Part shown: positions 1 through 64,000 of the stretch, piece after piece | How the letters are laid out: each line of letters opens with the position of its first letter | Position numbering within the stretch: the first letter of the stretch is position 1 | Assembly (NCBI RefSeq): GCF_902459745.1 | Contig: NZ_CABPSJ010000004.1 | Span: forward strand, 496,001-560,000 | Length of the DNA: 64,000 bases | Source: Pandoraea communis | Lineage (GTDB): Bacteria > Pseudomonadota > Gammaproteobacteria > Burkholderiales > Burkholderiaceae | Reading direction: 5' to 3' | Notes under the pieces: model-generated | Seen by the model: only the letters and a program-made list of their open reading frames with translations | Told to the model about the DNA's origin: nothing | Databases searched by the model: none | Position numbers and translations under genes: made by a program

Positions 1-105
1 TTCTACGCGAAGGCGGCATGACGGAGCGGGCATTTCCCGCAGGTTCATGTGCCTCCCGTTCCCTTGTATTGCCCGCGTTCCCCGCATCCCCCTCAGGAGA
101 CGATC

Positions 106-1392
106 GTGAGTACAACACCGCAGACCGGGTTCGACCCGGCGCAGTCCGCCGGCGCTGAGCCTTCGGATCTCTGGCCTGCCGAGGGCTCGAGCCGCATTCC
201 CTTTCGCGTCTATACCGACGCGCAACTCTATCGGCGCGAGCTGGACGAGTGCTTCTATCGCAATCACTGGAACTACGTCGCTCTGGAAGCCGAAGTGCCG
301 AATCCGGGCGATTTCAAACGCACGGTGATTGGCGAGCGCTCCGTCATCGTGACGCGCGACGCGTCGGGTGAGGTCAACGTCGTGGAAAACGTCTGTGCGC
401 ATCGCGGTATGAAGTTCTGCCGCGAAAAACGGGGTAATCGCACGGACTTTCATTGTCCATATCACCAGTGGAACTACGACCTGAAGGGCAATCTGCAAGG
501 TGTGCCGTTCCGGCGCGGCGTGAAGCAGGACGGCAAGGTCAACGGCGGCATGCCGAAGGACTTCAGGCCGGAAGATCACGGCCTTACCAAACTGAAGGTC
601 GCCACGCGCGGTGGCGTGATTTTCTCGTCGTTCGATCACGACGTGGAATCGCTCGAAGATTTTCTCGGCCCGGATATCTGCGCGTACTTCGACCGTCTGT
701 TCGATGGCAGGAAGCTGAAACTCCTCGGCTACAACAAGCAGCGAATTCCGGGGAACTGGAAGCTGATGCAGGAGAACATCAAAGATCCGTATCACCCGGG
801 CCTTCTGCACACATGGTTCGTGACGTTCGGCTTGTGGCGCGCGGATAACAAGTCGCGTCTGGTGATGGACGAACACGGACGGCACGCCGCAATGATCTCC
901 ACGCGCGGGCAGGGTGGTGGCGGCGAGGTGACATCGGGGGTGTCGAGCTTCAAGGCGTCGATGTCGCTCAACGACATGCGCTTTCTCGACATCGTGCAGG
1001 AAGACTGGTGGAAGGGGCCGACGGCAGTGCTCATGACACTCTTTCCCAGCGTGATCCTGCAACAGCAGGTCAACTCCGTGTCGACGCGTCATATCCAGCC
1101 GCGCGGACCCGATGCATTCGATTTCGTCTGGACGCATTTCGGCTTCGAAGACGACACCGAGGAAATGACGCAGCGCCGTTTGCGTCAGGCAAATCTGTTC
1201 GGGCCGGCCGGCTTCGTGTCGGCCGACGACGGCGAGGCGATCGAGTGCTCGCAGGAGGGCTTCGCGCAAAAGCCATGGCATCGCACGATCGCCGAATTGG
1301 GCGGCACCGGTGTGGAGAACACCGACCACATGGTCACGGAAACCCTGATTCGCGGCATGTACGCCTATTGGCGCCGCGTCATGGTCGTTTGA
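106..1392 (+). CDS. nagG: Rieske aromatic-acid hydroxylase, large (alpha) subunit, salicylate 5-hydroxylase type
   Basis: Catalytic subunit of a three-component Rieske non-haem iron oxygenase, which hydroxylates an aromatic acid with O2 using electrons from a ferredoxin. Seen: Rieske ligands C97-x-H99 and C117-x2-H120, then the catalytic block NWKLMQENIKDPYHPGLLH with probable bridging D227 and iron ligands H230 and H235. At 428 aa it has the usual length. The GTG at 106 is preferred because CAGGAG sits just upstream; an in-frame ATG at 49 would add 19 residues of no family character. First of three tightly spaced genes with the beta subunit and ferredoxin. The order and overall sequence resemble NagG of salicylate 5-hydroxylase (gentisate route); anthranilate dioxygenase (AndAc type) is the main alternative. 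Substrate is inferred, the family is not in doubt. Confidence 0.8.
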   Translation: MSTTPQTGFDPAQSAGAEPSDLWPAEGSSRIPFRVYTDAQLYRRELDECFYRNHWNYVALEAEVPNPGDFKRTVIGERSVIVTRDASGEVNVVENVCAHRGMKFCREKRGNRTDFHCPYHQWNYDLKGNLQGVPFRRGVKQDGKVNGGMPKDFRPEDHGLTKLKVATRGGVIFSSFDHDVESLEDFLGPDICAYFDRLFDGRKLKLLGYNKQRIPGNWKLMQENIKDPYHPGLLHTWFVTFGLWRADNKSRLVMDEHGRHAAMISTRGQGGGGEVTSGVSSFKASMSLNDMRFLDIVQEDWWKGPTAVLMTLFPSVILQQQVNSVSTRHIQPRGPDAFDFVWTHFGFEDDTEEMTQRRLRQANLFGPAGFVSADDGEAIECSQEGFAQKPWHRTIAELGGTGVENTDHMVTETLIRGMYAYWRRVMVV

Positions 1393-1404
1393 GGAGGCGA
1401 CACG

Positions 1405-1878
1405 ATGGTGGACTTTGCAACGTTTCAGGCCGTGATCGAACTCAATGCCGCCTATGCGGCGGCGCTCGATGCGCAGCAATGGGATGCCTGGCCCGACTTC
1501 TTCCTCGACGACTGCGTGTACCGCATTCAGCCGCGCGAGAACTTCGACATGGGGTTGCCGCTGGCCACGCTGTCGTTCGAGAGCAAGGGGATGCTGCGCG
1601 ATCGCATCTACGGCATTCGCGACACGCTGTTTCACGACCCGTACTACCAGCGTCACGTGATCGGACTGCCCTCCATCCGGCAGCTTGACGACGACACGCT
1701 GCACGTCGAAGCCAACTACGCGGTGTTTCGCACGAAGCCGGATCAACTCACCGACATCCTGTCGGTCGGGCGCTATCTGGATGTGGTCAAACGAACCGGC
1801 GACGGATGGAAGTTCGCGTCGCGCCAATGCATATTTGACAGCGAGATGATTCCTAACTCGCTGATCTACCCCATTTGA
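1405..1878 (+). CDS. nagH: Rieske aromatic-acid hydroxylase, small (beta) subunit
   Basis: Structural beta subunit (157 aa) of the ring-hydroxylating oxygenase, expected to form the NTF2-like cone that assembles alpha subunits into a hexamer; no cofactor ligands are expected and none are seen. It follows the alpha gene after 12 nt with a strong GAGGAGG ribosome site before the ATG. The amino-terminal half carries the acidic and aromatic pattern typical of the family ([17 protein letters not shown]). Co-transcription with alpha and the ferredoxin is likely. The name nagH follows the salicylate 5-hydroxylase reading of the cluster and carries the same uncertainty about substrate. Confidence 0.78.
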
Positions 1879-1891
1879 AGCGAGGAACATC

Positions 1892-2206
1892 ATGAGCGGT
1901 AACTGGATCGAGGCGGCGTCGCGTGACGCGATTCCCGAGGACGATGTGATCGGCGTGATCGTGGCGGGTCGGGACGTTGCCCTGTACGGGGTAGACGGCG
2001 AAGTGTTCGCGACCGATAACGTGTGTACCCACGGAAACGCGCGTCTGTGCGATGGGTTTCTGGAGGGGCATGAGATCGAGTGCCCGCTGCATCAAGGGAA
2101 ATTCGACGTGCGGACCGGCGCAGCCATGTGCGCGCCGCTCACTGAGGCCGTGAAAACCTATCCGATTCGGATCGAGGCTGACAAGGTCTACGTCGATCTG
2201 GGCTGA
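1892..2206 (+). CDS. nagAb: Rieske-type [2Fe-2S] ferredoxin of the aromatic hydroxylase
   Basis: Small electron carrier (104 aa) that passes electrons from an NAD(P)H reductase to the alpha subunit. Rieske cluster ligands are C45-x-H47 and C64-x2-H67 (CTHGNARLC ... CPLHQGKFD). It starts 13 nt after the beta subunit with a GCGAGGA ribosome site. In naphthalene/salicylate clusters this ferredoxin is often shared by several oxygenases. No reductase gene follows; the next plus-strand gene is clpS, so a reductase must be upstream of the window or elsewhere. Confidence 0.82.
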
Positions 2207-2732
2207 CGGGACTGCCGTCGCTGGGCTGGCGTCGTGTCCACATTAGTGGAAGCCGTCCAAACGGGGCGCCTGCGGGCGGCCCGTCGCATTTGCACGACGG
2301 GAGGCGGCCGTCTGTGGGGGCGGCCTGGCGTGTGTCCGGGCAGGAGGATTCGGCCGGATCATTTGTGTCATATGTGAAACAAATGGTCAGTCTTGCCGTG
2401 CCCCCGGCCGCTGCCGGTTTCGCTTTGGGTGTCGTTATAAAGACGATTTCTTCGCGGTGCCCGGTGTATGACTTCATGAAACCGGTTGAGTATGCGACTG
2501 CGTAGGAATACTTAGTCGGTTCGGCGAATTGCGTAATTGATTTCCGCAAATCAGGAGTGCCGGGCATTATTTTAATAACGGAGTGGAATATTGCGGTTAA
2601 TGAAAATTTATAAGAGATTAAGCGCAGTTAAATTTCGAGAAGTTCAGGGGGCGGAGCGGAAAGTTGCGTTCTATTTTGCATCCAAAAACGGATCCAAAAT
2701 GTTTCACCATGGTGCGTGCATTGTTGCGATGC
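2207..2732. other. Intergenic region downstream of the hydroxylase operon
   Basis: No convincing gene. It contains a stem-loop CCCGTCG/CGACGGG at 2280-2301 without a T-tract, an inverted repeat CATTTGT/ACAAATG at 2360-2385 centred near CATATG, and an AT-rich stretch from about 2500 to 2700. A 71-codon frame at 2290-2505 lacks a ribosome site and codon bias and is not called. Confidence 0.5.
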
Positions 2733-2760
2733 AATAAAAAACCCGGCCGAAGCCGGGTTT
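2733..2760 (-). terminator. Intrinsic terminator of cspA
   Basis: On the minus strand the stem AAACCCGGC/GCCGGGTTT (2738-2760, loop TTCG) is followed by a run of T residues, 25 nt past the cspA stop codon. Confidence 0.85.
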
Positions 2761-2784
2761 CTAATGCATCGAACGGCGCTACTC

Positions 2785-2991
2785 TCAGGCAGCCGCCTGG
2801 ATGTTCGAAGCCTGCTTGCCCTTCGGGCCTTGGACGACCTCGAACTGCACCTTCTGACCTTCCTTGAGGGTCTTGAAACCATTCATCTGGATCGCCGAGA
2901 AGTGAGCGAACAAATCTTCGCCACCCTCATCCGGCGTGATGAAACCAAAACCCTTGGCATCGTTAAACCATTTGACCGTACCGGTTGCCAT
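2785..2991 (-). CDS. cspA: Cold-shock domain protein (CspA family)
   Basis: A single cold-shock domain of 68 aa, a cytoplasmic single-stranded nucleic-acid binder acting as RNA chaperone and possible antiterminator. RNP1 is KGFGFI (13-18) and RNP2 lies in LFAHF (27-31); the opening [11 protein letters not shown] is the family signature. The start at 2991 is set by AGGGGAAG about 8 nt upstream; a longer in-frame extension to 3132 is not coding. It has a long 5' UTR (about 140 nt from the predicted start point) with a terminator-like hairpin, and its own intrinsic terminator. Several paralogues are usual in this family, so the paralogue letter is not known. Confidence 0.92.
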
Positions 2992-3050
2992 ACAAACTTC
3001 CCCTAAACAATTACTACTACTACATATCACCGCAACAACGAGCACATCTG

Positions 3051-3073
3051 AAAAACCCGCCGGCTGGCGGCGG
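3051..3073 (-). promoter_or_regulatory. Terminator-like hairpin in the cspA 5' UTR
   Basis: In the predicted cspA leader RNA the stem CCGCCG/CGGCGG (loop CCAGC) is followed after one G by five U residues, 60-80 nt before the start codon. It has the form of a weak intrinsic terminator or a regulated leader hairpin. Cold-shock proteins are known to melt such hairpins, so autoregulated read-through is possible; this is inference. Confidence 0.5.
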
Positions 3074-3136
3074 CTTCTTAGGCTCACCCAGGCATCTTTT
3101 CTTTTAAAACACTTATAGAGGAAAAGCGCCACGATG

Positions 3137-3166
3137 ATTGTTTTCGCTAACTGCCAATAGTGTCAA
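3137..3166 (-). promoter_or_regulatory. Predicted sigma-70 promoter of cspA
   Basis: Minus strand TTGACA (3161-3166) and AACAAT (3137-3142) with an 18-nt spacer. The implied transcript starts near 3130, giving the long 5' UTR typical of cold-shock genes. Confidence 0.6.
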
Positions 3167-3218
3167 GCCCTTTTTGAACGATAGAAGTTGTGTTCGATCA
3201 GGTTTTACCCTTATGCCT

Positions 3219-3249
3219 GGGCGTGTATATAGCGTGCAGAGACACGCCC
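3219..3249. repeat. Inverted repeat between cspA and clpS
   Basis: Perfect 8-bp arms GGGCGTGT and ACACGCCC separated by 15 nt, in the 441-nt gap between the divergent cspA and clpS genes. Role unknown; it could be an operator or an RNA hairpin. The rest of the gap holds only the two promoters described and a short repeat TCCGGT/ACCGGA near 3355-3370. Confidence 0.5.
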
Positions 3250-3395
3250 TTGAAATTTGGGTTAAGCTGACTCATATGGGTGTGGCACCCCCGATGGTCG
3301 GGGCTGCGGCGCCTTGCTGGACAACGCGCGCGCCGATCGGCGAGTGTTGGCATTCCGGTGGACTACCGGACGGCAGGCGGCAATAGGGGCTCCGA

Positions 3396-3426
3396 TTGCT
3401 TCCTGCGCCCGGGAGTTGTTTAGAAT
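3396..3426 (+). promoter_or_regulatory. Predicted promoter of clpS-clpA
   Basis: TTGCTT (3396-3401) and TAGAAT (3421-3426), spacer 19 nt. The -10 box ends 6 nt before the clpS ATG, so transcription would begin at or next to the start codon. Confidence 0.5.
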
Positions 3427-3432
3427 CCACGT

Positions 3433-3747
3433 ATGGCAACCTTACCGACAACGCATGACGACACCGTACAGGAGCGGCAAGAGCAGCAGCTCAAGCCGCC
3501 ATCGATGTACAAGGTGGTACTGTTGAATGACGATTTCACCCCGATGGAATTCGTGGTGATGGTCATTCAGGAATATTTTAATAAGGACCGGGAGTCTGCA
3601 ACGCAGATCATGCTCAAGGTTCACCGTGAGGGCAGGGGAGTTTGTGGGGTCTTTACGCGCGACGTCGCGGCGACCAAAGTTGAGCAAGTTGTTAGCCATG
3701 CAAGGCAGTCCGGGCACCCGCTGCAGTGCGTGATGGAGGAAGCATGA
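3433..3747 (+). CDS. clpS: ATP-dependent Clp protease adaptor ClpS
   Basis: Cytoplasmic N-end-rule adaptor (104 aa) that binds the ClpA N-domain and delivers proteins with bulky hydrophobic N-termini to ClpAP. The core [17 protein letters not shown] with NDD and the following [11 protein letters not shown] region is diagnostic. No ribosome site precedes the ATG (GGGAG is 17 nt away) and the -10 box is 6 nt upstream, suggesting a leaderless message. The stop overlaps the clpA start (ATGA), so the two are translationally coupled. Confidence 0.95.
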
Positions 3748-6041
3748 TTGCCCAGGAATTGGAAGTCAGCCTGCACATGGCGTTTATGGAAGCGCGCCAG
3801 GCACGACACGAATTCATTACGGTCGAGCACCTGTTGCTTGCCCTCTTGGATAACCCGACCGCTGCCGAAGTGTTGCGCGCCTGCGCGGCAAATCTCGACG
3901 ATTTGCGGCAGAACCTGCGCAACTTCATCGCCGACAATACGCCGACGGTGCCGGGTAGCGATGAGGTCGACACACAGCCCACGCTTGGTTTCCAGCGCGT
4001 GATTCAACGCGCCATCATGCACGTGCAATCCACTTCCAACGGTAAGAAGGAAGTCACGGGTGCGAACGTGCTGGTCGCCATCTTCGGTGAAAAGGACTCC
4101 CATGCCGTCTACTACCTGCAACAGCAGGGCGTGACGCGTCTGGACGTCGTCAATTTCATCTCCCACGGCATTACCAAGACCGGCGCGTCCGGCGAGTCGG
4201 CCAAAGCCGGCGAAGGGAGTGCCGAGGGTGAAGAGGGTGCCAACACCAAGGAAAGCCCGCTCGCGCAGTACACCCAGAACCTTAACCAGATGGCGCGCGA
4301 CGGCAAGATCGATCCGCTCATCGGGCGCGAACCGGAAGTCGAGCGCGTGGTGCAGGTACTGTGCCGCCGCCGCAAGAATAATCCGCTGCTCGTCGGCGAA
4401 GCCGGCGTAGGCAAGACGGCCATTGCCGAGGGCCTCGCCTGGCGCGTGACGCGCGGCGAAGTGCCCGAGATTCTGCAGGACGCCACCGTCTACTCGCTGG
4501 ACATGGGCGCGCTGCTCGCCGGCACCAAGTATCGCGGTGACTTCGAGCAACGCCTGAAGGCCGTGCTCAAGGAACTCAAGGAGCGCAACAATGCGATCCT
4601 GTTCATCGACGAAATTCACACGCTGATCGGTGCGGGCGCTGCATCGGGCGGCACGCTCGATGCCTCGAACCTGCTCAAGCCGGCGTTGTCGTCCGGACAG
4701 CTCAAGTGCATCGGTGCGACGACCTTTACCGAATATCGCGGCATCTTCGAAAAGGACGCGGCACTGTCGCGCCGTTTCCAGAAGATCGACGTGAACGAAC
4801 CGACCGTCGAACAGACCGTGCAGATTCTGCGTGGGCTGAAGTCGCGTTTCGAAGAGCACCACGGCGTGAAGTACTCGTCGAGTGCGCTTTCGGCGGCTGC
4901 CGAGTTGTCCGCCAAGTTCATTACCGACCGTCACCTGCCTGACAAGGCCATCGACGTGATCGACGAAGCCGGTGCCGCTCAGCGCATTCTGCCGAAGTCC
5001 AAGCAGAAGAAGACGATCGGCAAGGGCGAGATCGAAGAGATCGTCTCGAAGATTGCGCGTATTCCGGCGCAGAGCGTGTCGGCGGATGACCGCGGCAAGC
5101 TCCAGACGCTCGACCGCGACCTGAAGAGCGTGGTGTTCGGTCAGGACCCGGCCATCGACGCCTTGTCCGCCGCGATCAAGATGTCGCGTGCCGGGCTGGG
5201 CAAGACGGATAAGCCGATCGGCGCCTTCCTGTTCTCGGGCCCGACCGGTGTGGGCAAGACCGAAGTCGCCAAGCAACTCGCGTTCACGCTGGGCATCGAA
5301 CTGATTCGCTTCGACATGTCGGAGTACATGGAGCGTCACGCGGTGAGCCGTTTGATTGGCGCGCCGCCGGGCTATGTCGGTTTCGATCAGGGCGGCTTGC
5401 TGACCGAGGCGATCACGAAGAAGCCGCACTGCGTGCTGTTGCTCGACGAAATCGAGAAGGCGCATCCGGACATCTTCAACGTGCTGCTTCAGGTGATGGA
5501 TCACGGCACGCTGACGGACAACAATGGTCGCAAGGCAGATTTCCGCAACGTCATCATCATCATGACGACCAACGCGGGCGCCGAGACGATCAACCGGGCG
5601 AGCATCGGCTTCACGAACGAGCGTCAGGCCGGCGACGAAATGGCCGATATCAAGCGCATGTTCACGCCGGAGTTCCGCAACCGTCTGGACTCGATCATCA
5701 GCTTCAAGCCGCTCGATGAGCAGATCATCCTGCGCGTGGTCGACAAGTTCCTCATCCAGTTGGAGGACCAACTGCACGAGAAGAAGGTCGAAGTGGTCTT
5801 CAGCGACAAGCTGCGGGCTTTCCTCGCGAAGAAGGGCTTCGATCCGCTCATGGGGGCGCGTCCGATGCAGCGTCTGATTCAGGACACGATCCGTCGTGCA
5901 CTGGCCGACGAGTTGTTGTTCGGGCGTCTGACCAGCGGTGGCCGGGTCACGGTGGATCTGGACGAGCACGATCAGGTGCAACTGTCCTTCCCCGAGGACG
6001 GCAACACCCGTGCACAGCCGGAAGCTGCCGAAGTCGAGTAA
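3744..6041 (+). CDS. clpA: ATP-dependent Clp protease ATP-binding subunit ClpA
   Basis: Hexameric AAA+ unfoldase (765 aa) that feeds substrates to ClpP. Domains: N-domain of two Clp-N repeats (about 1-150), first AAA module with Walker A GEAGVGKT near 218, second AAA module with Walker A GPTGVGKT near 499 and [11 protein letters not shown] as Walker B, then the small D2 domain. The ATG at 3744 overlaps the clpS stop by 4 nt; an in-frame ATG at 3726 inside clpS is less likely. An acidic Glu/Gly linker follows the N-domain (about 155-170). Followed by a strong hairpin terminator. Confidence 0.96.
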
Positions 6042-6064
6042 TCCTCAACGCTATTTGCAGCAAA

Positions 6065-6097
6065 AAAAGCGCCGCTTTATGCGGCGCTTTTCTTTTT
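6065..6097. terminator. Bidirectional terminator between clpA and dut
   Basis: Stem AAAAGCGCCGC (6065-6075) with GCGGCGCTTTT (6081-6091), loop TTTAT, T-rich on the plus side and A-rich on the other, so it can serve both convergent genes. Confidence 0.88.
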
Positions 6098-6130
6098 GTG
6101 ACGGCGTGCGGTTGACGCAGCGGCGTGACG

Positions 6131-6577
6131 TCAGTGCTTACCGGTGCTGCCGAAGCCACCGGCACCGCGATCGCTCTCGGGGAATTCATCCACGATATTG
6201 AATTCGGCCTGTACGACCGGCACGATCACGAGTTGCGCCAGACGCTCGAACGGATTGAGCACGAAGGGCTCGTTGCCGCGGTTCCAGGTCGAGACCATCA
6301 ACTGGCCTTGGTAATCCGAGTCGATCAGCCCGACCAGATTGCCAAGCACGATGCCATGCTTATGGCCGAGGCCCGAGCGAGGGAGAATCAGCGCCGCATA
6401 GCCCGAATCGGCCAGATGGATCGCCAGCCCGGTGGGCACGAGCACGGTCTGTCCGGGGGCGATGGTCAGCGGCGCGTCGAGGCAGGCACGCAGATCAAGC
6501 CCGGCGCTGCCCGGCGTGGCATAGGCGGGCAACTGCGAGCGCAGGCGTTCGTCGAGAATCTTGACGTCGAGTTTCAT
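6131..6577 (-). CDS. dut: Deoxyuridine 5'-triphosphate nucleotidohydrolase (dUTPase)
   Basis: Homotrimeric cytosolic enzyme (148 aa) hydrolysing dUTP to dUMP and pyrophosphate, keeping uracil out of DNA and supplying dTMP synthesis. The five family motifs are visible: [10 protein letters not shown] (1), [19 protein letters not shown] (2), [11 protein letters not shown] (3), [10 protein letters not shown] (4) and the glycine-rich [10 protein letters not shown] tail (5) that closes over the nucleotide. Normal length. It is transcribed towards clpA and separated from the LLM oxidoreductase upstream by about 70 nt. Confidence 0.96.
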
Positions 6578-6648
6578 GGCGTTATGGCGTTGGAAAAGGC
6601 GTAATCGGTCGAAAGTTCGTTCGGGGAGGCGGCGCGCTCAGAGGGCGC

Positions 6649-7689
6649 TCAATCGCCATCGGGCGCGCGCAGCGAGAACGCTTGCGCGAGTAATTCGTGA
6701 GAACGCAGGCGGGCACGGTAGCTGCCGGCCACGGTCAACACGACGATCTCGTCGGCCTCGAACTGTTCCTGCAATTCCATCACGCGCGCGGTGACGCGCT
6801 CCGGGGTGCCGATGATACTACGCGGCTTCTCACGCGCGATGACGGACAACTCCCGGTCACGATATTGCGGTTTCGCTTCGGCACCCTGTTCGATGCTCGG
6901 AATCGGCTCGTTCATGCCGTACGCCATCTGCACGCGACGTAGATCGACACCGGCTTCCAGTGCTTCGGCCTCTGCGTCGGTATCGGCGCAGATGACAAAG
7001 AGCGCCACTGAGCAGTAGGGCTTTTCAAGTTGTCCCGGCGTGAAGCGTTCGCGATACGCCTGCGTCACGCGATGGCCGTAGTGCGCGTTGATGAAGTGCG
7101 CGAAGCAGTATCGCAGGCCAAGCTGTGCGGCGAGCAGGCCGCCGAATTCGCTCGATCCGAGCACCCACAACTCGGGGCGCGTTTCTATCGCCGGTTGCAG
7201 CAGTACCCCACGGTAAGGATGATCGTCGGCCAGTGTGCCGCCGAACAAGCCCGCCAGCTCGGCGACCTGTTGCGGGAAGTTCTCGCCTGCATCGTAAGGC
7301 CCTTTCGCGACGGCGCGCGCCGTGCGCATGTCGCCACCGGGCGCGCGTCCTACACCCAGGTCGATTCGATTCGGGAACAGCGCCTCCAGCATCAGAAATT
7401 GTTCGGCCAGCTTGAACGGGCTGTAGTACGGCAGCATGACACCGCCGGAGCCGACCCGAAGGCGCTTCGTCACGCTGGCCAGCCGCGCGATCATGACTTC
7501 CGGCGCCGGGTTTGCAACACCGCGCAGGCCATGATGCTCGGCGCACCAGTAGCGTGTGTAGCCGAGGTCGTCGGCGGCTTGTGCCAGTTCGACGGTCGCC
7601 GCGATGGCATCCGCCACGCTATGGCCGTGAATCACAGGTGTCTGGTCGAGGATCGACAGCTTGATACGTGCAGAAGTCGTTGGTGTCAT
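6649..7689 (-). CDS. LLM-class flavin-dependent oxidoreductase (MsnO8-like)
   Basis: Predicted luciferase-like monooxygenase (346 aa), a TIM barrel using FMNH2 supplied by a reductase. Seen: the opening KLSILDQTPV, WCAEHHG, DLGVGRAPGGD and VLGSSEFGG blocks that mark the MsnO8/YhbW subgroup. The ATG at 7689 is chosen because the family starts at MTPTTSARIKLSILDQ and CTGGAG lies upstream; an extension to 7722 is not conserved. The substrate cannot be told from sequence. It may be co-transcribed with dut downstream, but nothing ties the functions together. Confidence 0.85.
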   Translation of the reverse strand: MTPTTSARIKLSILDQTPVIHGHSVADAIAATVELAQAADDLGYTRYWCAEHHGLRGVANPAPEVMIARLASVTKRLRVGSGGVMLPYYSPFKLAEQFLMLEALFPNRIDLGVGRAPGGDMRTARAVAKGPYDAGENFPQQVAELAGLFGGTLADDHPYRGVLLQPAIETRPELWVLGSSEFGGLLAAQLGLRYCFAHFINAHYGHRVTQAYRERFTPGQLEKPYCSVALFVICADTDAEAEALEAGVDLRRVQMAYGMNEPIPSIEQGAEAKPQYRDRELSVIAREKPRSIIGTPERVTARVMELQEQFEADEIVVLTVAGSYRARLRSHELLAQAFSLRAPDGD

Positions 7690-7743
7690 GAGTTCGATGC
7701 TCCAGGTCGACGGCACCCGCACGTCGACACCTAGTCGTGAAAA

Positions 7744-8964
7744 TCAGTGACCGCTCCCGGCGGACGCGTCCACCGGTGCCGTGCCGGGGCCTGCATGCGG
7801 CAGGCGCGCAATCATCACAATCGCCACGATCCCGCCGAGTGCGCCGCACAGGAAGATCGAGGCATAGCCGAAATAGTTGGCGACGAGGCCGGCCATCGGC
7901 CCGATCAGGCCGAGGGCCAGATCGAAGAACGCCGAGTAAGCCGCCAGCGCCGCACCACGATTTTGCGGCGGCACCTGTCGCAAGGCTTCCACGCCCAAGG
8001 CGGGGAAGACCAGCGAGAAGCCCACCCCCGTCAGCCCTGCCCCCAGGAGGGCCATATTCGGGCTCACCGCACCCCACAGCAGGAACTGGCCGATGGCACT
8101 GAACACGAGCGAGCCCATGGCGACGCGGCGTCCGCCGAAGCGATCGACCGCGTGCGCTAGCAGAATGCGCATGCCGATAAAGCAGGCGCTGTAGAGCGTC
8201 AGCGCGTAGGCGGCCCCGGACCAAGCGTGGCTCGCGTAGTACAGCGTGATGAACGCGGCGATGACAGCGTAGCCGATACTCCCCAGCGTCATGGCCAGAC
8301 CCGGACGCCACACGAGGCCCACGACGCGCAGGAACGGCAGGCGGTGCCCACCGACAGGGGCGGCGGCCGGCAGACGCAGCGCGATGAGGAACGCGACGGC
8401 GGGCAGGGCGATATTCACGAGAGAGACCACGGTAAAGCCCGCCGCCTGTAGCAGGTAAGCCCCGAACGGCGCGCCGATGGCGAGCGCCGTGTACATCGAC
8501 ACCCCTTGCCACGAAATGGCCTTGCTCGCGTGAGCCGCGCCCAGCAGACCGATGCCCCACGACATGCCACCGGTCAGGATCAGGCTCTCGCCGAAGCCCA
8601 GCACCACGCGTCCGGCGATGAGGATGCCCAGCGCGAGCGCGGGGTCCGGCACGATCGATGCGACGAGATACAGCACGCCCGCTGCGGCGCACCCGCACAG
8701 GCCGGTGAGCACCGCGCGGCGCGGGCCACGGGTGTCGACCGTGCGTCCGGCGTAAGAGCGCAACAGCAGCGTGACGACCGACTGAATGCCGATGGTCACA
8801 CCGACAACGAACGAGCCGTAGCCGAGCGTTTCATGGACGTAGACCGGCAGCACGGGCAACGGCATGCCGATCGTCATGAAGCCGAAGAACATGATCGCGG
8901 CGAGCATGCTCAGTGTTCCGTAGACACTGACAACCGGCCGCGCGGTCGTAGGAGGTTGCGTCAT
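7744..8964 (-). CDS. MFS transporter, YhhS/YfcJ (arabinose-efflux-like) family
   Basis: Inner-membrane protein of 406 aa with about 12 predicted hydrophobic helices. The first segment, IGMPLPVLPVYVHETLGYG, and the loop RSYAGRTVDTRGPRRA match the UPF0226 YhhS/YfcJ family of drug/proton antiporters. The start MTQPPTT at 8964 is preferred; the frame runs open to 9111 but the extra 49 codons lack family similarity. Substrate unknown. It ends 54 nt before the LLM oxidoreductase start on the same strand, so an operon is possible. Confidence 0.83.
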   Translation of the reverse strand: MTQPPTTARPVVSVYGTLSMLAAIMFFGFMTIGMPLPVLPVYVHETLGYGSFVVGVTIGIQSVVTLLLRSYAGRTVDTRGPRRAVLTGLCGCAAAGVLYLVASIVPDPALALGILIAGRVVLGFGESLILTGGMSWGIGLLGAAHASKAISWQGVSMYTALAIGAPFGAYLLQAAGFTVVSLVNIALPAVAFLIALRLPAAAPVGGHRLPFLRVVGLVWRPGLAMTLGSIGYAVIAAFITLYYASHAWSGAAYALTLYSACFIGMRILLAHAVDRFGGRRVAMGSLVFSAIGQFLLWGAVSPNMALLGAGLTGVGFSLVFPALGVEALRQVPPQNRGAALAAYSAFFDLALGLIGPMAGLVANYFGYASIFLCGALGGIVAIVMIARLPHAGPGTAPVDASAGSGH

Positions 8965-9159
8965 TTTGATTGTTATCGTGTGCAATGGCCCGAGGGCCGA
9001 AATGCTGAAGGCGTCAGGTCCCGATGCCGTGATGCTGTGGTGCTGTGATGCGCTGATTCGGTAAAGCCGTGAGCCGGACGTTCCCGGCAGTCTGCCAGCG
9101 TCGCCGGACAACGACGATGACAGACGGAAAAGCGGGAGAGCGGTGCGATGGTGCGCGCG

Positions 9160-10371
9160 TCAATCGGGCGTGCGCGAGGGCAGGCGCGCGGCGATTTCGG
9201 CGATCAGGCTGCGCGCGAGCGACTGCTTGTCGGCGCGCGGCAGGCGTTTCTGCCCGGCGTCGTCGAAGAGAATGACTTCGTTGTCGTCCTGCCCGAACGT
9301 GGCGGGACCGAGATTGCCGACGAGCAGCGGCACCTGCTTGCGTTTGCGCTTTTGCGCGCCGTGCGTTTCCAGATCGCCCGATTCGGCGGCGAAGCCCACA
9401 CAATACGGCGGCTTCGGCAACTGCGCCACCGCCGCGAGAATGTCGGGGTTCTGGACGAATTCGAGCGTCGGCACATCGGCATCGCCAGTCTTCTTGATCT
9501 TGTCGTGCGCCACTTCGCGCACACGCCAGTCGGCCACGGCGGCCACGGCGATGAAGAGGTCGCGATGCGCCACGTCGGCCATCACGGCGTCGTACATCTG
9601 CTGCGCCGTTTGCACGTTGCTGCGCGTGACACCGTAGGGCGTCGCCAGCGTGGTCGGGCCGGCGATCAGATGCACGTCGGCGCCCGCCTGCGCGGCGGCA
9701 CGCGCGAGCGCGAAGCCCATCTTGCCGCTGGACAGGTTGGTCAGGCCGCGCACCGGATCGATGGGTTCGAAGGTCGGGCCGGCGGTGATCAGCACGTGGC
9801 GTCCGGCGAGGCGTTTCGGTTGAAAGAAACCGGCGAGTGCCTCGAACAGGTCTTCCGGTTCGAGCATGCGTCCGTCGCCGATTTCGCCACATGCCTGATC
9901 GCCGCTGCCGGGACCGAGAATCGTGACGCCATCGCCGCGCAGGGTCACGGCATTGCGCTGGGTTGCCGGGTTGGCCCACATCTGGCGATTCATCGCCGGC
10001 GCGACCAGCAGCGGGCAGTCGCGCGCCACACACAGCGTCGAGAGCAGATCGTCGGCCATGCCGTGCGCAAGCTTGGCGAGGAAGTCGGTGGAGGCGGGCG
10101 CGACGATAATGGCGTCGGCCTCGCGCGAGAGGTCGATGTGCGCCATGTTGTTATCGACGCGGTTGTCCCACTGGCTGGTGAAGACCGGGCGCCCCGAGAG
10201 CGCCTGCATCGTGAGCGGCGTGATGAATTGCGTGGCGGCTTCGGTCATGACGACCTGCACCGTTGCGCCGGCCTTGATGAGCAGCCGGGTGAGTTCGGCC
10301 GACTTGTAGCAGGCGATGCCGCCCGTCAGGCCGAGAACGATGGTTTTGCCCGCAAGTTCACCGCGTTCCAT
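9160..10371 (-). CDS. coaBC: Bifunctional phosphopantothenoylcysteine decarboxylase / phosphopantothenate-cysteine ligase
   Basis: Two consecutive steps of coenzyme A synthesis in one 403-aa protein. The N-terminal CoaC flavoprotein domain (about 1-180) shows [14 protein letters not shown], the PAMNRQMW substrate loop and [10 protein letters not shown] with the active-site cysteine. The C-terminal CoaB ligase domain (about 190-403) opens with the [18 protein letters not shown] motif. Length is normal. It lies downstream of lspA on the same strand with a 135-nt gap, an arrangement common in Burkholderia. Confidence 0.95.
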
Positions 10372-10506
10372 AGGGAAATGCCTCCTCCAAAGTGCCGCGC
10401 GGCGCCTCCGGGGCGCCGCGACGGTGTTTGCTTCGAATCCGCAACACGTGCCGTGGCAGCGTGAGCGAATCGCACCGCAGACGCTGCGGTGCCTATGCCG
10501 TGTGCA

Positions 10507-11049
10507 CTACTTGCCGCGCCGCACGCGTCGCAACTCGTCGATCACCAGCAGCACTGCGCCCACGCAAATGGCCGAGTCGGCCACGTTGAACGCCGGCCAG
10601 TGCCAGCCGCCGACGTGAAAGTCCAGAAAGTCCACCACATGACCATAAATCACGCGATCGATCACGTTGCCCAGCGCGCCGCCGAGAATCAGCGAGAGCG
10701 ACAGACAGAACATCTTCTGGCCGTTATGACGCTTGAGCAGCCAGATGATGACCGTTGCCGCGACGATGCCGAGCAGCGTGAAGAACCAGCGCTGCCAGCC
10801 GCCTGCGGCCGCCAGAAAGCTGAACGCCGCGCCCTTGTTGTACACCAGCACCAGATTGAAGAACGAGGTCAGAGGACGGAATTCGCCGTACTGGAACGTC
10901 TTCAGAATGGTGAGCTTGGTGACCTGATCGAGCAGGATTGCAACGATCGCGATCCCGAGCCACGGGGCCAGGCCGTACGTGGCGCCCCCGCGGGCGCCAC
11001 CGTTGTTGCTACGTCGTGCGCCCGTACGAGCGCCTGCTTTGCCTGCCAT
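10507..11049 (-). CDS. lspA: Lipoprotein signal peptidase
   Basis: Inner-membrane aspartyl protease (180 aa) that removes signal peptides from prolipoproteins after lipidation. Four hydrophobic segments are visible; the catalytic aspartates are in [10 protein letters not shown] and [11 protein letters not shown]. The N-terminal 25-30 residues are basic and Gly/Ala-rich (cytosolic tail), longer than in E. coli but usual in Burkholderiaceae. The ATG overlaps the ileS stop codon by one nucleotide (TAATG), so translation is coupled to ileS, the classic ileS-lspA pair. It would process the livK and NodT-type lipoproteins seen in this window. Confidence 0.95.
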
Positions 11050-13886
11050 TATGCCGCGCTCCGGTGTTCGCCGCTGCCGAAGAGATTCGACACGCAGCGC
11101 CCGCAAAGGGTCGGGTGAGCGGCGTCTGCCCCCACGTCTTCACGATAGTGCCAGCAACGCTCGCACTTCTGATGCGACGACGGCGTGACGAGCACGCCTT
11201 CCTCGGCCTCGGTGGCAACCTGCGTGACGGCCGCCGCCGACGTGATCAGCACGAAGCGCAGATCGTCGCCGAGGCTCGCCAGCACTTCGAACTTGCGGCC
11301 CGAGACGCGCACGTCCACTTCCGCTTGCAGCGACGAGCCGATCTGCTCGGCCGCGCGGGCCTCTTCGAGCGCCTTGGTGACGTCGCCGCGCACCGCGCGC
11401 AGCAGATACCACTTCTCGAGCAGGCGCGTGCCTTCCGCGACTTCCGGATAAGCGTAGTACGTCTCGGTGAAGATCGTGTCGTTGCCCGGCTGGAACACTT
11501 GCCACGCTTCTTCCGCCGTGAACGACAGGAACGGCGCCATGAGTTTGAGCAGGCCGTGCGTGATGTGGTACAGCGCGTTCTGGGCGGCGCGGCGTGCCGG
11601 GGCGTCCGGTGCGCTCGTGTACAGACGATCCTTCAGGATGTCGAGGTAGAAGCCGCCGAGATCCTCCGAGCAGAACGTCTGGAGCTTGGCCACGACCGGG
11701 TGGAATTCGTAGCGGTCGTAGTGGCTCAGCACTTCGGTTTGCAGCGACTGCGCCAATGCCACGGCGTAGCGGTCGATTTCCAGCCATTGGTCGGCCGGCA
11801 GCGCGTGCTTCGCGTGGTCGTAATCGGCCAGATTCGAGAGCAGGAAGCGCAGCGTGTTGCGGATACGGCGATACCCTTCGGTCACGCGCTTGAGGATTTC
11901 ATCCGAGATCGACAGCTCGCCCGAGTAATCGGTCGACGCCACCCACAGGCGGATGATTTCGGCGCCGAGCTTGTCTGCGATGTCTTGCGGCAGAATCGTG
12001 TTGCCGATCGATTTCGACATCTTGCGGCCCTGACCGTCGACCGTGAAGCCGTGCGTGAGCAGCGCCTTGTACGGCGGGCGGCCATCGATCATCGAGGCCG
12101 TGAGCAGCGACGAATGGAACCAGCCGCGGTGCTGATCCGAGCCTTCCAGATACAGATCGGCCGGGAAGCCCAGCTCATGCGCGTGCGAGCCGCGCAGCAC
12201 GTGCCAGTGCGTCGTGCCCGAGTCGAACCACACGTCGAGCGTGTCGCGGTTCTTCACGTAATCCTTGGCCTCGTCGCCGAGCAGTTCCACCGGGTCGAGC
12301 GTTTGCCACGCTTCGATGCCTTCGGTTTCCACGCGCTTGGCCACCGCTTCGAGCAGTTCCGGGGTGCGCGGGTGCAGCGCACCGGTTTCCCTGTGCACGA
12401 AGAAGGCCATCGGCACGCCCCATTGGCGCTGGCGGGAGAGCGTCCAGTCCGGGCGGTGCGCGATCATGTTGTGCAGACGCTGCTTGCCCCACGCCGGGAA
12501 GAACTCGGTGGCCTCGATGCCGGCGAGCGCGATCTCGCGCAGGGTCTGTCCCTCACCCGGTGCGCCGTCGGCCGGCTTCACGTCCATGCCGGCGAACCAC
12601 TGGTTGGTGGCGCGGTAGATGATCGGGGACTTGTGACGCCAGCAGTGCATGTAGCTGTGCGTGTACTTGAACGAGTGGAACAGCGTACCGGCTTCGCGCA
12701 GGGCTTCGACGATCTGCGGGTTGGCGTCCCAGATCGACTGGCCGCCGAACAGCGGCAGGCTGTCCTGATAGCGTCCGTCGCCCAGCACCGGCATGCGGAT
12801 ATCCGCGTCGGACATGCCATGCGCCTTGCACGACACGAAGTCTTCCACGCCATAGGCGGGGGCCGAGTGGACGATGCCCGTACCCGTCTCGGTCGTCACG
12901 TAGTCGCCGAGATAGACCGGCGAGGTGCGCTCGTAGCCGGCGTCGGCCGTCGACAACGGATGACGGAAGCGGATCAGCGAGAGCGCTTCGCCCTTCGTGC
13001 GGGCGATGATGTCGCCGTGCAGGCCGTAAGTCTTCAGGCAGTCTTCAACGCGTTCGCTTGCCAGAATCAGCAGACCGCGCTCGGTCGAGACCAGCGCGTA
13101 TTCGACTTCCGGATGAACGTTGAGCGCCTGGTTCGACGGGATCGTCCACGGGGTGGTCGTCCAGATGACGATGTGGCCGTCTTCGTGCGGCAGCTTCGGC
13201 AGGCCAAAGGCCTTCGCGACTTTCTCCGGCTCGGCGAAGGCAAAGCCGACATCGATGGCCAGATCGGTCTTGTCCTTGTACTCGACTTCCGCTTCGGCGA
13301 GTGCCGAGCCGCAGTCGAAGCACCAGTTCACCGGCTTCAGTCCACGGTAGACGTAGCCGTTCTCCATGATCTTCGCGAGCGCACGAAGCTCGTTCGCTTC
13401 GTTCGAGAAGTTCATGGTCTTGTACGGATTGTCCCAGTCGCCGAGCACGCCCAGACGCTTGAAGTTGGGCTTCTGGCGTTCGATCTGTTCCGCCGCGTAG
13501 GCGCGCGCCTTTTCCTGCACTTCGCGCACCGGCAGGTGCTTGCCGAACTGCTTTTCGATCTGGATTTCGATCGGCATGCCGTGGCAATCCCAGCCCGGCA
13601 CATAGGCGGCGTCGAAGCCCGCCAGGCTGCGTGCCTTGACGATCATGTCCTTGAGGATCTTGTTGACCGCGTGGCCGAGGTGGATGTCGCCGTTGGCATA
13701 CGGCGGGCCGTCATGCAGGATGAACTTCGGACGGCCTTTGCTTGCGCGGCGGATCTTGTCGTAGATCTTCTTGTCCTGCCATTGCTTGACCCACTGAGGC
13801 TCGCGCTTGGGCAGATCGCCGCGCATCGGGAACGGCGTGTCCAGCAGGTTGACAGGATATTTGCTCGGGGCTTTCTTTTCGCTCAT
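11049..13886 (-). CDS. ileS: Isoleucyl-tRNA synthetase
   Basis: Class I aminoacyl-tRNA synthetase (945 aa). Seen: HIGH-type motif in [15 protein letters not shown], the editing (CP1) domain between about 190 and 400, KMSKS in [13 protein letters not shown], the anticodon-binding helical domain, and a C-terminal zinc module CERC ... CGRC. Length and order are standard for the bacterial type. The start at 13886 fits the conserved opening [20 protein letters not shown]. Heads the ileS-lspA unit; ribF lies upstream after about 160 nt. Confidence 0.97.
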
Positions 13887-14044
13887 GGTGAGTCGCTAGG
13901 AATTTGGAATGTCGGGTGTAGGGCGCTCGCGCCGGTGGCGTCGACGTCAGGCCTTGTGGGCCGGGAGTGCAACGCTCGGGCAGGTGCCAGTGGCGCACGC
14001 GGGCCGCGCGCGAGGCGCTGGGCGCCGGCGCACGCGGGCGAAGA

Positions 14045-15037
14045 TCAACTAATTCGGTCGGTCGCCGAGGTGGCGAAGTCGCGCCGGGCACTCGGGCTAT
14101 TGGCGTCGAGGGCGTGTGCGAAGTAGGCGCGGGCCTCGCGCGTGTCTTGTGCGATGGCGGCTTCGAGTTCGGCCAGTCCGTCGAATTTGGCTTCGTCGCG
14201 CAGCTTTTGCAAAAACTCCACGCGCACCAGCTTGCCGTAGCAATCGCCCGAGAAGTCGAGCAAATGCACTTCGAGCAGTACGCGCCCGGAGTCGTCCACC
14301 GTCGGGCGCAGGCCCAGACTGGCGACGGCGGGCAGCGGTTTGTCCGCCAGACCGTGCACCTGCACCACGAAAATGCCCGTGAGGGCCGGATGCTTGTGGG
14401 CGATGCGCAGGTTGAGCGTCGGAAAGCCCAGCTTGCGGCCGAGCTTCATGCCATGCACGACGTGACCGGTAATGGCATACGGACGGCCAAGCAGCGCGTG
14501 GGCGCGCTCGAAATTGCCGTCTGCAAGCGCGGTGCGCACTTCCGAGCTGGAAATGCGTACGCCGTTGTGCGCGATGGTCGGCATCTGTTCGACGACGAAG
14601 TCGAAGCGGCGACCGGCCTCACGCAGATATTCGATGTCGCCCGCGCGTTTCGCGCCGAAGCGGAAATCGTCGCCGACGAGCAACCAGCGCGTGTGCAGGC
14701 CGTCGACGATGATGTTGCGAACGAAGTCTTCGGGGGACTGGCCCGCGAAATGCGCGTTGAAGTGTTCCACCACCAGACGGTCGACGCCTTGCGAGCGCAG
14801 CGCCTCGAACTTGTCGCGCAGATTCGAGATGCGCGCGGGCGCCCGGTCGGGCATGAAGTACTCGCGGGGATGCGGCTCGAACGTCATCACGCACACCGGC
14901 AGGCCGCGCGCGGCCGCTGCAGCGCGCACGCGCGCGAGCAGTGCCTGATGGCCCAGGTGCACGCCGTCGAAGTTGCCGATCGTCAGCACGCAGGGCGCTT
15001 TGCTTTGCGCGTTGGGTAGACCCCGGAAGACTCGCAC
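14045..15037 (-). CDS. ribF: Bifunctional riboflavin kinase / FAD synthetase
   Basis: Converts riboflavin to FMN and then FAD (330 aa). The N-terminal FAD synthetase domain carries LTIGNFDGVHLGHQALL; the C-terminal riboflavin kinase domain contains MKLGRKLGFPTLNL and ends in the helical LRDEAKFDGLAELEAAI. The start is GTG at 15037; no strong ribosome site is visible. Order ribF-ileS-lspA is conserved in many proteobacteria. I looked for an FMN riboswitch in the leader and saw none. Confidence 0.95.
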   Translation of the reverse strand: MRVFRGLPNAQSKAPCVLTIGNFDGVHLGHQALLARVRAAAAARGLPVCVMTFEPHPREYFMPDRAPARISNLRDKFEALRSQGVDRLVVEHFNAHFAGQSPEDFVRNIIVDGLHTRWLLVGDDFRFGAKRAGDIEYLREAGRRFDFVVEQMPTIAHNGVRISSSEVRTALADGNFERAHALLGRPYAITGHVVHGMKLGRKLGFPTLNLRIAHKHPALTGIFVVQVHGLADKPLPAVASLGLRPTVDDSGRVLLEVHLLDFSGDCYGKLVRVEFLQKLRDEAKFDGLAELEAAIAQDTREARAYFAHALDANSPSARRDFATSATDRIS

Positions 15038-15247
15038 GATAAAGGAAGCGTCAGTTCAGGACGTTGAGTGAGCGTTGGTGGAGGAACCGTGCGGCACAGT
15101 GGTGGGGGACCCGGTGGCCTGCGATGGCGGGCCGGGCCCGATGCGCAGGACGGCCGATCCGACATTGCGGCGCCGCAGAACGTTGAATTATAAACGCTTC
15201 GGGGCCATCGCGGCGTGGATCGGATGTCTGGTGCGCCGCGCCAATGA

Positions 15248-15253
15248 TAAAAT
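15248..15253 (+). promoter_or_regulatory. Predicted -10 box of purN
   Basis: TAAAAT ends 6 nt before the purN ATG in otherwise GC-rich sequence; no clear -35 box. Implies a leaderless or near-leaderless purN transcript. Confidence 0.4.
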
Positions 15254-15259
15254 CCGGCG

Positions 15260-15910
15260 ATGAAGAACATTGTCATCCTGATTTCCGGACGAGGCAGCAA
15301 CATGCAAGCCATCGTCCGGGCTTGTACCGCAGAAGGCTGGCCGGCCCGCGTGGCCGCTGTCATCGCCAATCGCCCCGAGGCCGACGGTCTCGGATTCGCG
15401 CAGGAAAACGGTATCGCCACGGCCGTGGTGCCCAGCCGCGGCAAGACCCGCGAGGCATTCGACGCCGAACTGGCCGCGGAAATCGACCGTCACCAGCCCG
15501 ATCTGGTCGTGCTCGCCGGCTTCATGCGCATTCTCACGCCGGAATTTACCGAACGTTACGCCGGCCGGCTCATCAACATCCACCCGTCGCTGCTGCCTGC
15601 CTTTCCTGGCCTGCAAACGCACGCCCGTGCCCTGGAAGCCGGCTGCAAGGTTGTCGGCGCCACGGTGCATTTCGTGACGGCCGAACTCGATCACGGCCCG
15701 TACGTGCTGCAAGCGGTCGTGCCGGTGCGCGCAGGGGACACGCCCGAGACACTCGCCGAGCGCATCCTGCCGCTGGAACACATCATTTATCCGCGCGCCG
15801 TGCGCTGGTTCGTGGAAGACCGTCTGGTCGTGGCCGATGGCCGCGTGACGGTGACACCCGCGGCCGACGGCACGCCCGATCCGCAATGGTTTTTTGGTGA
15901 CGACGCATGA
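15260..15910 (+). CDS. purN: Phosphoribosylglycinamide formyltransferase
   Basis: Purine biosynthesis: transfers the formyl group of 10-formyl-THF to GAR (216 aa). The phosphate loop GRGSNMQAI is at residues 10-18; catalytic Asn and His are in INIHPSLLPAF and the Asp in ELDHGP. No ribosome site precedes the ATG, while TAAAAT sits 6 nt upstream. The stop overlaps the next gene (ATGA), making an operon with the methyltransferase. Divergent from ribF. Confidence 0.95.
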   Translation: MKNIVILISGRGSNMQAIVRACTAEGWPARVAAVIANRPEADGLGFAQENGIATAVVPSRGKTREAFDAELAAEIDRHQPDLVVLAGFMRILTPEFTERYAGRLINIHPSLLPAFPGLQTHARALEAGCKVVGATVHFVTAELDHGPYVLQAVVPVRAGDTPETLAERILPLEHIIYPRAVRWFVEDRLVVADGRVTVTPAADGTPDPQWFFGDDA

Positions 15911-17376
15911 GCACACGCCCGACACAACGCCGCGATGGCGCGAATCAATCCGGTCACCGCTCCGGCGGCCGATCCTCCGATGCCCGTCAACCGTCCAAGG
16001 GGGGGCAGACGGGAGAGCGCCAGGAGCGTTACGTCCGCCCCGACCGCTACGACCGTTCGCGCAACGATCGCCGCCCGGAGGCCCCGCCCGCCGAGACGGC
16101 CCGCATGCGCGGCGAGCACCTGTCGCCCGCACTCTTCGAGCACACCCAACGCCTGCTCGGCAGCGTGCTGACGTTCAGCGGCCCGGCCGATACGCTGGTG
16201 AGCACGTACTTCCGCGCCAACGCCAAGCTGGGCCATCGCGAACGTGGTGTTCTGGCGGAGACGGTCTTCGCCATCCTGCGCCGCAAGCTCGAATTCGGGC
16301 AGCACGCGGGAAGCGGCTCCGGGCCGCTGGAACGCCGTCTGGCACTGCTCGGGCTGGCGTTCACGCGCGGTCTGGCATCGGTGCAACTGGTGGCAACACC
16401 CGATGAACTCGCGTGGCTCGAACACGTCGGTCAGATCGACCCGGCAAGCCTTTCCGCACGCGTACGCACCAATTTGCCGGAATGGCTCTACGACCGGCTG
16501 GCCAAGCGGTTCGACAGCACCGAACTCGAAGCGCTTGCCGCCGCGCTGAATCAACCCGCGCCGCTCGACTGCCGCGTGAATGTGATCAAGGCGAATCGCG
16601 ACGACGTCCTCGCGAAGCTGCGTGAAGACGGCTTCTCGGCTGAAGCGACGCCGTTTGCGCCCAACGGCATCCGTCTGGCGGGCAAGCCCGCGTTGCAAAA
16701 ACATCCGCTGTTCATCTCTGGCGCGATCGAAGTGCAGGACGAGGGCAGCCAGTTGCTGTGCCAGTTGGTCGCACCGCGTCGCGGCGAGATGATCGTCGAC
16801 TTCTGTGCCGGGGCCGGCGGCAAGACGCTCGCCATCGGGGCGCAGATGCGCTCCACGGGGCGTCTGTATGCGTTCGACATTTCCGAGAAGCGTCTGGCCA
16901 AGCTCAAGCCGCGTCTGGCGCGCAGCGGCCTGTCGAACGTCTATCCGGTGATGATCGACAGCGAGAACGACAGCAAGATCAAGCGTCTGGCGGGCAAGAT
17001 CGACCGCGTGCTGGTCGACGCCCCGTGCAGCGGGCTGGGCACGCTGCGCCGCAATCCGGATCTGAAGTGGCGTCAGTCGCCGCAATCGGTGCAGGAACTC
17101 ACGCAGAAGCAGGCGTCGATCCTCGCGAGCGCTGCCCGTCTGGTGAAGCCGGGCGGGCGTCTCGTGTACGCCACGTGCAGTCTGCTGACCGAAGAGAACA
17201 GTGCCATTGCCGAGGCGTTTGCGGCCGCGCATCCCGATTTCGTCCTGTTGCCGGCGAACGAGTTGCTCGCCTCGCAGAAAATCGACCTCGACACGGGCAA
17301 GTACCTCGAATTGCTGCCGAACCGTAACGCGACCGACGGCTTTTTTGCCGCCGTGTTCGAGCGCCGTGCGGCGTAA
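15907..17376 (+). CDS. RsmB/NOP-family rRNA (cytosine-5) methyltransferase
   Basis: SAM-dependent RNA m5C methyltransferase (489 aa). The C-terminal catalytic domain shows the SAM loop VDFCAGAGGKTLAIG, motif IV DAPCSGLGTLRRNPD and motif VI YATCSLLTEEN, which supply the two catalytic cysteines. The first 65 residues are basic and low complexity, then a shortened NusB-like helical domain follows. Burkholderiales carry a second, canonical RsmB near fmt, so this may be a paralogue with another rRNA target; I leave the symbol open. Translationally coupled to purN by a 4-nt overlap. Confidence 0.88.
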   Translation: MSTRPTQRRDGANQSGHRSGGRSSDARQPSKGGQTGERQERYVRPDRYDRSRNDRRPEAPPAETARMRGEHLSPALFEHTQRLLGSVLTFSGPADTLVSTYFRANAKLGHRERGVLAETVFAILRRKLEFGQHAGSGSGPLERRLALLGLAFTRGLASVQLVATPDELAWLEHVGQIDPASLSARVRTNLPEWLYDRLAKRFDSTELEALAAALNQPAPLDCRVNVIKANRDDVLAKLREDGFSAEATPFAPNGIRLAGKPALQKHPLFISGAIEVQDEGSQLLCQLVAPRRGEMIVDFCAGAGGKTLAIGAQMRSTGRLYAFDISEKRLAKLKPRLARSGLSNVYPVMIDSENDSKIKRLAGKIDRVLVDAPCSGLGTLRRNPDLKWRQSPQSVQELTQKQASILASAARLVKPGGRLVYATCSLLTEENSAIAEAFAAAHPDFVLLPANELLASQKIDLDTGKYLELLPNRNATDGFFAAVFERRAA

Positions 17377-17425
17377 GTCGATGCTGGGCGTCGGCTAACA
17401 ACAAGAAACAAGAAGAGAGATCGCA

Positions 17426-18820
17426 ATGCAGGAAAGTCCGGCTTTCGCGAGGTTGGTGCGCGACGTCGTTCGCGACTTCGGTGACCCGCAGATCATCTGG
17501 CAGTTCGTGGCGCTGGCGGGGGCGCTTGCCGTCGCCTTCGTGCTGCGGCACTGGATGATTGGCCGGCTCGAACGTCATTTCGAGCGTGTCGCGCCCTCGC
17601 GCCGGGCGGGCTCGTCAAGCCTGCGCCGTTCGTTCTTCCCGATGTTCGGCTGGATGTGTGTGGCGCTCACGCGCGTGGTGCTTCAGGAGTCCATGCGTGT
17701 CTCGCTGCTGAGGCTGGCCGAGGTGCCGCTGTTCGGCACCGCGCTGATCTATCTGGCGTTCTACGTCGCGCGACGACTGTTCGCGTCGTCGCCGCAAGCC
17801 TACGGGCTGTTGAGAGTCTTCGAGCGCGTGCTCACGACGTTCGCCTGGCTGTCGATGCTGGCCTACGTGCTGGGCGTGCACGACGACATCCTCGGTTGGC
17901 TGGGCAGCGTGCGCTTCGCGGTCGGCGCGAGCCATCTGACGTTGCTCTCGATGCTCTCCGGCTTGCTCTGGATTGGCGTGACGCTCCTGCTGGCGATGTG
18001 GGTCGGTTCGCTGATCGAAGACCGGATCATGCGCACGACCACGCTCGACGGCAATCTGAAAGTGGTGATGTCGCGGCTGGTCAAGGGCGTGCTGACGTTG
18101 ATTGCCGTGCTCACGACGCTATCGTTCGTGGGCATCGATATCACCGTGCTCGGCGTGTTCGGTGGTGCGTTAGGCGTGGGGCTGGGCTTTGGTTTGCAAA
18201 AGATCGCCTCGAACCTCGTATCGGGCTTCATCATTTTGCTCGACCGTTCGGTGCGCATCGGCGACCTCATTACGATCAGCCCTTATCATGGCACCGTTTC
18301 GCAGATCAATACGCGCTATACGGTCGTTCGTGGGCTGGATGGCGTCGAAGCGCTGGTGCCGAACGAACAACTGGTGACGAATGTGGTGCAGAACCACTCG
18401 TTCACCGAGACTCGCGGGCGCGCCAAGGTCAATGTGCAGGTGGCCTACAGCGCCGATGTGGAATTGGCGATGTCGCTGATGCTGAAAGCGGCGCAGGACA
18501 TTCCCAGGGTGCTGACGGACCCGCCGCCATCGGCTTTGCTGCTTAACTTCGGCGCTGATGGGATGGATCTTGAAATGGGCTTTTGGGTGCAAGATCCGGC
18601 CCAGGGCACCGGAGGCATCCGATCGGCGATCAATATGCGCATTTGGCGCACTTTTCGCGAACACGGTATTGAAATTCCGTATGCGCAGCGCGAAATACGC
18701 ATTTTGAATGACTGGGCTGATGGTGTTCCCGCTGCCAGCGTGAATCGTCCGGATTTACCGGCCGATACGCCGAAACCCGCGCTACCACAGGCCGATGACG
18801 GCGAGAAGAAGCCGTCGTAG
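17426..18820 (+). CDS. MscS-family mechanosensitive ion channel
   Basis: Inner-membrane channel (464 aa) expected to open under membrane tension and release solutes. Several hydrophobic helices occupy residues 20-230; the pore-lining helix and beta domain are marked by LGVFGGALGVGLGFGLQKIASNLVSGFIIL and RIGDLI. The C-terminal domain ends in a Pro/Ala-rich tail. Preceded by AAGAAGAGAG as ribosome site 50 nt after the methyltransferase, so probably the third gene of the purN unit. Larger than E. coli MscS, smaller than MscK. Confidence 0.88.
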   Translation: MQESPAFARLVRDVVRDFGDPQIIWQFVALAGALAVAFVLRHWMIGRLERHFERVAPSRRAGSSSLRRSFFPMFGWMCVALTRVVLQESMRVSLLRLAEVPLFGTALIYLAFYVARRLFASSPQAYGLLRVFERVLTTFAWLSMLAYVLGVHDDILGWLGSVRFAVGASHLTLLSMLSGLLWIGVTLLLAMWVGSLIEDRIMRTTTLDGNLKVVMSRLVKGVLTLIAVLTTLSFVGIDITVLGVFGGALGVGLGFGLQKIASNLVSGFIILLDRSVRIGDLITISPYHGTVSQINTRYTVVRGLDGVEALVPNEQLVTNVVQNHSFTETRGRAKVNVQVAYSADVELAMSLMLKAAQDIPRVLTDPPPSALLLNFGADGMDLEMGFWVQDPAQGTGGIRSAINMRIWRTFREHGIEIPYAQREIRILNDWADGVPAASVNRPDLPADTPKPALPQADDGEKKPS

Positions 18821-19124
18821 ACCGTTTTGCCAAGGGCTGCGGGTTGACCTGCGACAAAATGCGTGGCGGGCAGGTTACACACGGGCAACAGTCCGTCAGG
18901 TAAAATGCCCGGCAAACCAATAACAAACCGACGTTCACCGGCACGTTTCCCGCCCATCTCGCCCCGGCATTCAGCAACTTGCCGAACTCCAGCGAATCCG
19001 AGCGTCAAGCGAGCGTAAGAACGAGACCTGACGCGACGGCCATCGATGCCGCATCGGCCCGACAAGACAAGACACGGCGGTGTTGCCGTGATTGCTACCG
19101 TATTGATTAGTTTGGAGTGATATT
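18821..19124. other. Leader region of the desaturase gene
   Basis: No gene recognised in these 304 nt. It holds hairpin-forming repeats CGATGC/CATCG near 19044-19056 and CACGGC/GCCGTG at 19073-19090, within 80 nt of the desaturase start. A TAAAAT at 18901-18906 might be a -10 box, giving a long 5' UTR. Temperature-responsive folding is conceivable for a desaturase leader, but nothing here proves it. Confidence 0.4.
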
Positions 19125-20321
19125 TTGCTGGACAGTCTGCTTGGATTTATCTCTAACGGCCTGCTCGACTGGAGCGGCTGGGAGATCACGTTGTTCACGC
19201 TGGCCGTCACCCATGTGACGATTGCCGCCGTGACGATCTATCTGCACCGTTGCCAGGCGCACCGCGCGCTCGACGTGCATCCGATCGTCGCCCACTTTTT
19301 CCGTTTCTGGCTGTGGATGACCACGGGTATGGTCACCAGCGAGTGGGCCGCCATTCACCGCAAGCACCACGCCAAGTGCGAAACGCCGGAAGATCCGCAC
19401 AGCCCACAAACGCGCGGTCTGTGGAAGGTTCTTGCCGAGGGTGCCGAGCTGTATCGCGCCGAAGCGAAGAATGAAGAAACGATTCGCAAGTTCAGCCACG
19501 GCACGCCGAACGACTGGCTCGAGAATCACGTCTACAGGCGTTATCCGATTCTCGGCGTGAGCTTCATGATGATCATCGATATCGCGCTGTTCGGCGCGAT
19601 CGGTTTGACCGTGTGGGCCGTGCAGATGGTGTGGATTCCGTTCTGGGCCGCCGGCGTGGTCAATGGTCTGGGCCACTACTGGGGCTACCGCAACTTCAAC
19701 TGTGCCGACGCGTCGACGAACCTGCTGCCGTGGGGCATCATCATCGGTGGCGAGGAACTGCACAACAATCACCACACGTACGCGACGTCGGCCAAGCTGT
19801 CGAACAAGTGGTACGAGTTCGATATCGGCTGGCTGTACATTCGCCTGCTGTCGATGGTGGGGCTGGCCAAGGTGAAGAAGATTGCGCCGACGCCGAAGCT
19901 CGCGAAAAACAAGGCTGCATGCGACGAGGATACGTTGCAGGCTGTGCTCTCGAATCGCTACGAAGTGATGGAGCGTTACGCCAAGACCTTCAAGCGTGCC
20001 TATGGCCAAGAGCTGGCGCGTTTCAAGGATAAGCATCAGCATGGCGAGTACCAGTTGTTCCGTGGCGCGCGCAAGTGGCTGCACAACGACGAAGCTTCGT
20101 TGCAAGAGCCGCAGAAGCAGCAACTGGGCGAGATCTTTGCGCACAGCAATGCCGTGAAGACGTACTATGAATTGCGTCGTGAACTGGCCGGTATCTGGGA
20201 GCGTTCGAACGCATCGCGCGAACAGCTTCTGAGCCAATTGCAGAATTGGTGCCACCGTGCCGAACAGAGCGGTATCCACGCGCTGCAGGAATTCGCTTCG
20301 CGTTTGCGCCGCTACGCGTGA
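19125..20321 (+). CDS. Membrane fatty acid desaturase (acyl-CoA/acyl-lipid delta-9 type)
   Basis: Integral-membrane di-iron desaturase (398 aa) that introduces a cis double bond into acyl chains and adjusts membrane fluidity. Histidine boxes are HRCQAH, HRKHH and HNNHH (in EELHNNHHTYATSAK), in the correct order with hydrophobic segments between. The start codon is TTG at 19125, preceded by TTGGAGTGA. The C-terminal 130 residues are a charged helical extension beyond the catalytic domain. Ends in a strong terminator. Exact regioselectivity cannot be read from sequence. Confidence 0.88.
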   Translation: MLDSLLGFISNGLLDWSGWEITLFTLAVTHVTIAAVTIYLHRCQAHRALDVHPIVAHFFRFWLWMTTGMVTSEWAAIHRKHHAKCETPEDPHSPQTRGLWKVLAEGAELYRAEAKNEETIRKFSHGTPNDWLENHVYRRYPILGVSFMMIIDIALFGAIGLTVWAVQMVWIPFWAAGVVNGLGHYWGYRNFNCADASTNLLPWGIIIGGEELHNNHHTYATSAKLSNKWYEFDIGWLYIRLLSMVGLAKVKKIAPTPKLAKNKAACDEDTLQAVLSNRYEVMERYAKTFKRAYGQELARFKDKHQHGEYQLFRGARKWLHNDEASLQEPQKQQLGEIFAHSNAVKTYYELRRELAGIWERSNASREQLLSQLQNWCHRAEQSGIHALQEFASRLRRYA

Positions 20322-20358
20322 ACGGGGTAAGCCAGAAATCCATTTTTGACGCATAATC

Positions 20359-20384
20359 AAAACCCCGCCACGGCGGGGTTTTGT
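20359..20384 (+). terminator. Intrinsic terminator of the desaturase gene
   Basis: Stem AAAACCCCGC/GCGGGGTTTT with loop CACG, ending in TTTTG, between the desaturase stop and nadA. Confidence 0.85.
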
Positions 20385-20414
20385 CATTCCCGGCCCCTCA
20401 CGGGGCAAGCGAAA

Positions 20415-21548
20415 ATGAATGCCTCACTCAAATCCGTAGAATTCGAGCGCCCCGCACCGAGCGGCGCCACGTGCGTTGCCCACGCTTGGGCGCGCGTCCC
20501 GGATGCGCCGTCGCAGGAGGAGCGGGCGGCGCTCAGGGCCCGGATCAAGCGCCTGCTCGTTGAGCAGGACGCCGTTCTGGTGGCCCATTACTACGTCGAT
20601 GCCGATTTGCAGGACCTCGCCGAGGAGACCGGCGGTTGCGTGGCCGATTCGCTTGAAATGGCACGCTTTGGCCGGAATCACTCGGCCAAGACGCTAGTGG
20701 TGGCCGGCGTGCGGTTCATGGGCGAGACTTCTAAGATTCTCAGTCCCGAAAAACGCATTTTGATGCCGGATCTCGACGCGACCTGCTCGCTTGATCTTGG
20801 CTGCCCTGCCGACGAGTTCGCTGCATTTTGCGATGCGCACCCCGATCGCACGGTTGTTGTCTATGCGAATACCAGCGCTGCGGTAAAGGCACGGGCCGAC
20901 TGGATGGTGACGTCGTCCATCGGGCTGGAAATCGTGGCTCATTTGCACGCGCAAGGGAAAAAGATCCTCTGGGCACCGGATCGCCATCTGGGCAGCTACG
21001 TCCAGAAGCAAACGGGTGCCGATATGTTGCTGTGGCAGGGCGCTTGCCTGGTGCACGACGAATTCAAGGGCACCGAGCTTGAGTTGCTGCGCCGCGAGTT
21101 TCCGAACGCCAAGGTGCTTGTGCACCCGGAGTCGCCCGCGTCCGTGGTCGAGCAGGCGGATGTGGTCGGTTCGACGTCGCAGATGATTGCGGCCGCCCAG
21201 ACGATGGACGCGACGGAATTCATCGTCGCGACGGACAACGGCATTCTTCACAAGATGCGCGCGGCAGCACCGGGCAAGCGCTTCATCGAAGCGCCGACAG
21301 CCGGAAACAGCGCCACTTGCAAGAGCTGCGCGCATTGCCCGTGGATGGCGATGAACGGTCTGCAGAATCTGGCCGACGTGCTGGCGTCCGGGCGCAATGA
21401 GATTCACGTCGATGCGGAGATCAGCCGTCGCGCCCATACCTGTATCGACCGTATGCTGAAGTTCGCCGAAGCGCGCAAACAGAATGTGCGCGCCAGCGGC
21501 GATTTTGCGCGCGATGGCGCGCTGTTTGCCGGTGTAGGTCCCGCATGA
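20415..21548 (+). CDS. nadA: Quinolinate synthase
   Basis: [4Fe-4S] enzyme (377 aa) condensing iminoaspartate with dihydroxyacetone phosphate to quinolinate in de novo NAD synthesis. Cluster cysteines are expected at C124 (ATCSL), in [11 protein letters not shown] and in [32 protein letters not shown] is the first substrate block. The ATG at 20415 has AAGCGA upstream; the frame extends to 20346 through the terminator, which is not coding. The stop overlaps the nadC start by 4 nt, and nadB faces the pair across a shared terminator. Confidence 0.95.
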
Positions 21549-22450
21549 TGACGCAATCTAAAATGCTGAGCACCGACGAGGCGCTCTCCCCGGATTTCGC
21601 CGAGTTCGGCGAGCCGCTCGAGGCGGCGCTTTCGCGCAACGTCCGTGAGGCCCTTGCCGAAGACATCGGCAGCGGTGATTTGACGGGGCTGCTCGTACCG
21701 GCCGACGAAATGGCGCATGCGCGCGTCATCGTGCGCGAATCGGCGGTGCTATGCGGTGTGCGTTGGTTCGAGCGCTGTATGCAAGGCGTGAACTCGGAAG
21801 TTCGCGTGCAATGGCACTACCGCGAGGGGGAGCGCATGACGCCCGATTCGGCGGTGTGTGACATTTATGGACCCGCGCGCGCGCTGTTGACGGGCGAGCG
21901 CACATCGATGAACTTCCTCCAGTTGCTCTCCGGTGTGGCGACGACAGTGCGCCGCTACGCCGATATCGTCGAAGGGACGAAGGCGCGCGTGCTCGATACG
22001 CGCAAGACGCTGCCGGGGCTGCGTCTCGCGCAGAAGTTCGCGGTACGTGTGGGCGGCGGAGCGAACCAACGCCTTGCGCTCTACGACGGTATTCTCATCA
22101 AGGAAAATCACATCGCGGCGGCTGGCGGTATTCGTGAGGTGCTGGCGAATGCCCAACGTCTGGCGGATGGTGCGCCGGCACAGATCGAGGTGGAGTCGCT
22201 CGAGGAACTCGAGATGGCGCTTGAGTGCGGCGCGAAGTCGATCCTGCTCGACAACTTCACGCTGGAAATGATGCGCGAAGCCGCACGAGTCACCGATGGC
22301 CGTGCCGTGCTGGAAGCGTCGGGTGGCATCAATCTCGAAACGCTGCGTGCGATTGCCGAGACGGGGGTCGACCGAATTTCCATCGGCGGACTCACGAAAG
22401 ACGTTCGTGCCACCGATTTCTCGATGCGGATTCTGGAGACAGTGGGCTAA
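21545..22450 (+). CDS. nadC: Nicotinate-nucleotide pyrophosphorylase (quinolinate phosphoribosyltransferase)
   Basis: Third step of de novo NAD synthesis, forming nicotinate mononucleotide from quinolinate and PRPP (301 aa). Family blocks: [39 protein letters not shown] and KYxVRVGG-like [13 protein letters not shown], then IEVESLEEL and [11 protein letters not shown] in the barrel. Starts inside the nadA stop (ATGATGA) so translation is coupled. Followed by a 12-bp hairpin terminator shared with nadB. Confidence 0.95.
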
Positions 22451-22476
22451 GCATCCCGTTGTCATGACGGAAAATC

Positions 22477-22508
22477 AAAGGCCGCAGGGTAAAACCTGCG
22501 GCCTTTTG
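22477..22508. terminator. Terminator between convergent nadC and nadB
   Basis: Twelve-base-pair stem AAAGGCCGCAGG/CCTGCGGCCTTT with a six-nt loop. T-rich on the plus side (CCTTTTG); on the minus side it reads into TTTGATTTT, so it may act both ways. Confidence 0.82.
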
Positions 22509-22540
22509 TTTGCCTTGGTCCCGGCGAGGCTGGCTTCGGA

Positions 22541-24145
22541 TTAACGAACGCGTCGGGGTAATGCCGGCGACAGTACTGTCGGCAGGGCTTTGGGCAGGGT
22601 ATCCGGAAAGTCCCGGGAAAAGTGCAGCCCCCGGCTCTCGTGACGGTCCAGCGCGCTGTCCACGATCAGCGATGCCACGTCCACCAGATTCCGAAGCTCG
22701 AGCAAATCGCGGCTCACGCGGAAATTCGCGTAGTACTCGGCAATTTCTTCGCGCAGCAGGGCAATTCGGTGCTGCGCCCGCTCCAGCCGCTTGGTCGTAC
22801 GGACAATGCCGACGTAATTCCACATCATGCGGCGCAACTCGTCCCAGTTGTGCGCGACAACGACTTCCTCGTCGGCGTCCGAGACGCGGCTTTCGTCCCA
22901 TGCGGGGACATCCGTTGCAGCAGCATGCGTCGATTCGCCGCGTTGGATATCCTCCGCCGCGGCTTTGCCAAGTACGAGGCATTCGAGCAGCGAGTTGCTG
23001 GCGAGGCGGTTGGCACCGTGCAAGCCGGTATAGGTGGCTTCGCCAACGGCATAAAGTCCGGGCAGATCCGTGCGGCCGTGCATGTCGGTGACAATACCGC
23101 CGCACGTATAGTGCGCTGCCGGTACGACCGGGATGGGCTGCTTTGTGATGTCGATGCCCAGTTCGGCGCAGCGCGCCAGAATCGTGGGGAAATGCTCGCC
23201 CAGAAATTCCGGACTCTGATGGCTGATATCGAGATACACGCAGTCCAGGCCGTGTTTCTTCATCTCGAAGTCGATGGCGCGGGCGACGATGTCGCGCGGT
23301 GCGAGTTCGGCGCGCGGGTCGTGTTGCGGCATGAAGCGCGTGCCGTCCGGCAGTACCAGACGCCCACCTTCACCGCGCACCGCTTCCGTGATCAGGAATG
23401 ATTTGGCGTAGGGATGATAGAGGCAGGTCGGGTGAAACTGAATGAACTCCATGTTCGCGATACGGCAGCCGGCACGCCAGGCCATGGCGATACCGTCGCC
23501 GGTCGCAGTGTCGGGGTTCGTGGTGTACAGGTAGACTTTGCCCGCCCCCCCGGTGGCCAGCACCGTGTGCCGTGACGTCATGGCGTGCACTTCGCCGGTG
23601 CCCAGATCCTGAACATACAGACCTTGGCAATGACGCCCGGCCGTCGGTGCCGAGTCGGCTCGGTCTGACGTAATCAGGTCGACCGCGAAATGATTTTCAA
23701 AGAGGGTGATATTCGGATGCTGGCGCACGCGTTCGGTGAGCGTGGCGATCACGGCGTGTCCGGTGGCGTCGGCGGCATGGATGATGCGTCGATGGCTGTG
23801 GCCGCCTTCGCGCGTCAGATGGAAACCGAGTTCGGCAGCGTCGTCGCGCGTGAAAGGCACACCTTGAGCGATGAGCCACTCGATGGCTTCGCGGCTGTGT
23901 TCGACGATGAATCGCGTAGCTGCCTCGTCGCACAGGCCGGCACCGGCAATGAGGGTATCGGCGACATGCTCGCCGACACTGTCGGTCGAGTCGAGTACGG
24001 CGGCGATGCCCCCTTGTGCCCAGTCGCTCGCCCCTTCGGGCATCGGGCGTTTTGCGACCAGTGCTACGCGGCAGGTGCTGGCCAGATGCAGGGCGACGGA
24101 CTGGCCGGCGAGCCCGCTGCCGACGATGACGACATCGAAATTCAT
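22541..24145 (-). CDS. nadB: L-aspartate oxidase
   Basis: FAD enzyme (534 aa) oxidising L-aspartate to iminoaspartate, the substrate of NadA. The N-terminal dinucleotide fold is [17 protein letters not shown]; the flavin/substrate region includes [15 protein letters not shown], and the capping and helical C-terminal domains are complete. I choose ATG 24145 (MNFDVVIVG) rather than the ATG at 24175, since the family starts just before the FAD fold. It converges on nadA-nadC, so all three de novo NAD genes are together but in two transcription units. A palindrome lies 135 nt upstream. Confidence 0.94.
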
Positions 24146-24279
24146 GATACGCGCAGTCTCTGGAATCGACGCCACGGCGGCGGTGCGATCCTCGTTATGG
24201 GAAGTAAGCCAGTATAGCGAGTGAATACGCGCTTGACATATGACCCTATGCGCACTTCGATGAAATTGTGCCTTGCGTA

Positions 24280-24296
24280 ACTACGCATAGCGTAGT
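24280..24296. promoter_or_regulatory. Palindrome upstream of nadB
   Basis: ACTACGC and GCGTAGT, perfect 7-bp arms with a 3-nt centre ATA, about 135 nt before nadB and just beyond the rpmG terminator. A candidate operator for NAD-responsive control; the regulator is not identified. Confidence 0.4.
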
Positions 24297-24321
24297 GTTG
24301 CAGATTTCGGGACATCCAAAT

Positions 24322-24345
24322 GAAAAACCCCGCCAATGGCGGGGT
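24322..24345 (-). terminator. Terminator of rpmB-rpmG
   Basis: Minus-strand stem CCCCGCC/GGCGGGG with loop ATT followed by TTTTT, 43 nt after the rpmG stop. Confidence 0.85.
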
Positions 24346-24387
24346 ATCGAACGCAGCAGAGCACTGCTGCGAGAAAACCTGTTGATC

Positions 24388-24555
24388 TTATTTGATCTTG
24401 GTTTCCTTGTAGGGCACGTGCTTACGAGCCACCGGATCGAACTTGCTGATTTCCATCTTTTCCGGATGGGTACGCTTGTTCTTGGTGGTCGTGTAGAAAT
24501 GACCCGTACCTGCGGTCGATTCCAGCTTGATCTTGTCGCGAGCGCCTTTTGCCAT
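24388..24555 (-). CDS. rpmG: 50S ribosomal protein L33
   Basis: A 55-aa ribosomal protein of the large subunit. The opening [20 protein letters not shown] and the end [11 protein letters not shown] are diagnostic; this is the cysteine-free form, so it does not bind zinc. Located 15 nt after rpmB with GGAGC as ribosome site, the standard rpmBG pair. Short of the usual size cut-off for gene finders but beyond doubt. Confidence 0.96.
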
Positions 24556-24570
24556 GATGAGCTCCTAAAC

Positions 24571-24804
24571 TTAGACTGCGTTGCGCGAACGCAGATCTGC
24601 CAGAACGGCGTCGATACCGTTCTTGTCGATCAGGCGCAGGCCAGCTCGCGAAATACGAAGACGAACAAAGCGGTTTTCACTTTCAACCCAGAACCGGCGA
24701 TTTTGCAAGTTCGGAAGAAAACGGCGCTTGGTTTTGTTATTGGCGTGGGAAACGTTGTTGCCGACCATCGGCGCTTTCCCGGTCACTTGACATACGCGTG
24801 CCAT
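24571..24804 (-). CDS. rpmB: 50S ribosomal protein L28
   Basis: Large-subunit ribosomal protein (77 aa). [29 protein letters not shown] is the family opening (shown here in part: [22 protein letters not shown]). AGGAG precedes the ATG. First gene of the rpmB-rpmG operon, with a recognisable promoter about 60 nt upstream. Confidence 0.96.
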
Positions 24805-24863
24805 GAAGCACTCCTAACCCAGAATTCTGTGTAAAAAAAGGTGAGTCGAAAAGACAGACCGCG

Positions 24864-24893
24864 ATGATACCACAAAAATCCCAGACAAATCAA
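24864..24893 (-). promoter_or_regulatory. Predicted promoter of rpmB-rpmG
   Basis: Minus strand TTGATT (24888-24893) and TATCAT (24864-24869), spacer 18 nt, about 60 nt before the rpmB start. Confidence 0.55.
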
Positions 24894-25026
24894 TCGCTTT
24901 AGTGATTAGGATGCGAGTCCCTGGCGGGAAACGTCTGTCGGAGATTCGGGGAAGGGACGGATTATAGCGTAAGCGCCACGAGAACGCGACCCGAATGCCA
25001 AAATCTTGGGCAAATGTTGTAGCGAA

Positions 25027-25701
25027 TCACAACTCGCCGTGCTCTGCGAGCGAGTACACGCTGTCGCCAGCCACGATGAAATGATCCAGCAGACGGATCT
25101 CGAGCAAGGCCAGCGCGTCGCCCAACTGGCGGGTCAGCGCCAGATCTGCCGCGCTCGGGGTGGGCACGCCCGACGGGTGATTGTGCGCGACGATGACGGC
25201 TGCGGCGTGGACCTCAAGCGCAGCGCGTACCACCTCCCGTGGATACGCGCACGTTTGCGTCAGCGTGCCTTCGAACATCACACGGGTGCTGACGAGCCGG
25301 TGTGCCGCGTCGAGAAACAGGCAGGCGAAGCGCTCACGCGAGCGATCCTGCAGCGTGAGGCGAAGATAGTCGCGCACGCGGGTTGGGGAATCGAGCAGGC
25401 TGCCCGACTGCATCCCTTCGCCCAACATTCTGCGCGCCACTTCAAGCGCGGCCTGGAACTGCAGGCATTTGGCCTGCCCCAGTCCGGGGATCTGGCGCAA
25501 ACTCTCGAAGGGCATGGAGAGCAGACGGGTGAGCGATCCGCTGCGAGCGAGCAATTCGCGCCCGAGATCGACGGCATTGCGTCCTTGCGAGCCGGTGCGC
25601 AGCAGAATCGCGAGCAATTCGGCATCGGAAAGCGCATTGGCGCCTCGGGCCAGCATTTTTTCACGGGGACGCTCGGCAAGCGGCCATTGAGCGATGGACA
25701 T
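25027..25701 (-). CDS. radC: RadC-family JAB/MPN-domain protein
   Basis: UPF0758 protein (224 aa): an N-terminal helix-hairpin-helix region (SLRQIPGLGQAKCLQF) followed by a C-terminal MPN/JAB metalloprotease-like domain with HNHPSGVPTPSAADL. Historically linked to DNA repair, but that role was questioned; the biochemical activity is unknown. The start MSIAQWPLAERPREK at 25701 matches the family; an extension to 25749 is unlikely. Divergent from the FKBP gene. Confidence 0.9.
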   Translation of the reverse strand: MSIAQWPLAERPREKMLARGANALSDAELLAILLRTGSQGRNAVDLGRELLARSGSLTRLLSMPFESLRQIPGLGQAKCLQFQAALEVARRMLGEGMQSGSLLDSPTRVRDYLRLTLQDRSRERFACLFLDAAHRLVSTRVMFEGTLTQTCAYPREVVRAALEVHAAAVIVAHNHPSGVPTPSAADLALTRQLGDALALLEIRLLDHFIVAGDSVYSLAEHGEL

Positions 25702-25865
25702 GACGACTCCAGAGGCGGACACGTTCGCGCGCATGATCGCGGGTGTCACCTACTAATATGGAACGCAGCCGCCGACGGGAAAAAATCGGGGCTGCTTTGC
25801 TGGGGAGCCGGACGCGCAACGCGACGTCATTTACAATAATAGCTTGACCTTGCTGTGAGACCCTC

Positions 25866-26321
25866 ATGAGTTCTGTTGCAACCCCCGTGGTTCAAGACGA
25901 TTCCTATCTGACGCTCCACTACCGGATCGCCGCGCCCGACGGTGCGGACATCGTCAACACCTTTGAAGGCACGCCGGCGACGCTACAGCTCGGTGGCGGC
26001 CAGATGGCCCCGACGCTGGAGCAGGCGTTGCTGGGAATGTCAGTGGGGGAGCGGCGCCAGATCGGGTTGGCACCCGAGCAGGCTTTCGGCCCGCGCAATC
26101 CGGAACTGCTGCAACGCGTCTCGATGAAGACGCTGCAGGAAAACAGCAACTTTGGCGAAGAATATAGCGTTGGCGATCTGGTCGAGTTCAACGCGCCGAG
26201 CGGTGGCCGCTATGCGGGCATCCTGCGCGAACTGGGCGACGGCTGGGCATTGTTCGACTTCAACCATCCGCTGGCCGGCCAGCCGATCGTGTTCGAAGTC
26301 CAGATTATCGGCATTCTGTAG
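25866..26321 (+). CDS. FKBP-type peptidyl-prolyl isomerase (SlpA/FkpB-like)
   Basis: Cytosolic PPIase of 151 aa with the interrupted FKBP domain of the SlpA group: [21 protein letters not shown] at the start, then [21 protein letters not shown], an inserted IF domain and [18 protein letters not shown] at the end. No signal peptide. A TACAAT -10 box lies about 30 nt upstream (25831). Only 8 nt separate it from ispH, the same fkpB-ispH pairing found in E. coli. Confidence 0.93.
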
Positions 26322-26329
26322 GAATCGAA

Positions 26330-27304
26330 ATGAGCGCCACCCAAGTCGTAGCACCGACGTTGTCGGATGCGGAAATCCTGCTGGCCCAGCCGCGCGGCTT
26401 TTGCGCGGGTGTCGACCGCGCCATTGAGATCGTCGAGCGCGCGCTTGCGATGTACGGTGCGCCGATTTACGTGCGCCACGAGATCGTGCACAACGCGTAT
26501 GTCGTCGAAAACCTGCGCAAGAAGGGCGCGATTTTCGTCGAGGAACTGACGGACGTGCCGTCGGGGAACACGCTGATCTTCAGCGCGCATGGCGTGTCGC
26601 AAGCCGTGCGTACAGAGGCGGAAGCGCGCGGTCTGCGCATCTTCGACGCGACATGTCCGCTCGTCACGAAGGTGCATGTCGAAGTGGCGAAGATGCGCGG
26701 CCAGGGGCTCGAGATCATCATGATCGGCCATAAGGGACACCCCGAAGTGGAAGGCACGATGGGCCAATCGGGCGAGGGCATGTTCCTCGTCGAGACGATT
26801 GAAGACGTGCTGGCGCTGCAGGTGGCGAACGAAGACAAGCTCGCGTACGTGACGCAGACTACGCTGTCCGTCGACGATGCCGCCGAGGTCATCAACGCAC
26901 TCAAGAAGCGCTTCCCTTTGATTACCGAGCCGAAGAAGCAGGATATTTGCTACGCGACGCAGAATCGTCAGGACGCTGTGAAATTCATGGCGCCCCAGTG
27001 CGACGTGGTCGTGGTTGTCGGCAGCCCGAACAGTTCCAATTCGAACCGCCTGCGCGAAGTGGCCGAAAAGATGGGCGTGCCCGCCTATATGGTTGATTCG
27101 CCCGATCAGCTCAAGCCGGAATGGTTCGATGGCAAGCGCCGTATCGGTGTGACGGCAGGCGCCTCGGCGCCGGAAGTGCTGGCGCAATCGATCGTGACGC
27201 GCCTGCGCGAATTGGGCGTCAATCAGGTCAAGGTGCTCGACGGCGTGGAAGAAAACATCGCATTCCCGCTGCCCAAGGGCCTCGCGCAGGTCGCCGCCGG
27301 CTAA
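26330..27304 (+). CDS. ispH: 4-hydroxy-3-methylbut-2-enyl diphosphate reductase
   Basis: Last enzyme of the MEP isoprenoid pathway (324 aa), an iron-sulfur protein making IPP and DMAPP. Cluster cysteines are in [25 protein letters not shown] and [11 protein letters not shown]; conserved EExxD-like and [13 protein letters not shown] segments complete the active site. GGAATCGAA precedes the ATG. Operon with the FKBP gene; a hairpin with a T7 tract follows. Confidence 0.96.
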
Positions 27305-27357
27305 GCGCCGTCCGCGCAACCAGACCAAACGGCCAGCGGCAACGCCGCATGGCTCGC

Positions 27358-27394
27358 AAACCGGGTGTCGCATCCTGCGGCCCCGGTTTTTTTG
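27358..27394 (+). terminator. Terminator of the FKBP-ispH operon
   Basis: Outer stem AAACCGGG/CCCGGTTT with an inner CGCA/TGCG helix, followed by a run of seven T residues including the stem end. Confidence 0.82.
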
Positions 27395-27668
27395 TGCCCC
27401 CTTCCTCGCTTCCCCCTTCCCCGTATAAGACCTCCGTCGGCGGCCAGCCTCAGGCCACCTGACCGCGATGAGCATCCGGCCGTTCTCCCGGTCGCGCACA
27501 CAGGGAATTCGGCTGCGGCATTTTCGCATCGCCGTCACTGATTCTGCAAAAACTCCGCGCAATGAGTTTCACGCTTTTCCGCGTCTTGTCAGCCAAAACC
27601 AATTACACCAATTGCTAATTCAACGAATAAAGAATTGGCGTAGACGGATGATTTCTGATTTTCCGGAA

Positions 27669-27698
27669 TCTAATTATTTATATATTCACTTAATTAGA
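27669..27698. repeat. Inverted repeat in the AT-rich gap
   Basis: Perfect arms TCTAATTA and TAATTAGA separated by 14 nt of pure AT-rich sequence (TTTATATATTCACT). Possible operator or DNA-bending site; no known regulator assigned. Confidence 0.4.
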
Positions 27699-27765
27699 AT
27701 GAAGGTTCCAATTGTGATAGGCATGCTAATTGCTTATTAGCTTGATGTGGCGGTCTAGCCCATCA

Positions 27766-27786
27766 ATGGTGCATGAGTTGCACCAT
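27766..27786. promoter_or_regulatory. Candidate operator upstream of livK
   Basis: Perfect 8-bp arms ATGGTGCA and TGCACCAT around a 5-nt centre TGAGT, about 240 nt before livK. The size and spacing suit a dimeric transcription factor. Confidence 0.5.
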
Positions 27787-28025
27787 GAAGCCGCCCGGGC
27801 CGGTGCGGACGGGTGCGTAAAACTTTTAACAAATCCGGGGTTGCGCTTTTGAAAAAATAGGGTTGCACAAGTTGGTATAAACCTTAGTCCTCCATTATGG
27901 AAAACCCTGTGGCGGCGGGCGTCGCAGCCGCAAAGAATGGAGTTACAATGCGCGCGTTTCGCATACGAAACATTGAATTGGCGTTTTTGGCGTTATTGAA
28001 CCGCCGACAATCAGGAGATAATCAA

Positions 28026-29234
28026 ATGCAACTCAAGTTCGCGAAGGTACTGCCCGTCGTCGCCGCAGTGACGCTGTTGGCGGCATGCGGTCAGAAGGAA
28101 GAAAAGCAGGCCGATTCGGGTGCCGCTTCTGCACCTGCCGCGACGACAGCCGCCAGCGGGGGCGGCGATGCGGTTGTTATCAAGATCGGTCACGTTGCAC
28201 CGCTAACGGGCCAAATTGCTCACTTGGGCAAAGATAACGAAAATGGTGCACGCCTGGCTGTCGAAGAAGCCAACAAGGCTGGCCTGACCATCGATGGCAA
28301 ACCGGTCAAGCTGGAACTGGTAGCCGAAGACGACGCAGCCGATCCGAAGACCGCCACCCAGGTTGCCCAGAAGCTTGTCGACGAGAAGGTCGTCGCCGTA
28401 GTGGGGCACTTGAATTCAGGTACGACGATTCCGGCCTCGAAGATCTATAGCGATGCAGGCATCGTGCAGATCTCGCCGTCGGCAACCAACCCGGCCTATA
28501 CCCTGCAGGGCTTCAAGACCGCCTATCGTGTGGTCGCGACCGACGCTCAGCAGGGCCCGGCACTGGCCAACTACGCCACCAAGGCGCTGGGTGCCAAGTC
28601 GGTGGCCATCGTCGACGACGCGACGGCCTACGGCAAGGGCTTGGCCGACGAGTTCGAGAAGACTGCCAAGGCCAATGGCCTGAAGGTGCTCTCGCACGAT
28701 GCGACCAACGACAAGGCCACGGACTTCCGCGCCATTCTGACAAAGATCAAGGGTGAGCGTCCGGACATCATCATGTACGGCGGTATGGATGCCACCGGCG
28801 GCCCGTTCGCCAAGCAGTCGAAGGAACTGGGTATCGGTGCCAAGGTGCTGGCCGGCGACGGTGTGTGTACCGACAAGGTGGCCGAACTGGCCGGCGATGC
28901 CATCGACAACATCGTGTGCTCGGAAGCGGGTATGGCGCTGTCGAAAATGGAAGGCGGTGCAGACTTCGCGAAGCGCTACGAAGCCCGTTTCAGCCAGCCG
29001 ATCCAGATCTACGCCCCGTTCACGTATGACGCCGTCAACGTGATCGTCGACGCCATGAAGCGTGCCAACTCGACCGATCCGGCGAAGATCCTCGCGGCGA
29101 TGCCGGCGACGGACTACAAGGGGGTTATCGGTCACATCGCTTTCGACAGCAAGGGCGACATGAAGGAACCGGTCATCACGCTTTACAACTACAAGGACAA
29201 GAAGAAGAGCGTGCTCGACGTGGTGAAGATGTAA
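28026..29234 (+). CDS. livK: Branched-chain amino acid ABC transporter, substrate-binding lipoprotein
   Basis: Periplasmic binding component (402 aa) of a LIV-type high-affinity importer. A lipoprotein signal peptide ends in LLAAC with the lipidated Cys at 21, followed by an Ala/Ser-rich tether and a two-lobed LivJ/LivK domain beginning VIKIGHVAPLTGQIAHLG. The ATG at 28026 is set by AGGAG 10 nt upstream; the open frame back to 27897 is not used. First gene of livK-H-M-G-F; a hairpin after its stop may reduce transcription of the downstream genes. Which branched-chain or related amino acid it prefers cannot be told. Confidence 0.9.
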   Translation: MQLKFAKVLPVVAAVTLLAACGQKEEKQADSGAASAPAATTAASGGGDAVVIKIGHVAPLTGQIAHLGKDNENGARLAVEEANKAGLTIDGKPVKLELVAEDDAADPKTATQVAQKLVDEKVVAVVGHLNSGTTIPASKIYSDAGIVQISPSATNPAYTLQGFKTAYRVVATDAQQGPALANYATKALGAKSVAIVDDATAYGKGLADEFEKTAKANGLKVLSHDATNDKATDFRAILTKIKGERPDIIMYGGMDATGGPFAKQSKELGIGAKVLAGDGVCTDKVAELAGDAIDNIVCSEAGMALSKMEGGADFAKRYEARFSQPIQIYAPFTYDAVNVIVDAMKRANSTDPAKILAAMPATDYKGVIGHIAFDSKGDMKEPVITLYNYKDKKKSVLDVVKM

Positions 29235-29254
29235 CTCCCGGGCGCTTGCGCCAT

Positions 29255-29291
29255 GAAACGGCACCGGTGCCTACCCGTTCGGTGCCGTTTC
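29255..29291 (+). terminator. Hairpin between livK and livH
   Basis: Eleven-base-pair stem GAAACGGCACC/GGTGCCGTTTC with no following T-run, so more likely an mRNA-stabilising or partly terminating structure that keeps the binding protein in excess over the permease. Confidence 0.55.
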
Positions 29292-29445
29292 TCTATCTGC
29301 GGAACGATGCCGTGCCCGCATGACGGGCACGGCCCTCCTCCTGACACAGGATTACGCCTCATTACCCGCAGTTCTCTCGACCCCCTCGTGCGCCCTATCG
29401 GGCAAGCGTGTCGAGAGCCCGTTTTCGGGACAAGGAGTTAGCTTC

Positions 29446-30396
29446 ATGGATATTTTTATCCAACAAATCTTGAACGGCCTCGTGCTTGGCAGCGTCTACG
29501 CGATCATTGCGCTGGGCTATACGATGGTCTACGGCATTCTGGGCATCATCAACTTTGCCCACGCCGATGTGATGATGATCGGCGCGATGGTCGCGCTGTC
29601 CACCATCAACCTGTTGTTGAAAGTGGCGCCGAACATGCATCCGGCGCTCATGCTGGCCATCGCCACGCTCGTGTGTATGCCCACGTGCGCCCTGGCCAAC
29701 TTCGTGATCGAGCGCGTGGCTTACCGGCCGTTGCGCAATGCGCCGCGTCTTGCGCCGCTGATCACGGCCATTGGCGTGTCGCTGCTGTTGCAGACGATCG
29801 CCATGCTGATCTGGTCGCGCAATCCGCTCTCGTTCCCGCAACTGCTGCCTACCGACGCCATGACGATCATCCCGCAACGCGGCGATCATCCGGGCGCCGT
29901 GACCAACGGCACCGGTATCGTGATCGTGGTGGTCGCGTTCCTCGTGATGTTCGGCCTCACGCAGCTCGTGAACCGCACCAAGCTGGGCCGCGCCATGCGT
30001 GCGACGGCGGAGAACCGCAACGTCGCCGGTCTCATGGGCGTGAACCCGAACTTCGTGATCTCGGCCACGTTCGCGCTGGGCGGTGCGCTCGCAGCGCTCG
30101 CGGGCGTCATGATGGCCTCGAACTACGGCAACGCCCACTTCTACATGGGCTTCATTCCCGGCATGAAAGCGTTCACGGCGGCGGTGCTCGGCGGTATCGG
30201 CAACCTGCAAGGCGCCATGGTTGGCGGCGTGCTGCTGGGCCTGATCGAAGCGCTGGGCGCGGGCTACATCGGCGATCTGACCGGTGGGGTGTTCGGCAGT
30301 AACTATCAGGACGTATTCGCTTTTGTCGTTCTGATCATCGTGCTGGTGTTCCGTCCGAGCGGTCTGCTCGGCGAGCGCGTGGCCGATCGTGCATAA
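29446..30396 (+). CDS. livH: Branched-chain amino acid ABC transporter, permease LivH
   Basis: Inner-membrane permease (316 aa) with about eight hydrophobic helices. MDIFIQQILNGLVLGSVYAI and GYTMVYGILGIINFAHADV are the LivH signature; the cytoplasmic coupling loop contains RATAENRNVAGLMGVN. AAGGAG precedes the ATG at 29446; the frame is open to 29320 but not coding there. It lies 18 nt before livM. Confidence 0.93.
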   Translation: MDIFIQQILNGLVLGSVYAIIALGYTMVYGILGIINFAHADVMMIGAMVALSTINLLLKVAPNMHPALMLAIATLVCMPTCALANFVIERVAYRPLRNAPRLAPLITAIGVSLLLQTIAMLIWSRNPLSFPQLLPTDAMTIIPQRGDHPGAVTNGTGIVIVVVAFLVMFGLTQLVNRTKLGRAMRATAENRNVAGLMGVNPNFVISATFALGGALAALAGVMMASNYGNAHFYMGFIPGMKAFTAAVLGGIGNLQGAMVGGVLLGLIEALGAGYIGDLTGGVFGSNYQDVFAFVVLIIVLVFRPSGLLGERVADRA

Positions 30397-30414
30397 GCGG
30401 GGAGGAGCCACACG

Positions 30415-31548
30415 ATGAATCAACCTGTGCAAACCTCCACGCCGGCCACGCAGATTTCTGCGGCGGCTGCCACCCGCAAGGCCTATCGCGGCCTGGCGAT
30501 CTTCCTGATCGGCGCCATCGTCGCCCCCGTGCTGGTGGGCTACGCGGGCGGCAACTACTGGGTGCGCGTGCTCGACTTCGCGCTGCTCTACATCATGCTC
30601 GCGCTGGGCCTGAATATCGTGGTGGGCTTTGCCGGCCTGCTCGACCTGGGTTACATCGCGTTCTATGCGGTGGGCGCGTACGTCACGGCGTTCCTCAGCT
30701 CTCCCCACCTCACGACGCAGTTCGAGTGGATCGCGCATCTGTTCCCGGCCGGGCTGCATGTGCCGGTGTGGTTCACGATACCGATAGGGGCGGCGGTCGC
30801 GGCGATCTTCGGCATCTTGCTGGGCGCGCCGACGCTGCGTCTGCGCGGCGATTACCTGGCTATCGTGACGCTGGGCTTCGGCGAGATCATCCGTATCTTC
30901 ATGAACAACCTCGACCGGCCGGTGAACATCACCAACGGCCCGAAGGGGATCACCGGCATTCAACCTGCATCGCTGTTCGGCTTTGATTTCTCGAAGGCGC
31001 ACGAACTCTTCGGATTCAAGGTCAACTCGGTGTACATGTACTACTACCTGTTCGTGTTCCTGGCGCTGCTCATCGCGTTCATCTGTGTGCGCCTGCAACA
31101 CTCGCGCATCGGACGTGCGTGGGTCGCCATTCGTGAAGACGAGATCGCCGCCAAGGCGATGGGCATCAACACGCGCAACATCAAGCTGCTCGCGTTTGCC
31201 ATGGGCGCGTCGTTCGGCGGCGTGGCCGGGGGCATGTTCTCGGCGTTTCAGGGCTTTGTCTCGCCCGAGTCGTTCACCTTCTGGGAGTCGATCGTTGTGC
31301 TCTCGATGGTGGTGCTCGGCGGCATGGGCCACATTCCGGGTGTGATTCTGGGCGGTGTGCTGCTCTCGGCGTTCCCCGAGATTCTGCGCTCGACCATGGG
31401 CCCGTTGCAGATGAAATTGTTCGGCAGCGTTATCGTCGATCCCGAAGTGATCCGGCAGTTGCTGTACGGTCTGGCCATGATTCTGATCATGCTGTACCGT
31501 CCGGCCGGCCTGTGGCCGTCGCCGCGTCCGGAAGAGCGGACTCTGTAA
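30415..31548 (+). CDS. livM: Branched-chain amino acid ABC transporter, permease LivM
   Basis: Second permease subunit (377 aa). About 50 polar N-terminal residues precede the conserved core with LNIVVGFAGLLDLGYIAFYA and the coupling loop AIREDEIAAKAMGINTRNIK. About ten hydrophobic segments. GGAGGAGCC ribosome site. Pairs with LivH to form the channel. Confidence 0.93.
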   Translation: MNQPVQTSTPATQISAAAATRKAYRGLAIFLIGAIVAPVLVGYAGGNYWVRVLDFALLYIMLALGLNIVVGFAGLLDLGYIAFYAVGAYVTAFLSSPHLTTQFEWIAHLFPAGLHVPVWFTIPIGAAVAAIFGILLGAPTLRLRGDYLAIVTLGFGEIIRIFMNNLDRPVNITNGPKGITGIQPASLFGFDFSKAHELFGFKVNSVYMYYYLFVFLALLIAFICVRLQHSRIGRAWVAIREDEIAAKAMGINTRNIKLLAFAMGASFGGVAGGMFSAFQGFVSPESFTFWESIVVLSMVVLGGMGHIPGVILGGVLLSAFPEILRSTMGPLQMKLFGSVIVDPEVIRQLLYGLAMILIMLYRPAGLWPSPRPEERTL

Positions 31549-31569
31549 GCCGAGGGAGACGACCTGATT

Positions 31570-32343
31570 ATGAGCGAACAAATTCTTCTGTCCGTCAAGG
31601 GCGTGAACAAGCGCTTCGGCGGTCTGCAGGCCCTCACCGATGTGGGCCTGGAGATCAAGCCGGGGCAAATCTATGGACTGATCGGCCCGAACGGCGCTGG
31701 CAAGACCACGTTCTTCAACGTGATCACCGGGCTTTACACGCCGGATTCCGGCGAATTCACGCTGGACGGCAGCACCTACAAGCCGACCGCTGTACATGAG
31801 GTGGCCAAGGCGGGCATTGCCCGCACGTTCCAGAACATCCGCCTGTTTGGCGGCATGACGGTGGTCGAGAACGTGATGGTGGGCCGCCACGTGCGCACGA
31901 AGATGGGAGTGATCGGAGCGATCGTGCGTTACCCCGGTGCGAAGGCCGAGGAGCGTGCCATTCGCGATCGTGCGATGGAACTGCTCGAGTATGTGGGCGT
32001 AGCGAAGTACGCCAACTACACGGCGGCCAATCTCTCGTACGGCCACCAGCGCCGTCTGGAGATTGCGCGCGCGCTGGCGACCGATCCGAAGCTGTTGGCA
32101 CTCGACGAACCGGCGGCCGGCATGAACGCCACCGAGAAGGTGGAGTTGCGCGGCTTGCTCGACAAGATCCGCAGCGACGGCAAGACGATCCTGCTCATCG
32201 AGCACGACGTGAAGCTGGTGATGGGCTTGTGCAACCGCATGACGGTGCTCGATTACGGCAAAGTGATTGCCGAAGGTTTGCCGCAGGATGTGCAGAAAAA
32301 TCCGGCGGTGATTGAAGCGTATCTCGGTGCAGGAGGCCATTGA
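31570..32343 (+). CDS. livG: Branched-chain amino acid ABC transporter, ATPase LivG
   Basis: Cytoplasmic ATP-binding subunit (257 aa). Walker A GPNGAGKTT, signature LSYGHQRRLEIARAL, Walker B LLALDEPAAGMN and the switch histidine in LLIEHDVKLVMG. The loop ARTFQNIRLFGGMTVVEN is characteristic of LivG. 21 nt after livM; the stop TGA overlaps the livF ATG by one nucleotide. Confidence 0.94.
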   Translation: MSEQILLSVKGVNKRFGGLQALTDVGLEIKPGQIYGLIGPNGAGKTTFFNVITGLYTPDSGEFTLDGSTYKPTAVHEVAKAGIARTFQNIRLFGGMTVVENVMVGRHVRTKMGVIGAIVRYPGAKAEERAIRDRAMELLEYVGVAKYANYTAANLSYGHQRRLEIARALATDPKLLALDEPAAGMNATEKVELRGLLDKIRSDGKTILLIEHDVKLVMGLCNRMTVLDYGKVIAEGLPQDVQKNPAVIEAYLGAGGH

Positions 32344-33056
32344 TGAGCGCAATGTTGACGATCAAGGGCCTGAAAGTCGCTTACGGCGGGATCAAGGCGG
32401 TCAAGGGGATCGACTTGCATATCGAGCCGGGCGAACTGGTCACGCTAATCGGCGCGAACGGTGCGGGCAAGACGACCACGATGAAGGCGATCACGGGGCT
32501 GCTGCCGTGGGCCGATGGCGACATCGAGTATCTGGGCAAGTCGATTCGCGGCGTGAAGGCGTTCGATCTGCTCAAGCAGGGTCTCGCGATGGTGCCGGAG
32601 GGGCGTGGCATTTTCACGCGCATGACCATCCTCGAGAACATGCAGATGGGCGCTTATCTGCGCAACGACAACGCGGGCATCAAGCAGGACGTCGACAAGA
32701 TGTTCGGCATTTTCCCGCGTCTGAAGGAGCGCAAAGACCAACTCGCGGGCACGCTCTCGGGCGGTGAGCAGCAGATGCTGGCGATGGCGCGTGCGCTGAT
32801 GAGCCAGCCAAAGCTGTTGCTGCTCGACGAGCCGTCGATGGGTCTCTCGCCGATCATGGTCGAGAAGATCTTCGAAGTCGTGCGTACGGTGTCGGGCGAA
32901 GGCGTGACGGTGCTGCTGGTGGAGCAGAACGCGCGCCTGGCACTGCAAGCCGCACACCGTGGCTATGTGATGGACAGCGGACTCGTCACCATGACAGGGG
33001 ACGCGAAAGACATGCTCGACGACCCGAAGGTGCGCGCCGCGTATCTCGGCGAGTAA
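32343..33056 (+). CDS. livF: Branched-chain amino acid ABC transporter, ATPase LivF
   Basis: Second ATPase (237 aa) of the LIV system. Walker A GANGAGKTT, EGRGIFTRMTILENMQMGAY, signature LSGGEQQMLAMARALMSQ and Walker B LLLDEPSMGLSP. ATG 32343 (TGATG overlap with livG, AGGAGG upstream) is preferred over the TTG three nt earlier. Last gene of the operon, followed by a terminator. Confidence 0.94.
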   Translation: MSAMLTIKGLKVAYGGIKAVKGIDLHIEPGELVTLIGANGAGKTTTMKAITGLLPWADGDIEYLGKSIRGVKAFDLLKQGLAMVPEGRGIFTRMTILENMQMGAYLRNDNAGIKQDVDKMFGIFPRLKERKDQLAGTLSGGEQQMLAMARALMSQPKLLLLDEPSMGLSPIMVEKIFEVVRTVSGEGVTVLLVEQNARLALQAAHRGYVMDSGLVTMTGDAKDMLDDPKVRAAYLGE

Positions 33057-33100
33057 GAACCAGGCGGGCATGAACGTCTGACATAAGCCGGACGATAAGC

Positions 33101-33140
33101 AAAGGGCGCCGAAGGCAACTCCGGCGCCCTTTGTGTTTTT
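33101..33140 (+). terminator. Terminator of the liv operon
   Basis: Stem AAAGGGCGCCG/CGGCGCCCTTT with a 10-nt loop, followed by TGTGTTTTT. Also suits the convergent GNAT gene. Confidence 0.85.
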
Positions 33141-33152
33141 CGTCGACCGGCG

Positions 33153-33632
33153 TTACTGCGACATCGGCACGTTGGCGGACGTAACGGGGGGCAGCCGCTT
33201 GCCGAGACTCACGACATTGTCTGCGGCATAGCCGTGCGCGGTGTAGAACGCCAGCGCTTCGCGCGATTGCGTGAGCACTTGCAGATTGAGCTTGAGGCAC
33301 CCGCGCCGGGCCAGTGCGATTTCGGCGTGACGCAGCAACGCGCTCGCCACGCCGCGACGCCGCAGCATATGCGCGACCGCCAGCGAGTAGACCCAGCCGC
33401 GATGGCCGTCGTACCCGGCCATGACTGTACCCACGATCTTGTTGTCGCGCACTGCGACGAAGAACAACCCGTCGCGCATGGCCACCTTGTTCGCAATCGA
33501 GCGGCGTGGTTCGCGATGCGGCTTGTCCGCCGCGTTGTATTCGGGGAACGCCTCGCGCCAAAGCGCGATCACGGCCTCGGTATCCGCGTTGTCGAACGTT
33601 CGGATGTGGATGTTGGTGGGCGTGGCGATCAT
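33153..33632 (-). CDS. GNAT-family N-acetyltransferase, YpeA-like
   Basis: Single GNAT domain (159 aa). The block VGTVMAGYDGHRGWVYSLAV followed by RRRGVASALL is the acetyl-CoA binding site and matches E. coli YpeA closely, as does the terminal VSLGKRL. Substrate unknown. The start at 33632 overlaps the stop of the upstream GNAT gene by 4 nt (ATGA), so it is translated as part of the argD-GNAT-GNAT unit and would share its leader control. Confidence 0.88.
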   Translation of the reverse strand: MIATPTNIHIRTFDNADTEAVIALWREAFPEYNAADKPHREPRRSIANKVAMRDGLFFVAVRDNKIVGTVMAGYDGHRGWVYSLAVAHMLRRRGVASALLRHAEIALARRGCLKLNLQVLTQSREALAFYTAHGYAADNVVSLGKRLPPVTSANVPMSQ

Positions 33633-34126
33633 GGCGCTTCCTGTTTGCCTGTGTAGATGTCGGGCCGATGAATCTGCATCATCTTGTTCACGGGGCCGAG
33701 CGGTTCGAAGCCGTACCGGGCATAGAGACCTGCTGCGTCGGTGGTGGCGAGCAGAAAGCGCCGCAGTTGCTGCAGCGCAGGGTGCACCAGTACGCTCTCG
33801 CACAGACGCTTACCGATGCCCAGCCCGCGCATCGATGGGTCGACGAACACGTCGGCCAGATAGGCGAACGTTGCGCGGTCGGTGATCACGCGTGCGAAAC
33901 CCACCTGCTTCGCGGGGCCACCTTCAACCTGTGTCGCATAGGCGCCGAAGCACAGCGAATGGGAGATGGCGCGCACGAGCGTGTCCCTGGGAATGTCCTT
34001 GGCCCAATGGGTTTGCGTCGAGAGTGCGTGATGGATGAAGCCGATATCGAGCCGTGCCGGATCGGCGGAAATCTCGACGATGGCGTCGGCGGGCGGTGTG
34101 GGGTGCCCGTGACTCAGGTCGTTCAT
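33629..34126 (-). CDS. GNAT-family N-acetyltransferase
   Basis: GNAT domain protein (165 aa). VFVDPSMRGLGIGKRLCESV is the acetyl-CoA pyrophosphate loop, and LATTDAAGLYARYGFEPL is the typical C-terminal motif. The ATG at 34126 has AGGAG 8 nt upstream; longer frames to 34225 are not used. It sits 106 nt downstream of argD and overlaps the next GNAT gene. Substrate unknown; a small amine or amino acid is plausible given the neighbour. Confidence 0.87.
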   Translation of the reverse strand: MNDLSHGHPTPPADAIVEISADPARLDIGFIHHALSTQTHWAKDIPRDTLVRAISHSLCFGAYATQVEGGPAKQVGFARVITDRATFAYLADVFVDPSMRGLGIGKRLCESVLVHPALQQLRRFLLATTDAAGLYARYGFEPLGPVNKMMQIHRPDIYTGKQEAP

Positions 34127-34232
34127 GGAAAGCGTCTCCTTTGCGATGGCACACGCACCGCGTCGCCCGGGATTGGCCGGGTGCGCGGCAGGCGTATGTC
34201 CGGCGTGCGTGCCGGACGTCGTCATGTCTTCG

Positions 34233-35501
34233 TCAGACGTGTTTGGCGAGGAGCGCGTCGAGCATCGACAGCATCTGATCGATCTCGTCGCGGCTCACGT
34301 TCAGCGCGGGCATGAAGCGCAGCAGGTTCGGACGCGCGGAGTTGAGCAACAACCCGTCCGGTGTCATGTCGCGGGCGGCTTCGACCAGTTGCGGACCGAT
34401 GTCGCGGCCGAGCAGCAGCGCGCGCAGCAAGCCGGCGCCACGCTCGCCCTCGCCGCCGTAACGCGACGACAGATGCTGCAACCCGGCGCTCAGATAGTCC
34501 GCCTGCGCGCGCACGAACTCGAGGAAGCCCGGGGCGCTGACCGTCCGCATGACTGCGAGCCCGACGGCACACATGAGCGGGTTACCGTTATATGTGCCGC
34601 CCTGATCGCCCGGTTGGAATACGGCGAACTCGTCGCCGCACAGCATTGCGGCCAGCGGCACGCCGCCGCCGATTCCCTTGCCGAGCGTCATGATGTCGGG
34701 GACGATGCCTGCCTGCTGATGCGAGAAGAGGGTGCCCGTGCGTCCGCAGCCTGTTTGCACCTCATCTAGGATTAGCAGGAGCCCGCGCGCTTTCGTGAGC
34801 GCGCGCAGTTCCTTCAGGAATGCTTCGGTGGCCGGCACGACACCGGCTTCGCCCTGAATCGGTTCGAGCATCACGGCGACGGTATCGGGGCCGATAAGGG
34901 CCTCGACCGACGCGATATCGTTCAGGTCGGCCTTGGGAAAGCCCGGCACTTGCGGGGCGAAGATCGTGTCCCATCCCGGCTTGCCGCTGGCGGACATGGT
35001 GGCGAGCGTGCGGCCGTGGAAGGCATTCTTGAACGTGATGATCTCGAAGCGCGCACCGCCCGAGGCGTTCGGATGCAACTGGCCCCACTTGCGCGCGAGC
35101 TTGATGGCGCTCTCGTTGGCCTCGGCGCCGCTGTTGGCGAAGAAGACCTTGCCGAGCCCCGAGAGCCTGGCGAGCAGGTCGGCCAGCTCGATCATCGGCA
35201 CGTTGTAGTACGCGGGGCTGGGGTTGAGCAGCATCCCGCTTTGCGTGGCGAGTGCGTCGCGCATGACGGGATGGCAGTGGCCCAGGCTGTTGACGGCCCA
35301 GCCCTGAATGAAGTCGAGATATCGCTTGCCGTCGTGGTCGTACAGCCAGCCGCCCTTGCCGTGCGTGAACACGAGGTCGGGGCGCGAGGTGATAGGCAGT
35401 AACGCCTGCGTGGAGAACTCGGCGAACTTGGCGTTGCGGACCCCTTTGGGCGAGGGGATGGCGGGCGAGGTGGACGCGGCGGACGAATGGGCAAGCGACA
35501 T
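34233..35501 (-). CDS. argD: Acetylornithine-type class III aminotransferase
   Basis: PLP enzyme (422 aa) of the acetylornithine/ornithine aminotransferase family, interconverting N-acetylglutamate semialdehyde and N-acetylornithine in arginine metabolism. Seen: [18 protein letters not shown], the cofactor Asp in [14 protein letters not shown] (D246) and Schiff-base Lys K275 in [12 protein letters not shown] 35501 has CGGAGA 6 nt upstream. Burkholderiaceae carry more than one such gene, so this may be catabolic or a paralogue rather than the sole ArgD. The Arg-rich leader and terminator in front of it support a link to arginine. Confidence 0.82.
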
Positions 35502-35540
35502 AACGGTCTCCGAAGGGCAAGGGTGAGAGAGACGGGAAAT

Positions 35541-35570
35541 AAAAAAAGCCACGGGGGTTGCCCGTGGCTT
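35541..35570 (-). terminator. Attenuator terminator before argD
   Basis: On the minus strand the perfect stem AAGCCACGGG/CCCGTGGCTT (loop CAACC) runs straight into further T residues. It lies 23 nt after the leader-peptide stop and 40 nt before the argD ATG. No promoter fits between it and argD, so argD transcripts must read through it. Confidence 0.8.
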
Positions 35571-35593
35571 CGCTGTGCTTGAGAACTTGCGTG

Positions 35594-35680
35594 TTATCGC
35601 AGTCGATAGCGTGCCGCGCGGCATCCCGGTTGGGGCAGCGTACGGCGACGTCGGATCGAGGCGATGGCAATCAGGTTCAT
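35594..35680 (-). CDS. Arginine-rich leader peptide (candidate attenuator)
   Basis: A 28-codon frame beginning MNLIAIASI with four consecutive Arg codons at 10-13 (CGA CGT CGC CGT) and ending CRAARYRLR. Eight of 28 residues are Arg, three of them encoded by CGA, an unusual codon in high-GC genomes. A TTGACA promoter places the transcript start at or beside the ATG, and an intrinsic terminator follows 23 nt after the stop. Position, size and codon content fit a leader peptide whose translation rate reports charged tRNA-Arg. No ribosome site is visible; initiation would be leaderless. I did not find the antiterminator pairing by eye, so the mechanism is inferred. Confidence 0.6.
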
Positions 35681-35687
35681 GTCGGCA

Positions 35688-35717
35688 AGCATAAGGTGAT
35701 GATGCGGCGCTTGTCAA
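35688..35717 (-). promoter_or_regulatory. Promoter of the argD leader
   Basis: Consensus TTGACA (35712-35717) and TATGCT (35688-35693) with an 18-nt spacer on the minus strand. The predicted start point falls at about 35680, the first base of the leader peptide. Confidence 0.6.
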
Positions 35718-35775
35718 AGGGTATGCGTGCACTGTGGCGTGCGTGCATCTCTGCGGGCGGCTCGTGTCGTCCGGT

Positions 35776-36810
35776 TCACTGACCCCCGCCGGGGTTGTCG
35801 GCTTCGGTGGTGAATGCATCGGCGAAGAACGCGTCCTCCGGCAGATGGTGATGCGCGACGAAGTCGCGGCGTGCCGACTCCACCATCACGGGTGCGCCGC
35901 AGGCGTAGACTTCGTACCCCGACATATCCGGCAGGTCTTCCGCCACGGCGCGATGCACGAAGCCCGTGCGGCCTTGCCACCGATCTTCCGGCGCGGGCTC
36001 GGAGAGTACCGGCACGAAACGGAAGCCCGGAATGTCGCGCGCCCACTGTTCGGCCAGTTCGCGCAGGTAGATGTCTTTCAACTGGCGCGCGCCCCAATAC
36101 AGCGTCATCGGCCGGTCGAGGCCCTTGTGAACGGCGTGCTCGACGATCGCCTTGATCGGCGCGAAGCCGGTGCCCGAGGCGAGCAGCACGATGGGTTTGT
36201 TCGAATCTTCGCGCAGGAAGAACGTGCCCAGCGGCCCTTCGAAGCGCAGGATCTCGCGCTCCTTCATGTGATTGAAGACGTGATCGGTGAACACGCCGCC
36301 GGGCATGTGACGCAGATGAAGCTCGAGGATGCCTTCTTCGTGCGGCGCGGTCGCCATCGAATAGCTGCGACGCCTGCCGTCCTTCAGGATGAACTCGATG
36401 TACTGGCCGGCGAGGTACTGGAAACGCTCGTTGGCAGGCAATTGCAGACGCATCACGATGACGTCGTCGGCGCGCCGCTCGAGTGCGTTCACGCGGCACG
36501 GCAGGCGCTTGACCGGAATGTCGCCGATGCCTTTGACTTCGCGCGATTCGACGACGAGGTCGCCTTTGGCGTGGGCGCAGCACAGCAATGCGAAGCCGCG
36601 TGTTTCTTCCTCTTTGGTGAGTGCAGAGCTGGAGTGCGCACCGTGCTCGACGCTGCCTTCGACCAGCTTGGCCTTGCACGAACCGCAACCGCCATTCTTG
36701 CAGCCGTAAGGCAAACCGATGCCCTGACGCAACGCTGCGGAGAGCACGGCCTCGCCGTCTTCGATCTGGAACTCGCGCCCGCTCGGCACGAGGGTAACGT
36801 TGTAAGCCAT
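35776..36810 (-). CDS. CDP-6-deoxy-delta-3,4-glucoseen reductase-like [2Fe-2S] flavoreductase
   Basis: NAD(P)H-dependent electron-transfer protein (344 aa). The N-terminal plant-type ferredoxin domain has C37, C42, C45 ([10 protein letters not shown]) and C77; it is followed by an FAD domain with [11 protein letters not shown] and an NAD domain with [15 protein letters not shown] and EVYACGAP. Commonly annotated as AscD-like in Burkholderia, but a sugar-dehydration cluster is absent, so a general reductase role is more likely. It could even serve a Rieske oxygenase. The start is 15 nt from the divergent SDR gene. Its stop lies just upstream of the argD leader promoter. Confidence 0.85.
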
Positions 36811-36812
36811 AC

Positions 36813-36818
36813 TACAAT
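36813..36818 (+). promoter_or_regulatory. Predicted -10 box of the SDR epimerase gene
   Basis: TACAAT lies 7 nt before the ATG at 36826, within the 15-nt gap to the divergent reductase start. Implies a leaderless transcript; the -35 region is inside the reductase gene and not clear. Confidence 0.4.
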
Positions 36819-36825
36819 CCAAAAA

Positions 36826-37920
36826 ATGAAAAATCCGTCGAAATCCTTCGGTCGCCCGCGCCTGTTGATCGTGGGCTGCGGCGACGTCGGCATGCGTGCG
36901 CTGCCGGCCCTCGTCAAACGCTTTCGCGTCTTTGCCGTGACCTCCAGCGATGCCCGTCATGCGGCATTGCGCGCAGCGGGCGCCATACCCGTCGTCGCGA
37001 ATCTGGACGACGCGGCGAGCCTGCGTCGCATTGGCCGTCTGGCCCCGCGCGTACTGCATCTCGCTCCGCCTGCCGGGGCCGCCGGCAGTGGCTCGCTGGA
37101 TCTGCGCACGCGCCGTTTGCGCGCGGCGCTGACCCGTCCGCCGAAGCCGGTTATTGTACCTGAGGGGGGCGCTCGCGCCTTGTCGCGCCCGCCCCGGCCA
37201 TCCCGCCGCCTGCTGGTCTACGCGAGCACCAGCGGCGTCTACGGCGACTGTGGCGGCGCTTACGTGGACGAGACCCGCGCGCCGCAGCCGCGATCGCCGC
37301 GCGGACAGCGTCGTGTCGACGCGGAGAGGACGATACGCTCGCTTGGCCGCCCGTCGGCGCATGCTCGCCACCGCCGCCGTGTGCTGAGCGCAGGCCCGGC
37401 CCGCGCGAGGGTGCCAGCGGTGGCGGGCGCGCGTGCGGCATGGCGCCATGCCGAGCGCGCCCGAGCCCCCTGGCGGGCCTCTATCGTGCGTATTCCGGGC
37501 ATATATGCGGCAGACCGTCTTCCCGTTGTGCGTTTGCAGCGTGGCACGCCGGCGTTGCAGGTGTCCGATGACGTTTTCACCAACCATATTCATGCCGACG
37601 ATCTGGCCGCGATCCTGATTCGCGCGATGTGGCGCGGCAAGGCGCAGCGGGTCGTGCACGCGAGCGACGACACCGAGTGGCGTATGGGGGAGTATTTCGA
37701 CCATGTGGCCGACGCGCTGGGCCTTGCCCGGCCGCCGCGCATTTCGCGCGACGAGGCGGCCCGTGTGCTGGCGCCGACGCTGCTGTCGTTCATGTCGGAG
37801 TCGCGGCGTCTGGACAACACTCGGCTCAAGCGCGAGTTGCGTTATCGGTTGACGTACCCCGACGTGGCGGCGCTGCTCGCCACGTTGCCGCCACCGTCAC
37901 CATCGAGCGAAGCCGCCTGA
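36826..37920 (+). CDS. NAD-dependent epimerase/SDR-family protein with an Arg/Ala-rich insertion
   Basis: Extended SDR protein (364 aa) of the YeeZ-like group. LLIVGCGDVGMRALPAL is the nucleotide-binding loop; YASTSGVYGDCGGAYVDE holds the catalytic segment, and SIVRIPGIYA and FTNHIHADDLA follow as expected. Between about residues 175 and 220 there is a stretch extremely rich in Arg and Ala (for example ARHRRRVLSAGPARARVP) that I do not recognise in the family. The frame is intact through it. The ATG follows a -10 box by 7 nt without a ribosome site. Reaction unknown. Confidence 0.82.
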   Translation: MKNPSKSFGRPRLLIVGCGDVGMRALPALVKRFRVFAVTSSDARHAALRAAGAIPVVANLDDAASLRRIGRLAPRVLHLAPPAGAAGSGSLDLRTRRLRAALTRPPKPVIVPEGGARALSRPPRPSRRLLVYASTSGVYGDCGGAYVDETRAPQPRSPRGQRRVDAERTIRSLGRPSAHARHRRRVLSAGPARARVPAVAGARAAWRHAERARAPWRASIVRIPGIYAADRLPVVRLQRGTPALQVSDDVFTNHIHADDLAAILIRAMWRGKAQRVVHASDDTEWRMGEYFDHVADALGLARPPRISRDEAARVLAPTLLSFMSESRRLDNTRLKRELRYRLTYPDVAALLATLPPPSPSSEAA

Positions 37921-37942
37921 GTCTCGTCGTGCCGCTCGCGTT

Positions 37943-39436
37943 TCAGCCGGCGGGTTCCAACGTACCGCCCAGCGCCTTGACGAGCGAGAGCATCGCGTCG
38001 ATCTGATCGAGGCGTGTCTGTGCGGCATTGCGCCGGGCCTGACGGGCGAGCCGCTGTGCGTCGAGCCAGCTTTGCAGATCGACATCCCCTGCGCGATAGC
38101 GCGCACCGGATAAATCCGCCGCACGCTGCGCCAACGCCGCAGCGCGGGCGAGCGACGCGTATTGCGATGTGGCGCGCTCGCGCGCCGAGAGCGCGTCTTC
38201 GACTTCGGTCAGCGCGGTGAGCAGGGTGCTGCGGAACGTGGCGACCGATTGCTCGTAGTCGTTTCGGGCGAGCGCGGTGGTGAAACGTGCCGTCTGCACT
38301 TGCAAGAACGGCATGGCGATGGTGGCAGCGAGCGTGCCTACGGGATTGGCCAGCAGCCGCGAGAGCGAATCGCTGCTGGTCGCGGCCGTGCCGTTGAGGG
38401 TGATCGACGGATAGAACGAGAGCCGCGCGGCATCGACATCGGCCAATCGCGCCCGCACGCGGGTCTCGGCGGCGGCGAGATCGGGGCGCCGCGCGAGCAG
38501 CGACGCGGGCAGGCCTGGCGCGACGTCCGGCAGATAGACCGGGGCGAGCGAGGGGCTTTCGGCAAAGCGCGTCTGCGCAGGCAGGCCCAATGCGTTGGCG
38601 AGCGAGTGCCGTGCGACGTCGCGCCGCCGTTCCCAGTCTGCCAGTGCGCCGGCCACGGCGTCGCGATCCTGCTGCGCCTGCACCGGATCGATCGCCGAGA
38701 CGGCCCCGGCGCGCCGGCGCGCATCGACTAGCGCCACGGTCCGCTCGGCAGCGGCCAGATCCTCGGTGGCGCTGCGCACGTTCTCGTTCAGATACGCCAC
38801 GCGCCAATAGAGCGACGCCACCTGGCTCGACAGCGAGAGCGCGGCAGCGCGTCGATCCCATGCGCTGGCGGTGGCCTGCCAATGCGCGGCATCGCGTTGC
38901 GCGGCGAGTTTGTTCCACAGATCGATCTCGTAGCTGATACCGAGGGCGGCGCCGGAGGCCGTCTGCGTCTGGCCGTTGTAGGCAATCGCAGCCTTGCCGC
39001 CATCGAGCGCGCGCGACTTGGCGCCGGTCACGGAACCGGTGAACTGCGGCCAGCGATTCGCGCCGGTCAGACCGGCTTGCAGCGCGTCGCGATCTGCCTG
39101 CAACGCTTTGAGGGCGAGTCCGGGGTTAGCCTCCAGTGCTTGCCGGACAAGCGTGTCGAGCTGCGGCTCGCGGAACGCTTGCCACCACGGATCGATGACG
39201 TCGCCGGCACGCTGCGATGGGCTCGCGGCGGTGTTTTGAGCGCCATCGAGTGGCGTGTGAAATTGTGCGGGAACGGTCAACGCGGGGCGCTCATAGGCAG
39301 TGCGTGTGAGGCTGCATCCGGCGAGCAATACGGCGACGGCGATCGCGCAGAGCGGCGGCAAGATCGGCCGTTGCGCCGGCATTGGCAGCGTCGGCGCCGC
39401 GCAGCGCGTGTGAAGAGATCTGGAAGCGCGAATCAT
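37943..39436 (-). CDS. NodT-family outer-membrane efflux lipoprotein
   Basis: TolC-like outer-membrane channel (497 aa) of the tripartite exporter encoded with macB and macA. The signal ends in LLAGC with lipidated Cys 41. Two OEP repeats follow, with DPWWQAFREPQLDTLVRQAL and ARRPDLAAAETRVRARLADV. ATG 39436 has GAAAGA upstream; a shorter start at 39382 is possible. Located 101 nt downstream of macB on the same strand, so the order macA-macB-nodT is one unit. It converges with the SDR gene. Confidence 0.88.
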   Translation of the reverse strand: MIRASRSLHTRCAAPTLPMPAQRPILPPLCAIAVAVLLAGCSLTRTAYERPALTVPAQFHTPLDGAQNTAASPSQRAGDVIDPWWQAFREPQLDTLVRQALEANPGLALKALQADRDALQAGLTGANRWPQFTGSVTGAKSRALDGGKAAIAYNGQTQTASGAALGISYEIDLWNKLAAQRDAAHWQATASAWDRRAAALSLSSQVASLYWRVAYLNENVRSATEDLAAAERTVALVDARRRAGAVSAIDPVQAQQDRDAVAGALADWERRRDVARHSLANALGLPAQTRFAESPSLAPVYLPDVAPGLPASLLARRPDLAAAETRVRARLADVDAARLSFYPSITLNGTAATSSDSLSRLLANPVGTLAATIAMPFLQVQTARFTTALARNDYEQSVATFRSTLLTALTEVEDALSARERATSQYASLARAAALAQRAADLSGARYRAGDVDLQSWLDAQRLARQARRNAAQTRLDQIDAMLSLVKALGGTLEPAG

Positions 39437-39537
39437 CGAATCTTTCAAAAAGACCCCCGCGCGCGACACCGAATCGCGCGCGGGGTATAAAGCCGTCCCG
39501 AGCCATAGGGGGGCACTGCGGGACGGTGGGAGGCGAA

Positions 39538-41565
39538 TCATTCGCGAGCCAGGGCATCGACCGGATCGAGCCGTGCGGCGCTGCGCGCAGGCCACCAGCC
39601 ACTCACGACACCGATGACGCACGCGCACGCGACAGCGGCCGTGAACGTATGGGCGGAGAACACGACGGCGACCTGCGGCACGAAGGTCGCAACGAGCCAG
39701 CCGATGGCATACGACAGCGCCACACCGACGGCGCCGCCCATCAGGCAGACGAGCACCGCTTCGATCAGGAACTGCCGGAGAATGTCTTGACGCCGCGCGC
39801 CGATGGCGCGTCGAATGCCGATCTCGCGTGTGCGTTCCGTGACCGAGACCAGCATGATGTTCATCACGCCGATGCCGCCGACCACGAGCGAGATCAGCGC
39901 CACGAACGAGAGCAGCAGCGTGAGCATCTGACTGGTGCGCGAGATCGACTTCACGATGGTGTCCATGTTGAACGTGAAGAAGTCCTTCTGACCGTGCGCG
40001 CGCGTGAGCACGCGGATAATGCCCGCCTCGGCCGCCGCAGGAGGATGCCCGTCGAGAATGCGCACCGTGATCGACTCCAGATGCTGCTGTCCTGCCAGAC
40101 GGCTCGCCACCGTCGTCCACGGGACATAGACGTTGAGCGAGCGGCTCACGAACATCGATGAACGATCGCGCACCACACCGATGATTCGCAGTGGAAGCGA
40201 CCCCGCGAGCACGATCTGACCGACCGGATCGCCGCCGTTCGGCATCAGCTTCTTGAGGGTGTTTTCGCCGAGCAGCGCAACCTGCGCCTGACGTTCGACT
40301 TCCGAGGCATCGAAGCTGCGTCCGCGGGCGAGCTTCAGACCGTTGGCGCGCATGAAATCGGCGCCTTCCCCATGCACTTGCGCATCGGTGTCCAGGCGCC
40401 CGAAGCGCATGCGCGCCGTGCGCGGGCCGAGCTGCGGCGTCACGCTGTCGGTGTACGGCTGGGCGGCGAGCAGGGCGGCGTCGCGCGGCAGCAGGGTGCG
40501 AATCTCGGCGGCCTTGTCGTCGTTGAAGTCCTTGCCGCGCAGCACGGTGATCGTGTTCGGCGCGATGTTGCCGATGTCGTTGAGCACGCGCCGCTTCGTG
40601 CCTTCGCCGATGGCCGAGAGCGACACGACCGACGTGATGCCGATGATGATGCCGAGCATCGTCAGCCCGGTGCGCAAGCGATGCGACGCCAGTGCGTGCC
40701 ACGCCATCGACAGGCTTTCGGAGAACGTCGGCCAACCGCTCATCCAGCCGGTCGAGCTGCGGTGGGGCTCGGTTGCGGCGGCGACTGGCGTCCGGTCGTC
40801 GAGGTTATCGTTGTGCGACGGCGCGCGTTGCGCCGTTGCCGCTGCATCGGGCAGCGTCGCTTGAGGCGTATCGTTCACGCGATCGCGCACGATGCGTCCG
40901 TCGGCAATCTCGATGACGCGTTGCGCCCATGCCGCAACACCGGGATCGTGCGTCACGAGAATGATCGTGTGCCCGCGTGCGTGCAATTCGCGCAGGATCT
41001 GCATGACTTCGAGCCCGCTGCGGCTGTCGAGTGCGCCGGTCGGCTCATCGGCGAGGATGATGTCGCCACCGTTCATCAGCGCACGCGCGATGCTCACGCG
41101 CTGTTGCTGTCCACCGGACATTTGCGACGGCCGGTGCGATAAATGCTTGCCAAGTCCGAGGCGCTCGAGCAAGGCTGCCGAGCGCGACGCGCGGATCGCC
41201 TTCGGTGTGCCTGCGTACACGGCGGGCACTTCGACGTTGCCCTGCGCCGTGAGATGCCCCATCAGGTGATACCGCTGGAAAATGAAGCCGAAGGACTCGC
41301 GCCGCCGAGCGGCGAGCGCATCGTCCGAGAGCGAGGCGACGTCCTGCCCGTCGATTTCATAGCGTCCGCCGCTTGCCCGGTCGAGGCAGCCGAGCACGTT
41401 CATCAGTGTCGACTTGCCCGAGCCGGACGGCCCCATGATCGCGACCATCTCGCCGCGCCCGATCTCGAGTTCGACGTCGCGCAGTACGGTGACGGTACCC
41501 ACGCCCTCGCCGAAGGTGCGCGAGACGCCCGTCAGGCGAAGCAGCGGTACGGCGGCGCTTGTCAC
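39538..41565 (-). CDS. macB: MacB-type ABC exporter (fused ATPase-permease)
   Basis: Inner-membrane ABC protein (675 aa) exporting macrolides, peptides or siderophores through a MacA-outer membrane channel assembly. N-terminal ATPase: Walker A GPSGSGKST (45-53), signature MSGGQQQRVSIARAL, Walker B ILADEPTGALDS. Then one membrane helix near 300, a large periplasmic domain and three C-terminal helices with LVVGGIGVMNIMLVSVTERTREIGIRRAIGAR (family motif GIRRAIGARR). Starts within the macA stop (4-nt overlap). Confidence 0.93.
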   Translation of the reverse strand: MTSAAVPLLRLTGVSRTFGEGVGTVTVLRDVELEIGRGEMVAIMGPSGSGKSTLMNVLGCLDRASGGRYEIDGQDVASLSDDALAARRRESFGFIFQRYHLMGHLTAQGNVEVPAVYAGTPKAIRASRSAALLERLGLGKHLSHRPSQMSGGQQQRVSIARALMNGGDIILADEPTGALDSRSGLEVMQILRELHARGHTIILVTHDPGVAAWAQRVIEIADGRIVRDRVNDTPQATLPDAAATAQRAPSHNDNLDDRTPVAAATEPHRSSTGWMSGWPTFSESLSMAWHALASHRLRTGLTMLGIIIGITSVVSLSAIGEGTKRRVLNDIGNIAPNTITVLRGKDFNDDKAAEIRTLLPRDAALLAAQPYTDSVTPQLGPRTARMRFGRLDTDAQVHGEGADFMRANGLKLARGRSFDASEVERQAQVALLGENTLKKLMPNGGDPVGQIVLAGSLPLRIIGVVRDRSSMFVSRSLNVYVPWTTVASRLAGQQHLESITVRILDGHPPAAAEAGIIRVLTRAHGQKDFFTFNMDTIVKSISRTSQMLTLLLSFVALISLVVGGIGVMNIMLVSVTERTREIGIRRAIGARRQDILRQFLIEAVLVCLMGGAVGVALSYAIGWLVATFVPQVAVVFSAHTFTAAVACACVIGVVSGWWPARSAARLDPVDALARE

Positions 41566-42716
41566 AGCAGGGCTCCGGTATCGTTGCTGCCGGGGGGCGG
41601 CGCATCGGTCGGGTCGGCAGTCACGACCCGATCGCCTTCGGACAAGCCGTCGAGCGCCTGGGCCATGAGTCGATTGTCGAGCCCGACTTTCACCCAGCGC
41701 ACTTGCGCATCGCCCTTCTTGTCGAGCACGCGCACGCGATAGCGGCCGTCGGCACGTTTTTCGCCGAGGGCGGCGGACGGAAACGTCAGTGCGTTTTCGA
41801 TGTGTGCGCGCACGATCGAGACCTGCGCGGTCATGTCGGGACGCAGCTCACCGGTCGGGTTCGGCACGTCGAAGAGCGCGTTGAAGAAGATCGCGTTGTT
41901 GATCTTCTCGGGCGACGGTTGAATAACACGCAGCTTGCCTTCGTAACGGGTCTCGGCCGAACCGAGAATCGTGAAGTACACATGCAGGCCCTCGCGAATC
42001 CGCACGACGTCCGCTTCGGAGACTTGCGCGCGAACCGTCATCATCGACAGGTCGGCAACTTTCAGAATGGTGGGGATCTGGTAGATCGCCGTGACCGTCT
42101 GACCTTCCTGTGTGGTGATCGACGTGACCGTGCCCGTGATCGGCGAGGTGATGCGCGTGTACGACTGGTTCGTGCGAGCCTTGTCGACCTTCACGTTCTG
42201 CTGACTGATCTGCGAATCGAGCGAGGCGAGTTCGGCGGTCAGTGCGTCGGACTCGGTACGAGCCTTTTCCAGATCGCGCGGCGACGTCGCGTCGTCGCGC
42301 GCCAACTGTCGTTGACGTGCCAGCTCGCGTTCGGCTTGCGCGTGACGAATCGCCTTGGCGCGACGATCTGCCGCCAGCGTGGTGAGTCCGGCATTCGCCT
42401 CACGCAGGTCGTTATCGCTCGACGTCGGATCGATTTCCGCGAGCAACTGCCCCTTGGTGACGCGATCGCCGAGCACCACCTTGAGCGAGCGCAACTGACC
42501 GTTGGCCTGCGAGCCCACTTCCACTTGTTTGATGGGCTGGAGCACACCCGTGGCGAGCACGGCGTCTTCGAGATCGCTGCGCGTGACTTTTGCGCTGAGA
42601 TACGCAGGCGGCTTCGGGCGCGGCCACTGCCAGATGGCGAGGCCGCAAAGCACAGCGAGAACCGCCGCGCCAATCTTGCGGCGGCGCGTGAGAGGGAACG
42701 GGGAAAAGCGCTTCAT
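41562..42716 (-). CDS. macA: MacA-type periplasmic adaptor protein
   Basis: Membrane-fusion protein (384 aa) linking MacB to the outer-membrane channel. One N-terminal membrane anchor (RRKIGAAVLAVLCGLAIW), a lipoyl domain split around a long coiled-coil hairpin rich in Ala/Arg/Glu/Gln (about 95-165), then beta-barrel and membrane-proximal domains. VEVGSQANGQLRSLKVVLGD and SPITGTVTSITTQEGQTV are the two lipoyl halves. First gene of macA-macB-nodT. Substrate is open; PvdRT-OpmQ-like siderophore export is an alternative to macrolide efflux. Confidence 0.92.
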   Translation of the reverse strand: MKRFSPFPLTRRRKIGAAVLAVLCGLAIWQWPRPKPPAYLSAKVTRSDLEDAVLATGVLQPIKQVEVGSQANGQLRSLKVVLGDRVTKGQLLAEIDPTSSDNDLREANAGLTTLAADRRAKAIRHAQAERELARQRQLARDDATSPRDLEKARTESDALTAELASLDSQISQQNVKVDKARTNQSYTRITSPITGTVTSITTQEGQTVTAIYQIPTILKVADLSMMTVRAQVSEADVVRIREGLHVYFTILGSAETRYEGKLRVIQPSPEKINNAIFFNALFDVPNPTGELRPDMTAQVSIVRAHIENALTFPSAALGEKRADGRYRVRVLDKKGDAQVRWVKVGLDNRLMAQALDGLSEGDRVVTADPTDAPPPGSNDTGALL

Positions 42717-42840
42717 CGATCAGGGAATAGGCCAATAGCTGCCGCAATGCGCGGACCTGTTGTAATCCTAATCAAACGGGGTGCCGCAAACTGTTTTCAG
42801 TTGTTGGGACTTTGTGAACAGAGTTGACCGGCCCGTGGCG

Positions 42841-43473
42841 TCAGGGCAGTGCGTGCGCCCCGGCGGGCAGGTCGGGGTGCGCCGGTGTCGGGTAAGTCAG
42901 GCGCGGCATGGGCGCGCCGGCACGGCGCACAACGACCTGATCGACCACGGCTTCCACGTCGGCCGTCTCGCCCAGCGCCTTGAGAAATTTCGAAAGGGCG
43001 AAACCGGGGGCGACACACCCTTGCACAACGATGATGCGCCGCTGAAACGTGAGCCAGAGCGACGTCTGCGCAGCCCATGGAATATCGGTGGCAATGGCCG
43101 AGAGACGCCGTTGGGCGGATTCAGCGATCTCCACGTCGTAGCGATAGCTGTTCGACAACCGGCAGCGCCCTTCCAGCCAGCAATGGTTGCCTTTTTCGAT
43201 CCGGTGATGGGCATCGGCGAGCCAGTCGGATTCGCGCATGGCGGGGCCGAGCGGCGTGGGGCAGTCGGCAATGGCGGTGGAAATGTGGAGGAAGGGATCG
43301 TGACCGAAATTCTGCACGATTGCCGGGGCGGGGGCACCCGAAACGGCGCTGGACGAGGCCCCAGCCTCGCCAGACAAGGCGTTCGGGGCAGCCAGGGCGG
43401 AGGCGCTCAGCGAGAGCGCTGTCGCCAGGGTCGCCGCCGAGCGGCTGCACAGTGTGAAGATTGCGCGGCACAT
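42841..43473 (-). CDS. Exported hypothetical protein, possibly BON-like
   Basis: A 210-aa protein with a signal peptide (MCRAIFTLCSRSAATLATALSLSASALA). The mature part has two conserved-looking cysteines in HCWLEGRC and a C-terminal segment IIVVQGCVAPGFALSKFLKAL followed by VEAVVDQVVV, reminiscent of a BON domain (membrane or sensor related) but not certain. The start at 43473 is chosen for GGGAGG just upstream. Divergent from the response regulator 279 nt away. Function unknown. Confidence 0.6.
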   Translation of the reverse strand: MCRAIFTLCSRSAATLATALSLSASALAAPNALSGEAGASSSAVSGAPAPAIVQNFGHDPFLHISTAIADCPTPLGPAMRESDWLADAHHRIEKGNHCWLEGRCRLSNSYRYDVEIAESAQRRLSAIATDIPWAAQTSLWLTFQRRIIVVQGCVAPGFALSKFLKALGETADVEAVVDQVVVRRAGAPMPRLTYPTPAHPDLPAGAHALP

Positions 43474-43752
43474 GCTGCCTCCCATGCCCCTCGAGGGCGA
43501 TGTGGACAACGTTGTGGTGTCGGCGGGCACGCGGGAAAATTAAGGTAAATGTGCGCTATGCCGCCTAACGTCGCTTAAATATCGCTCTTGTGGACGCTTG
43601 GTGGACTGCCGTACCGACGTCTGGCGTCGATCTGTCTTACCTATCCTTTCTGAAATAAGGATTAGGCGCCATTCTATAAGATGCTTCGGCTAACGCGACA
43701 CTGGACGGGCGCGCAAACTGCCGTGTATCTCTTTCATGACCGGGAAATTTTC

Positions 43753-44610
43753 ATGAGTCTGCATGTTCTTCTGGTCGACGACGATCCTGTCGCTCGTGAC
43801 CTGTTGCGCGAATTGCTGCACGCCAATGGGATGCAGGTCTCGGCACTTCACAACGGCGCGTTGCTGCTGCGCCGTCTCGAACTCGAGCGGCCGTCGGTGA
43901 TTCTGCTCGACACCATGATGCCGGAGCGCGATGGCCTGCGTGCGTTGCAGGATTTGCGCGCGACCGGTGACGACATCCCGGTCATCATGCTGTCGGCGCG
44001 TGGCGGCTCGCTCGACCGGGCGCTCGGGTTGGAGCTGGGCGCGGACGATTACCTCACCAAGCCGTTCGATCCGCGTGAGTTGCTTGCCCGCATTCACGCG
44101 GTGCTGCGCCGTCGCGGACCGGTGGCAGCCAGCGCGCCCGATGCACGCGCTCCCTACCGCTTCGGCCCGTTTGCACTGGATTTCTCGCTACGCACGTTGC
44201 AACGTGAGGGCGAGCGTCTGCCGCTGCGCGATACGGAATTCGCCATGCTCAAGGCGTTCACGCAACATCCGATGCAGGTGCTGCCGCGCGTGAAGCTGCA
44301 CGCCATGCTCTACGGTGACGGCATCGCATTCCGTGACCGCAGTCTGGATGTGCCGGTGTGGCGTTTGCGGCGTCTCATCGAAACCGACCCGTCGGTGCCG
44401 CGTTACATCCAGACGATTCGCGGTACGGGCTACGTCTTCGTGCCGGGTGGCGAATTGCCAGAGGGCGCGACGGCCGGTGTGCGGGAGCGATCCGGTGGCG
44501 TTGACGGCAGCGACGATGCATTGTCGCTCGCCTCGTCGGCATCGGTTGGCATCGGTCGGCAAGCGCATGGTGCGCGCATGGCGGGAGTCGGTTGCGTGAA
44601 TCGGCGCTGA
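43753..44610 (+). CDS. OmpR/PhoB-type response regulator (orphan)
   Basis: Two-component response regulator (285 aa). Receiver: acidic pocket D10-D11, phosphoacceptor D53 (ILLDTMMPERDG), S81 and K103 (TKPFDP). Winged-helix output with LRDTEFAMLKAFTQHP and YIQTIRGTGYVF. ATG 43753 matches the family start VLLVDDD. About 55 extra residues form a low-complexity C-terminal tail. No histidine kinase is adjacent, so its partner is elsewhere. A TATAAG at 43674 may be the -10 box, giving a 5' UTR of about 65 nt. Confidence 0.88.
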   Translation: MSLHVLLVDDDPVARDLLRELLHANGMQVSALHNGALLLRRLELERPSVILLDTMMPERDGLRALQDLRATGDDIPVIMLSARGGSLDRALGLELGADDYLTKPFDPRELLARIHAVLRRRGPVAASAPDARAPYRFGPFALDFSLRTLQREGERLPLRDTEFAMLKAFTQHPMQVLPRVKLHAMLYGDGIAFRDRSLDVPVWRLRRLIETDPSVPRYIQTIRGTGYVFVPGGELPEGATAGVRERSGGVDGSDDALSLASSASVGIGRQAHGARMAGVGCVNRR

Positions 44611-44740
44611 CTGCCGCGCGACTCGTGGTTCGCGCGACGGATTCGCGGGCGAGACCGGGCGCAGGGTGGCGTGCTTCGGATCACGCTGCGCCTGCCGCCG
44701 AGCGCGGCAGGCGGACTTGCGGGTGTTCGAGCCCGCGTAG

Positions 44741-45661
44741 TCAGTAAATCTCCGGCACGATCATCTCATCTGCCACCGGATGGCGAATGTAGTCCTCGCT
44801 GCGCGCCCGCTCGGGCAGCACAACGGGCGAGCGCTCCACGTCGTGATACGGCACTTGCGCGAGCAGGTGATGAATGCAATTCAGACGCGCGCGCTTCTTG
44901 TCGTCGGCCTGCACTACCCACCACGGCGCTTCCGGAATGTGCGTGCGTTCGATCATGACTTCCTTGGCGCGCGTGTAGCTTTCCCAGCGACGACGGCTCT
45001 CGAGATCCATCGGGCTGAGTTTCCACTGCTTGAGCGGGTCTTGAATACGTGCGAGGAAGCGCGCTTCCTGCTCGTCGTCAGAGATCGAGAACCAGTATTT
45101 GATGATCTGGACGCCGCTGCGCACAAGCATCTTCTCGAATTCGGGTACCGAGCGGAAGAACTCTTCGTACTCGCTCTGCGTGCAGAAGCCCATGACATGC
45201 TCCACGCCCGCGCGGTTGTACCAGCTACGGTCGAACAGCACGATTTCGCCAGCGGCGGGCAGATGCTGCACGTAGCGCTGAAAATACCATTGCGTGCGCT
45301 CGCGATCGTTGGGCGCGGGCAGGGCCGCCACGCGGCACACACGAGGATTCAGGCGCTGCGTGATGCGCTTGATCGCGCCGCCTTTGCCGGCGGCGTCGCG
45401 GCCTTCGAAGATCACCACGAGCCGGTGACGGCTGCGCATGACCCAATCTTGCAACTTGACGAGTTCGCCTTGCAGGCGGAACAACTCGCGGAAATACTGC
45501 AGACGGTCCCCGCGCGCGGTGTCGCTCAGGTCGTTCAGGCCGGGCAGGCGAAGATCGTCAATCTCCATCTCGATCTCTTCGTCGTAGCTGTCGATCAGAT
45601 CATCTTGGAGACGACGCGTAAGCGAGGCGTCGTGGTCGGCGTCGGAATCGAATTGGGTCAT
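44741..45661 (-). CDS. ppk2: Polyphosphate kinase 2
   Basis: PPK2-family enzyme (306 aa) transferring phosphate between polyphosphate and nucleoside mono- or diphosphates. Walker A GRDAAGKGG (87-95) and Walker B/lid DRSWYNRAGVE (144-154) are exact. A 50-residue acidic N-terminal arm precedes the P-loop domain. ATG 45661 (MTQFDSDAD) has AAAGAGA upstream; the frame is open to 45700. Class I (NDP kinase type) is most likely from length. Divergent from the CorA-like gene with an inverted repeat between them. Confidence 0.92.
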   Translation of the reverse strand: MTQFDSDADHDASLTRRLQDDLIDSYDEEIEMEIDDLRLPGLNDLSDTARGDRLQYFRELFRLQGELVKLQDWVMRSRHRLVVIFEGRDAAGKGGAIKRITQRLNPRVCRVAALPAPNDRERTQWYFQRYVQHLPAAGEIVLFDRSWYNRAGVEHVMGFCTQSEYEEFFRSVPEFEKMLVRSGVQIIKYWFSISDDEQEARFLARIQDPLKQWKLSPMDLESRRRWESYTRAKEVMIERTHIPEAPWWVVQADDKKRARLNCIHHLLAQVPYHDVERSPVVLPERARSEDYIRHPVADEMIVPEIY

Positions 45662-45985
45662 GGCGACGATCTCTTTCGGGCCAGAAAACACAAAGGGCAC
45701 CCGTATAACGTGGGTGACGACAGGCAGACGCTGCGCGATACCGCGCGCAAGGCGCGCCCAGGAGTGGAATCCCGAGTATGCGACGATTTTATGACACCTG
45801 CGTGGCGTTGGCGAACACTGCTGCGGCGCGTTCTCCTGGGTGGCCCGCCTGGCGGGCGTGAGCGGCGCTGGCGGCGTGGGATTTTTCTGTCACGAAAATG
45901 AAATGTGACATTGTCATGATGGTCGATCCCACCGTGCTGCGGCGCGATTCAAGTCATTGCTCACGTCCGTTCAGACTCCGCGCGC
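45662..45985. other. Divergent gap between ppk2 and the CorA-like gene
   Basis: No gene seen. It contains a GC-rich hairpin GCCCGCC/GGCGGGC at about 45843-45858 and the inverted repeat TGTCAC/GTGACA at 45888-45910, next to TTGTCAT. Promoters are not obvious. Confidence 0.45.
45888..45910. promoter_or_regulatory. Inverted repeat near the CorA-like gene
   Basis: TGTCAC and GTGACA, perfect 6-bp arms with an 11-nt spacer, followed at once by TTGTCAT. The repeats resemble single Pho-box units (CTGTCAT) but are out of phase, so PhoB binding is only a possibility. Confidence 0.35.
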
Positions 45986-47002
45986 ATGTTTGCCGATCTA
46001 GTTCACAACGCTTACGGCTGCGATCAGGCTGGCCTGATCTACGGCTACCGCTTTACCGACGGTGCACCGCCCGAACCCATCGATTCGGCCGAGGCGCTCG
46101 AGTGGCTGGCGCAAGGCGAGCGTGCGGAAGGTTTTGTGTGGCTGCATTTCAACTTTGCGCACGCCGCGTGCGAGAAGTGGCTGCAACAGCATCTGAGCTT
46201 GCCCCACGAGTTCTACGAGAGTCTGAGCGAAGGCTCGCGTTCCACGCGCATCGAACATTCCGACGATTGGCTGCTTGCCGTCATCAACGACGTGATTTTC
46301 GCGTTCGACATTGCGCAGTCGGAAATATCGACGCTGCGTGTGGCTGCCAATGCCCGGCTATTGGTGACCGGACGTGTGAAGCCGCTCAGATCGATCGACA
46401 AGTTACGGGCATCGGTCAAGCGTGGCGACGCCTTCCGGTCGCCGCTCGCGCTGCTGGTGCATCTGCTGCGTGATCAGGCGGACGTGCTTGAGCGCATCGT
46501 GCGTGAAACGAGCCGCCGTGTGGATACTGTCGAGGACAGGTTGTTGCAGCAACGCATCGAGAGCAACCGAGCGGATTTGGGGTCTTTGCGCCGGGTGCTC
46601 GTGCGGTTGCAGCGCCTGCTGGCGCCGGAGCCGGCGGCGCTCTTTCGGCTGTTGAGCCGTCCTCCCGTGTGGGGACATGCCGAGGACGTGCAGGAATTCC
46701 GTCAGGCCACGGAAGAGTTTGCGGTGGTGCTCAGCGATCTGTCGGCGTTGCTCGAGCGGATCAAATTGCTGCAGGAAGAGATCGCGGCGATGGTCAGCGA
46801 GCGCACCGAGCGCACGATTTATACGCTGACGGTCGTGACGGTACTCGCGTTGCCCATCAATATCGTGGCGGGCTTTTTCGGCATGAACGTGGGCGGCATT
46901 CCGCTCTCGGACCATCCGCATGGCTTTTGGGTACTCGTGGCCATCGTGGCTACCGGGACCGCTGGTGCCGGCTGGTGGGCATTCCGCCGGCGTCCGGATT
47001 GA
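45986..47002 (+). CDS. CorA/ZntB-family divalent cation transporter
   Basis: Pentameric membrane transporter (338 aa): a long cytoplasmic alpha/beta domain, a stalk helix (FAVVLSDLSALLERIKLLQEEIAAMV) and two C-terminal membrane helices. The pore motif is GMNVGG instead of the usual GMN-x-P, in AGFFGMNVGGIPL, which is common in ZntB-like members. Metal and direction of transport (zinc, magnesium) cannot be decided. The ribosome site is weak. Confidence 0.88.
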   Translation: MFADLVHNAYGCDQAGLIYGYRFTDGAPPEPIDSAEALEWLAQGERAEGFVWLHFNFAHAACEKWLQQHLSLPHEFYESLSEGSRSTRIEHSDDWLLAVINDVIFAFDIAQSEISTLRVAANARLLVTGRVKPLRSIDKLRASVKRGDAFRSPLALLVHLLRDQADVLERIVRETSRRVDTVEDRLLQQRIESNRADLGSLRRVLVRLQRLLAPEPAALFRLLSRPPVWGHAEDVQEFRQATEEFAVVLSDLSALLERIKLLQEEIAAMVSERTERTIYTLTVVTVLALPINIVAGFFGMNVGGIPLSDHPHGFWVLVAIVATGTAGAGWWAFRRRPD

Positions 47003-47086
47003 GTGCGCCGGGACGGCGCTCGGATCGCCGTCAATTCACACGATGGGGCGCGTGAGGCGGTTTGCAGTCCCCATCGCGGTGCCTCT

Positions 47087-47950
47087 CTATACCGTAGCGC
47101 TATCGGGCACGCTGCTATCGCGCCGATGTTGTGCGGCGAGCCTCCGGATTTGCTGCGCGACGTTGCTATCGAGCGGTGTATAGACGATCAGGCCCAGATC
47201 GGGCCGCCCATCGACGGAAAAGGCTGAGTATTCCAGCTCGACGGTTCCCAACACCGGATGCTTGATGTGCTTGATGCTGTGTCCTTCGTTGTAACCCAGC
47301 ACCTCGTTTTCTTGCCATAGCGTGTCGAACTCTGCACTGACACTGCGCAGTTCTGCGACCAGTTCGCCGACTTCCGAGGCAAGTCCCGCACGCGCCGCAT
47401 CCGCGCGGAAGGCGCCCACGACATAGCGGGCGACGCTTAGCCAATCATGCTGCTTCGCCCGCACGTCGGGATTACGGAATAGGAAGTGGAGAATATTGCG
47501 CTCGCCGGGCGGCAAGGTCTGATAGTCCGTCAGAACTACGGCGGCGGCGTGGTTCCAGGCGACGACATCCCAGGTCGCGGTTTTGATGATCGCTGGGCTG
47601 GCATCGAGCGAGTCGAGCAGCCGTTGCAGGCGCGGACTGACACTGTCGATGCGGCTGTAGCGGACTTCGGGCGGCCGTCCGAGCCCCAGCATGAATAAAT
47701 GCTCACGCTCCGTATGCGTGAGCATCAATGCCCCGGAGATCCGGTCCAGCACTTCCGCAGAGGGGGCGCCTCCACGGCCTTGTTCGAGCCACGTGTACCA
47801 CGTCGGGCTGATGCTCGCGCGCTGGGCCACCTCTTCGCGGCGCAGGCCCGGCGTGCGCCTGCGCCCGGTAAAGCCGAAGCTCGCTGGATCGAGTCGGGCG
47901 CGACGGCTTCGCAGGAAGTCGCCGAGCGATTTGGCGGTGTTGACTGACAT
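47087..47950 (-). CDS. XRE-family regulator with MmyB-like ligand domain
   Basis: DNA-binding regulator (287 aa). N-terminal helix-turn-helix LRREEVAQRASISPTWYTWLEQGR (key: RREEVAQRA and SPTWYTWLEQG), preceded by the family opening LGDFLRSRRARLDP. The C-terminal 180 residues form the MmyB-like domain that binds fatty-acid-like ligands in related proteins. Divergently transcribed from an SDR oxidoreductase across 98 nt; such pairs usually mean the regulator represses its neighbour. Confidence 0.9.
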   Translation of the reverse strand: MSVNTAKSLGDFLRSRRARLDPASFGFTGRRRTPGLRREEVAQRASISPTWYTWLEQGRGGAPSAEVLDRISGALMLTHTEREHLFMLGLGRPPEVRYSRIDSVSPRLQRLLDSLDASPAIIKTATWDVVAWNHAAAVVLTDYQTLPPGERNILHFLFRNPDVRAKQHDWLSVARYVVGAFRADAARAGLASEVGELVAELRSVSAEFDTLWQENEVLGYNEGHSIKHIKHPVLGTVELEYSAFSVDGRPDLGLIVYTPLDSNVAQQIRRLAAQHRRDSSVPDSATV

Positions 47951-47965
47951 GGTGAGCCTGTTAGT

Positions 47966-48024
47966 CGCTTTACTATGATGTGATCACTACTTTAACGGGA
48001 TAGCGAATGATCGGATAGTAAGCG
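47966..48024. promoter_or_regulatory. Symmetric divergent promoter/operator region
   Basis: CGCTT-TACTAT (47966-47976) and ATAGTA-AGCG (48015-48024) are inverted copies 38 nt apart, each giving a TACTAT -10-like box on opposite strands. Between them lies the palindrome GTGATCAC (47980-47987). Suits a shared operator for the XRE regulator and the SDR gene. Confidence 0.5.
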
Positions 48025-48048
48025 CCTGATGACCAAGGAGGTTTCACC

Positions 48049-48939
48049 ATGCGTATTTTTCTGACAGGCGCGACCGGTTTCGTCGGTTCGGCGCTCATTC
48101 CAGAACTCATTGCCGCCGGTCACGAGGTGATTGGCCTGACGCGCTCGGACGCGGGAGCCCGCGCCCTCATCGAGGCGGGTGTCGAACCGTACCTTGGCAC
48201 GCTGGAGGAACCCGTGAGCCTGGCGAACGGTGCCGCGAAGGCCGATAGCGTGATCCACACGGCGTTCGATCACGATTTCAGTCGATTCGTCGAGAATTGC
48301 GAGAAGGACAGGCGAGTGATCGCGGCCCTCGGTGCCGCTCTCGCGGGCTCCGGCCGTCCGCTCGTTATCACCTCGGGGGTCGGCATGGGCAGCGGCCAGC
48401 ACGGCGAACCGGCAACGGAAGACGTCTTCAATCTCGCCCATCGCAACCCGCGCATCGCCTCGGAACTTGCGATGCAGGACTTGCTGCAAGACGGTATCAA
48501 CGTGTCAGTGGTGCGACTGCCGCAAGTCCACAATCTCTACCGCCAGGGCCTCGTTACGCCGCTTATTGGCGTGGCCCGTGAAAAAGGCGTCGTTGCCTAT
48601 ATCGAGGATGGCGGCAACCGCTGGTCGGCGGGCCACGTTTCGGATGTCGCGCGTCTCTATCGGCTCGCTGTCGAGGCCGGAGAAAAGGGCGCTCGCTACC
48701 ACGCGGCCGGCGAGGCGGGCGTTACCAGCCGCGACATCGCCGAGTCGCTGGGGCGCGGCCTTGGCCTGCCGGTGACGTCAATCGCTCTGGAGGACGCTGA
48801 CGCGCATTTCGGTTGGTTGTCGATGTTCGTGAGCCTGGACATGCCGGCGTCAAGCGCCTTGACGCAGGCGCGGCTGGGTTGGCATCCGACCGGGCCGACG
48901 CTGATCGCGGATCTCGACGAAGCGCGCTACAACGCTTAA
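48049..48939 (+). CDS. SDR-family NAD(P)-binding oxidoreductase
   Basis: Extended SDR (296 aa) beginning MRIFLTGATGFVGSALIPEL (glycine-rich loop TGATGFVG). The usual YxxxK is not evident; the segment TSGVGMGSGQHGEPATED stands in its place, as in the YwnB/3-beta-HSD-like subgroup annotated as NAD-dependent epimerases. GAGG 8 nt upstream sets the start. Probably the target of the divergent XRE regulator. Substrate unknown. Confidence 0.88.
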   Translation: MRIFLTGATGFVGSALIPELIAAGHEVIGLTRSDAGARALIEAGVEPYLGTLEEPVSLANGAAKADSVIHTAFDHDFSRFVENCEKDRRVIAALGAALAGSGRPLVITSGVGMGSGQHGEPATEDVFNLAHRNPRIASELAMQDLLQDGINVSVVRLPQVHNLYRQGLVTPLIGVAREKGVVAYIEDGGNRWSAGHVSDVARLYRLAVEAGEKGARYHAAGEAGVTSRDIAESLGRGLGLPVTSIALEDADAHFGWLSMFVSLDMPASSALTQARLGWHPTGPTLIADLDEARYNA

Positions 48940-50213
48940 GCGCGGTTTGTTGCGTTCTCCGCGATTCCCTGCACCCGATCCAACGCCGCCAACACATCTT
49001 CCGGGCGAATCTCCCGCGAGCATTCGAATGCCCGCGGGGTGCCCGTGTGCCGTGGGCACCAGTGAAAGTCGTCGTGGTCGTAGCGCAGCGCCGGGTCATG
49101 CCAGCAGCCGGTGCAGACGTCGCGCGCGATCACACGGTACGGTGTGGCGAACTCATTGTGCGGCAGCGTGAAGCCCGAGATCAGCACCGTAGGAGTGCCC
49201 ATCGTCCACGCCAGCCACGCCAGCCCGCTCGACAAGCCGATGAACGCGTTCGCGTGCATCAGCCAGCGCGCGCGCTCGGTCAGCGGCAGATTGCCCGTCG
49301 CATCGATGGCGCCTGCCGGGATCGACTGCCAGAAATCTCCTTTGCCGTGCCGTGCGTTCTGATCGATGCACACCACGTGTACGCCGCGCTCGCGCAGACC
49401 GGCCACGACCGTCTCCCATCCCTGCGGCCGGTTCCAGTACTTGCATTGCGCCGTGCTCTGCACCGCGATGCACACGTACGGCTCGGCCATCGGGCGAGAC
49501 ACGTCCGGCAATGCCGTCTTCGCAGGCGCCTCGGTGTCGTCGACGCCGAGAATGTGTGCCGCCGTACGATGCAACCCGGTCTCGCGGAAGTCGCGCGGCT
49601 GCTGGACGAGTTCGTGATCGTCGAAGAACAGGCCGACGTTGTACGTGGCGTAATACTTGCGCCGCTCGACCTTGTCTTGCGCCACAAAATCCACGTCGGG
49701 ATGGGCGTCGCGAAAGAGCGCCGCTACCGCAGGTGTGACCACACAGGCCAGGCGGCAACCGTGGGTATCGGCGAAACGCAGCGCATAGGGCAGCCAGCCG
49801 AGTACGTCGCCCAGTGCCGCGAGGGGGAACTGCACGAGCACATCCTGACCGCGCGCCTTGTAGCGATGTTCGAAGACCACCACGTCGTTCAGCCAGATCG
49901 TGATGCCATACGGCACAAAGTACTTCGCCGGACTGCGCACGACCCCCGATGATAGCGAGACCTCGATGAGCGTAGTGTCGTCGCGCAAATCGCTGATGCG
50001 CACGCGCCACGGCAGCGGTTGACCGAAGTCGGGAATGACCACGCGCGCACCCTCGTTGAAGTCGAAGCGCAGGCCGGCCGGGCCGACTTGCGTGGGCAGC
50101 AGCGCGGGCGCCAGAAAGATCTGGTGCGGTGAGGGGATAAACGGCGTTACCACCGGGGCGTTGGCGGTGGTCGTCACGTCGGTTTGTGTGGGGGCAGGGA
50201 CGGCATCGTTCAT
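48936..50213 (-). CDS. Autotransporter strand-loop-strand O-heptosyltransferase (TibC/AAH-like)
   Basis: Glycosyltransferase (425 aa) of the BAHT family, which transfers heptose from an ADP-activated donor to serines of self-associating autotransporters in the cytosol. Cysteines C367, C370, C386 and C398 reproduce the iron-finger spacing of TibC; the GT-B core shows IAVQSTAQCKYWNRPQGW and GLSSGLAWLAWTMGTPTVLISGF. N109-D110 falls where the family has its essential Asp. The ATG at 50213 follows the stop-free start MNDAVPAPTQ. It ends 4 nt into the SDR gene on the other strand (convergent overlap). No autotransporter lies in the window. Confidence 0.85.
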   Translation of the reverse strand: MNDAVPAPTQTDVTTTANAPVVTPFIPSPHQIFLAPALLPTQVGPAGLRFDFNEGARVVIPDFGQPLPWRVRISDLRDDTTLIEVSLSSGVVRSPAKYFVPYGITIWLNDVVVFEHRYKARGQDVLVQFPLAALGDVLGWLPYALRFADTHGCRLACVVTPAVAALFRDAHPDVDFVAQDKVERRKYYATYNVGLFFDDHELVQQPRDFRETGLHRTAAHILGVDDTEAPAKTALPDVSRPMAEPYVCIAVQSTAQCKYWNRPQGWETVVAGLRERGVHVVCIDQNARHGKGDFWQSIPAGAIDATGNLPLTERARWLMHANAFIGLSSGLAWLAWTMGTPTVLISGFTLPHNEFATPYRVIARDVCTGCWHDPALRYDHDDFHWCPRHTGTPRAFECSREIRPEDVLAALDRVQGIAENATNRA

Positions 50214-50344
50214 GCACCACACCTTACGCTGTACGTTGCACGATCAATCGCGTGGCAAACGAGCCGAAAGGGGTCTATTTCACGAAATTGCGCGGTATTG
50301 ACGTCAGAAGCCCTTCCAGCGCCCTTCTGCAAGACGAAAAATGC

Positions 50345-51316
50345 TTACGTCCCGCCGGTCATCGCCTGGTATTGCGTGCGCAGCGCCTGCGTGAAGCGCA
50401 GATGCGTTTCGCGAGGGTTTTCGCGACGGGTGAACATCGCCACCGGCGGCAGCGTCCACGTGAGCGACCATGGCACGACGGCCACGCCCGCGACACGCAC
50501 CAGTTCCTCTGCAATGTCGGCGGGCAGCAGCGATACCGCGCGCTCGCTGCTCGCGAGCAATTCGCCCGTCAGGCGCGACGAGAAACTCTCGACGACTGGC
50601 ACCGGCGGCACCACGCCCGCGTGCAGGAACAGGTCGGATAACTGGTCGCGCATGGGCGTATTGGGTGCGCCCATGACCCAGTCCAGTTCGGCCAGTTGCG
50701 ACCATACGGGCGCGCTGCGCCCGAGGCGGGCGGCCAGACGGCGGCTGGCCACCACGCGCGGCATTTGATGATGCAGGACTTCGAACTGCACCTGAGTGAG
50801 GTCGACATTGGCGGCGGCGCGTCCGATCACGACATCGAGCGTGTGATCGCGCAGTTGTGCCATCAGCGCTTCGCTGGTGCCTTCGTGCAGGGTGACGGTC
50901 AGCCGCTGGGGAATCTGGGCGAGCGTTTGCTGAATGGCGGCGGCGAGCGTCTTGCCTGAGATGTAGGGGATCACGCCCACCTGAAGCCTTGCGGCGTGCC
51001 CGGCCATCACCGCCTCGATGTCCCGGGTCAGATGATCCAGATCGTGCACCATCGCCTGCGCATGGGCGAGAACGACCGCGCCCAGCGGCGTCGGTGTCAT
51101 GCCGCGCGGGGTCCGGTCGAACAGCGGGCCGCCGAGCATGCTTTCCAGCTCCGCGAGGGAGCTTGTCACGGCCGGCTGGCTCGTCGCCATATGCTCCGCC
51201 ACCCGGGTGAGCGAGCCGTGCTGCTGAATTTGCAGCAACAGCACGAGATGACGCATCTTGAGCCGGGTCGTCAGCCGCCGAACCGCCTCCCCCGTATCGA
51301 ATGGCATCGCCCCCAT
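50345..51316 (-). CDS. LysR-family transcriptional regulator
   Basis: LTTR (323 aa): N-terminal winged helix with HMATSQPAVTSSLAELESML GG-type recognition helix, then a periplasmic-binding-protein-like effector domain. The HTH begins unusually late (about residue 20). GMTPTPLGAVVLAHAQ ends the DNA-binding part. Divergent from the malic enzyme gene, which is its most likely target, though members with this sequence type (GbpR/ChvE-region like) often regulate sugar or organic acid uptake. Start 51316 or 51307 (second Met). Confidence 0.88.
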   Translation of the reverse strand: MGAMPFDTGEAVRRLTTRLKMRHLVLLLQIQQHGSLTRVAEHMATSQPAVTSSLAELESMLGGPLFDRTPRGMTPTPLGAVVLAHAQAMVHDLDHLTRDIEAVMAGHAARLQVGVIPYISGKTLAAAIQQTLAQIPQRLTVTLHEGTSEALMAQLRDHTLDVVIGRAAANVDLTQVQFEVLHHQMPRVVASRRLAARLGRSAPVWSQLAELDWVMGAPNTPMRDQLSDLFLHAGVVPPVPVVESFSSRLTGELLASSERAVSLLPADIAEELVRVAGVAVVPWSLTWTLPPVAMFTRRENPRETHLRFTQALRTQYQAMTGGT

Positions 51317-51511
51317 CTGTCCTCAATCCCCTGAAACCCCCGATGTTCCGGGCTTATATCGAAAATATGATGCCCCCATAGTAATTCAGAATCGCCCCCC
51401 GCTGGCGGCTGCCTAGAATGGCCTGACACCCGATGCGCCAGGGCGGCAACCGTCTTCAGAACGGTCCGCGGCGCTTGGTATTGCCGAGACATTCACCGAG
51501 GACGACACGCC

Positions 51512-53800
51512 ATGAGCAACAACAACGATCACCAGGCAGCCCTGGAATATCACCAGTTCCCGACGCCGGGCAAGATCTCCGTGACCGCCAGCAAACCGCT
51601 CGTCACGCAACGCGATCTGGCGCTCGCCTACACCCCGGGCGTTGCCATCCCGTGCCAGGAGATCGCTGCCGATCCGGCGCAGTCGTTCAAGTACACGGCG
51701 CGCGGCAACCTGGTCGGTGTGATCACGAACGGCTCGGCCGTGCTCGGTCTGGGCAACATCGGCGCGCTCGCATCCAAGCCGGTGATGGAAGGCAAGGCCG
51801 TCCTCTTCAAGAAATTCGCCGGAATCGATGTGTTCGACATCGAAATCACCGAGAGCGACCCGGACAAGCTCGTCGAGATCATTGCGAGCCTCGAAGCCAC
51901 GTTCGGCGGTATCAACCTCGAAGACATCAAGGCGCCCGAGTGCTTCACCGTCGAGCGCAAGCTGCGCGAACGGATGAAAATCCCCGTCTTCCACGATGAC
52001 CAGCACGGCACCGCCATCACGGTGAGCGCTGCGTTCATCAATGGCCTGAAGGTCGTGGGCAAGGACATTCGCGACGTGAAGGTGGTCACTTCGGGCGCCG
52101 GCGCTGCCGCACTCGCCTGTCTGGACCTGATGGTCGATCTTGGCCTGCCGGTCGAGAACGTCTGGGCGACGGACATCGATGGCGTGGTCTTCGAGGGCCG
52201 TGCCGTGAGCATGGATCCGGACAAGGCCCGTTTCGCGCAGAAGACCGACAAGCGCACGCTCGCGGAAGTGATCGAGGGCGCCGACGTGTTCCTCGGCCTG
52301 TCCGCCGGCGGTGTGCTCAAGCCGGAAATGCTGGGGACGATGGCGTCGCGTCCGCTGATTCTGGCGCTCGCTAATCCGACGCCGGAAATCTTCCCGGAAG
52401 AGGCACGCGCCGCGCGCGAGGACGTGGTGCTTGCCACGGGGCGCTCCGACTTCCCGAATCAGGTCAACAACGTACTTTGCTTCCCGTACATCTTCCGTGG
52501 CGCGCTCGACGTGGGCGCCACCACGATCACGCGCCGCATGGAAATCGCCGCCGTCCACGCCATTGCCGGTCTGGCGCAGGAAGAGCCGAACGACTCCGTG
52601 GCCACCGCGTACGGCGCGTATGACCTGTCGTTCGGGCCGGAATACCTGATTCCGAAGCCGTTCGATTCGCGCCTGATCGTGCGTATCGCCCCGGCCGTGG
52701 CGCGCGCCGCCATGGAAGACGGTGTGGCTACCCGCCCGATCGCCGACTTCGACGCGTACGCCGAGCAGTTGCAGCAGTTCGTGTATCACTCGGGCGCGTT
52801 CATGAAGCCCATCTTCTCGGCGGCCAAGCAACTGGTGCGCGATGGTGGCAAGGCGCGCATCGTGTTCGCGGAAGGCGAGGAAGAGCGCGTGTTGCGTGCG
52901 GTGCAGGTGATTGTCGACGAGAAGCTGGCCCGTCCGATTCTCGTTGGCCGTCCGGAAGTGCTGCTCGCGCGCATCGAGAAGTTCGGTCTGCGTCTGCGTT
53001 TGGGCGAAGACGTCGAAGTCACCAATCCGTACTACGACGAGCGCTTCCATCAGTACTGGACGAACTACTGGGAGCTGCGCTGCCGCGACGGGATCACGAA
53101 GGAAATGGCGCGCGTCGAGATGCGCCGCCGTCTCACGCTGATCGGCGCGATGATGGTGCGTCTGGGCGACGCCGACGGCATGATCTGCGGCACCGTGGGT
53201 GCGTATCACGATCACCTGCGCCTCGTCGACGAAGTGATCGGCAAGCAACCGGGCGCGAACACCTATGCGGCGATGAACATCCTGCTGCTCGACAAGCGCA
53301 CCGTGGCCCTCGTGGACACGCACGTCAACGACGACCCGACGGCCGAGCAGATCGCCGAGTTCACGCTGGCGGCGGCCAAGCAGATGACGTGGCTGAACCT
53401 CAATCCGAAGGTCGCGCTGCTCTCGCGCTCGAATTTCGGCTCGGGCAGTGCGGCGTCGGGCACGAAGATGCGTCGCGTGCTGGAGATGGTCACGGCGCAG
53501 GCGCCGGGGCTGGAGATCGACGGCGAAATGCACGGCGACTGCGCGCTCGACGAAGGACTGCGCAGCCGCATCCTGCCGCATTCGCGTCTGAAGGGCGCGG
53601 CCAACCTGCTGGTGTGCCCGAACGTGGATTCGGGCAACATCGCCTACAACCTGCTCAAGACGGGCGCGGGCAGCAATGTGGCGGTGGGGCCGTTCCTGCT
53701 GGGCGTGGGCGCACCGGTCAACGTGCTCACATCCAGCTCGACAGTGCGACGCATCATCAACATGACGGCGCTCACCGTCATCCAGGCCAATCGTGACTGA
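51512..53800 (+). CDS. maeB: NADP-dependent malic enzyme with phosphotransacetylase-like domain
   Basis: Decarboxylates malate to pyruvate with NADPH formation (762 aa). The N-terminal malic enzyme domain (about 1-425) shows LALAYTPGVAIPC, FHDDQHGTAITVSAAF and SGAGAAALACLDL; the C-terminal phosphotransacetylase-like domain (about 435-762), which is regulatory rather than catalytic in MaeB, contains FAEGEEERVLRAVQ and NFGSGSAASGTKMR. GAGGA precedes the ATG. A TAGAAT at 51414 may be its -10 box. The 3' end overlaps the convergent permease gene by 23 nt. Confidence 0.95.
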   Translation: MSNNNDHQAALEYHQFPTPGKISVTASKPLVTQRDLALAYTPGVAIPCQEIAADPAQSFKYTARGNLVGVITNGSAVLGLGNIGALASKPVMEGKAVLFKKFAGIDVFDIEITESDPDKLVEIIASLEATFGGINLEDIKAPECFTVERKLRERMKIPVFHDDQHGTAITVSAAFINGLKVVGKDIRDVKVVTSGAGAAALACLDLMVDLGLPVENVWATDIDGVVFEGRAVSMDPDKARFAQKTDKRTLAEVIEGADVFLGLSAGGVLKPEMLGTMASRPLILALANPTPEIFPEEARAAREDVVLATGRSDFPNQVNNVLCFPYIFRGALDVGATTITRRMEIAAVHAIAGLAQEEPNDSVATAYGAYDLSFGPEYLIPKPFDSRLIVRIAPAVARAAMEDGVATRPIADFDAYAEQLQQFVYHSGAFMKPIFSAAKQLVRDGGKARIVFAEGEEERVLRAVQVIVDEKLARPILVGRPEVLLARIEKFGLRLRLGEDVEVTNPYYDERFHQYWTNYWELRCRDGITKEMARVEMRRRLTLIGAMMVRLGDADGMICGTVGAYHDHLRLVDEVIGKQPGANTYAAMNILLLDKRTVALVDTHVNDDPTAEQIAEFTLAAAKQMTWLNLNPKVALLSRSNFGSGSAASGTKMRRVLEMVTAQAPGLEIDGEMHGDCALDEGLRSRILPHSRLKGAANLLVCPNVDSGNIAYNLLKTGAGSNVAVGPFLLGVGAPVNVLTSSSTVRRIINMTALTVIQANRD

Positions 53801-54638
53801 AGTCCACACGGCGCTCACGCTCGGGTGACGTTCCCGGCGCGTGGCACCGGTCGCGGCGGCTCAGGCGGTTGAGACCGTTCGTAAGCCCCGGCAGGTTCGG
53901 CAGACGCATCGACGTGATGCGCCGCCAGCCGCGCCGGGGCTTTTCCGTGGTATCTGCCGCCGGTCGCAATGGCTTGCCGAGCCACTTCGTGCAGAGCCAT
54001 TCGAGCGCGCTGCACATCACGAAGTAGATCAGCGCGACGAACGCGAACACCTCGGCCGGATAGACCATCAACCGGCTGTTGACCTGCGTGGCGACGAAGG
54101 ACAATTCCGTCACGCCCACGATGTACGCGAGCGACGTGTCCTTGACCAGCGATACCCACTGATTGACGAATGATGGCGTCATGATGCGCAGCGCCTGCGG
54201 CAGTACGATATGGCGCAGCGTCTGCACGCGCGTGAGCCCGAGCGACATGCCCGCATGCCACTGTGCAGTGCCCACGCCGCGAATGCCCGCGTAGACCGTA
54301 TGCGAGAGGTACGCACCACCGATCAGTGCGAGCGCACAGACGACCGTGGCGAGTCCGGGCACATTCACGTTGAACAGGATCGGCAACAGAAAGTATGTCC
54401 AGAAGATCAGCATCAGTACGGGAATCGCACGGAAGAGGCCGATCACGAACGTGAGCCCCCAGCGGGCCGGGCCGCCGAGCATGGCGAGCGCGATGCCGCC
54501 CGCCAGTCCCAGCACCCCGGAGGCCAGCGCACTGATCGTGGCGAGCACGAGCGTGAGCGCAGCCCCCGAGAGGGGGCCATCGGGAAAGTCGCCCCACAGC
54601 AGATAGGGCAAGTTGTCGAATACGGCGGAGACATTCAT
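53778..54638 (-). CDS. Polar amino-acid ABC transporter permease with extended C-terminus
   Basis: HisM/GltK-type permease (286 aa). About five hydrophobic helices; the EAA-like loop is QWHAGMSLGLTRVQTLRHIVLPQALRIM. After the usual end of the family (EWLCTKWLGKPLR) come about 60 basic, low-complexity residues that run into the 3' end of maeB on the opposite strand. This tail may come from loss of a stop codon. It follows the other permease by 34 nt. With the binding protein it forms an uptake system lacking a local ATPase. Confidence 0.87.
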   Translation of the reverse strand: MNVSAVFDNLPYLLWGDFPDGPLSGAALTLVLATISALASGVLGLAGGIALAMLGGPARWGLTFVIGLFRAIPVLMLIFWTYFLLPILFNVNVPGLATVVCALALIGGAYLSHTVYAGIRGVGTAQWHAGMSLGLTRVQTLRHIVLPQALRIMTPSFVNQWVSLVKDTSLAYIVGVTELSFVATQVNSRLMVYPAEVFAFVALIYFVMCSALEWLCTKWLGKPLRPAADTTEKPRRGWRRITSMRLPNLPGLTNGLNRLSRRDRCHAPGTSPERERRVDFSHDWPG

Positions 54639-54672
54639 GAGGCGCTTCCGGGAGGTTTCTCGGGCGGCTGTC

Positions 54673-55395
54673 TTAGCGCGACGGCGCGCCCGCGTGACGA
54701 TGCGTGGTGGCGATGCTCACCGCCTCGATCAGTGCAATCGCGCCGACGTACAGCAGCGTGGCGATGCCGAACGCCTGAAACGTCTTGAACGTTTCGGCTT
54801 CCACCTGACGCGACGCGTACGACAACTCGGCCAGCCCGATGGCCATCGTCAGCGACGAGTTCTTCACGGCATTCATGTATTGGCCGAAGAGCGGCGGCAT
54901 GGCGATACGCACCGCCTGCGGCAGCACGACGTGACGGAAGACGGCTATGCGGTTGAGTCCCAGGGCAGCGGCGGCTTGTGTTTGCCCGGCGGGCACGCCA
55001 CGGAGTCCGGCGCGAATCTCTTCGCCGATGAACGCCGTCGTGTAGACCGTGAGGCCGATGAACCCGGCGAGCGTCTCTAGCGCCGGCCAGCGAATGTCGA
55101 ACAGCACGAGATGCCAACTGTGGGGTTGCGAGAGCCATAGCACGGCACCGGCCGGCACCAGCGCCGCCACGCCGAAATACCAGAAGAACAGTTGCACCAG
55201 CAGCGGGGTGTTGCGCATGAGCGCGACGAAGGCGAGGGCGGGGCGCGCGAGCAGTGGGCTGCGGGAGTCTCGTGCGAGCGCCAGTCCGAAGCCAAGCCAG
55301 GTGGCGGCGGCGCTCACGGCAATCGCGAGTGCAAGCGTGACGCCGAAGCCCTGGAGCAGCCAGCCGACATATTTCGGGGCGAGCCAGTCGATCAT
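54673..55395 (-). CDS. Polar amino-acid ABC transporter permease
   Basis: GltJ/HisQ-type inner-membrane permease (240 aa) with five or six hydrophobic helices and the coupling loop GQTQAAAALGLNRIAVFRHVVLPQAVR. The ATG at 55395 (MIDWLAPKYVGWLLQG) has GGAAAT upstream; the longer frame to 55470 overlaps the intergenic segment and is not conserved. It partners the following permease; both are downstream of the binding-protein gene. Confidence 0.9.
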   Translation of the reverse strand: MIDWLAPKYVGWLLQGFGVTLALAIAVSAAATWLGFGLALARDSRSPLLARPALAFVALMRNTPLLVQLFFWYFGVAALVPAGAVLWLSQPHSWHLVLFDIRWPALETLAGFIGLTVYTTAFIGEEIRAGLRGVPAGQTQAAAALGLNRIAVFRHVVLPQAVRIAMPPLFGQYMNAVKNSSLTMAIGLAELSYASRQVEAETFKTFQAFGIATLLYVGAIALIEAVSIATTHRHAGAPSR

Positions 55396-55473
55396 GACGG
55401 GATTTCCAATGCGAAACACCGGGGCGCACGAGGTTGCCACCCCGTGCGCCCCGGTGAGGCCAGCGGGCAAGCG

Positions 55474-56319
55474 TCAGGCCTTGTCGCCGATCTTGAACAG
55501 ACGCGGCAGCGGCTGAGCCGTGTTCGGGCCGAACCAGCGGTCGTAAATGTTGGCGGCGGTGCCGTCTTTCTCGAGCCCGCGTAACGTGTCGTTCACAAAC
55601 GCGCTCAGGCGCGCCTCACCCTTGGGAACGCCGACACCCATGTAGTCGTTCGAAATCGTGAACGCCGGGATCTCGTAGTTTTGCTTGTCCGGCACGTTGG
55701 CCAGCAGGCCGACGAGCTTCGGACCATCCTGCGTGATCGCCTGAACCGTGCCGGTGCGCAGTGCGGCGAACGCGAACGGTGTGTCGTCGAATGCCACGAT
55801 CGTCGCTTTCGGGAATTTCTCGCGCAGCGTGATCTCGTTGGTCGTGCCCTTGTCGGCCCCGATGCGCAGCGCGTTCAATTGATCTGGCGAGGACAGCGTG
55901 CCCTTTTTCGCGAGGAACTGCTGACCCGACGAGAAGTACGGAATGCTGAAGTCGATCTGCTTGGCGCGCTCGTCCGTGATGGTGAAGTTCGCCAACACGA
56001 GGTCGACCTTCTTCGACGTGAGGAACGGAATGCGGTTGGCCGGGTTCGTCGGCTGGATTTCGAGTTTCACGCCGAGCTTGTCGGCCAGCGCCTTCGCGTA
56101 GTCGACGTCGAGGCCGACGATCTTGTGCGATTTCGCGTCGACATAGCCGAACGGCGGATTGCTGTCGAACGTGGCGACGCGCAACACGCCGGCCTTCTTG
56201 ATGTCGTCGAGTTTGTCGGCGTGAGCGGTAAGGGGGGCGAGGGCAGCGACCGACAGCAGCGCTGCGGCGAGGGAGAAAGCAGCGCGTTGTGGGCGTGATT
56301 GGCGAATTGGTTTTTGCAT
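55474..56319 (-). CDS. Polar amino-acid ABC transporter, periplasmic binding protein
   Basis: Family 3 solute-binding protein (281 aa), GltI/FliY-like. Signal peptide of about 34 residues (AAALLSVAALAPLTAHA), then the first lobe VLRVATFDSNPPFGYVDAKSHKIVGLDVDYAKAL, with DLVLANFTITDERAKQIDFSIPYF as ligand-site block. Probably binds glutamate, aspartate or a related amino acid; the exact ligand is not predictable. First gene of the three-gene cluster. Confidence 0.9.
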   Translation of the reverse strand: MQKPIRQSRPQRAAFSLAAALLSVAALAPLTAHADKLDDIKKAGVLRVATFDSNPPFGYVDAKSHKIVGLDVDYAKALADKLGVKLEIQPTNPANRIPFLTSKKVDLVLANFTITDERAKQIDFSIPYFSSGQQFLAKKGTLSSPDQLNALRIGADKGTTNEITLREKFPKATIVAFDDTPFAFAALRTGTVQAITQDGPKLVGLLANVPDKQNYEIPAFTISNDYMGVGVPKGEARLSAFVNDTLRGLEKDGTAANIYDRWFGPNTAQPLPRLFKIGDKA

Positions 56320-56475
56320 GGCCTGTTGGGCTCCGTTATGCGTAGATCCGTCTCGGGTCCCGGTCTCGCCAACGCAAATGATGGACAGGCATCGGCGGCG
56401 ACCGGCTGCGGGTAGCAGCGAACGGGGCTTCTACGATAACGGCGCACCCACGTGCGCCCAACCAATCGATTTCTC

Positions 56476-56509
56476 TTAGCAAAACGCCGGCGCTGATAAG
56501 CGCCGGCGT
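56476..56509 (-). terminator. Terminator of the YXWGXW gene
   Basis: Minus-strand stem ACGCCGGCGC/GCGCCGGCGT with a six-nt loop followed by TTTGC. Only four T residues in all, so moderate strength. Confidence 0.65.
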
Positions 56510-56540
56510 CCCTCTCGATAAGCGGCGAGTGTGAGTCGGA

Positions 56541-56939
56541 TCAGTCGTGGCGATCGTGGCCGTAGCCGTGACCGTGGTCGCGGTGGTCGTCGTCATGACG
56601 ATCCCGTCCCCGGTCGCGATCCCCGTGATCCCCGTGATCCCAGCCGCCACGGTTCAACTCCCAGCCGTGCGGACCCTGATGCCAGGCCGGTGCGCGATAC
56701 GCATAGCCCGGGCGCTCACGTTCCCAATGACCGGCGCGCCACTCGTGGCGATGGCCATCCCAATCCCAGAAGCCCGGTGCCCACACGTATCCGACGCGCG
56801 GCGGCGGTACTGGCTCATAGCGCGGTTCCGGCGGTGCGCCAATGCTGATGGAAATACCCACCTGGGCATGGGCCGGAGCCGTGGCAATACCGCCGAGCGT
56901 GGCAGCAACGAGTGCAATGGTCAGCGTCAGTTTTTTCAT
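56541..56939 (-). CDS. Exported YXWGXW-motif protein with His/Asp-rich tail
   Basis: Small secreted protein (132 aa). Signal peptide MKKLTLTIALVAATLGGIATAPAHA, then Pro-rich linker and repeated aromatic motifs (GYVWAPGFWDWDGHRHEW, GHWERERPGYAYRAP, HQGPHGWELNRGGW) typical of the YXWGXW family. The last 35 residues alternate His, Asp, Gly and Arg (for example HDDDHRDHGHGYGHDRHD), which could bind metal ions. GGGGAGACG precedes the ATG at 56939. Function of the family is unknown; envelope or metal stress is a guess. Confidence 0.78.
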   Translation of the reverse strand: MKKLTLTIALVAATLGGIATAPAHAQVGISISIGAPPEPRYEPVPPPRVGYVWAPGFWDWDGHRHEWRAGHWERERPGYAYRAPAWHQGPHGWELNRGGWDHGDHGDRDRGRDRHDDDHRDHGHGYGHDRHD

Positions 56940-57133
56940 ATTCGTCTCCCCTTGGAAAGCGATGTTTTGGTACATCTTCATCGTATGAGGGAAACGGGGC
57001 AGTTATGAAGTAAATAGTCGTAAAAAAGTGTTGGAAGTGTTTCGTTCCATTTTTCGAAGGCCGCCTGAACAGGACGTTCGCGCCCGCTGGCACGCGCTCG
57101 GGATGGCTTGCCGCACGGCGCGAACGCCACGCG

Positions 57134-57535
57134 TCACGCCTTTGACGCGTGCTGATGACGGTATTCCTGTGTGCGTCCGCCATAACCGTAAGCCGCAGCG
57201 CGAGCGTCGATGACATGAATGTACGAACACGCGTGCACGTTGCCGAGCAGCCCTGACAGGGCTTCGAAGACTTGCGCGATGAACTGTGCCTTCTCCGCTT
57301 TCGTGTTCGTCTCGTCCGTCACGCTGATATCCAGATGGAAGGCGTTTTTCCCTTGCTCCGAGAGGGGCGCACCCCCGATGAACCAGCGCGTGTGCGCAAT
57401 GTAGTCGACGGTCACGGCAATCACTTCCGGCGCCTTGTGCAGCGTGTCGACCGTGAGTTGCGACACCGCACGCACGGCCTCGCGGGTGAGTGTGTCGTCA
57501 GGGGTTCCGGAGAGTTGCAGAACGATGTGCGGCAT
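57134..57535 (-). CDS. Tautomerase-superfamily protein
   Basis: Small enzyme-like protein (133 aa) of the 4-oxalocrotonate tautomerase/MIF superfamily. After removal of Met the N-terminal proline (MPHIVLQLSG) is the expected catalytic base. TVDTLHKAPEVIAVTVDYI and HVIDARAAAYGYGG resemble the longer MSAD/cis-CaaD-like group. ATG 57535 is chosen because it exposes the proline; the frame is open to 57649. Divergent from a LysR regulator with a T-N11-A site in between. Confidence 0.87.
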   Translation of the reverse strand: MPHIVLQLSGTPDDTLTREAVRAVSQLTVDTLHKAPEVIAVTVDYIAHTRWFIGGAPLSEQGKNAFHLDISVTDETNTKAEKAQFIAQVFEALSGLLGNVHACSYIHVIDARAAAYGYGGRTQEYRHQHASKA

Positions 57536-57557
57536 GGTGTGGCTCCCAAACGTTGAA

Positions 57558-57580
57558 TCGTTGAGTGATGTGGACAACGA
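57558..57580. promoter_or_regulatory. LysR-type binding site candidate
   Basis: TCGTTG and CAACGA, perfect 6-bp arms with an 11-nt centre, between the tautomerase and its divergent LysR regulator. This is the T-N11-A layout of LTTR operators. Confidence 0.5.
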
Positions 57581-57648
57581 CTCCAGTCTAGGGAGATGAT
57601 TGACATCGGAAAAGCGGGAATTTACGATTCCATCCATCGGTTTTTTCA

Positions 57649-58548
57649 ATGGGTGAGGTCATGGCTCCCGGATTCGATTTCGATCAGTTGCGCACCTTCG
57701 TTGCCGTGGCCGAGGCGGGCAGTCTCTCGGCGGCTGCACCACGCGTGTTCCTGTCGCAGTCGTCGGTGAGCGAACAGATTCGCAAACTCGAGGAGCGTGT
57801 CGGCGTGACATTGTTCACGCGCGGCAAGCAAGGGGTCGCGACGACGCCCGCCGGCGAGCGTCTTCTGGTCCATGCGCGGCAGTTGATCGCCCAGTCCGAA
57901 CGCGCTTGGCATGACGTGCGCGGGTTCTCGCTCGCAGGCGAGTTGCGGTTGGCAATCACGGATTACTTCCGCCCCGGTGATGTAGCGCGCATGCTGCGGC
58001 ACCTCAGCGTGGCGTATCCGGCGTTGCGCATTCACGTGACGATTCTGAAAAGCGGCGTGATCGAGTCGGGGTACGACAGCGGCGACTTCGACATTGGCTT
58101 GTCGATGCGTGTGCTTGGCAAGTCCCTCGGCCGCGACGCGGTTGCGGGCACCCGGACGCTGGGCAGAGAGCCGCTCGACTGGGTGGCGTCGCCCGATTTC
58201 GTGCTGGAGCACGGGGGGCCGCTACCGCTGCTGGTGCTGCCCGACACCTGTGCGTTGCATCGCTTCACTACGCAATGGCTCGACGAGCATCGCGTGCCAT
58301 ACACGATTGCGCACGTGGCGTCGGGGGTGGCGGGGTTGCAGTTGGCATTGAGCGCGGGGCTCGGGGTGGCATGTCTGAACGCGTCGGCGGCGGGGCCGTC
58401 ACTCGTGCGCATCGAGACGCCGATGCCAGGACGGCGCTTGCCTTCGTTGCCGGATGCAGAGTTTCATCTGCTGCCCGCGCGCCGTGGCGAACCCGAGTGG
58501 GTCACGCAGGCGCGCGACGCGCTGGCCGAGCAACTGACCGTCCGGTAA
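57649..58548 (+). CDS. LysR-family transcriptional regulator
   Basis: LTTR (299 aa). Helix-turn-helix FDQLRTFVAVAEAGSLSAAA ... FLSQSSVSEQIRKLEERVG, then the effector-binding domain with DFDIGLSMRVLGK. Start 57649 or 57661 (second Met); neither has an ideal ribosome site. Divergent from the tautomerase gene, the likely target, sharing the 113-nt control region with the candidate operator. Confidence 0.88.
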   Translation: MGEVMAPGFDFDQLRTFVAVAEAGSLSAAAPRVFLSQSSVSEQIRKLEERVGVTLFTRGKQGVATTPAGERLLVHARQLIAQSERAWHDVRGFSLAGELRLAITDYFRPGDVARMLRHLSVAYPALRIHVTILKSGVIESGYDSGDFDIGLSMRVLGKSLGRDAVAGTRTLGREPLDWVASPDFVLEHGGPLPLLVLPDTCALHRFTTQWLDEHRVPYTIAHVASGVAGLQLALSAGLGVACLNASAAGPSLVRIETPMPGRRLPSLPDAEFHLLPARRGEPEWVTQARDALAEQLTVR

Positions 58549-58575
58549 AGCCCGCCAGTAACGCATTAGCGCGGA

Positions 58576-59445
58576 TTACAGCGCATTCAGCGGGATTTTC
58601 AGATAGCGCGTGCCGTTGGCCTCCGGCGCCGGCATGTCGCCTGCGCGAATATTGACCTGCACGGCAGGCAGGATCAGCGTGGGCATGTCGAGCGTCCTGT
58701 CGCGCGCTTCGCGCATGGCGACGAAGGCAGTTTCATCGATGCCGTCGTGCACATGGATGTTCGCCCTGCGCTGTTCGCCGACCGTTGTCTGCCAGTTCGC
58801 GGCACGCCCGGAAGGCGGATAGTCGTGGCACATGAACAGACGTGTCGATTCGGGCAGGGCCAGCAGACGGCGGATCGAGCGGAACAGCGTGTGCGCGTTG
58901 CCACCGGGGAAGTCGCAGCGAGCGGTGCCCACGTCGGGCATAAAGAGCGTGTCGCCCACGAAGACGGCGTCGCCCACACGATAGGCCATGTCAGCCGGCG
59001 TATGGCCCGGCACGAACATCGCCTCGGCCTGCAATGTGCCGATGGCGAACGTCTCGCCATCGTCGAACAGATGATCGAACTGCGAGCCGTCGGGCGGTAC
59101 GTCGGTGCCCAGATGAAACAGCTTCTTGAAGACGTGCTGAACGTCGCGGATGTGCGCACCGATGGCAATGCGTCCGCCGACGTGTTCCTTGAGCCAGCGT
59201 GCCGCGGACAGATGATCGGCGTGCGCATGCGTCTCGAGAATCCAGTCGACCGTGAGCTTTTGCGCAGCAATGAATTCGAGGACACGTTCGGCCGACCCCG
59301 TGTGCGTACGGCCCGCCTTGGGATCGTAGTCGAGCACCGGATCGATGATCGCCGCGTGACCGCCCGGCGCATCGAACACGACGTACGTCACTGTGGCGGT
59401 AACCGTGTCGAAGAAGGCTTCGATGTGTGCTGGCGTAGCTGACAT
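58576..59445 (-). CDS. blh: Metallo-beta-lactamase-fold persulfide hydrolase/dioxygenase (Blh/ETHE1-like)
   Basis: MBL-fold protein (289 aa) similar to Blh of BigR operons, acting on glutathione persulfide in hydrogen sulfide detoxification. Metal motif THAHADHLSAA (H73, H75, D77, H78), then GHTPAD, FVGDTLFMPDVGTARCDF and MCHDYPP with the remaining ligands. In persulfide dioxygenases these bind a single iron. AGGAG precedes the ATG at 59445. Divergent from the BigR-like regulator across 69 nt containing an AT-rich palindrome. Confidence 0.87.
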   Translation of the reverse strand: MSATPAHIEAFFDTVTATVTYVVFDAPGGHAAIIDPVLDYDPKAGRTHTGSAERVLEFIAAQKLTVDWILETHAHADHLSAARWLKEHVGGRIAIGAHIRDVQHVFKKLFHLGTDVPPDGSQFDHLFDDGETFAIGTLQAEAMFVPGHTPADMAYRVGDAVFVGDTLFMPDVGTARCDFPGGNAHTLFRSIRRLLALPESTRLFMCHDYPPSGRAANWQTTVGEQRRANIHVHDGIDETAFVAMREARDRTLDMPTLILPAVQVNIRAGDMPAPEANGTRYLKIPLNAL

Positions 59446-59471
59446 GACCGGCTCCTGCAAAAATTTATCGA

Positions 59472-59486
59472 TTTATATATTATAAA
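59472..59486. promoter_or_regulatory. Operator candidate for the BigR-like regulator
   Basis: TTTATA and TATAAA arms around a 3-nt TAT centre, in a very AT-rich 69-nt gap between the divergent hydrolase and regulator. It overlaps TATA-like -10 sequences for both directions, fitting a repressor that blocks both promoters. Confidence 0.6.
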
Positions 59487-59514
59487 CTAGTAAAGTATAC
59501 GCAATTGACGTGAC

Positions 59515-59919
59515 ATGTCGTCGCGCTGCGACTTTCCGATTTGTATTGATCCTGCCATGCCCAGAGTGACTGCGCTATCCCCTGTCGACCGGGCGGCCGT
59601 CTCCTCAGACGTCGCGCCGCTCGATATTGCGCGCCTGCGAAGTGCCGCGCACGACGCATCTACGCTGCTGCGTGCGCTCGCCAACGAAGACCGTCTGCTG
59701 ATCCTGTGTCAGCTCACGCAAGGAGAGATGTCCGTTGGCGAACTGGAAGCACAACTCGACATCCGGCAACCGACGCTTTCGCAGCAACTTGCCGTGCTGC
59801 GCAGCGAGGCGCTGGTGAGCACGCGCCGCGACGGCAAACGTATCTACTATTCGGTCGCGGATGGCGCCGTGCTTGCCGTGCTGGCTTGTCTTTACGATCA
59901 GTTTTGTCCGAAAGCCTGA
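59515..59919 (+). CDS. bigR: ArsR-family sulfide/redox-responsive repressor (BigR/SqrR-like)
   Basis: Winged-helix ArsR/SmtB protein (134 aa). [30 protein letters not shown] and [13 protein letters not shown] form the DNA-binding core. C65 and C131 are 66 residues apart, the same spacing as the two redox cysteines of BigR (42 and 108), which form a disulfide or tetrasulfide with persulfides and release DNA. The upstream part (1-40) is longer than in BigR, so ATG at 59557 could be the true start. Followed by two YeeE/YedE-type genes. Confidence 0.85.
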
Positions 59920-59989
59920 TTGCCTCCGATCACCTCGCTTTTTGCTGCCACATCGCTCATTGCCTAATGTTCAAGGGGAGGCTCCACCC

Positions 59990-60436
59990 ATGACTATCGA
60001 TACGCTTCATTTCACTCCGTGGACCGCATTGGCCGGTGGGGTGCTCATTGGACTGGCTGCCGTCTGGTTGATGCTGGCGGCCGGACGCATTGCGGGCATT
60101 TCCGGCATCGTCGGCGGTCTGTTGTGGCCGCGTCCAGGCGATGTGGGCTGGCGCGTCGTATTCATCGCCGGAATGATGGTGGCGCCTTGGGTGTATCGCA
60201 CCGTTGCCGTCGTGCCCGAAGCGCAGATCGATGCCAGCACCGCGATGCTCATCGCAGCAGGTTTGCTGGTCGGATTCGGCACCCGGCTCGGGTCGGGCTG
60301 CACAAGTGGCCATGGCGTTTGCGGTCTTTCGCGATTGTCGTGGCGCTCGCTAGTCGCCACGCTGTGCTTCATGGCGACCGGTTTCGTGACGGTATTCGTC
60401 GTGCGGCATGTCCTGACCCTGGGAGGTGCCGCATGA
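59990..60436 (+). CDS. YeeE/YedE-family membrane protein (first half)
   Basis: Four-helix inner-membrane protein (148 aa). [15 protein letters not shown] carries C104 and C111, the cysteine pair that relays thiosulfate or sulfur in TsuA/YeeE-type transporters. AAGGGGAGG precedes the ATG at 59990. It overlaps the next gene by 4 nt (ATGA); the two together correspond to a split YeeE. Likely sulfur-compound transport in the BigR regulon. Confidence 0.87.
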
Positions 60437-60855
60437 AAAAGCTGATCTTCGCATTCGTCGGCGGCCTCGCATTCGGGCTTGGGCTGATACTCGCGGGCAT
60501 GGCGAATCCGGCAAAGGTGTTGGGCTTTCTCGACCTGGCCGGCAAATGGGATCCATCGCTGGCGTTCGTGATGGGCGGGGCCATTGCGGTGGGCCTCGTC
60601 GGGTTCCGCTTGGCGCATTCACGGGCGCTCGCCTGGACGGGCGAGCCACGTGTGTGGCCCGCCTTGCGCGGCATCGACAAACGGCTGGTGCTCGGCGCGT
60701 TGCTGTTTGGCGTGGGTTGGGGGATTGCAGGCATTTGCCCGGGCCCTGCGCTGGTGCTGCTTGGCGCGGGGTATGGCAAGGGGTTGTTGTTCGTTGTCGC
60801 GATGATCGCCGGTATGGTGCTGCACACGGTGTTCTCCCGTGTGAGCACGAAGTAA
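60433..60855 (+). CDS. YeeE/YedE-family membrane protein (second half)
   Basis: Four-helix inner-membrane protein (140 aa) of the DUF6691 type. [25 protein letters not shown] is the family start; [19 protein letters not shown] holds C102, which matches the conserved cysteine of the second YeeE half. Translationally coupled to the preceding gene. Expected to form a heteromeric sulfur-compound channel with it. Confidence 0.88.
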
Positions 60856-60910
60856 GGCGCGAAACGAAGCGTGAAAGCGCGTGAAACGACGCGTGAAGCA
60901 GCGCTTCGGT

Positions 60911-62293
60911 TCAGTGTTTTCTCGCGAGTTCCGTGCCCGCATCGGCGGGCAGTTGGCGGGTGACGGGGATCGATAGCCACGAGAACAGCCCGATCACGAG
61001 GAACGCCGGGAGGAAGTCGCCGGCCGTCAGGTGTTCGTGGCCGGCGAGCCGGCTGCTCGCCTGTAGCACCATCCCCGAAATCGTCACCCCCAACCCGAGC
61101 GATAACTGCTGCACCACGCTTGCGAGGCTCGTCGCGCGGCTCGCGTCGGCACTCGCAATGTCGGCGTACACGATCGAGTTCAGGCAGGTGAATTGCAGCG
61201 ACGGGAAGAAACCGCCGAACGCCACCACGCCCAGCATCACGAGCACCGGCGTGTCGTGCGTGAACAGCCCGTAGGACGAGAGCGCCAATCCGGCCAGCGC
61301 CGCGTTGACGATCAGCACCCGGCGGAAGCCGAATTTCGCCAGCACCCGCTGCGCAATCGCCTTCATGAAAATCGCACCGAACGCCGACGCGCAGGTAATC
61401 ATGCCCGATTCGAATGGGTCCATATGCAGCCCTTCCTGCAAGGCCAGCGGTAGCAGAAACGGCACGGCCCCCAAGCCGATACGGAAGAGCGAGCCACCGG
61501 CGACACTGGCGTGGAACGTCGGAATGCGCAGCAGACGAAAGTCGAGCAGCGGCGCTTCCACACGATTCGCGTGCCGCCAGTAGGCGTAGACGAACAGCGC
61601 GCCCAGCACGCACATGGCGATCACGACGCTATCGGCGACCTGATGTTCGCCGATCATGGCCAGCCCCAGCATGAGCAGGCCGCTACCGAGTGCGGAGAGG
61701 ATGAAACCGAGTGTGTCGAGGCGTCCGGCGTCGCCGCCGCGCTCGTTGTCAATGTACTTGCCCGCGAGGTAGATGCCGAGCAGGCTGACCGGAATGTTGA
61801 TGAAGAAGATCCATCGCCAGTGCAGATAGGCCGTGATGGCACCACCGAGCGGCGGGCCGATCACCGGCCCCAGCAGGGCGGGCATCGTCAGATAGCCGAT
61901 GGCCTTGACCAGATCATGCTTGGGCACCGCGCGGAAGATCACGAGACGGCCGACCGGCACCATCATCGCGCCGCCGACGCCTTGCAGAAAGCGAGCGAAC
62001 ACGAACGTCGGCAACGAAAACGACAGCGCACACAGGATCGATCCGGCCATGAAGATGCCGATCGCGGTACGAAAGACGTTACGCGCACCGAAGCGGTCGG
62101 ACACCCAGCCGCAAATCGGAATGAAGATGCCGAGCCCGACCACGTAGGCGGTGAGCGCCATCTTCAGTGAAATCGGGTCCTGATGGAGATCGCGTGCCAT
62201 GGCGGGCAGCGAAGTTGTGATCACCGTGGCGTCGATGTTCTCCATGAACAGGGCGCAAGCGATGATGAGCGGGATGATGACGGCGCGCGACAC
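60911..62293 (-). CDS. DHA2-family MFS efflux transporter (EmrB/HsrA-like)
   Basis: Multidrug/proton antiporter (460 aa) with about 14 hydrophobic segments. ALFMENIDATVITTSLPAMA is motif D1-like, GWVSDRFGARNVFRTAI is motif A and GPVIGPPLGGAITAYLHWRWIFFINIPV is motif C with the next helix. The start is GTG at 62293; no ribosome site is visible, and an in-frame stop lies about 50 nt upstream. A 24-bp perfect palindrome lies 41 nt before the start, but no regulator gene is adjacent. Confidence 0.88.
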   Translation of the reverse strand: MSRAVIIPLIIACALFMENIDATVITTSLPAMARDLHQDPISLKMALTAYVVGLGIFIPICGWVSDRFGARNVFRTAIGIFMAGSILCALSFSLPTFVFARFLQGVGGAMMVPVGRLVIFRAVPKHDLVKAIGYLTMPALLGPVIGPPLGGAITAYLHWRWIFFINIPVSLLGIYLAGKYIDNERGGDAGRLDTLGFILSALGSGLLMLGLAMIGEHQVADSVVIAMCVLGALFVYAYWRHANRVEAPLLDFRLLRIPTFHASVAGGSLFRIGLGAVPFLLPLALQEGLHMDPFESGMITCASAFGAIFMKAIAQRVLAKFGFRRVLIVNAALAGLALSSYGLFTHDTPVLVMLGVVAFGGFFPSLQFTCLNSIVYADIASADASRATSLASVVQQLSLGLGVTISGMVLQASSRLAGHEHLTAGDFLPAFLVIGLFSWLSIPVTRQLPADAGTELARKH

Positions 62294-62333
62294 GATGGGG
62301 GAGACGGCTGGCGCAAAGACTCGGATTCTCCCA

Positions 62334-62357
62334 CGATTGAAGCGTACGCTTCAATCG
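62334..62357. promoter_or_regulatory. 24-bp perfect palindrome upstream of the DHA2 pump
   Basis: CGATTGAAGCGT followed directly by its reverse complement ACGCTTCAATCG, between the pump gene (start 62293) and the upstream GNAT stop (62370). Size and symmetry are those of a TetR-type operator. Confidence 0.65.
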
Positions 62358-62369
62358 CGAAGGCGACGC

Positions 62370-62978
62370 TTACCGCTTGCCGGCCGCCAATTCGTGAGCG
62401 TCGAGCCGATACAGTACGTGGCGGCGCAGCCGGTGACCCGGCGGAATCAAGGGGTGCAGAAAGTCTTCGTCGGGGCAGTGCCGCATACCGATGCGCTGCA
62501 TCACCGCTCTCGATCGGACGTTGGCGGGTACGGTGAACGAGACCAACCCGTCGAGGCCCAGTGTGCCAAAGGCGAACTGCGCCGCGGCGCTCGCCGCTTC
62601 CGTTGCATATCCCTTCGACCACCACGCCGACGCCAGCCGCCAGCCGATTTCCACGGCGGGCACGAAAGGGGCATCGAAGCCGACGCGCATCAGACCGACG
62701 AAACCGGCGAACGGCGTCACGCCTGGAATCTCCAGCGCCCATGGGCCATAGCCATGCATCTCGATGTGTTGCGCCAGCCGGTGGGCGATGGCGTCGCTCT
62801 GGGCCCGATCGAGCGTTGTCGGAAAGTGGCGCATGACTTCCCGATCGGCGTTGAGTGCGGCAAAAAGCGGTAGATCTTCCGTGCGCCACTGACGCAAGAT
62901 CGTACGCTCGGTGGTGAGCGTCGGCGCGGGCGTGCCGAAAGGGGAGTGCGAGTCCACGGCAATGGTCGAAGTCGTCAT
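62370..62978 (-). CDS. GNAT-family N-acetyltransferase (RimJ/RimL type)
   Basis: Acetyltransferase (202 aa) of the RimJ/RimL-like group: LTTERTILRQWRTEDLPLFAAL at the start, VEIGWRLASAWWSKGYATEA as the acetyl-CoA block and NVRSRAVMQRIGMRHC at the end. Substrate unknown (ribosomal protein N-terminus or small molecule). It reads towards the DHA2 pump, 76 nt away, and the palindrome lies between them, so the two are probably regulated separately. Confidence 0.87.
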   Translation of the reverse strand: MTTSTIAVDSHSPFGTPAPTLTTERTILRQWRTEDLPLFAALNADREVMRHFPTTLDRAQSDAIAHRLAQHIEMHGYGPWALEIPGVTPFAGFVGLMRVGFDAPFVPAVEIGWRLASAWWSKGYATEAASAAAQFAFGTLGLDGLVSFTVPANVRSRAVMQRIGMRHCPDEDFLHPLIPPGHRLRRHVLYRLDAHELAAGKR

Positions 62979-63876
62979 GCGTTCAAAATCCCTGTTGAAT
63001 CAGTGCGAATTCCGTTGGCAATTGCCGATCGAGATAAATCAGGATTTGCTTAATTGCATTCGTGAAAATGCGGTTTTCCCGGTGGTAAGCCTTGCCGAAT
63101 GGGACTCTGCGGGCAATCGCATGCAGACGGATTGTCCAATCTCACGAGGCCTATCTTACGAAAACTCTTTCGATTCGGGAAATGACATCGGCGCATGAGA
63201 CTGACGTATACGTCAACAAATCGGAAGGTGCGCCGGTTTGTCCCGATTTATCGGTGTCTCGACGCTCGGAGGGCCATCGGGGGCATATTGCCGCCGATAT
63301 CGCGAAAAGGTGTATTGCGAGCAACCATGGGCATGGCATCCGCAGACACCAATGGGACGTCGGACGAAAGCTGCCTAATTCCTATGAAAAATTCTCATCC
63401 CCGGGTTATCCGCAAATCGCGGCGTCGGACGCGAATAGTCCGAATGAGCACAGTGCTTCGGATAACGGAATGATCGGATTGCGCTTAAATATTTAGGATC
63501 GTATATCTTGTGGCGATCAAATGATCGAAATGCCGATGTCGTGGATCTGAGAGCGCTTGGCCGGCGAATGCCCGCCAAATCATGCAGGATAGCGCGTGGA
63601 CCCATGAGGCCGCGTGGAGTACTGATCACTATCTGACGAATTTGTTCCCTATTGCGACGTAATTGACACCGCTTATCGAGAAATATCGGCAACGCGGGGG
63701 TGGTAGTAATCCTGGATTCATGCCCCGATCCCGTGCATTTTCTGAACCGCCGATCAGACAATTCAATGAAATTTTCGCGTTCGCAGGCTCACTTGATGGA
63801 AATGCCGTTTTCAAATTATTAAAACTCGTGCTATTTTAAGTGGCGATCCATTTTTAACAACGTAAGGACACGCCAG
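62979..63876. other. Gene-poor region upstream of the H-NS gene
   Basis: About 0.9 kb without a convincing gene. Composition is lower in GC than the flanks. Reading frames at 63092-63496 (plus) and 63375-63761 (minus) lack ribosome sites and codon bias. A short palindrome CGATCA-AA-TGATCG lies at 63514-63527, and TTTTCA ... TATTTT before 63840 may be the H-NS promoter. It may be the auto-regulated control region of the H-NS gene or decayed sequence. Confidence 0.45.
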
Positions 63877-64000
63877 ATGGCAAGCTATAAGGAACTCGTC
63901 GCGCAACGCGAAAAGATCGAAAAGCAAATCGAAGAGGCCCGGACCCGCGAGGTGGCTCAGGTCATCGCCGAAGTCAAACAGAAGATCCAGGAATACGAAC
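63877..64000 (+). CDS. H-NS histone-family protein, 5' part only
   Basis: First 41 codons of a nucleoid protein of the BpH3/Bv3F (H-NS) family, cut by the window edge. MASYKELVAQREKIEKQIEEA and the following VAQVIAEVKQKIQEYE form the N-terminal oligomerisation helices; the C-terminal AT-hook-like DNA-binding motif is beyond the window. AAGGA lies 11 nt before the ATG. Family proteins bind AT-rich DNA and silence acquired or AT-rich regions. Confidence 0.85.
   Translation, partial: MASYKELVAQREKIEKQIEEARTREVAQVIAEVKQKIQEYE

Follow-up and report, generated by a model that had tools for sequence, protein, structure and literature searches.

In this work we have examined a stretch of 64,000 nucleotides of Pandoraea communis DNA (the window), in which an earlier sequence-only reading had noticed a short arginine-rich frame and a terminator in front of argD. 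Our results show that the parts of this leader are conserved in many relatives, and that a segment located after the arginine codons, segment C, covaries with the terminator between families. We propose that the element very probably governs argD by ribosome-mediated transcription attenuation, with charged arginine tRNA as the signal. It is the comparative results that make the layout more than chance, and the earlier suggestion of ribosome-mediated attenuation, with arginine as the putatively sensed amino acid, is supported by the conservation of the Arg codons and by a covarying antiterminator. A search of the open-access literature found no arginine attenuator of this kind before argD, and the argD leader appears to be a form of ribosome-mediated attenuation not described before, a proposal that is computationally well supported.

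The argD leader in the window

The element lies on the minus strand, as do all the features described in this paragraph. Its promoter, at 35717-35688, consists, as the sequence-only reading had it, of a -35 hexamer TTGACA (35712..35717) and a -10 hexamer TATGCT (35688..35693) separated by a spacer of 18 nt, and it agrees with the consensus at 10 of 12 positions. It is the sole promoter-like site in 35300-36000, where shuffles lead one to expect 0.1, and the claim that no promoter lies between the terminator and argD held over this interval. The -10 hexamer ends 7 nt ahead of the leader ATG at 35680, which opens a frame of 28 codons plus a TAA stop (leader ORF 35594..35680, stop at 35596-35594); a second in-frame ATG, at 35692, falls inside the -10 box. 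Eight of the 28 codons specify Arg, four of them consecutively at codons 10-13 (CGA CGT CGC CGT, 35642..35653, named here segment B), and CGA is found three times, at codons 10, 26 and 28, these counts being as first read. Codons for the amino acid that the pathway makes are thus concentrated in the leader ORF, as is expected of an attenuator. Further along come segment C (35612..35622), which is the candidate antiterminator partner of the terminator 5' arm and also a partner of segment B, then the terminator 5' arm itself (35561..35571, with the core GCCACGG), and finally the terminator 3' arm with its T tract (35541..35555). The hairpin followed by a T tract that had been reported is present, although its stem (35571-35545) has 11 pairs and not the 10 bp first counted. 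The predicted fold of the window leader RNA has a z of -4.1, a value equalled by none of 200 shuffles.

The controlled gene is argD, coding for acetylornithine transaminase (34233..35501, minus strand, ATG at 35501); its match to NF002985 reaches 680.5 bits, the cutoff being 568, in agreement with the earlier assignment of the downstream gene. A GNAT gene (33629..34225, minus strand) starts 7 nt past the argD stop and is probably co-transcribed with argD. It is overlapped by a second GNAT ORF, of the PRK03624 family (33153..33803, minus strand), which is listed with a GTG start and whose real start is probably further in. argD is the sole downstream gene common to all 15 other loci compared, the first kind of GNAT homologue following it in 3 and the second kind in 5 of these 15.

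Upstream of the leader, and also on the minus strand, there is a 2Fe-2S/FAD/NAD reductase gene (35779-36807); reductase-like sequence was also seen by eye upstream of argD in relatives without the leader (L168, L175). Elsewhere in the window, an open frame of 985 aa (29395-32352, minus strand) lies opposite plus-strand transporter-like genes and is probably a GC-rich shadow frame. In the window's genome, inspection by eye showed no such leader before argF, argG, carA or two paralogues resembling argD; the rule-based scan described below, applied to 700 nt, found it in 0 of these 5. A search for the ArgR C-terminal domain found it in 8 of 14 control genomes but in none of 300 genomes of the order.

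Conservation in the window's family

RF02884 (BcKCsr7) is the sole Rfam match at E values up to 1 in 35000-36500, where no T-box or riboswitch was found. The match spans 35542-35694 and scores 46.2 bits, which does not reach the gathering threshold of 59; the window element has the same place, ORF and terminator as the members that score above it. A search of 200 genomes of the window's family gave matches in 121 genomes, with 81 genomes above the cutoff, and argD lies downstream of 118 of the 126 matches, among which the window stands for its own genome. The eight matches without argD, which score 29.7-33.3 bits and one of which (L127) is near a contig end, were excluded before leaders were counted. 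Leaving out L080 and L085 as well gave 116 readable leaders. In neither of these two matches, from genomes of 3.8 and 4.2 Mb (genera g8 and g10), could a leader ATG be read, owing to Ns at that place or to the absence of an ATG there; in L085 the argD match is partial, beginning at residue 161 and located 462 nt on from the RF02884 match.

The sequence-only reading had named as evidence against attenuation that relatives do not conserve the Arg codons. In the family they are conserved: an Arg run, taken as at least two Arg, opens with CGA in every one of the 116 readable leaders. The run has four Arg in 109 of them, three in 2 and two in 5 (genus g3), the leaders of genus g3 carrying RRSFR, RRSVR or RRRAR instead of four Arg. 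When 38 family leaders were aligned, the core GCCACGG of the terminator arm and the GGC at 35615-35613, in segment C, were invariant in all 38.

The same element is therefore already filed in Rfam, under an sRNA label, since RF02884 is typed there as an sRNA ("Burkholderia sRNA"). This label, and the expression of a short RNA that is listed among sRNAs (PMC10987360), would suit an element that acts mainly in trans as an sRNA encoded beside argD, with its own terminator and with an ORF that is incidental; the attenuated trpL RNA of Sinorhizobium is described as acting in trans (PMC7298713). We regard such an sRNA as an unlikely explanation. argD adjoins 81 of the 81 matches above the gathering cutoff, the Arg codons have been kept where most other sequence has changed, and the terminator directly precedes argD, no other promoter-like site having been found between them.

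Occurrence in the order and beyond

With NF002985, 44 of the 300 genomes searched in the order have an argD above the cutoff. The upstream DNA was read for the 47 best argD places, of which 45 pass the cutoff and 2 fall just short of it. An Arg-rich leader ORF followed by an intrinsic terminator precedes 27 of these 47 copies, which belong to 9 families, and in 27 of 27 the terminator lies between the leader ORF and argD (L207 was added by hand to the 27, its Arg codons being separated from one another). The leader sequence is much changed between families while the layout is the same, and the leader peptides vary widely, as illustrated by MKIFTDMSSPNIARRRSSFFEPGTMYE, MDLLTRTCSASRRRRHFARSPSLVPR, MNTKFNDALRRRITTSGMRSCGRRQP and MNSALTISSRRTRAAARARSGRGALSGACAGPEVGM. 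The support that the sequence-only reading had expected from relatives, namely Arg-rich leaders within variable sequence, was in this way found in other families.

The starts of the 27 order-level leaders were picked by hand after the upstream DNA had been read, the upstream one of two in-frame ATGs being chosen by the -10 box, so that the order-level promoter count is not blind; a rule-based scan served as a check. The scan covered up to 700 nt and required a promoter of at least 8/12, an ATG 5-8 nt past the -10, an ORF of 10-45 codons containing 3 or more Arg, and a terminator. It recovered 24 of the 27 leaders, missing L180, L182 and L184, whose promoters are below 8/12, and gave no hit on 57 reverse strands.

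In the other 20 of the 47 copies, neither the reading of the upstream DNA nor the scan (0/20) found such a leader. Short frames with RR in eight of these (L174, L175, L176, L178, L187, L188, L197 and L200) and a weak terminator in L176 were taken as chance. In genus g12 of the window's family, which has small genomes (L168, L169 and L174), argD stands close behind a reductase-like gene, and the leader and terminator were not found before it, which looks like a loss of the attenuator, with argD taken into the upstream transcript.

Outside the order, four of five argD copies from other orders of the class lack such a leader. In the fifth, L249, a TTGACA promoter is followed by an ATG 6 nt past the -10, and a terminator is present; the ORF, MNNLKPMALRMRFMLRLRGVNTVLCVLGKG, contains four spaced Arg, the first of them encoded by CGA; this leader is found ~370 nt before the argD match, with a stretch from terminator to argD that is longer than elsewhere. 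The model R1 matched 41 of 300 genomes, with argD downstream in 8 of the 30 loci listed. Most of the other listed loci were rejected by eye as ordinary terminators, L143 and L153 being the exceptions. In L153 and L143, both from family f15 (genus g39), a leader beginning MNSPSLTLVRVRPAARLQ is located, around 1501-1656, behind a TTGACA/GATAAT promoter and before a terminator, and in L153 the next gene resembles, by eye, an EamA/DMT-type transporter. Here an exporter may be under the control of another type of Arg-codon attenuator.

Codon choice in the arginine run

In a set of 32 leaders, made up of the 27 order-level leaders and 5 representatives of the window's family, which also served for the pairing tests and the ribosome folding described below, CGA is the first run codon in 29 (L207 included), and the run codons are CGC 45 times, CGA 35, CGT 19 and CGG once. 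In the window genes CGA makes up 3.8% and CGG 12.3% of the Arg codons, as counted over 1055 Arg codons of 36 window genes chosen by composition. CGU, CGC and CGA are in the usual bacterial reading decoded by one tRNA and CGG by another, and the Arg run therefore addresses one tRNA. The nearly invariant CGA at its head makes for a sharp prediction of which tRNA is read.

Leader peptides that are arrested by a ligand include the fungal arginine attenuator peptide (AAP) and speFL, and in the argD leader too arginine or a related metabolite, and not the charged tRNA, might arrest the nascent peptide. A peptide likeness around the run, RRR(R)-S/T-P/L-L-P, can be seen by eye in families f1, f8, f15 and f35 but not in f3, f5, f21, f24 and f39. 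Two consecutive Arg codons are reported to mediate the arginine response of Salmonella orf34 (PMC6386406). The arrangement of the terminator, segment C and the position of the run nevertheless fits stalling at codons, and the rare synonymous CGA has been kept, which a model based on the peptide alone does not need, although RNA pairing could also keep CGA. Ligand arrest seems to us even less probable than an sRNA acting in trans.

Start of transcription

At the order level, a promoter-like site of at least 8/12 ends 6-7 nt ahead of the ATG in 24 of 27 leaders, compared with a mean of 1.0 and a maximum of 4 of 27 for a promoter at that gap in shuffled upstream DNA. In the family, the promoter score is at least 8/12 in 103 of 116 leaders, with a gap of 6-8 nt from the -10 to the ATG. 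Shine-Dalgarno-like words before the leader ATG were found in 0 of 116 family leaders and in 2 of 27 at the order level. With the -10 box at this distance from the AUG in those 24 of 27, the leader ORF is probably leaderless. The predicted transcript start is the ATG itself, a point that the earlier reading had missed, and the ORF would therefore lack a ribosome site.

In the genome of B. cenocepacia NCTC13227, which we take to be the J2315 strain, the stretch that begins with the A of the leader AUG and ends with the last G-C pair of the terminator stem measures 147 nt. A short RNA called RIT34, nc5U30 or Bc_KC_sr7 is made in B. cenocepacia J2315, with coordinates 2,967,641 to 2,967,787, that is, 147 nt (PMC10987360). 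The published length fits a start at the leader AUG; the agreement is one of coordinate arithmetic, and a 3' end within the T tract would shift the 5' end a few bases into the ORF. In B. cenocepacia, 82 short 5' UTRs derived from processing or attenuation have been described (PMC5688073).

A candidate antiterminator

The weak point of the sequence-only reading was a missing antiterminator. In the alignment of 38 leaders of the window's family, an invariant GGC about 20 nt past the Arg run has two possible partners, the Arg-codon segment and the terminator arm. Within this family no covariation between C and the arm was found among the 38 aligned leaders, because those pairs do not vary. Between families, the terminator stem changes and segment C changes with it: C is UGCGGCC and the arm GGCCGCA in f24, C is GGCGCG and the arm CGCGCC in f3, and C is CCGUGGC and the arm GCCACGG in f5.

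The duplex energies of C and the arm in single leaders were weak when compared with dinucleotide shuffles (combined p 0.06, family medians), and a family swap test was chosen after this result because it controls for composition. In this test a family's own arm pairs with C better than the arms of other families do (p ~0.001; 0.0025 with block means and 0.00075 with 20,000 permutations), and for the stretch 6-42 nt past the run p was 0.00025, which is the floor of 4000 permutations. The controls gave no effect in the 3' remainder (p 0.50; the last 10 nt for short leaders) or in the 5' part (p 0.87), and the swap statistic was reached by 0 of 100 shuffles. The raw pairing energy of the 6-42 nt stretch was -10.8 kcal/mol versus -7.9 for shuffled sequences (reached in 0 of 300), and the pairing energy with the arm peaks 21-24 nt past the Arg run (mean over 9 families). 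For pairing between B and C, the energy test gave p 0.71 and the swap test p 0.02, and the family alignment showed no clear covariation. By computation, then, a pairing of C with the arm is found that covaries between 9 families, stands above shuffles and would exclude the terminator.

That the hairpin does no more than terminate the reductase gene, whose end on the same strand lies upstream at 35776, with an argD promoter that has gone unseen and Arg codons that are a by-product of GC richness, is extremely improbable, as a strong promoter separates that gene from the hairpin, CGA-first Arg codons recur in 9 families, the terminator arms covary with C, and the layout appears on 0 of 57 reverse strands in the rule-based scan.

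Folding with a ribosome on the leader

The leaders were also folded in the state that precedes synthesis of the terminator 3' arm, with the footprint of a ribosome on the Arg run. The family-mean probability of pairing between C and the arm was 0.65 with the first Arg codon in the A site and 0.66 with the last, 0.16 without a ribosome, and 0.03 with the ribosome at the stop codon, this last value being in part a consequence of the set-up, because in most leaders C lies under a ribosome that has reached the stop. The comparison with shuffled leaders is free of this effect: they gave 0.30 for the stalled state (sd 0.05, maximum 0.43) against the 0.66 observed, which was reached by 0 of 40. In the window leader, the probability was 0.03 with a stall on the first Arg codon, and 0.69, 0.70 and 0.58 on Arg 2-4.

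Some leaders depart from this pattern. Genera g20, g10 and g8 of the window's family have an early stop and still show C pairing of 0.44-0.49 with the ribosome at the stop, and one f3 leader shows 0.27; attenuation may be leakier in these, as C stays partly free. Six leaders of f24, f3 and f5 pair C without any ribosome (0.59-0.88), which predicts a high read-through without translation.

Proposed mechanism

We propose that transcription starts at, or within 1-2 bases of, the leader AUG, and that the leaderless ORF would be translated at once. With plentiful arginine, the ribosome would clear the Arg run and reach the stop codon, covering C in most of the leaders modelled (only in part where the stop is early, as in g20, g10 and g8); the terminator would then form and transcription would yield no more than the short RNA that Rfam lists as BcKCsr7. 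A shortage of arginyl-tRNA would stall the ribosome on the CGA-led run, where it would cover segment B, C would be free to pair with the terminator 5' arm as the antiterminator, and RNA polymerase would read into argD and probably into the GNAT genes too. If the leader were not translated, C should for the most part be tied up elsewhere in 8 of 9 families, f24 being the exception, and the terminator should again form. We infer that the leader is translated and that ribosomes stall on it, and also that arginine is what is sensed and which way argD responds: as the layout is kept in many relatives without a detected ArgR, it probably turns argD on when arginine runs out.

A wider reading, which we offer tentatively and with somewhat more doubt than belief, is that in Burkholderiales without a detected ArgR a leaderless attenuator took over the arginine feedback at argD, tuned by the rare CGA that heads the run to a single tRNA, the one for CGU, CGC and CGA, with the terminated leader and its peptide perhaps also acting in trans.

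If the attenuator is as proposed, a function would be given to the Rfam "sRNA" RF02884, for which the accessible part of the source states none (PMC10987360). Arginine would join the amino acids whose synthesis responds to them through classic attenuation, and the attenuator design would be seen to work from a leaderless AUG. A testable explanation would also be at hand for the regulation of arginine supply in bacteria in which ArgR was not detected.

Comparison with known systems

The trp, his, leu, ilv, phe and thr leaders are ribosome-mediated transcription attenuators of Proteobacteria. Like them, the argD leader has a run of codons for the product, a candidate pre-emptor pairing, a candidate antiterminator, a terminator and a biosynthetic gene downstream. 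In contrast to them, it would sense arginine, its ORF is probably leaderless, the first codon of its run is nearly always CGA, and it would control argD alone or with GNAT genes instead of a long operon.

The start of the transcript has a counterpart in the trpL attenuator of Sinorhizobium meliloti (rnTrpL/peTrpL), whose RNA has its 5' end at the ATG of the leader ORF and whose terminated leader is a small RNA (PMC7298713). This likeness is one of description, and the S. meliloti leader carries Trp codons where the argD leader has Arg. For B. cenocepacia, RF02884 (Bc_KC_sr7, RIT34, nc5U30) is listed only as an sRNA in the accessible part of the source, which differs from the present work in making no mention there of a leader peptide, Arg codons or control of argD (PMC10987360).

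Arginine codons are also used in the speF leader of Salmonella, in which consecutive Arg codons of orf34 mediate the arginine response and change the mRNA structure, rare and frequent Arg codons both being reported to work (PMC6386406). Unlike the argD leader, this one precedes the gene for an ornithine decarboxylase in a gammaproteobacterium, acts through Rho-dependent premature termination, and has an ORF that begins at +32 (PMC6386406). The carA gene of Pseudomonas aeruginosa resembles argD in having a leader peptide and possible attenuation at an arginine/pyrimidine gene, but it is a different gene, its attenuation is described as responding to pyrimidines, and its arginine control as transcriptional (PMC4997734). 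Finally, uORFC-8-2 before cysS of Rhodobacterales concerns a cysteinyl-tRNA synthetase gene, cysteine codons and another class of bacteria; like the argD leader, it has been proposed as a ribosome-mediated attenuator, and its tandem codons likewise stand for an amino acid, Cys, that does not belong to the classic set (PMC8632094).
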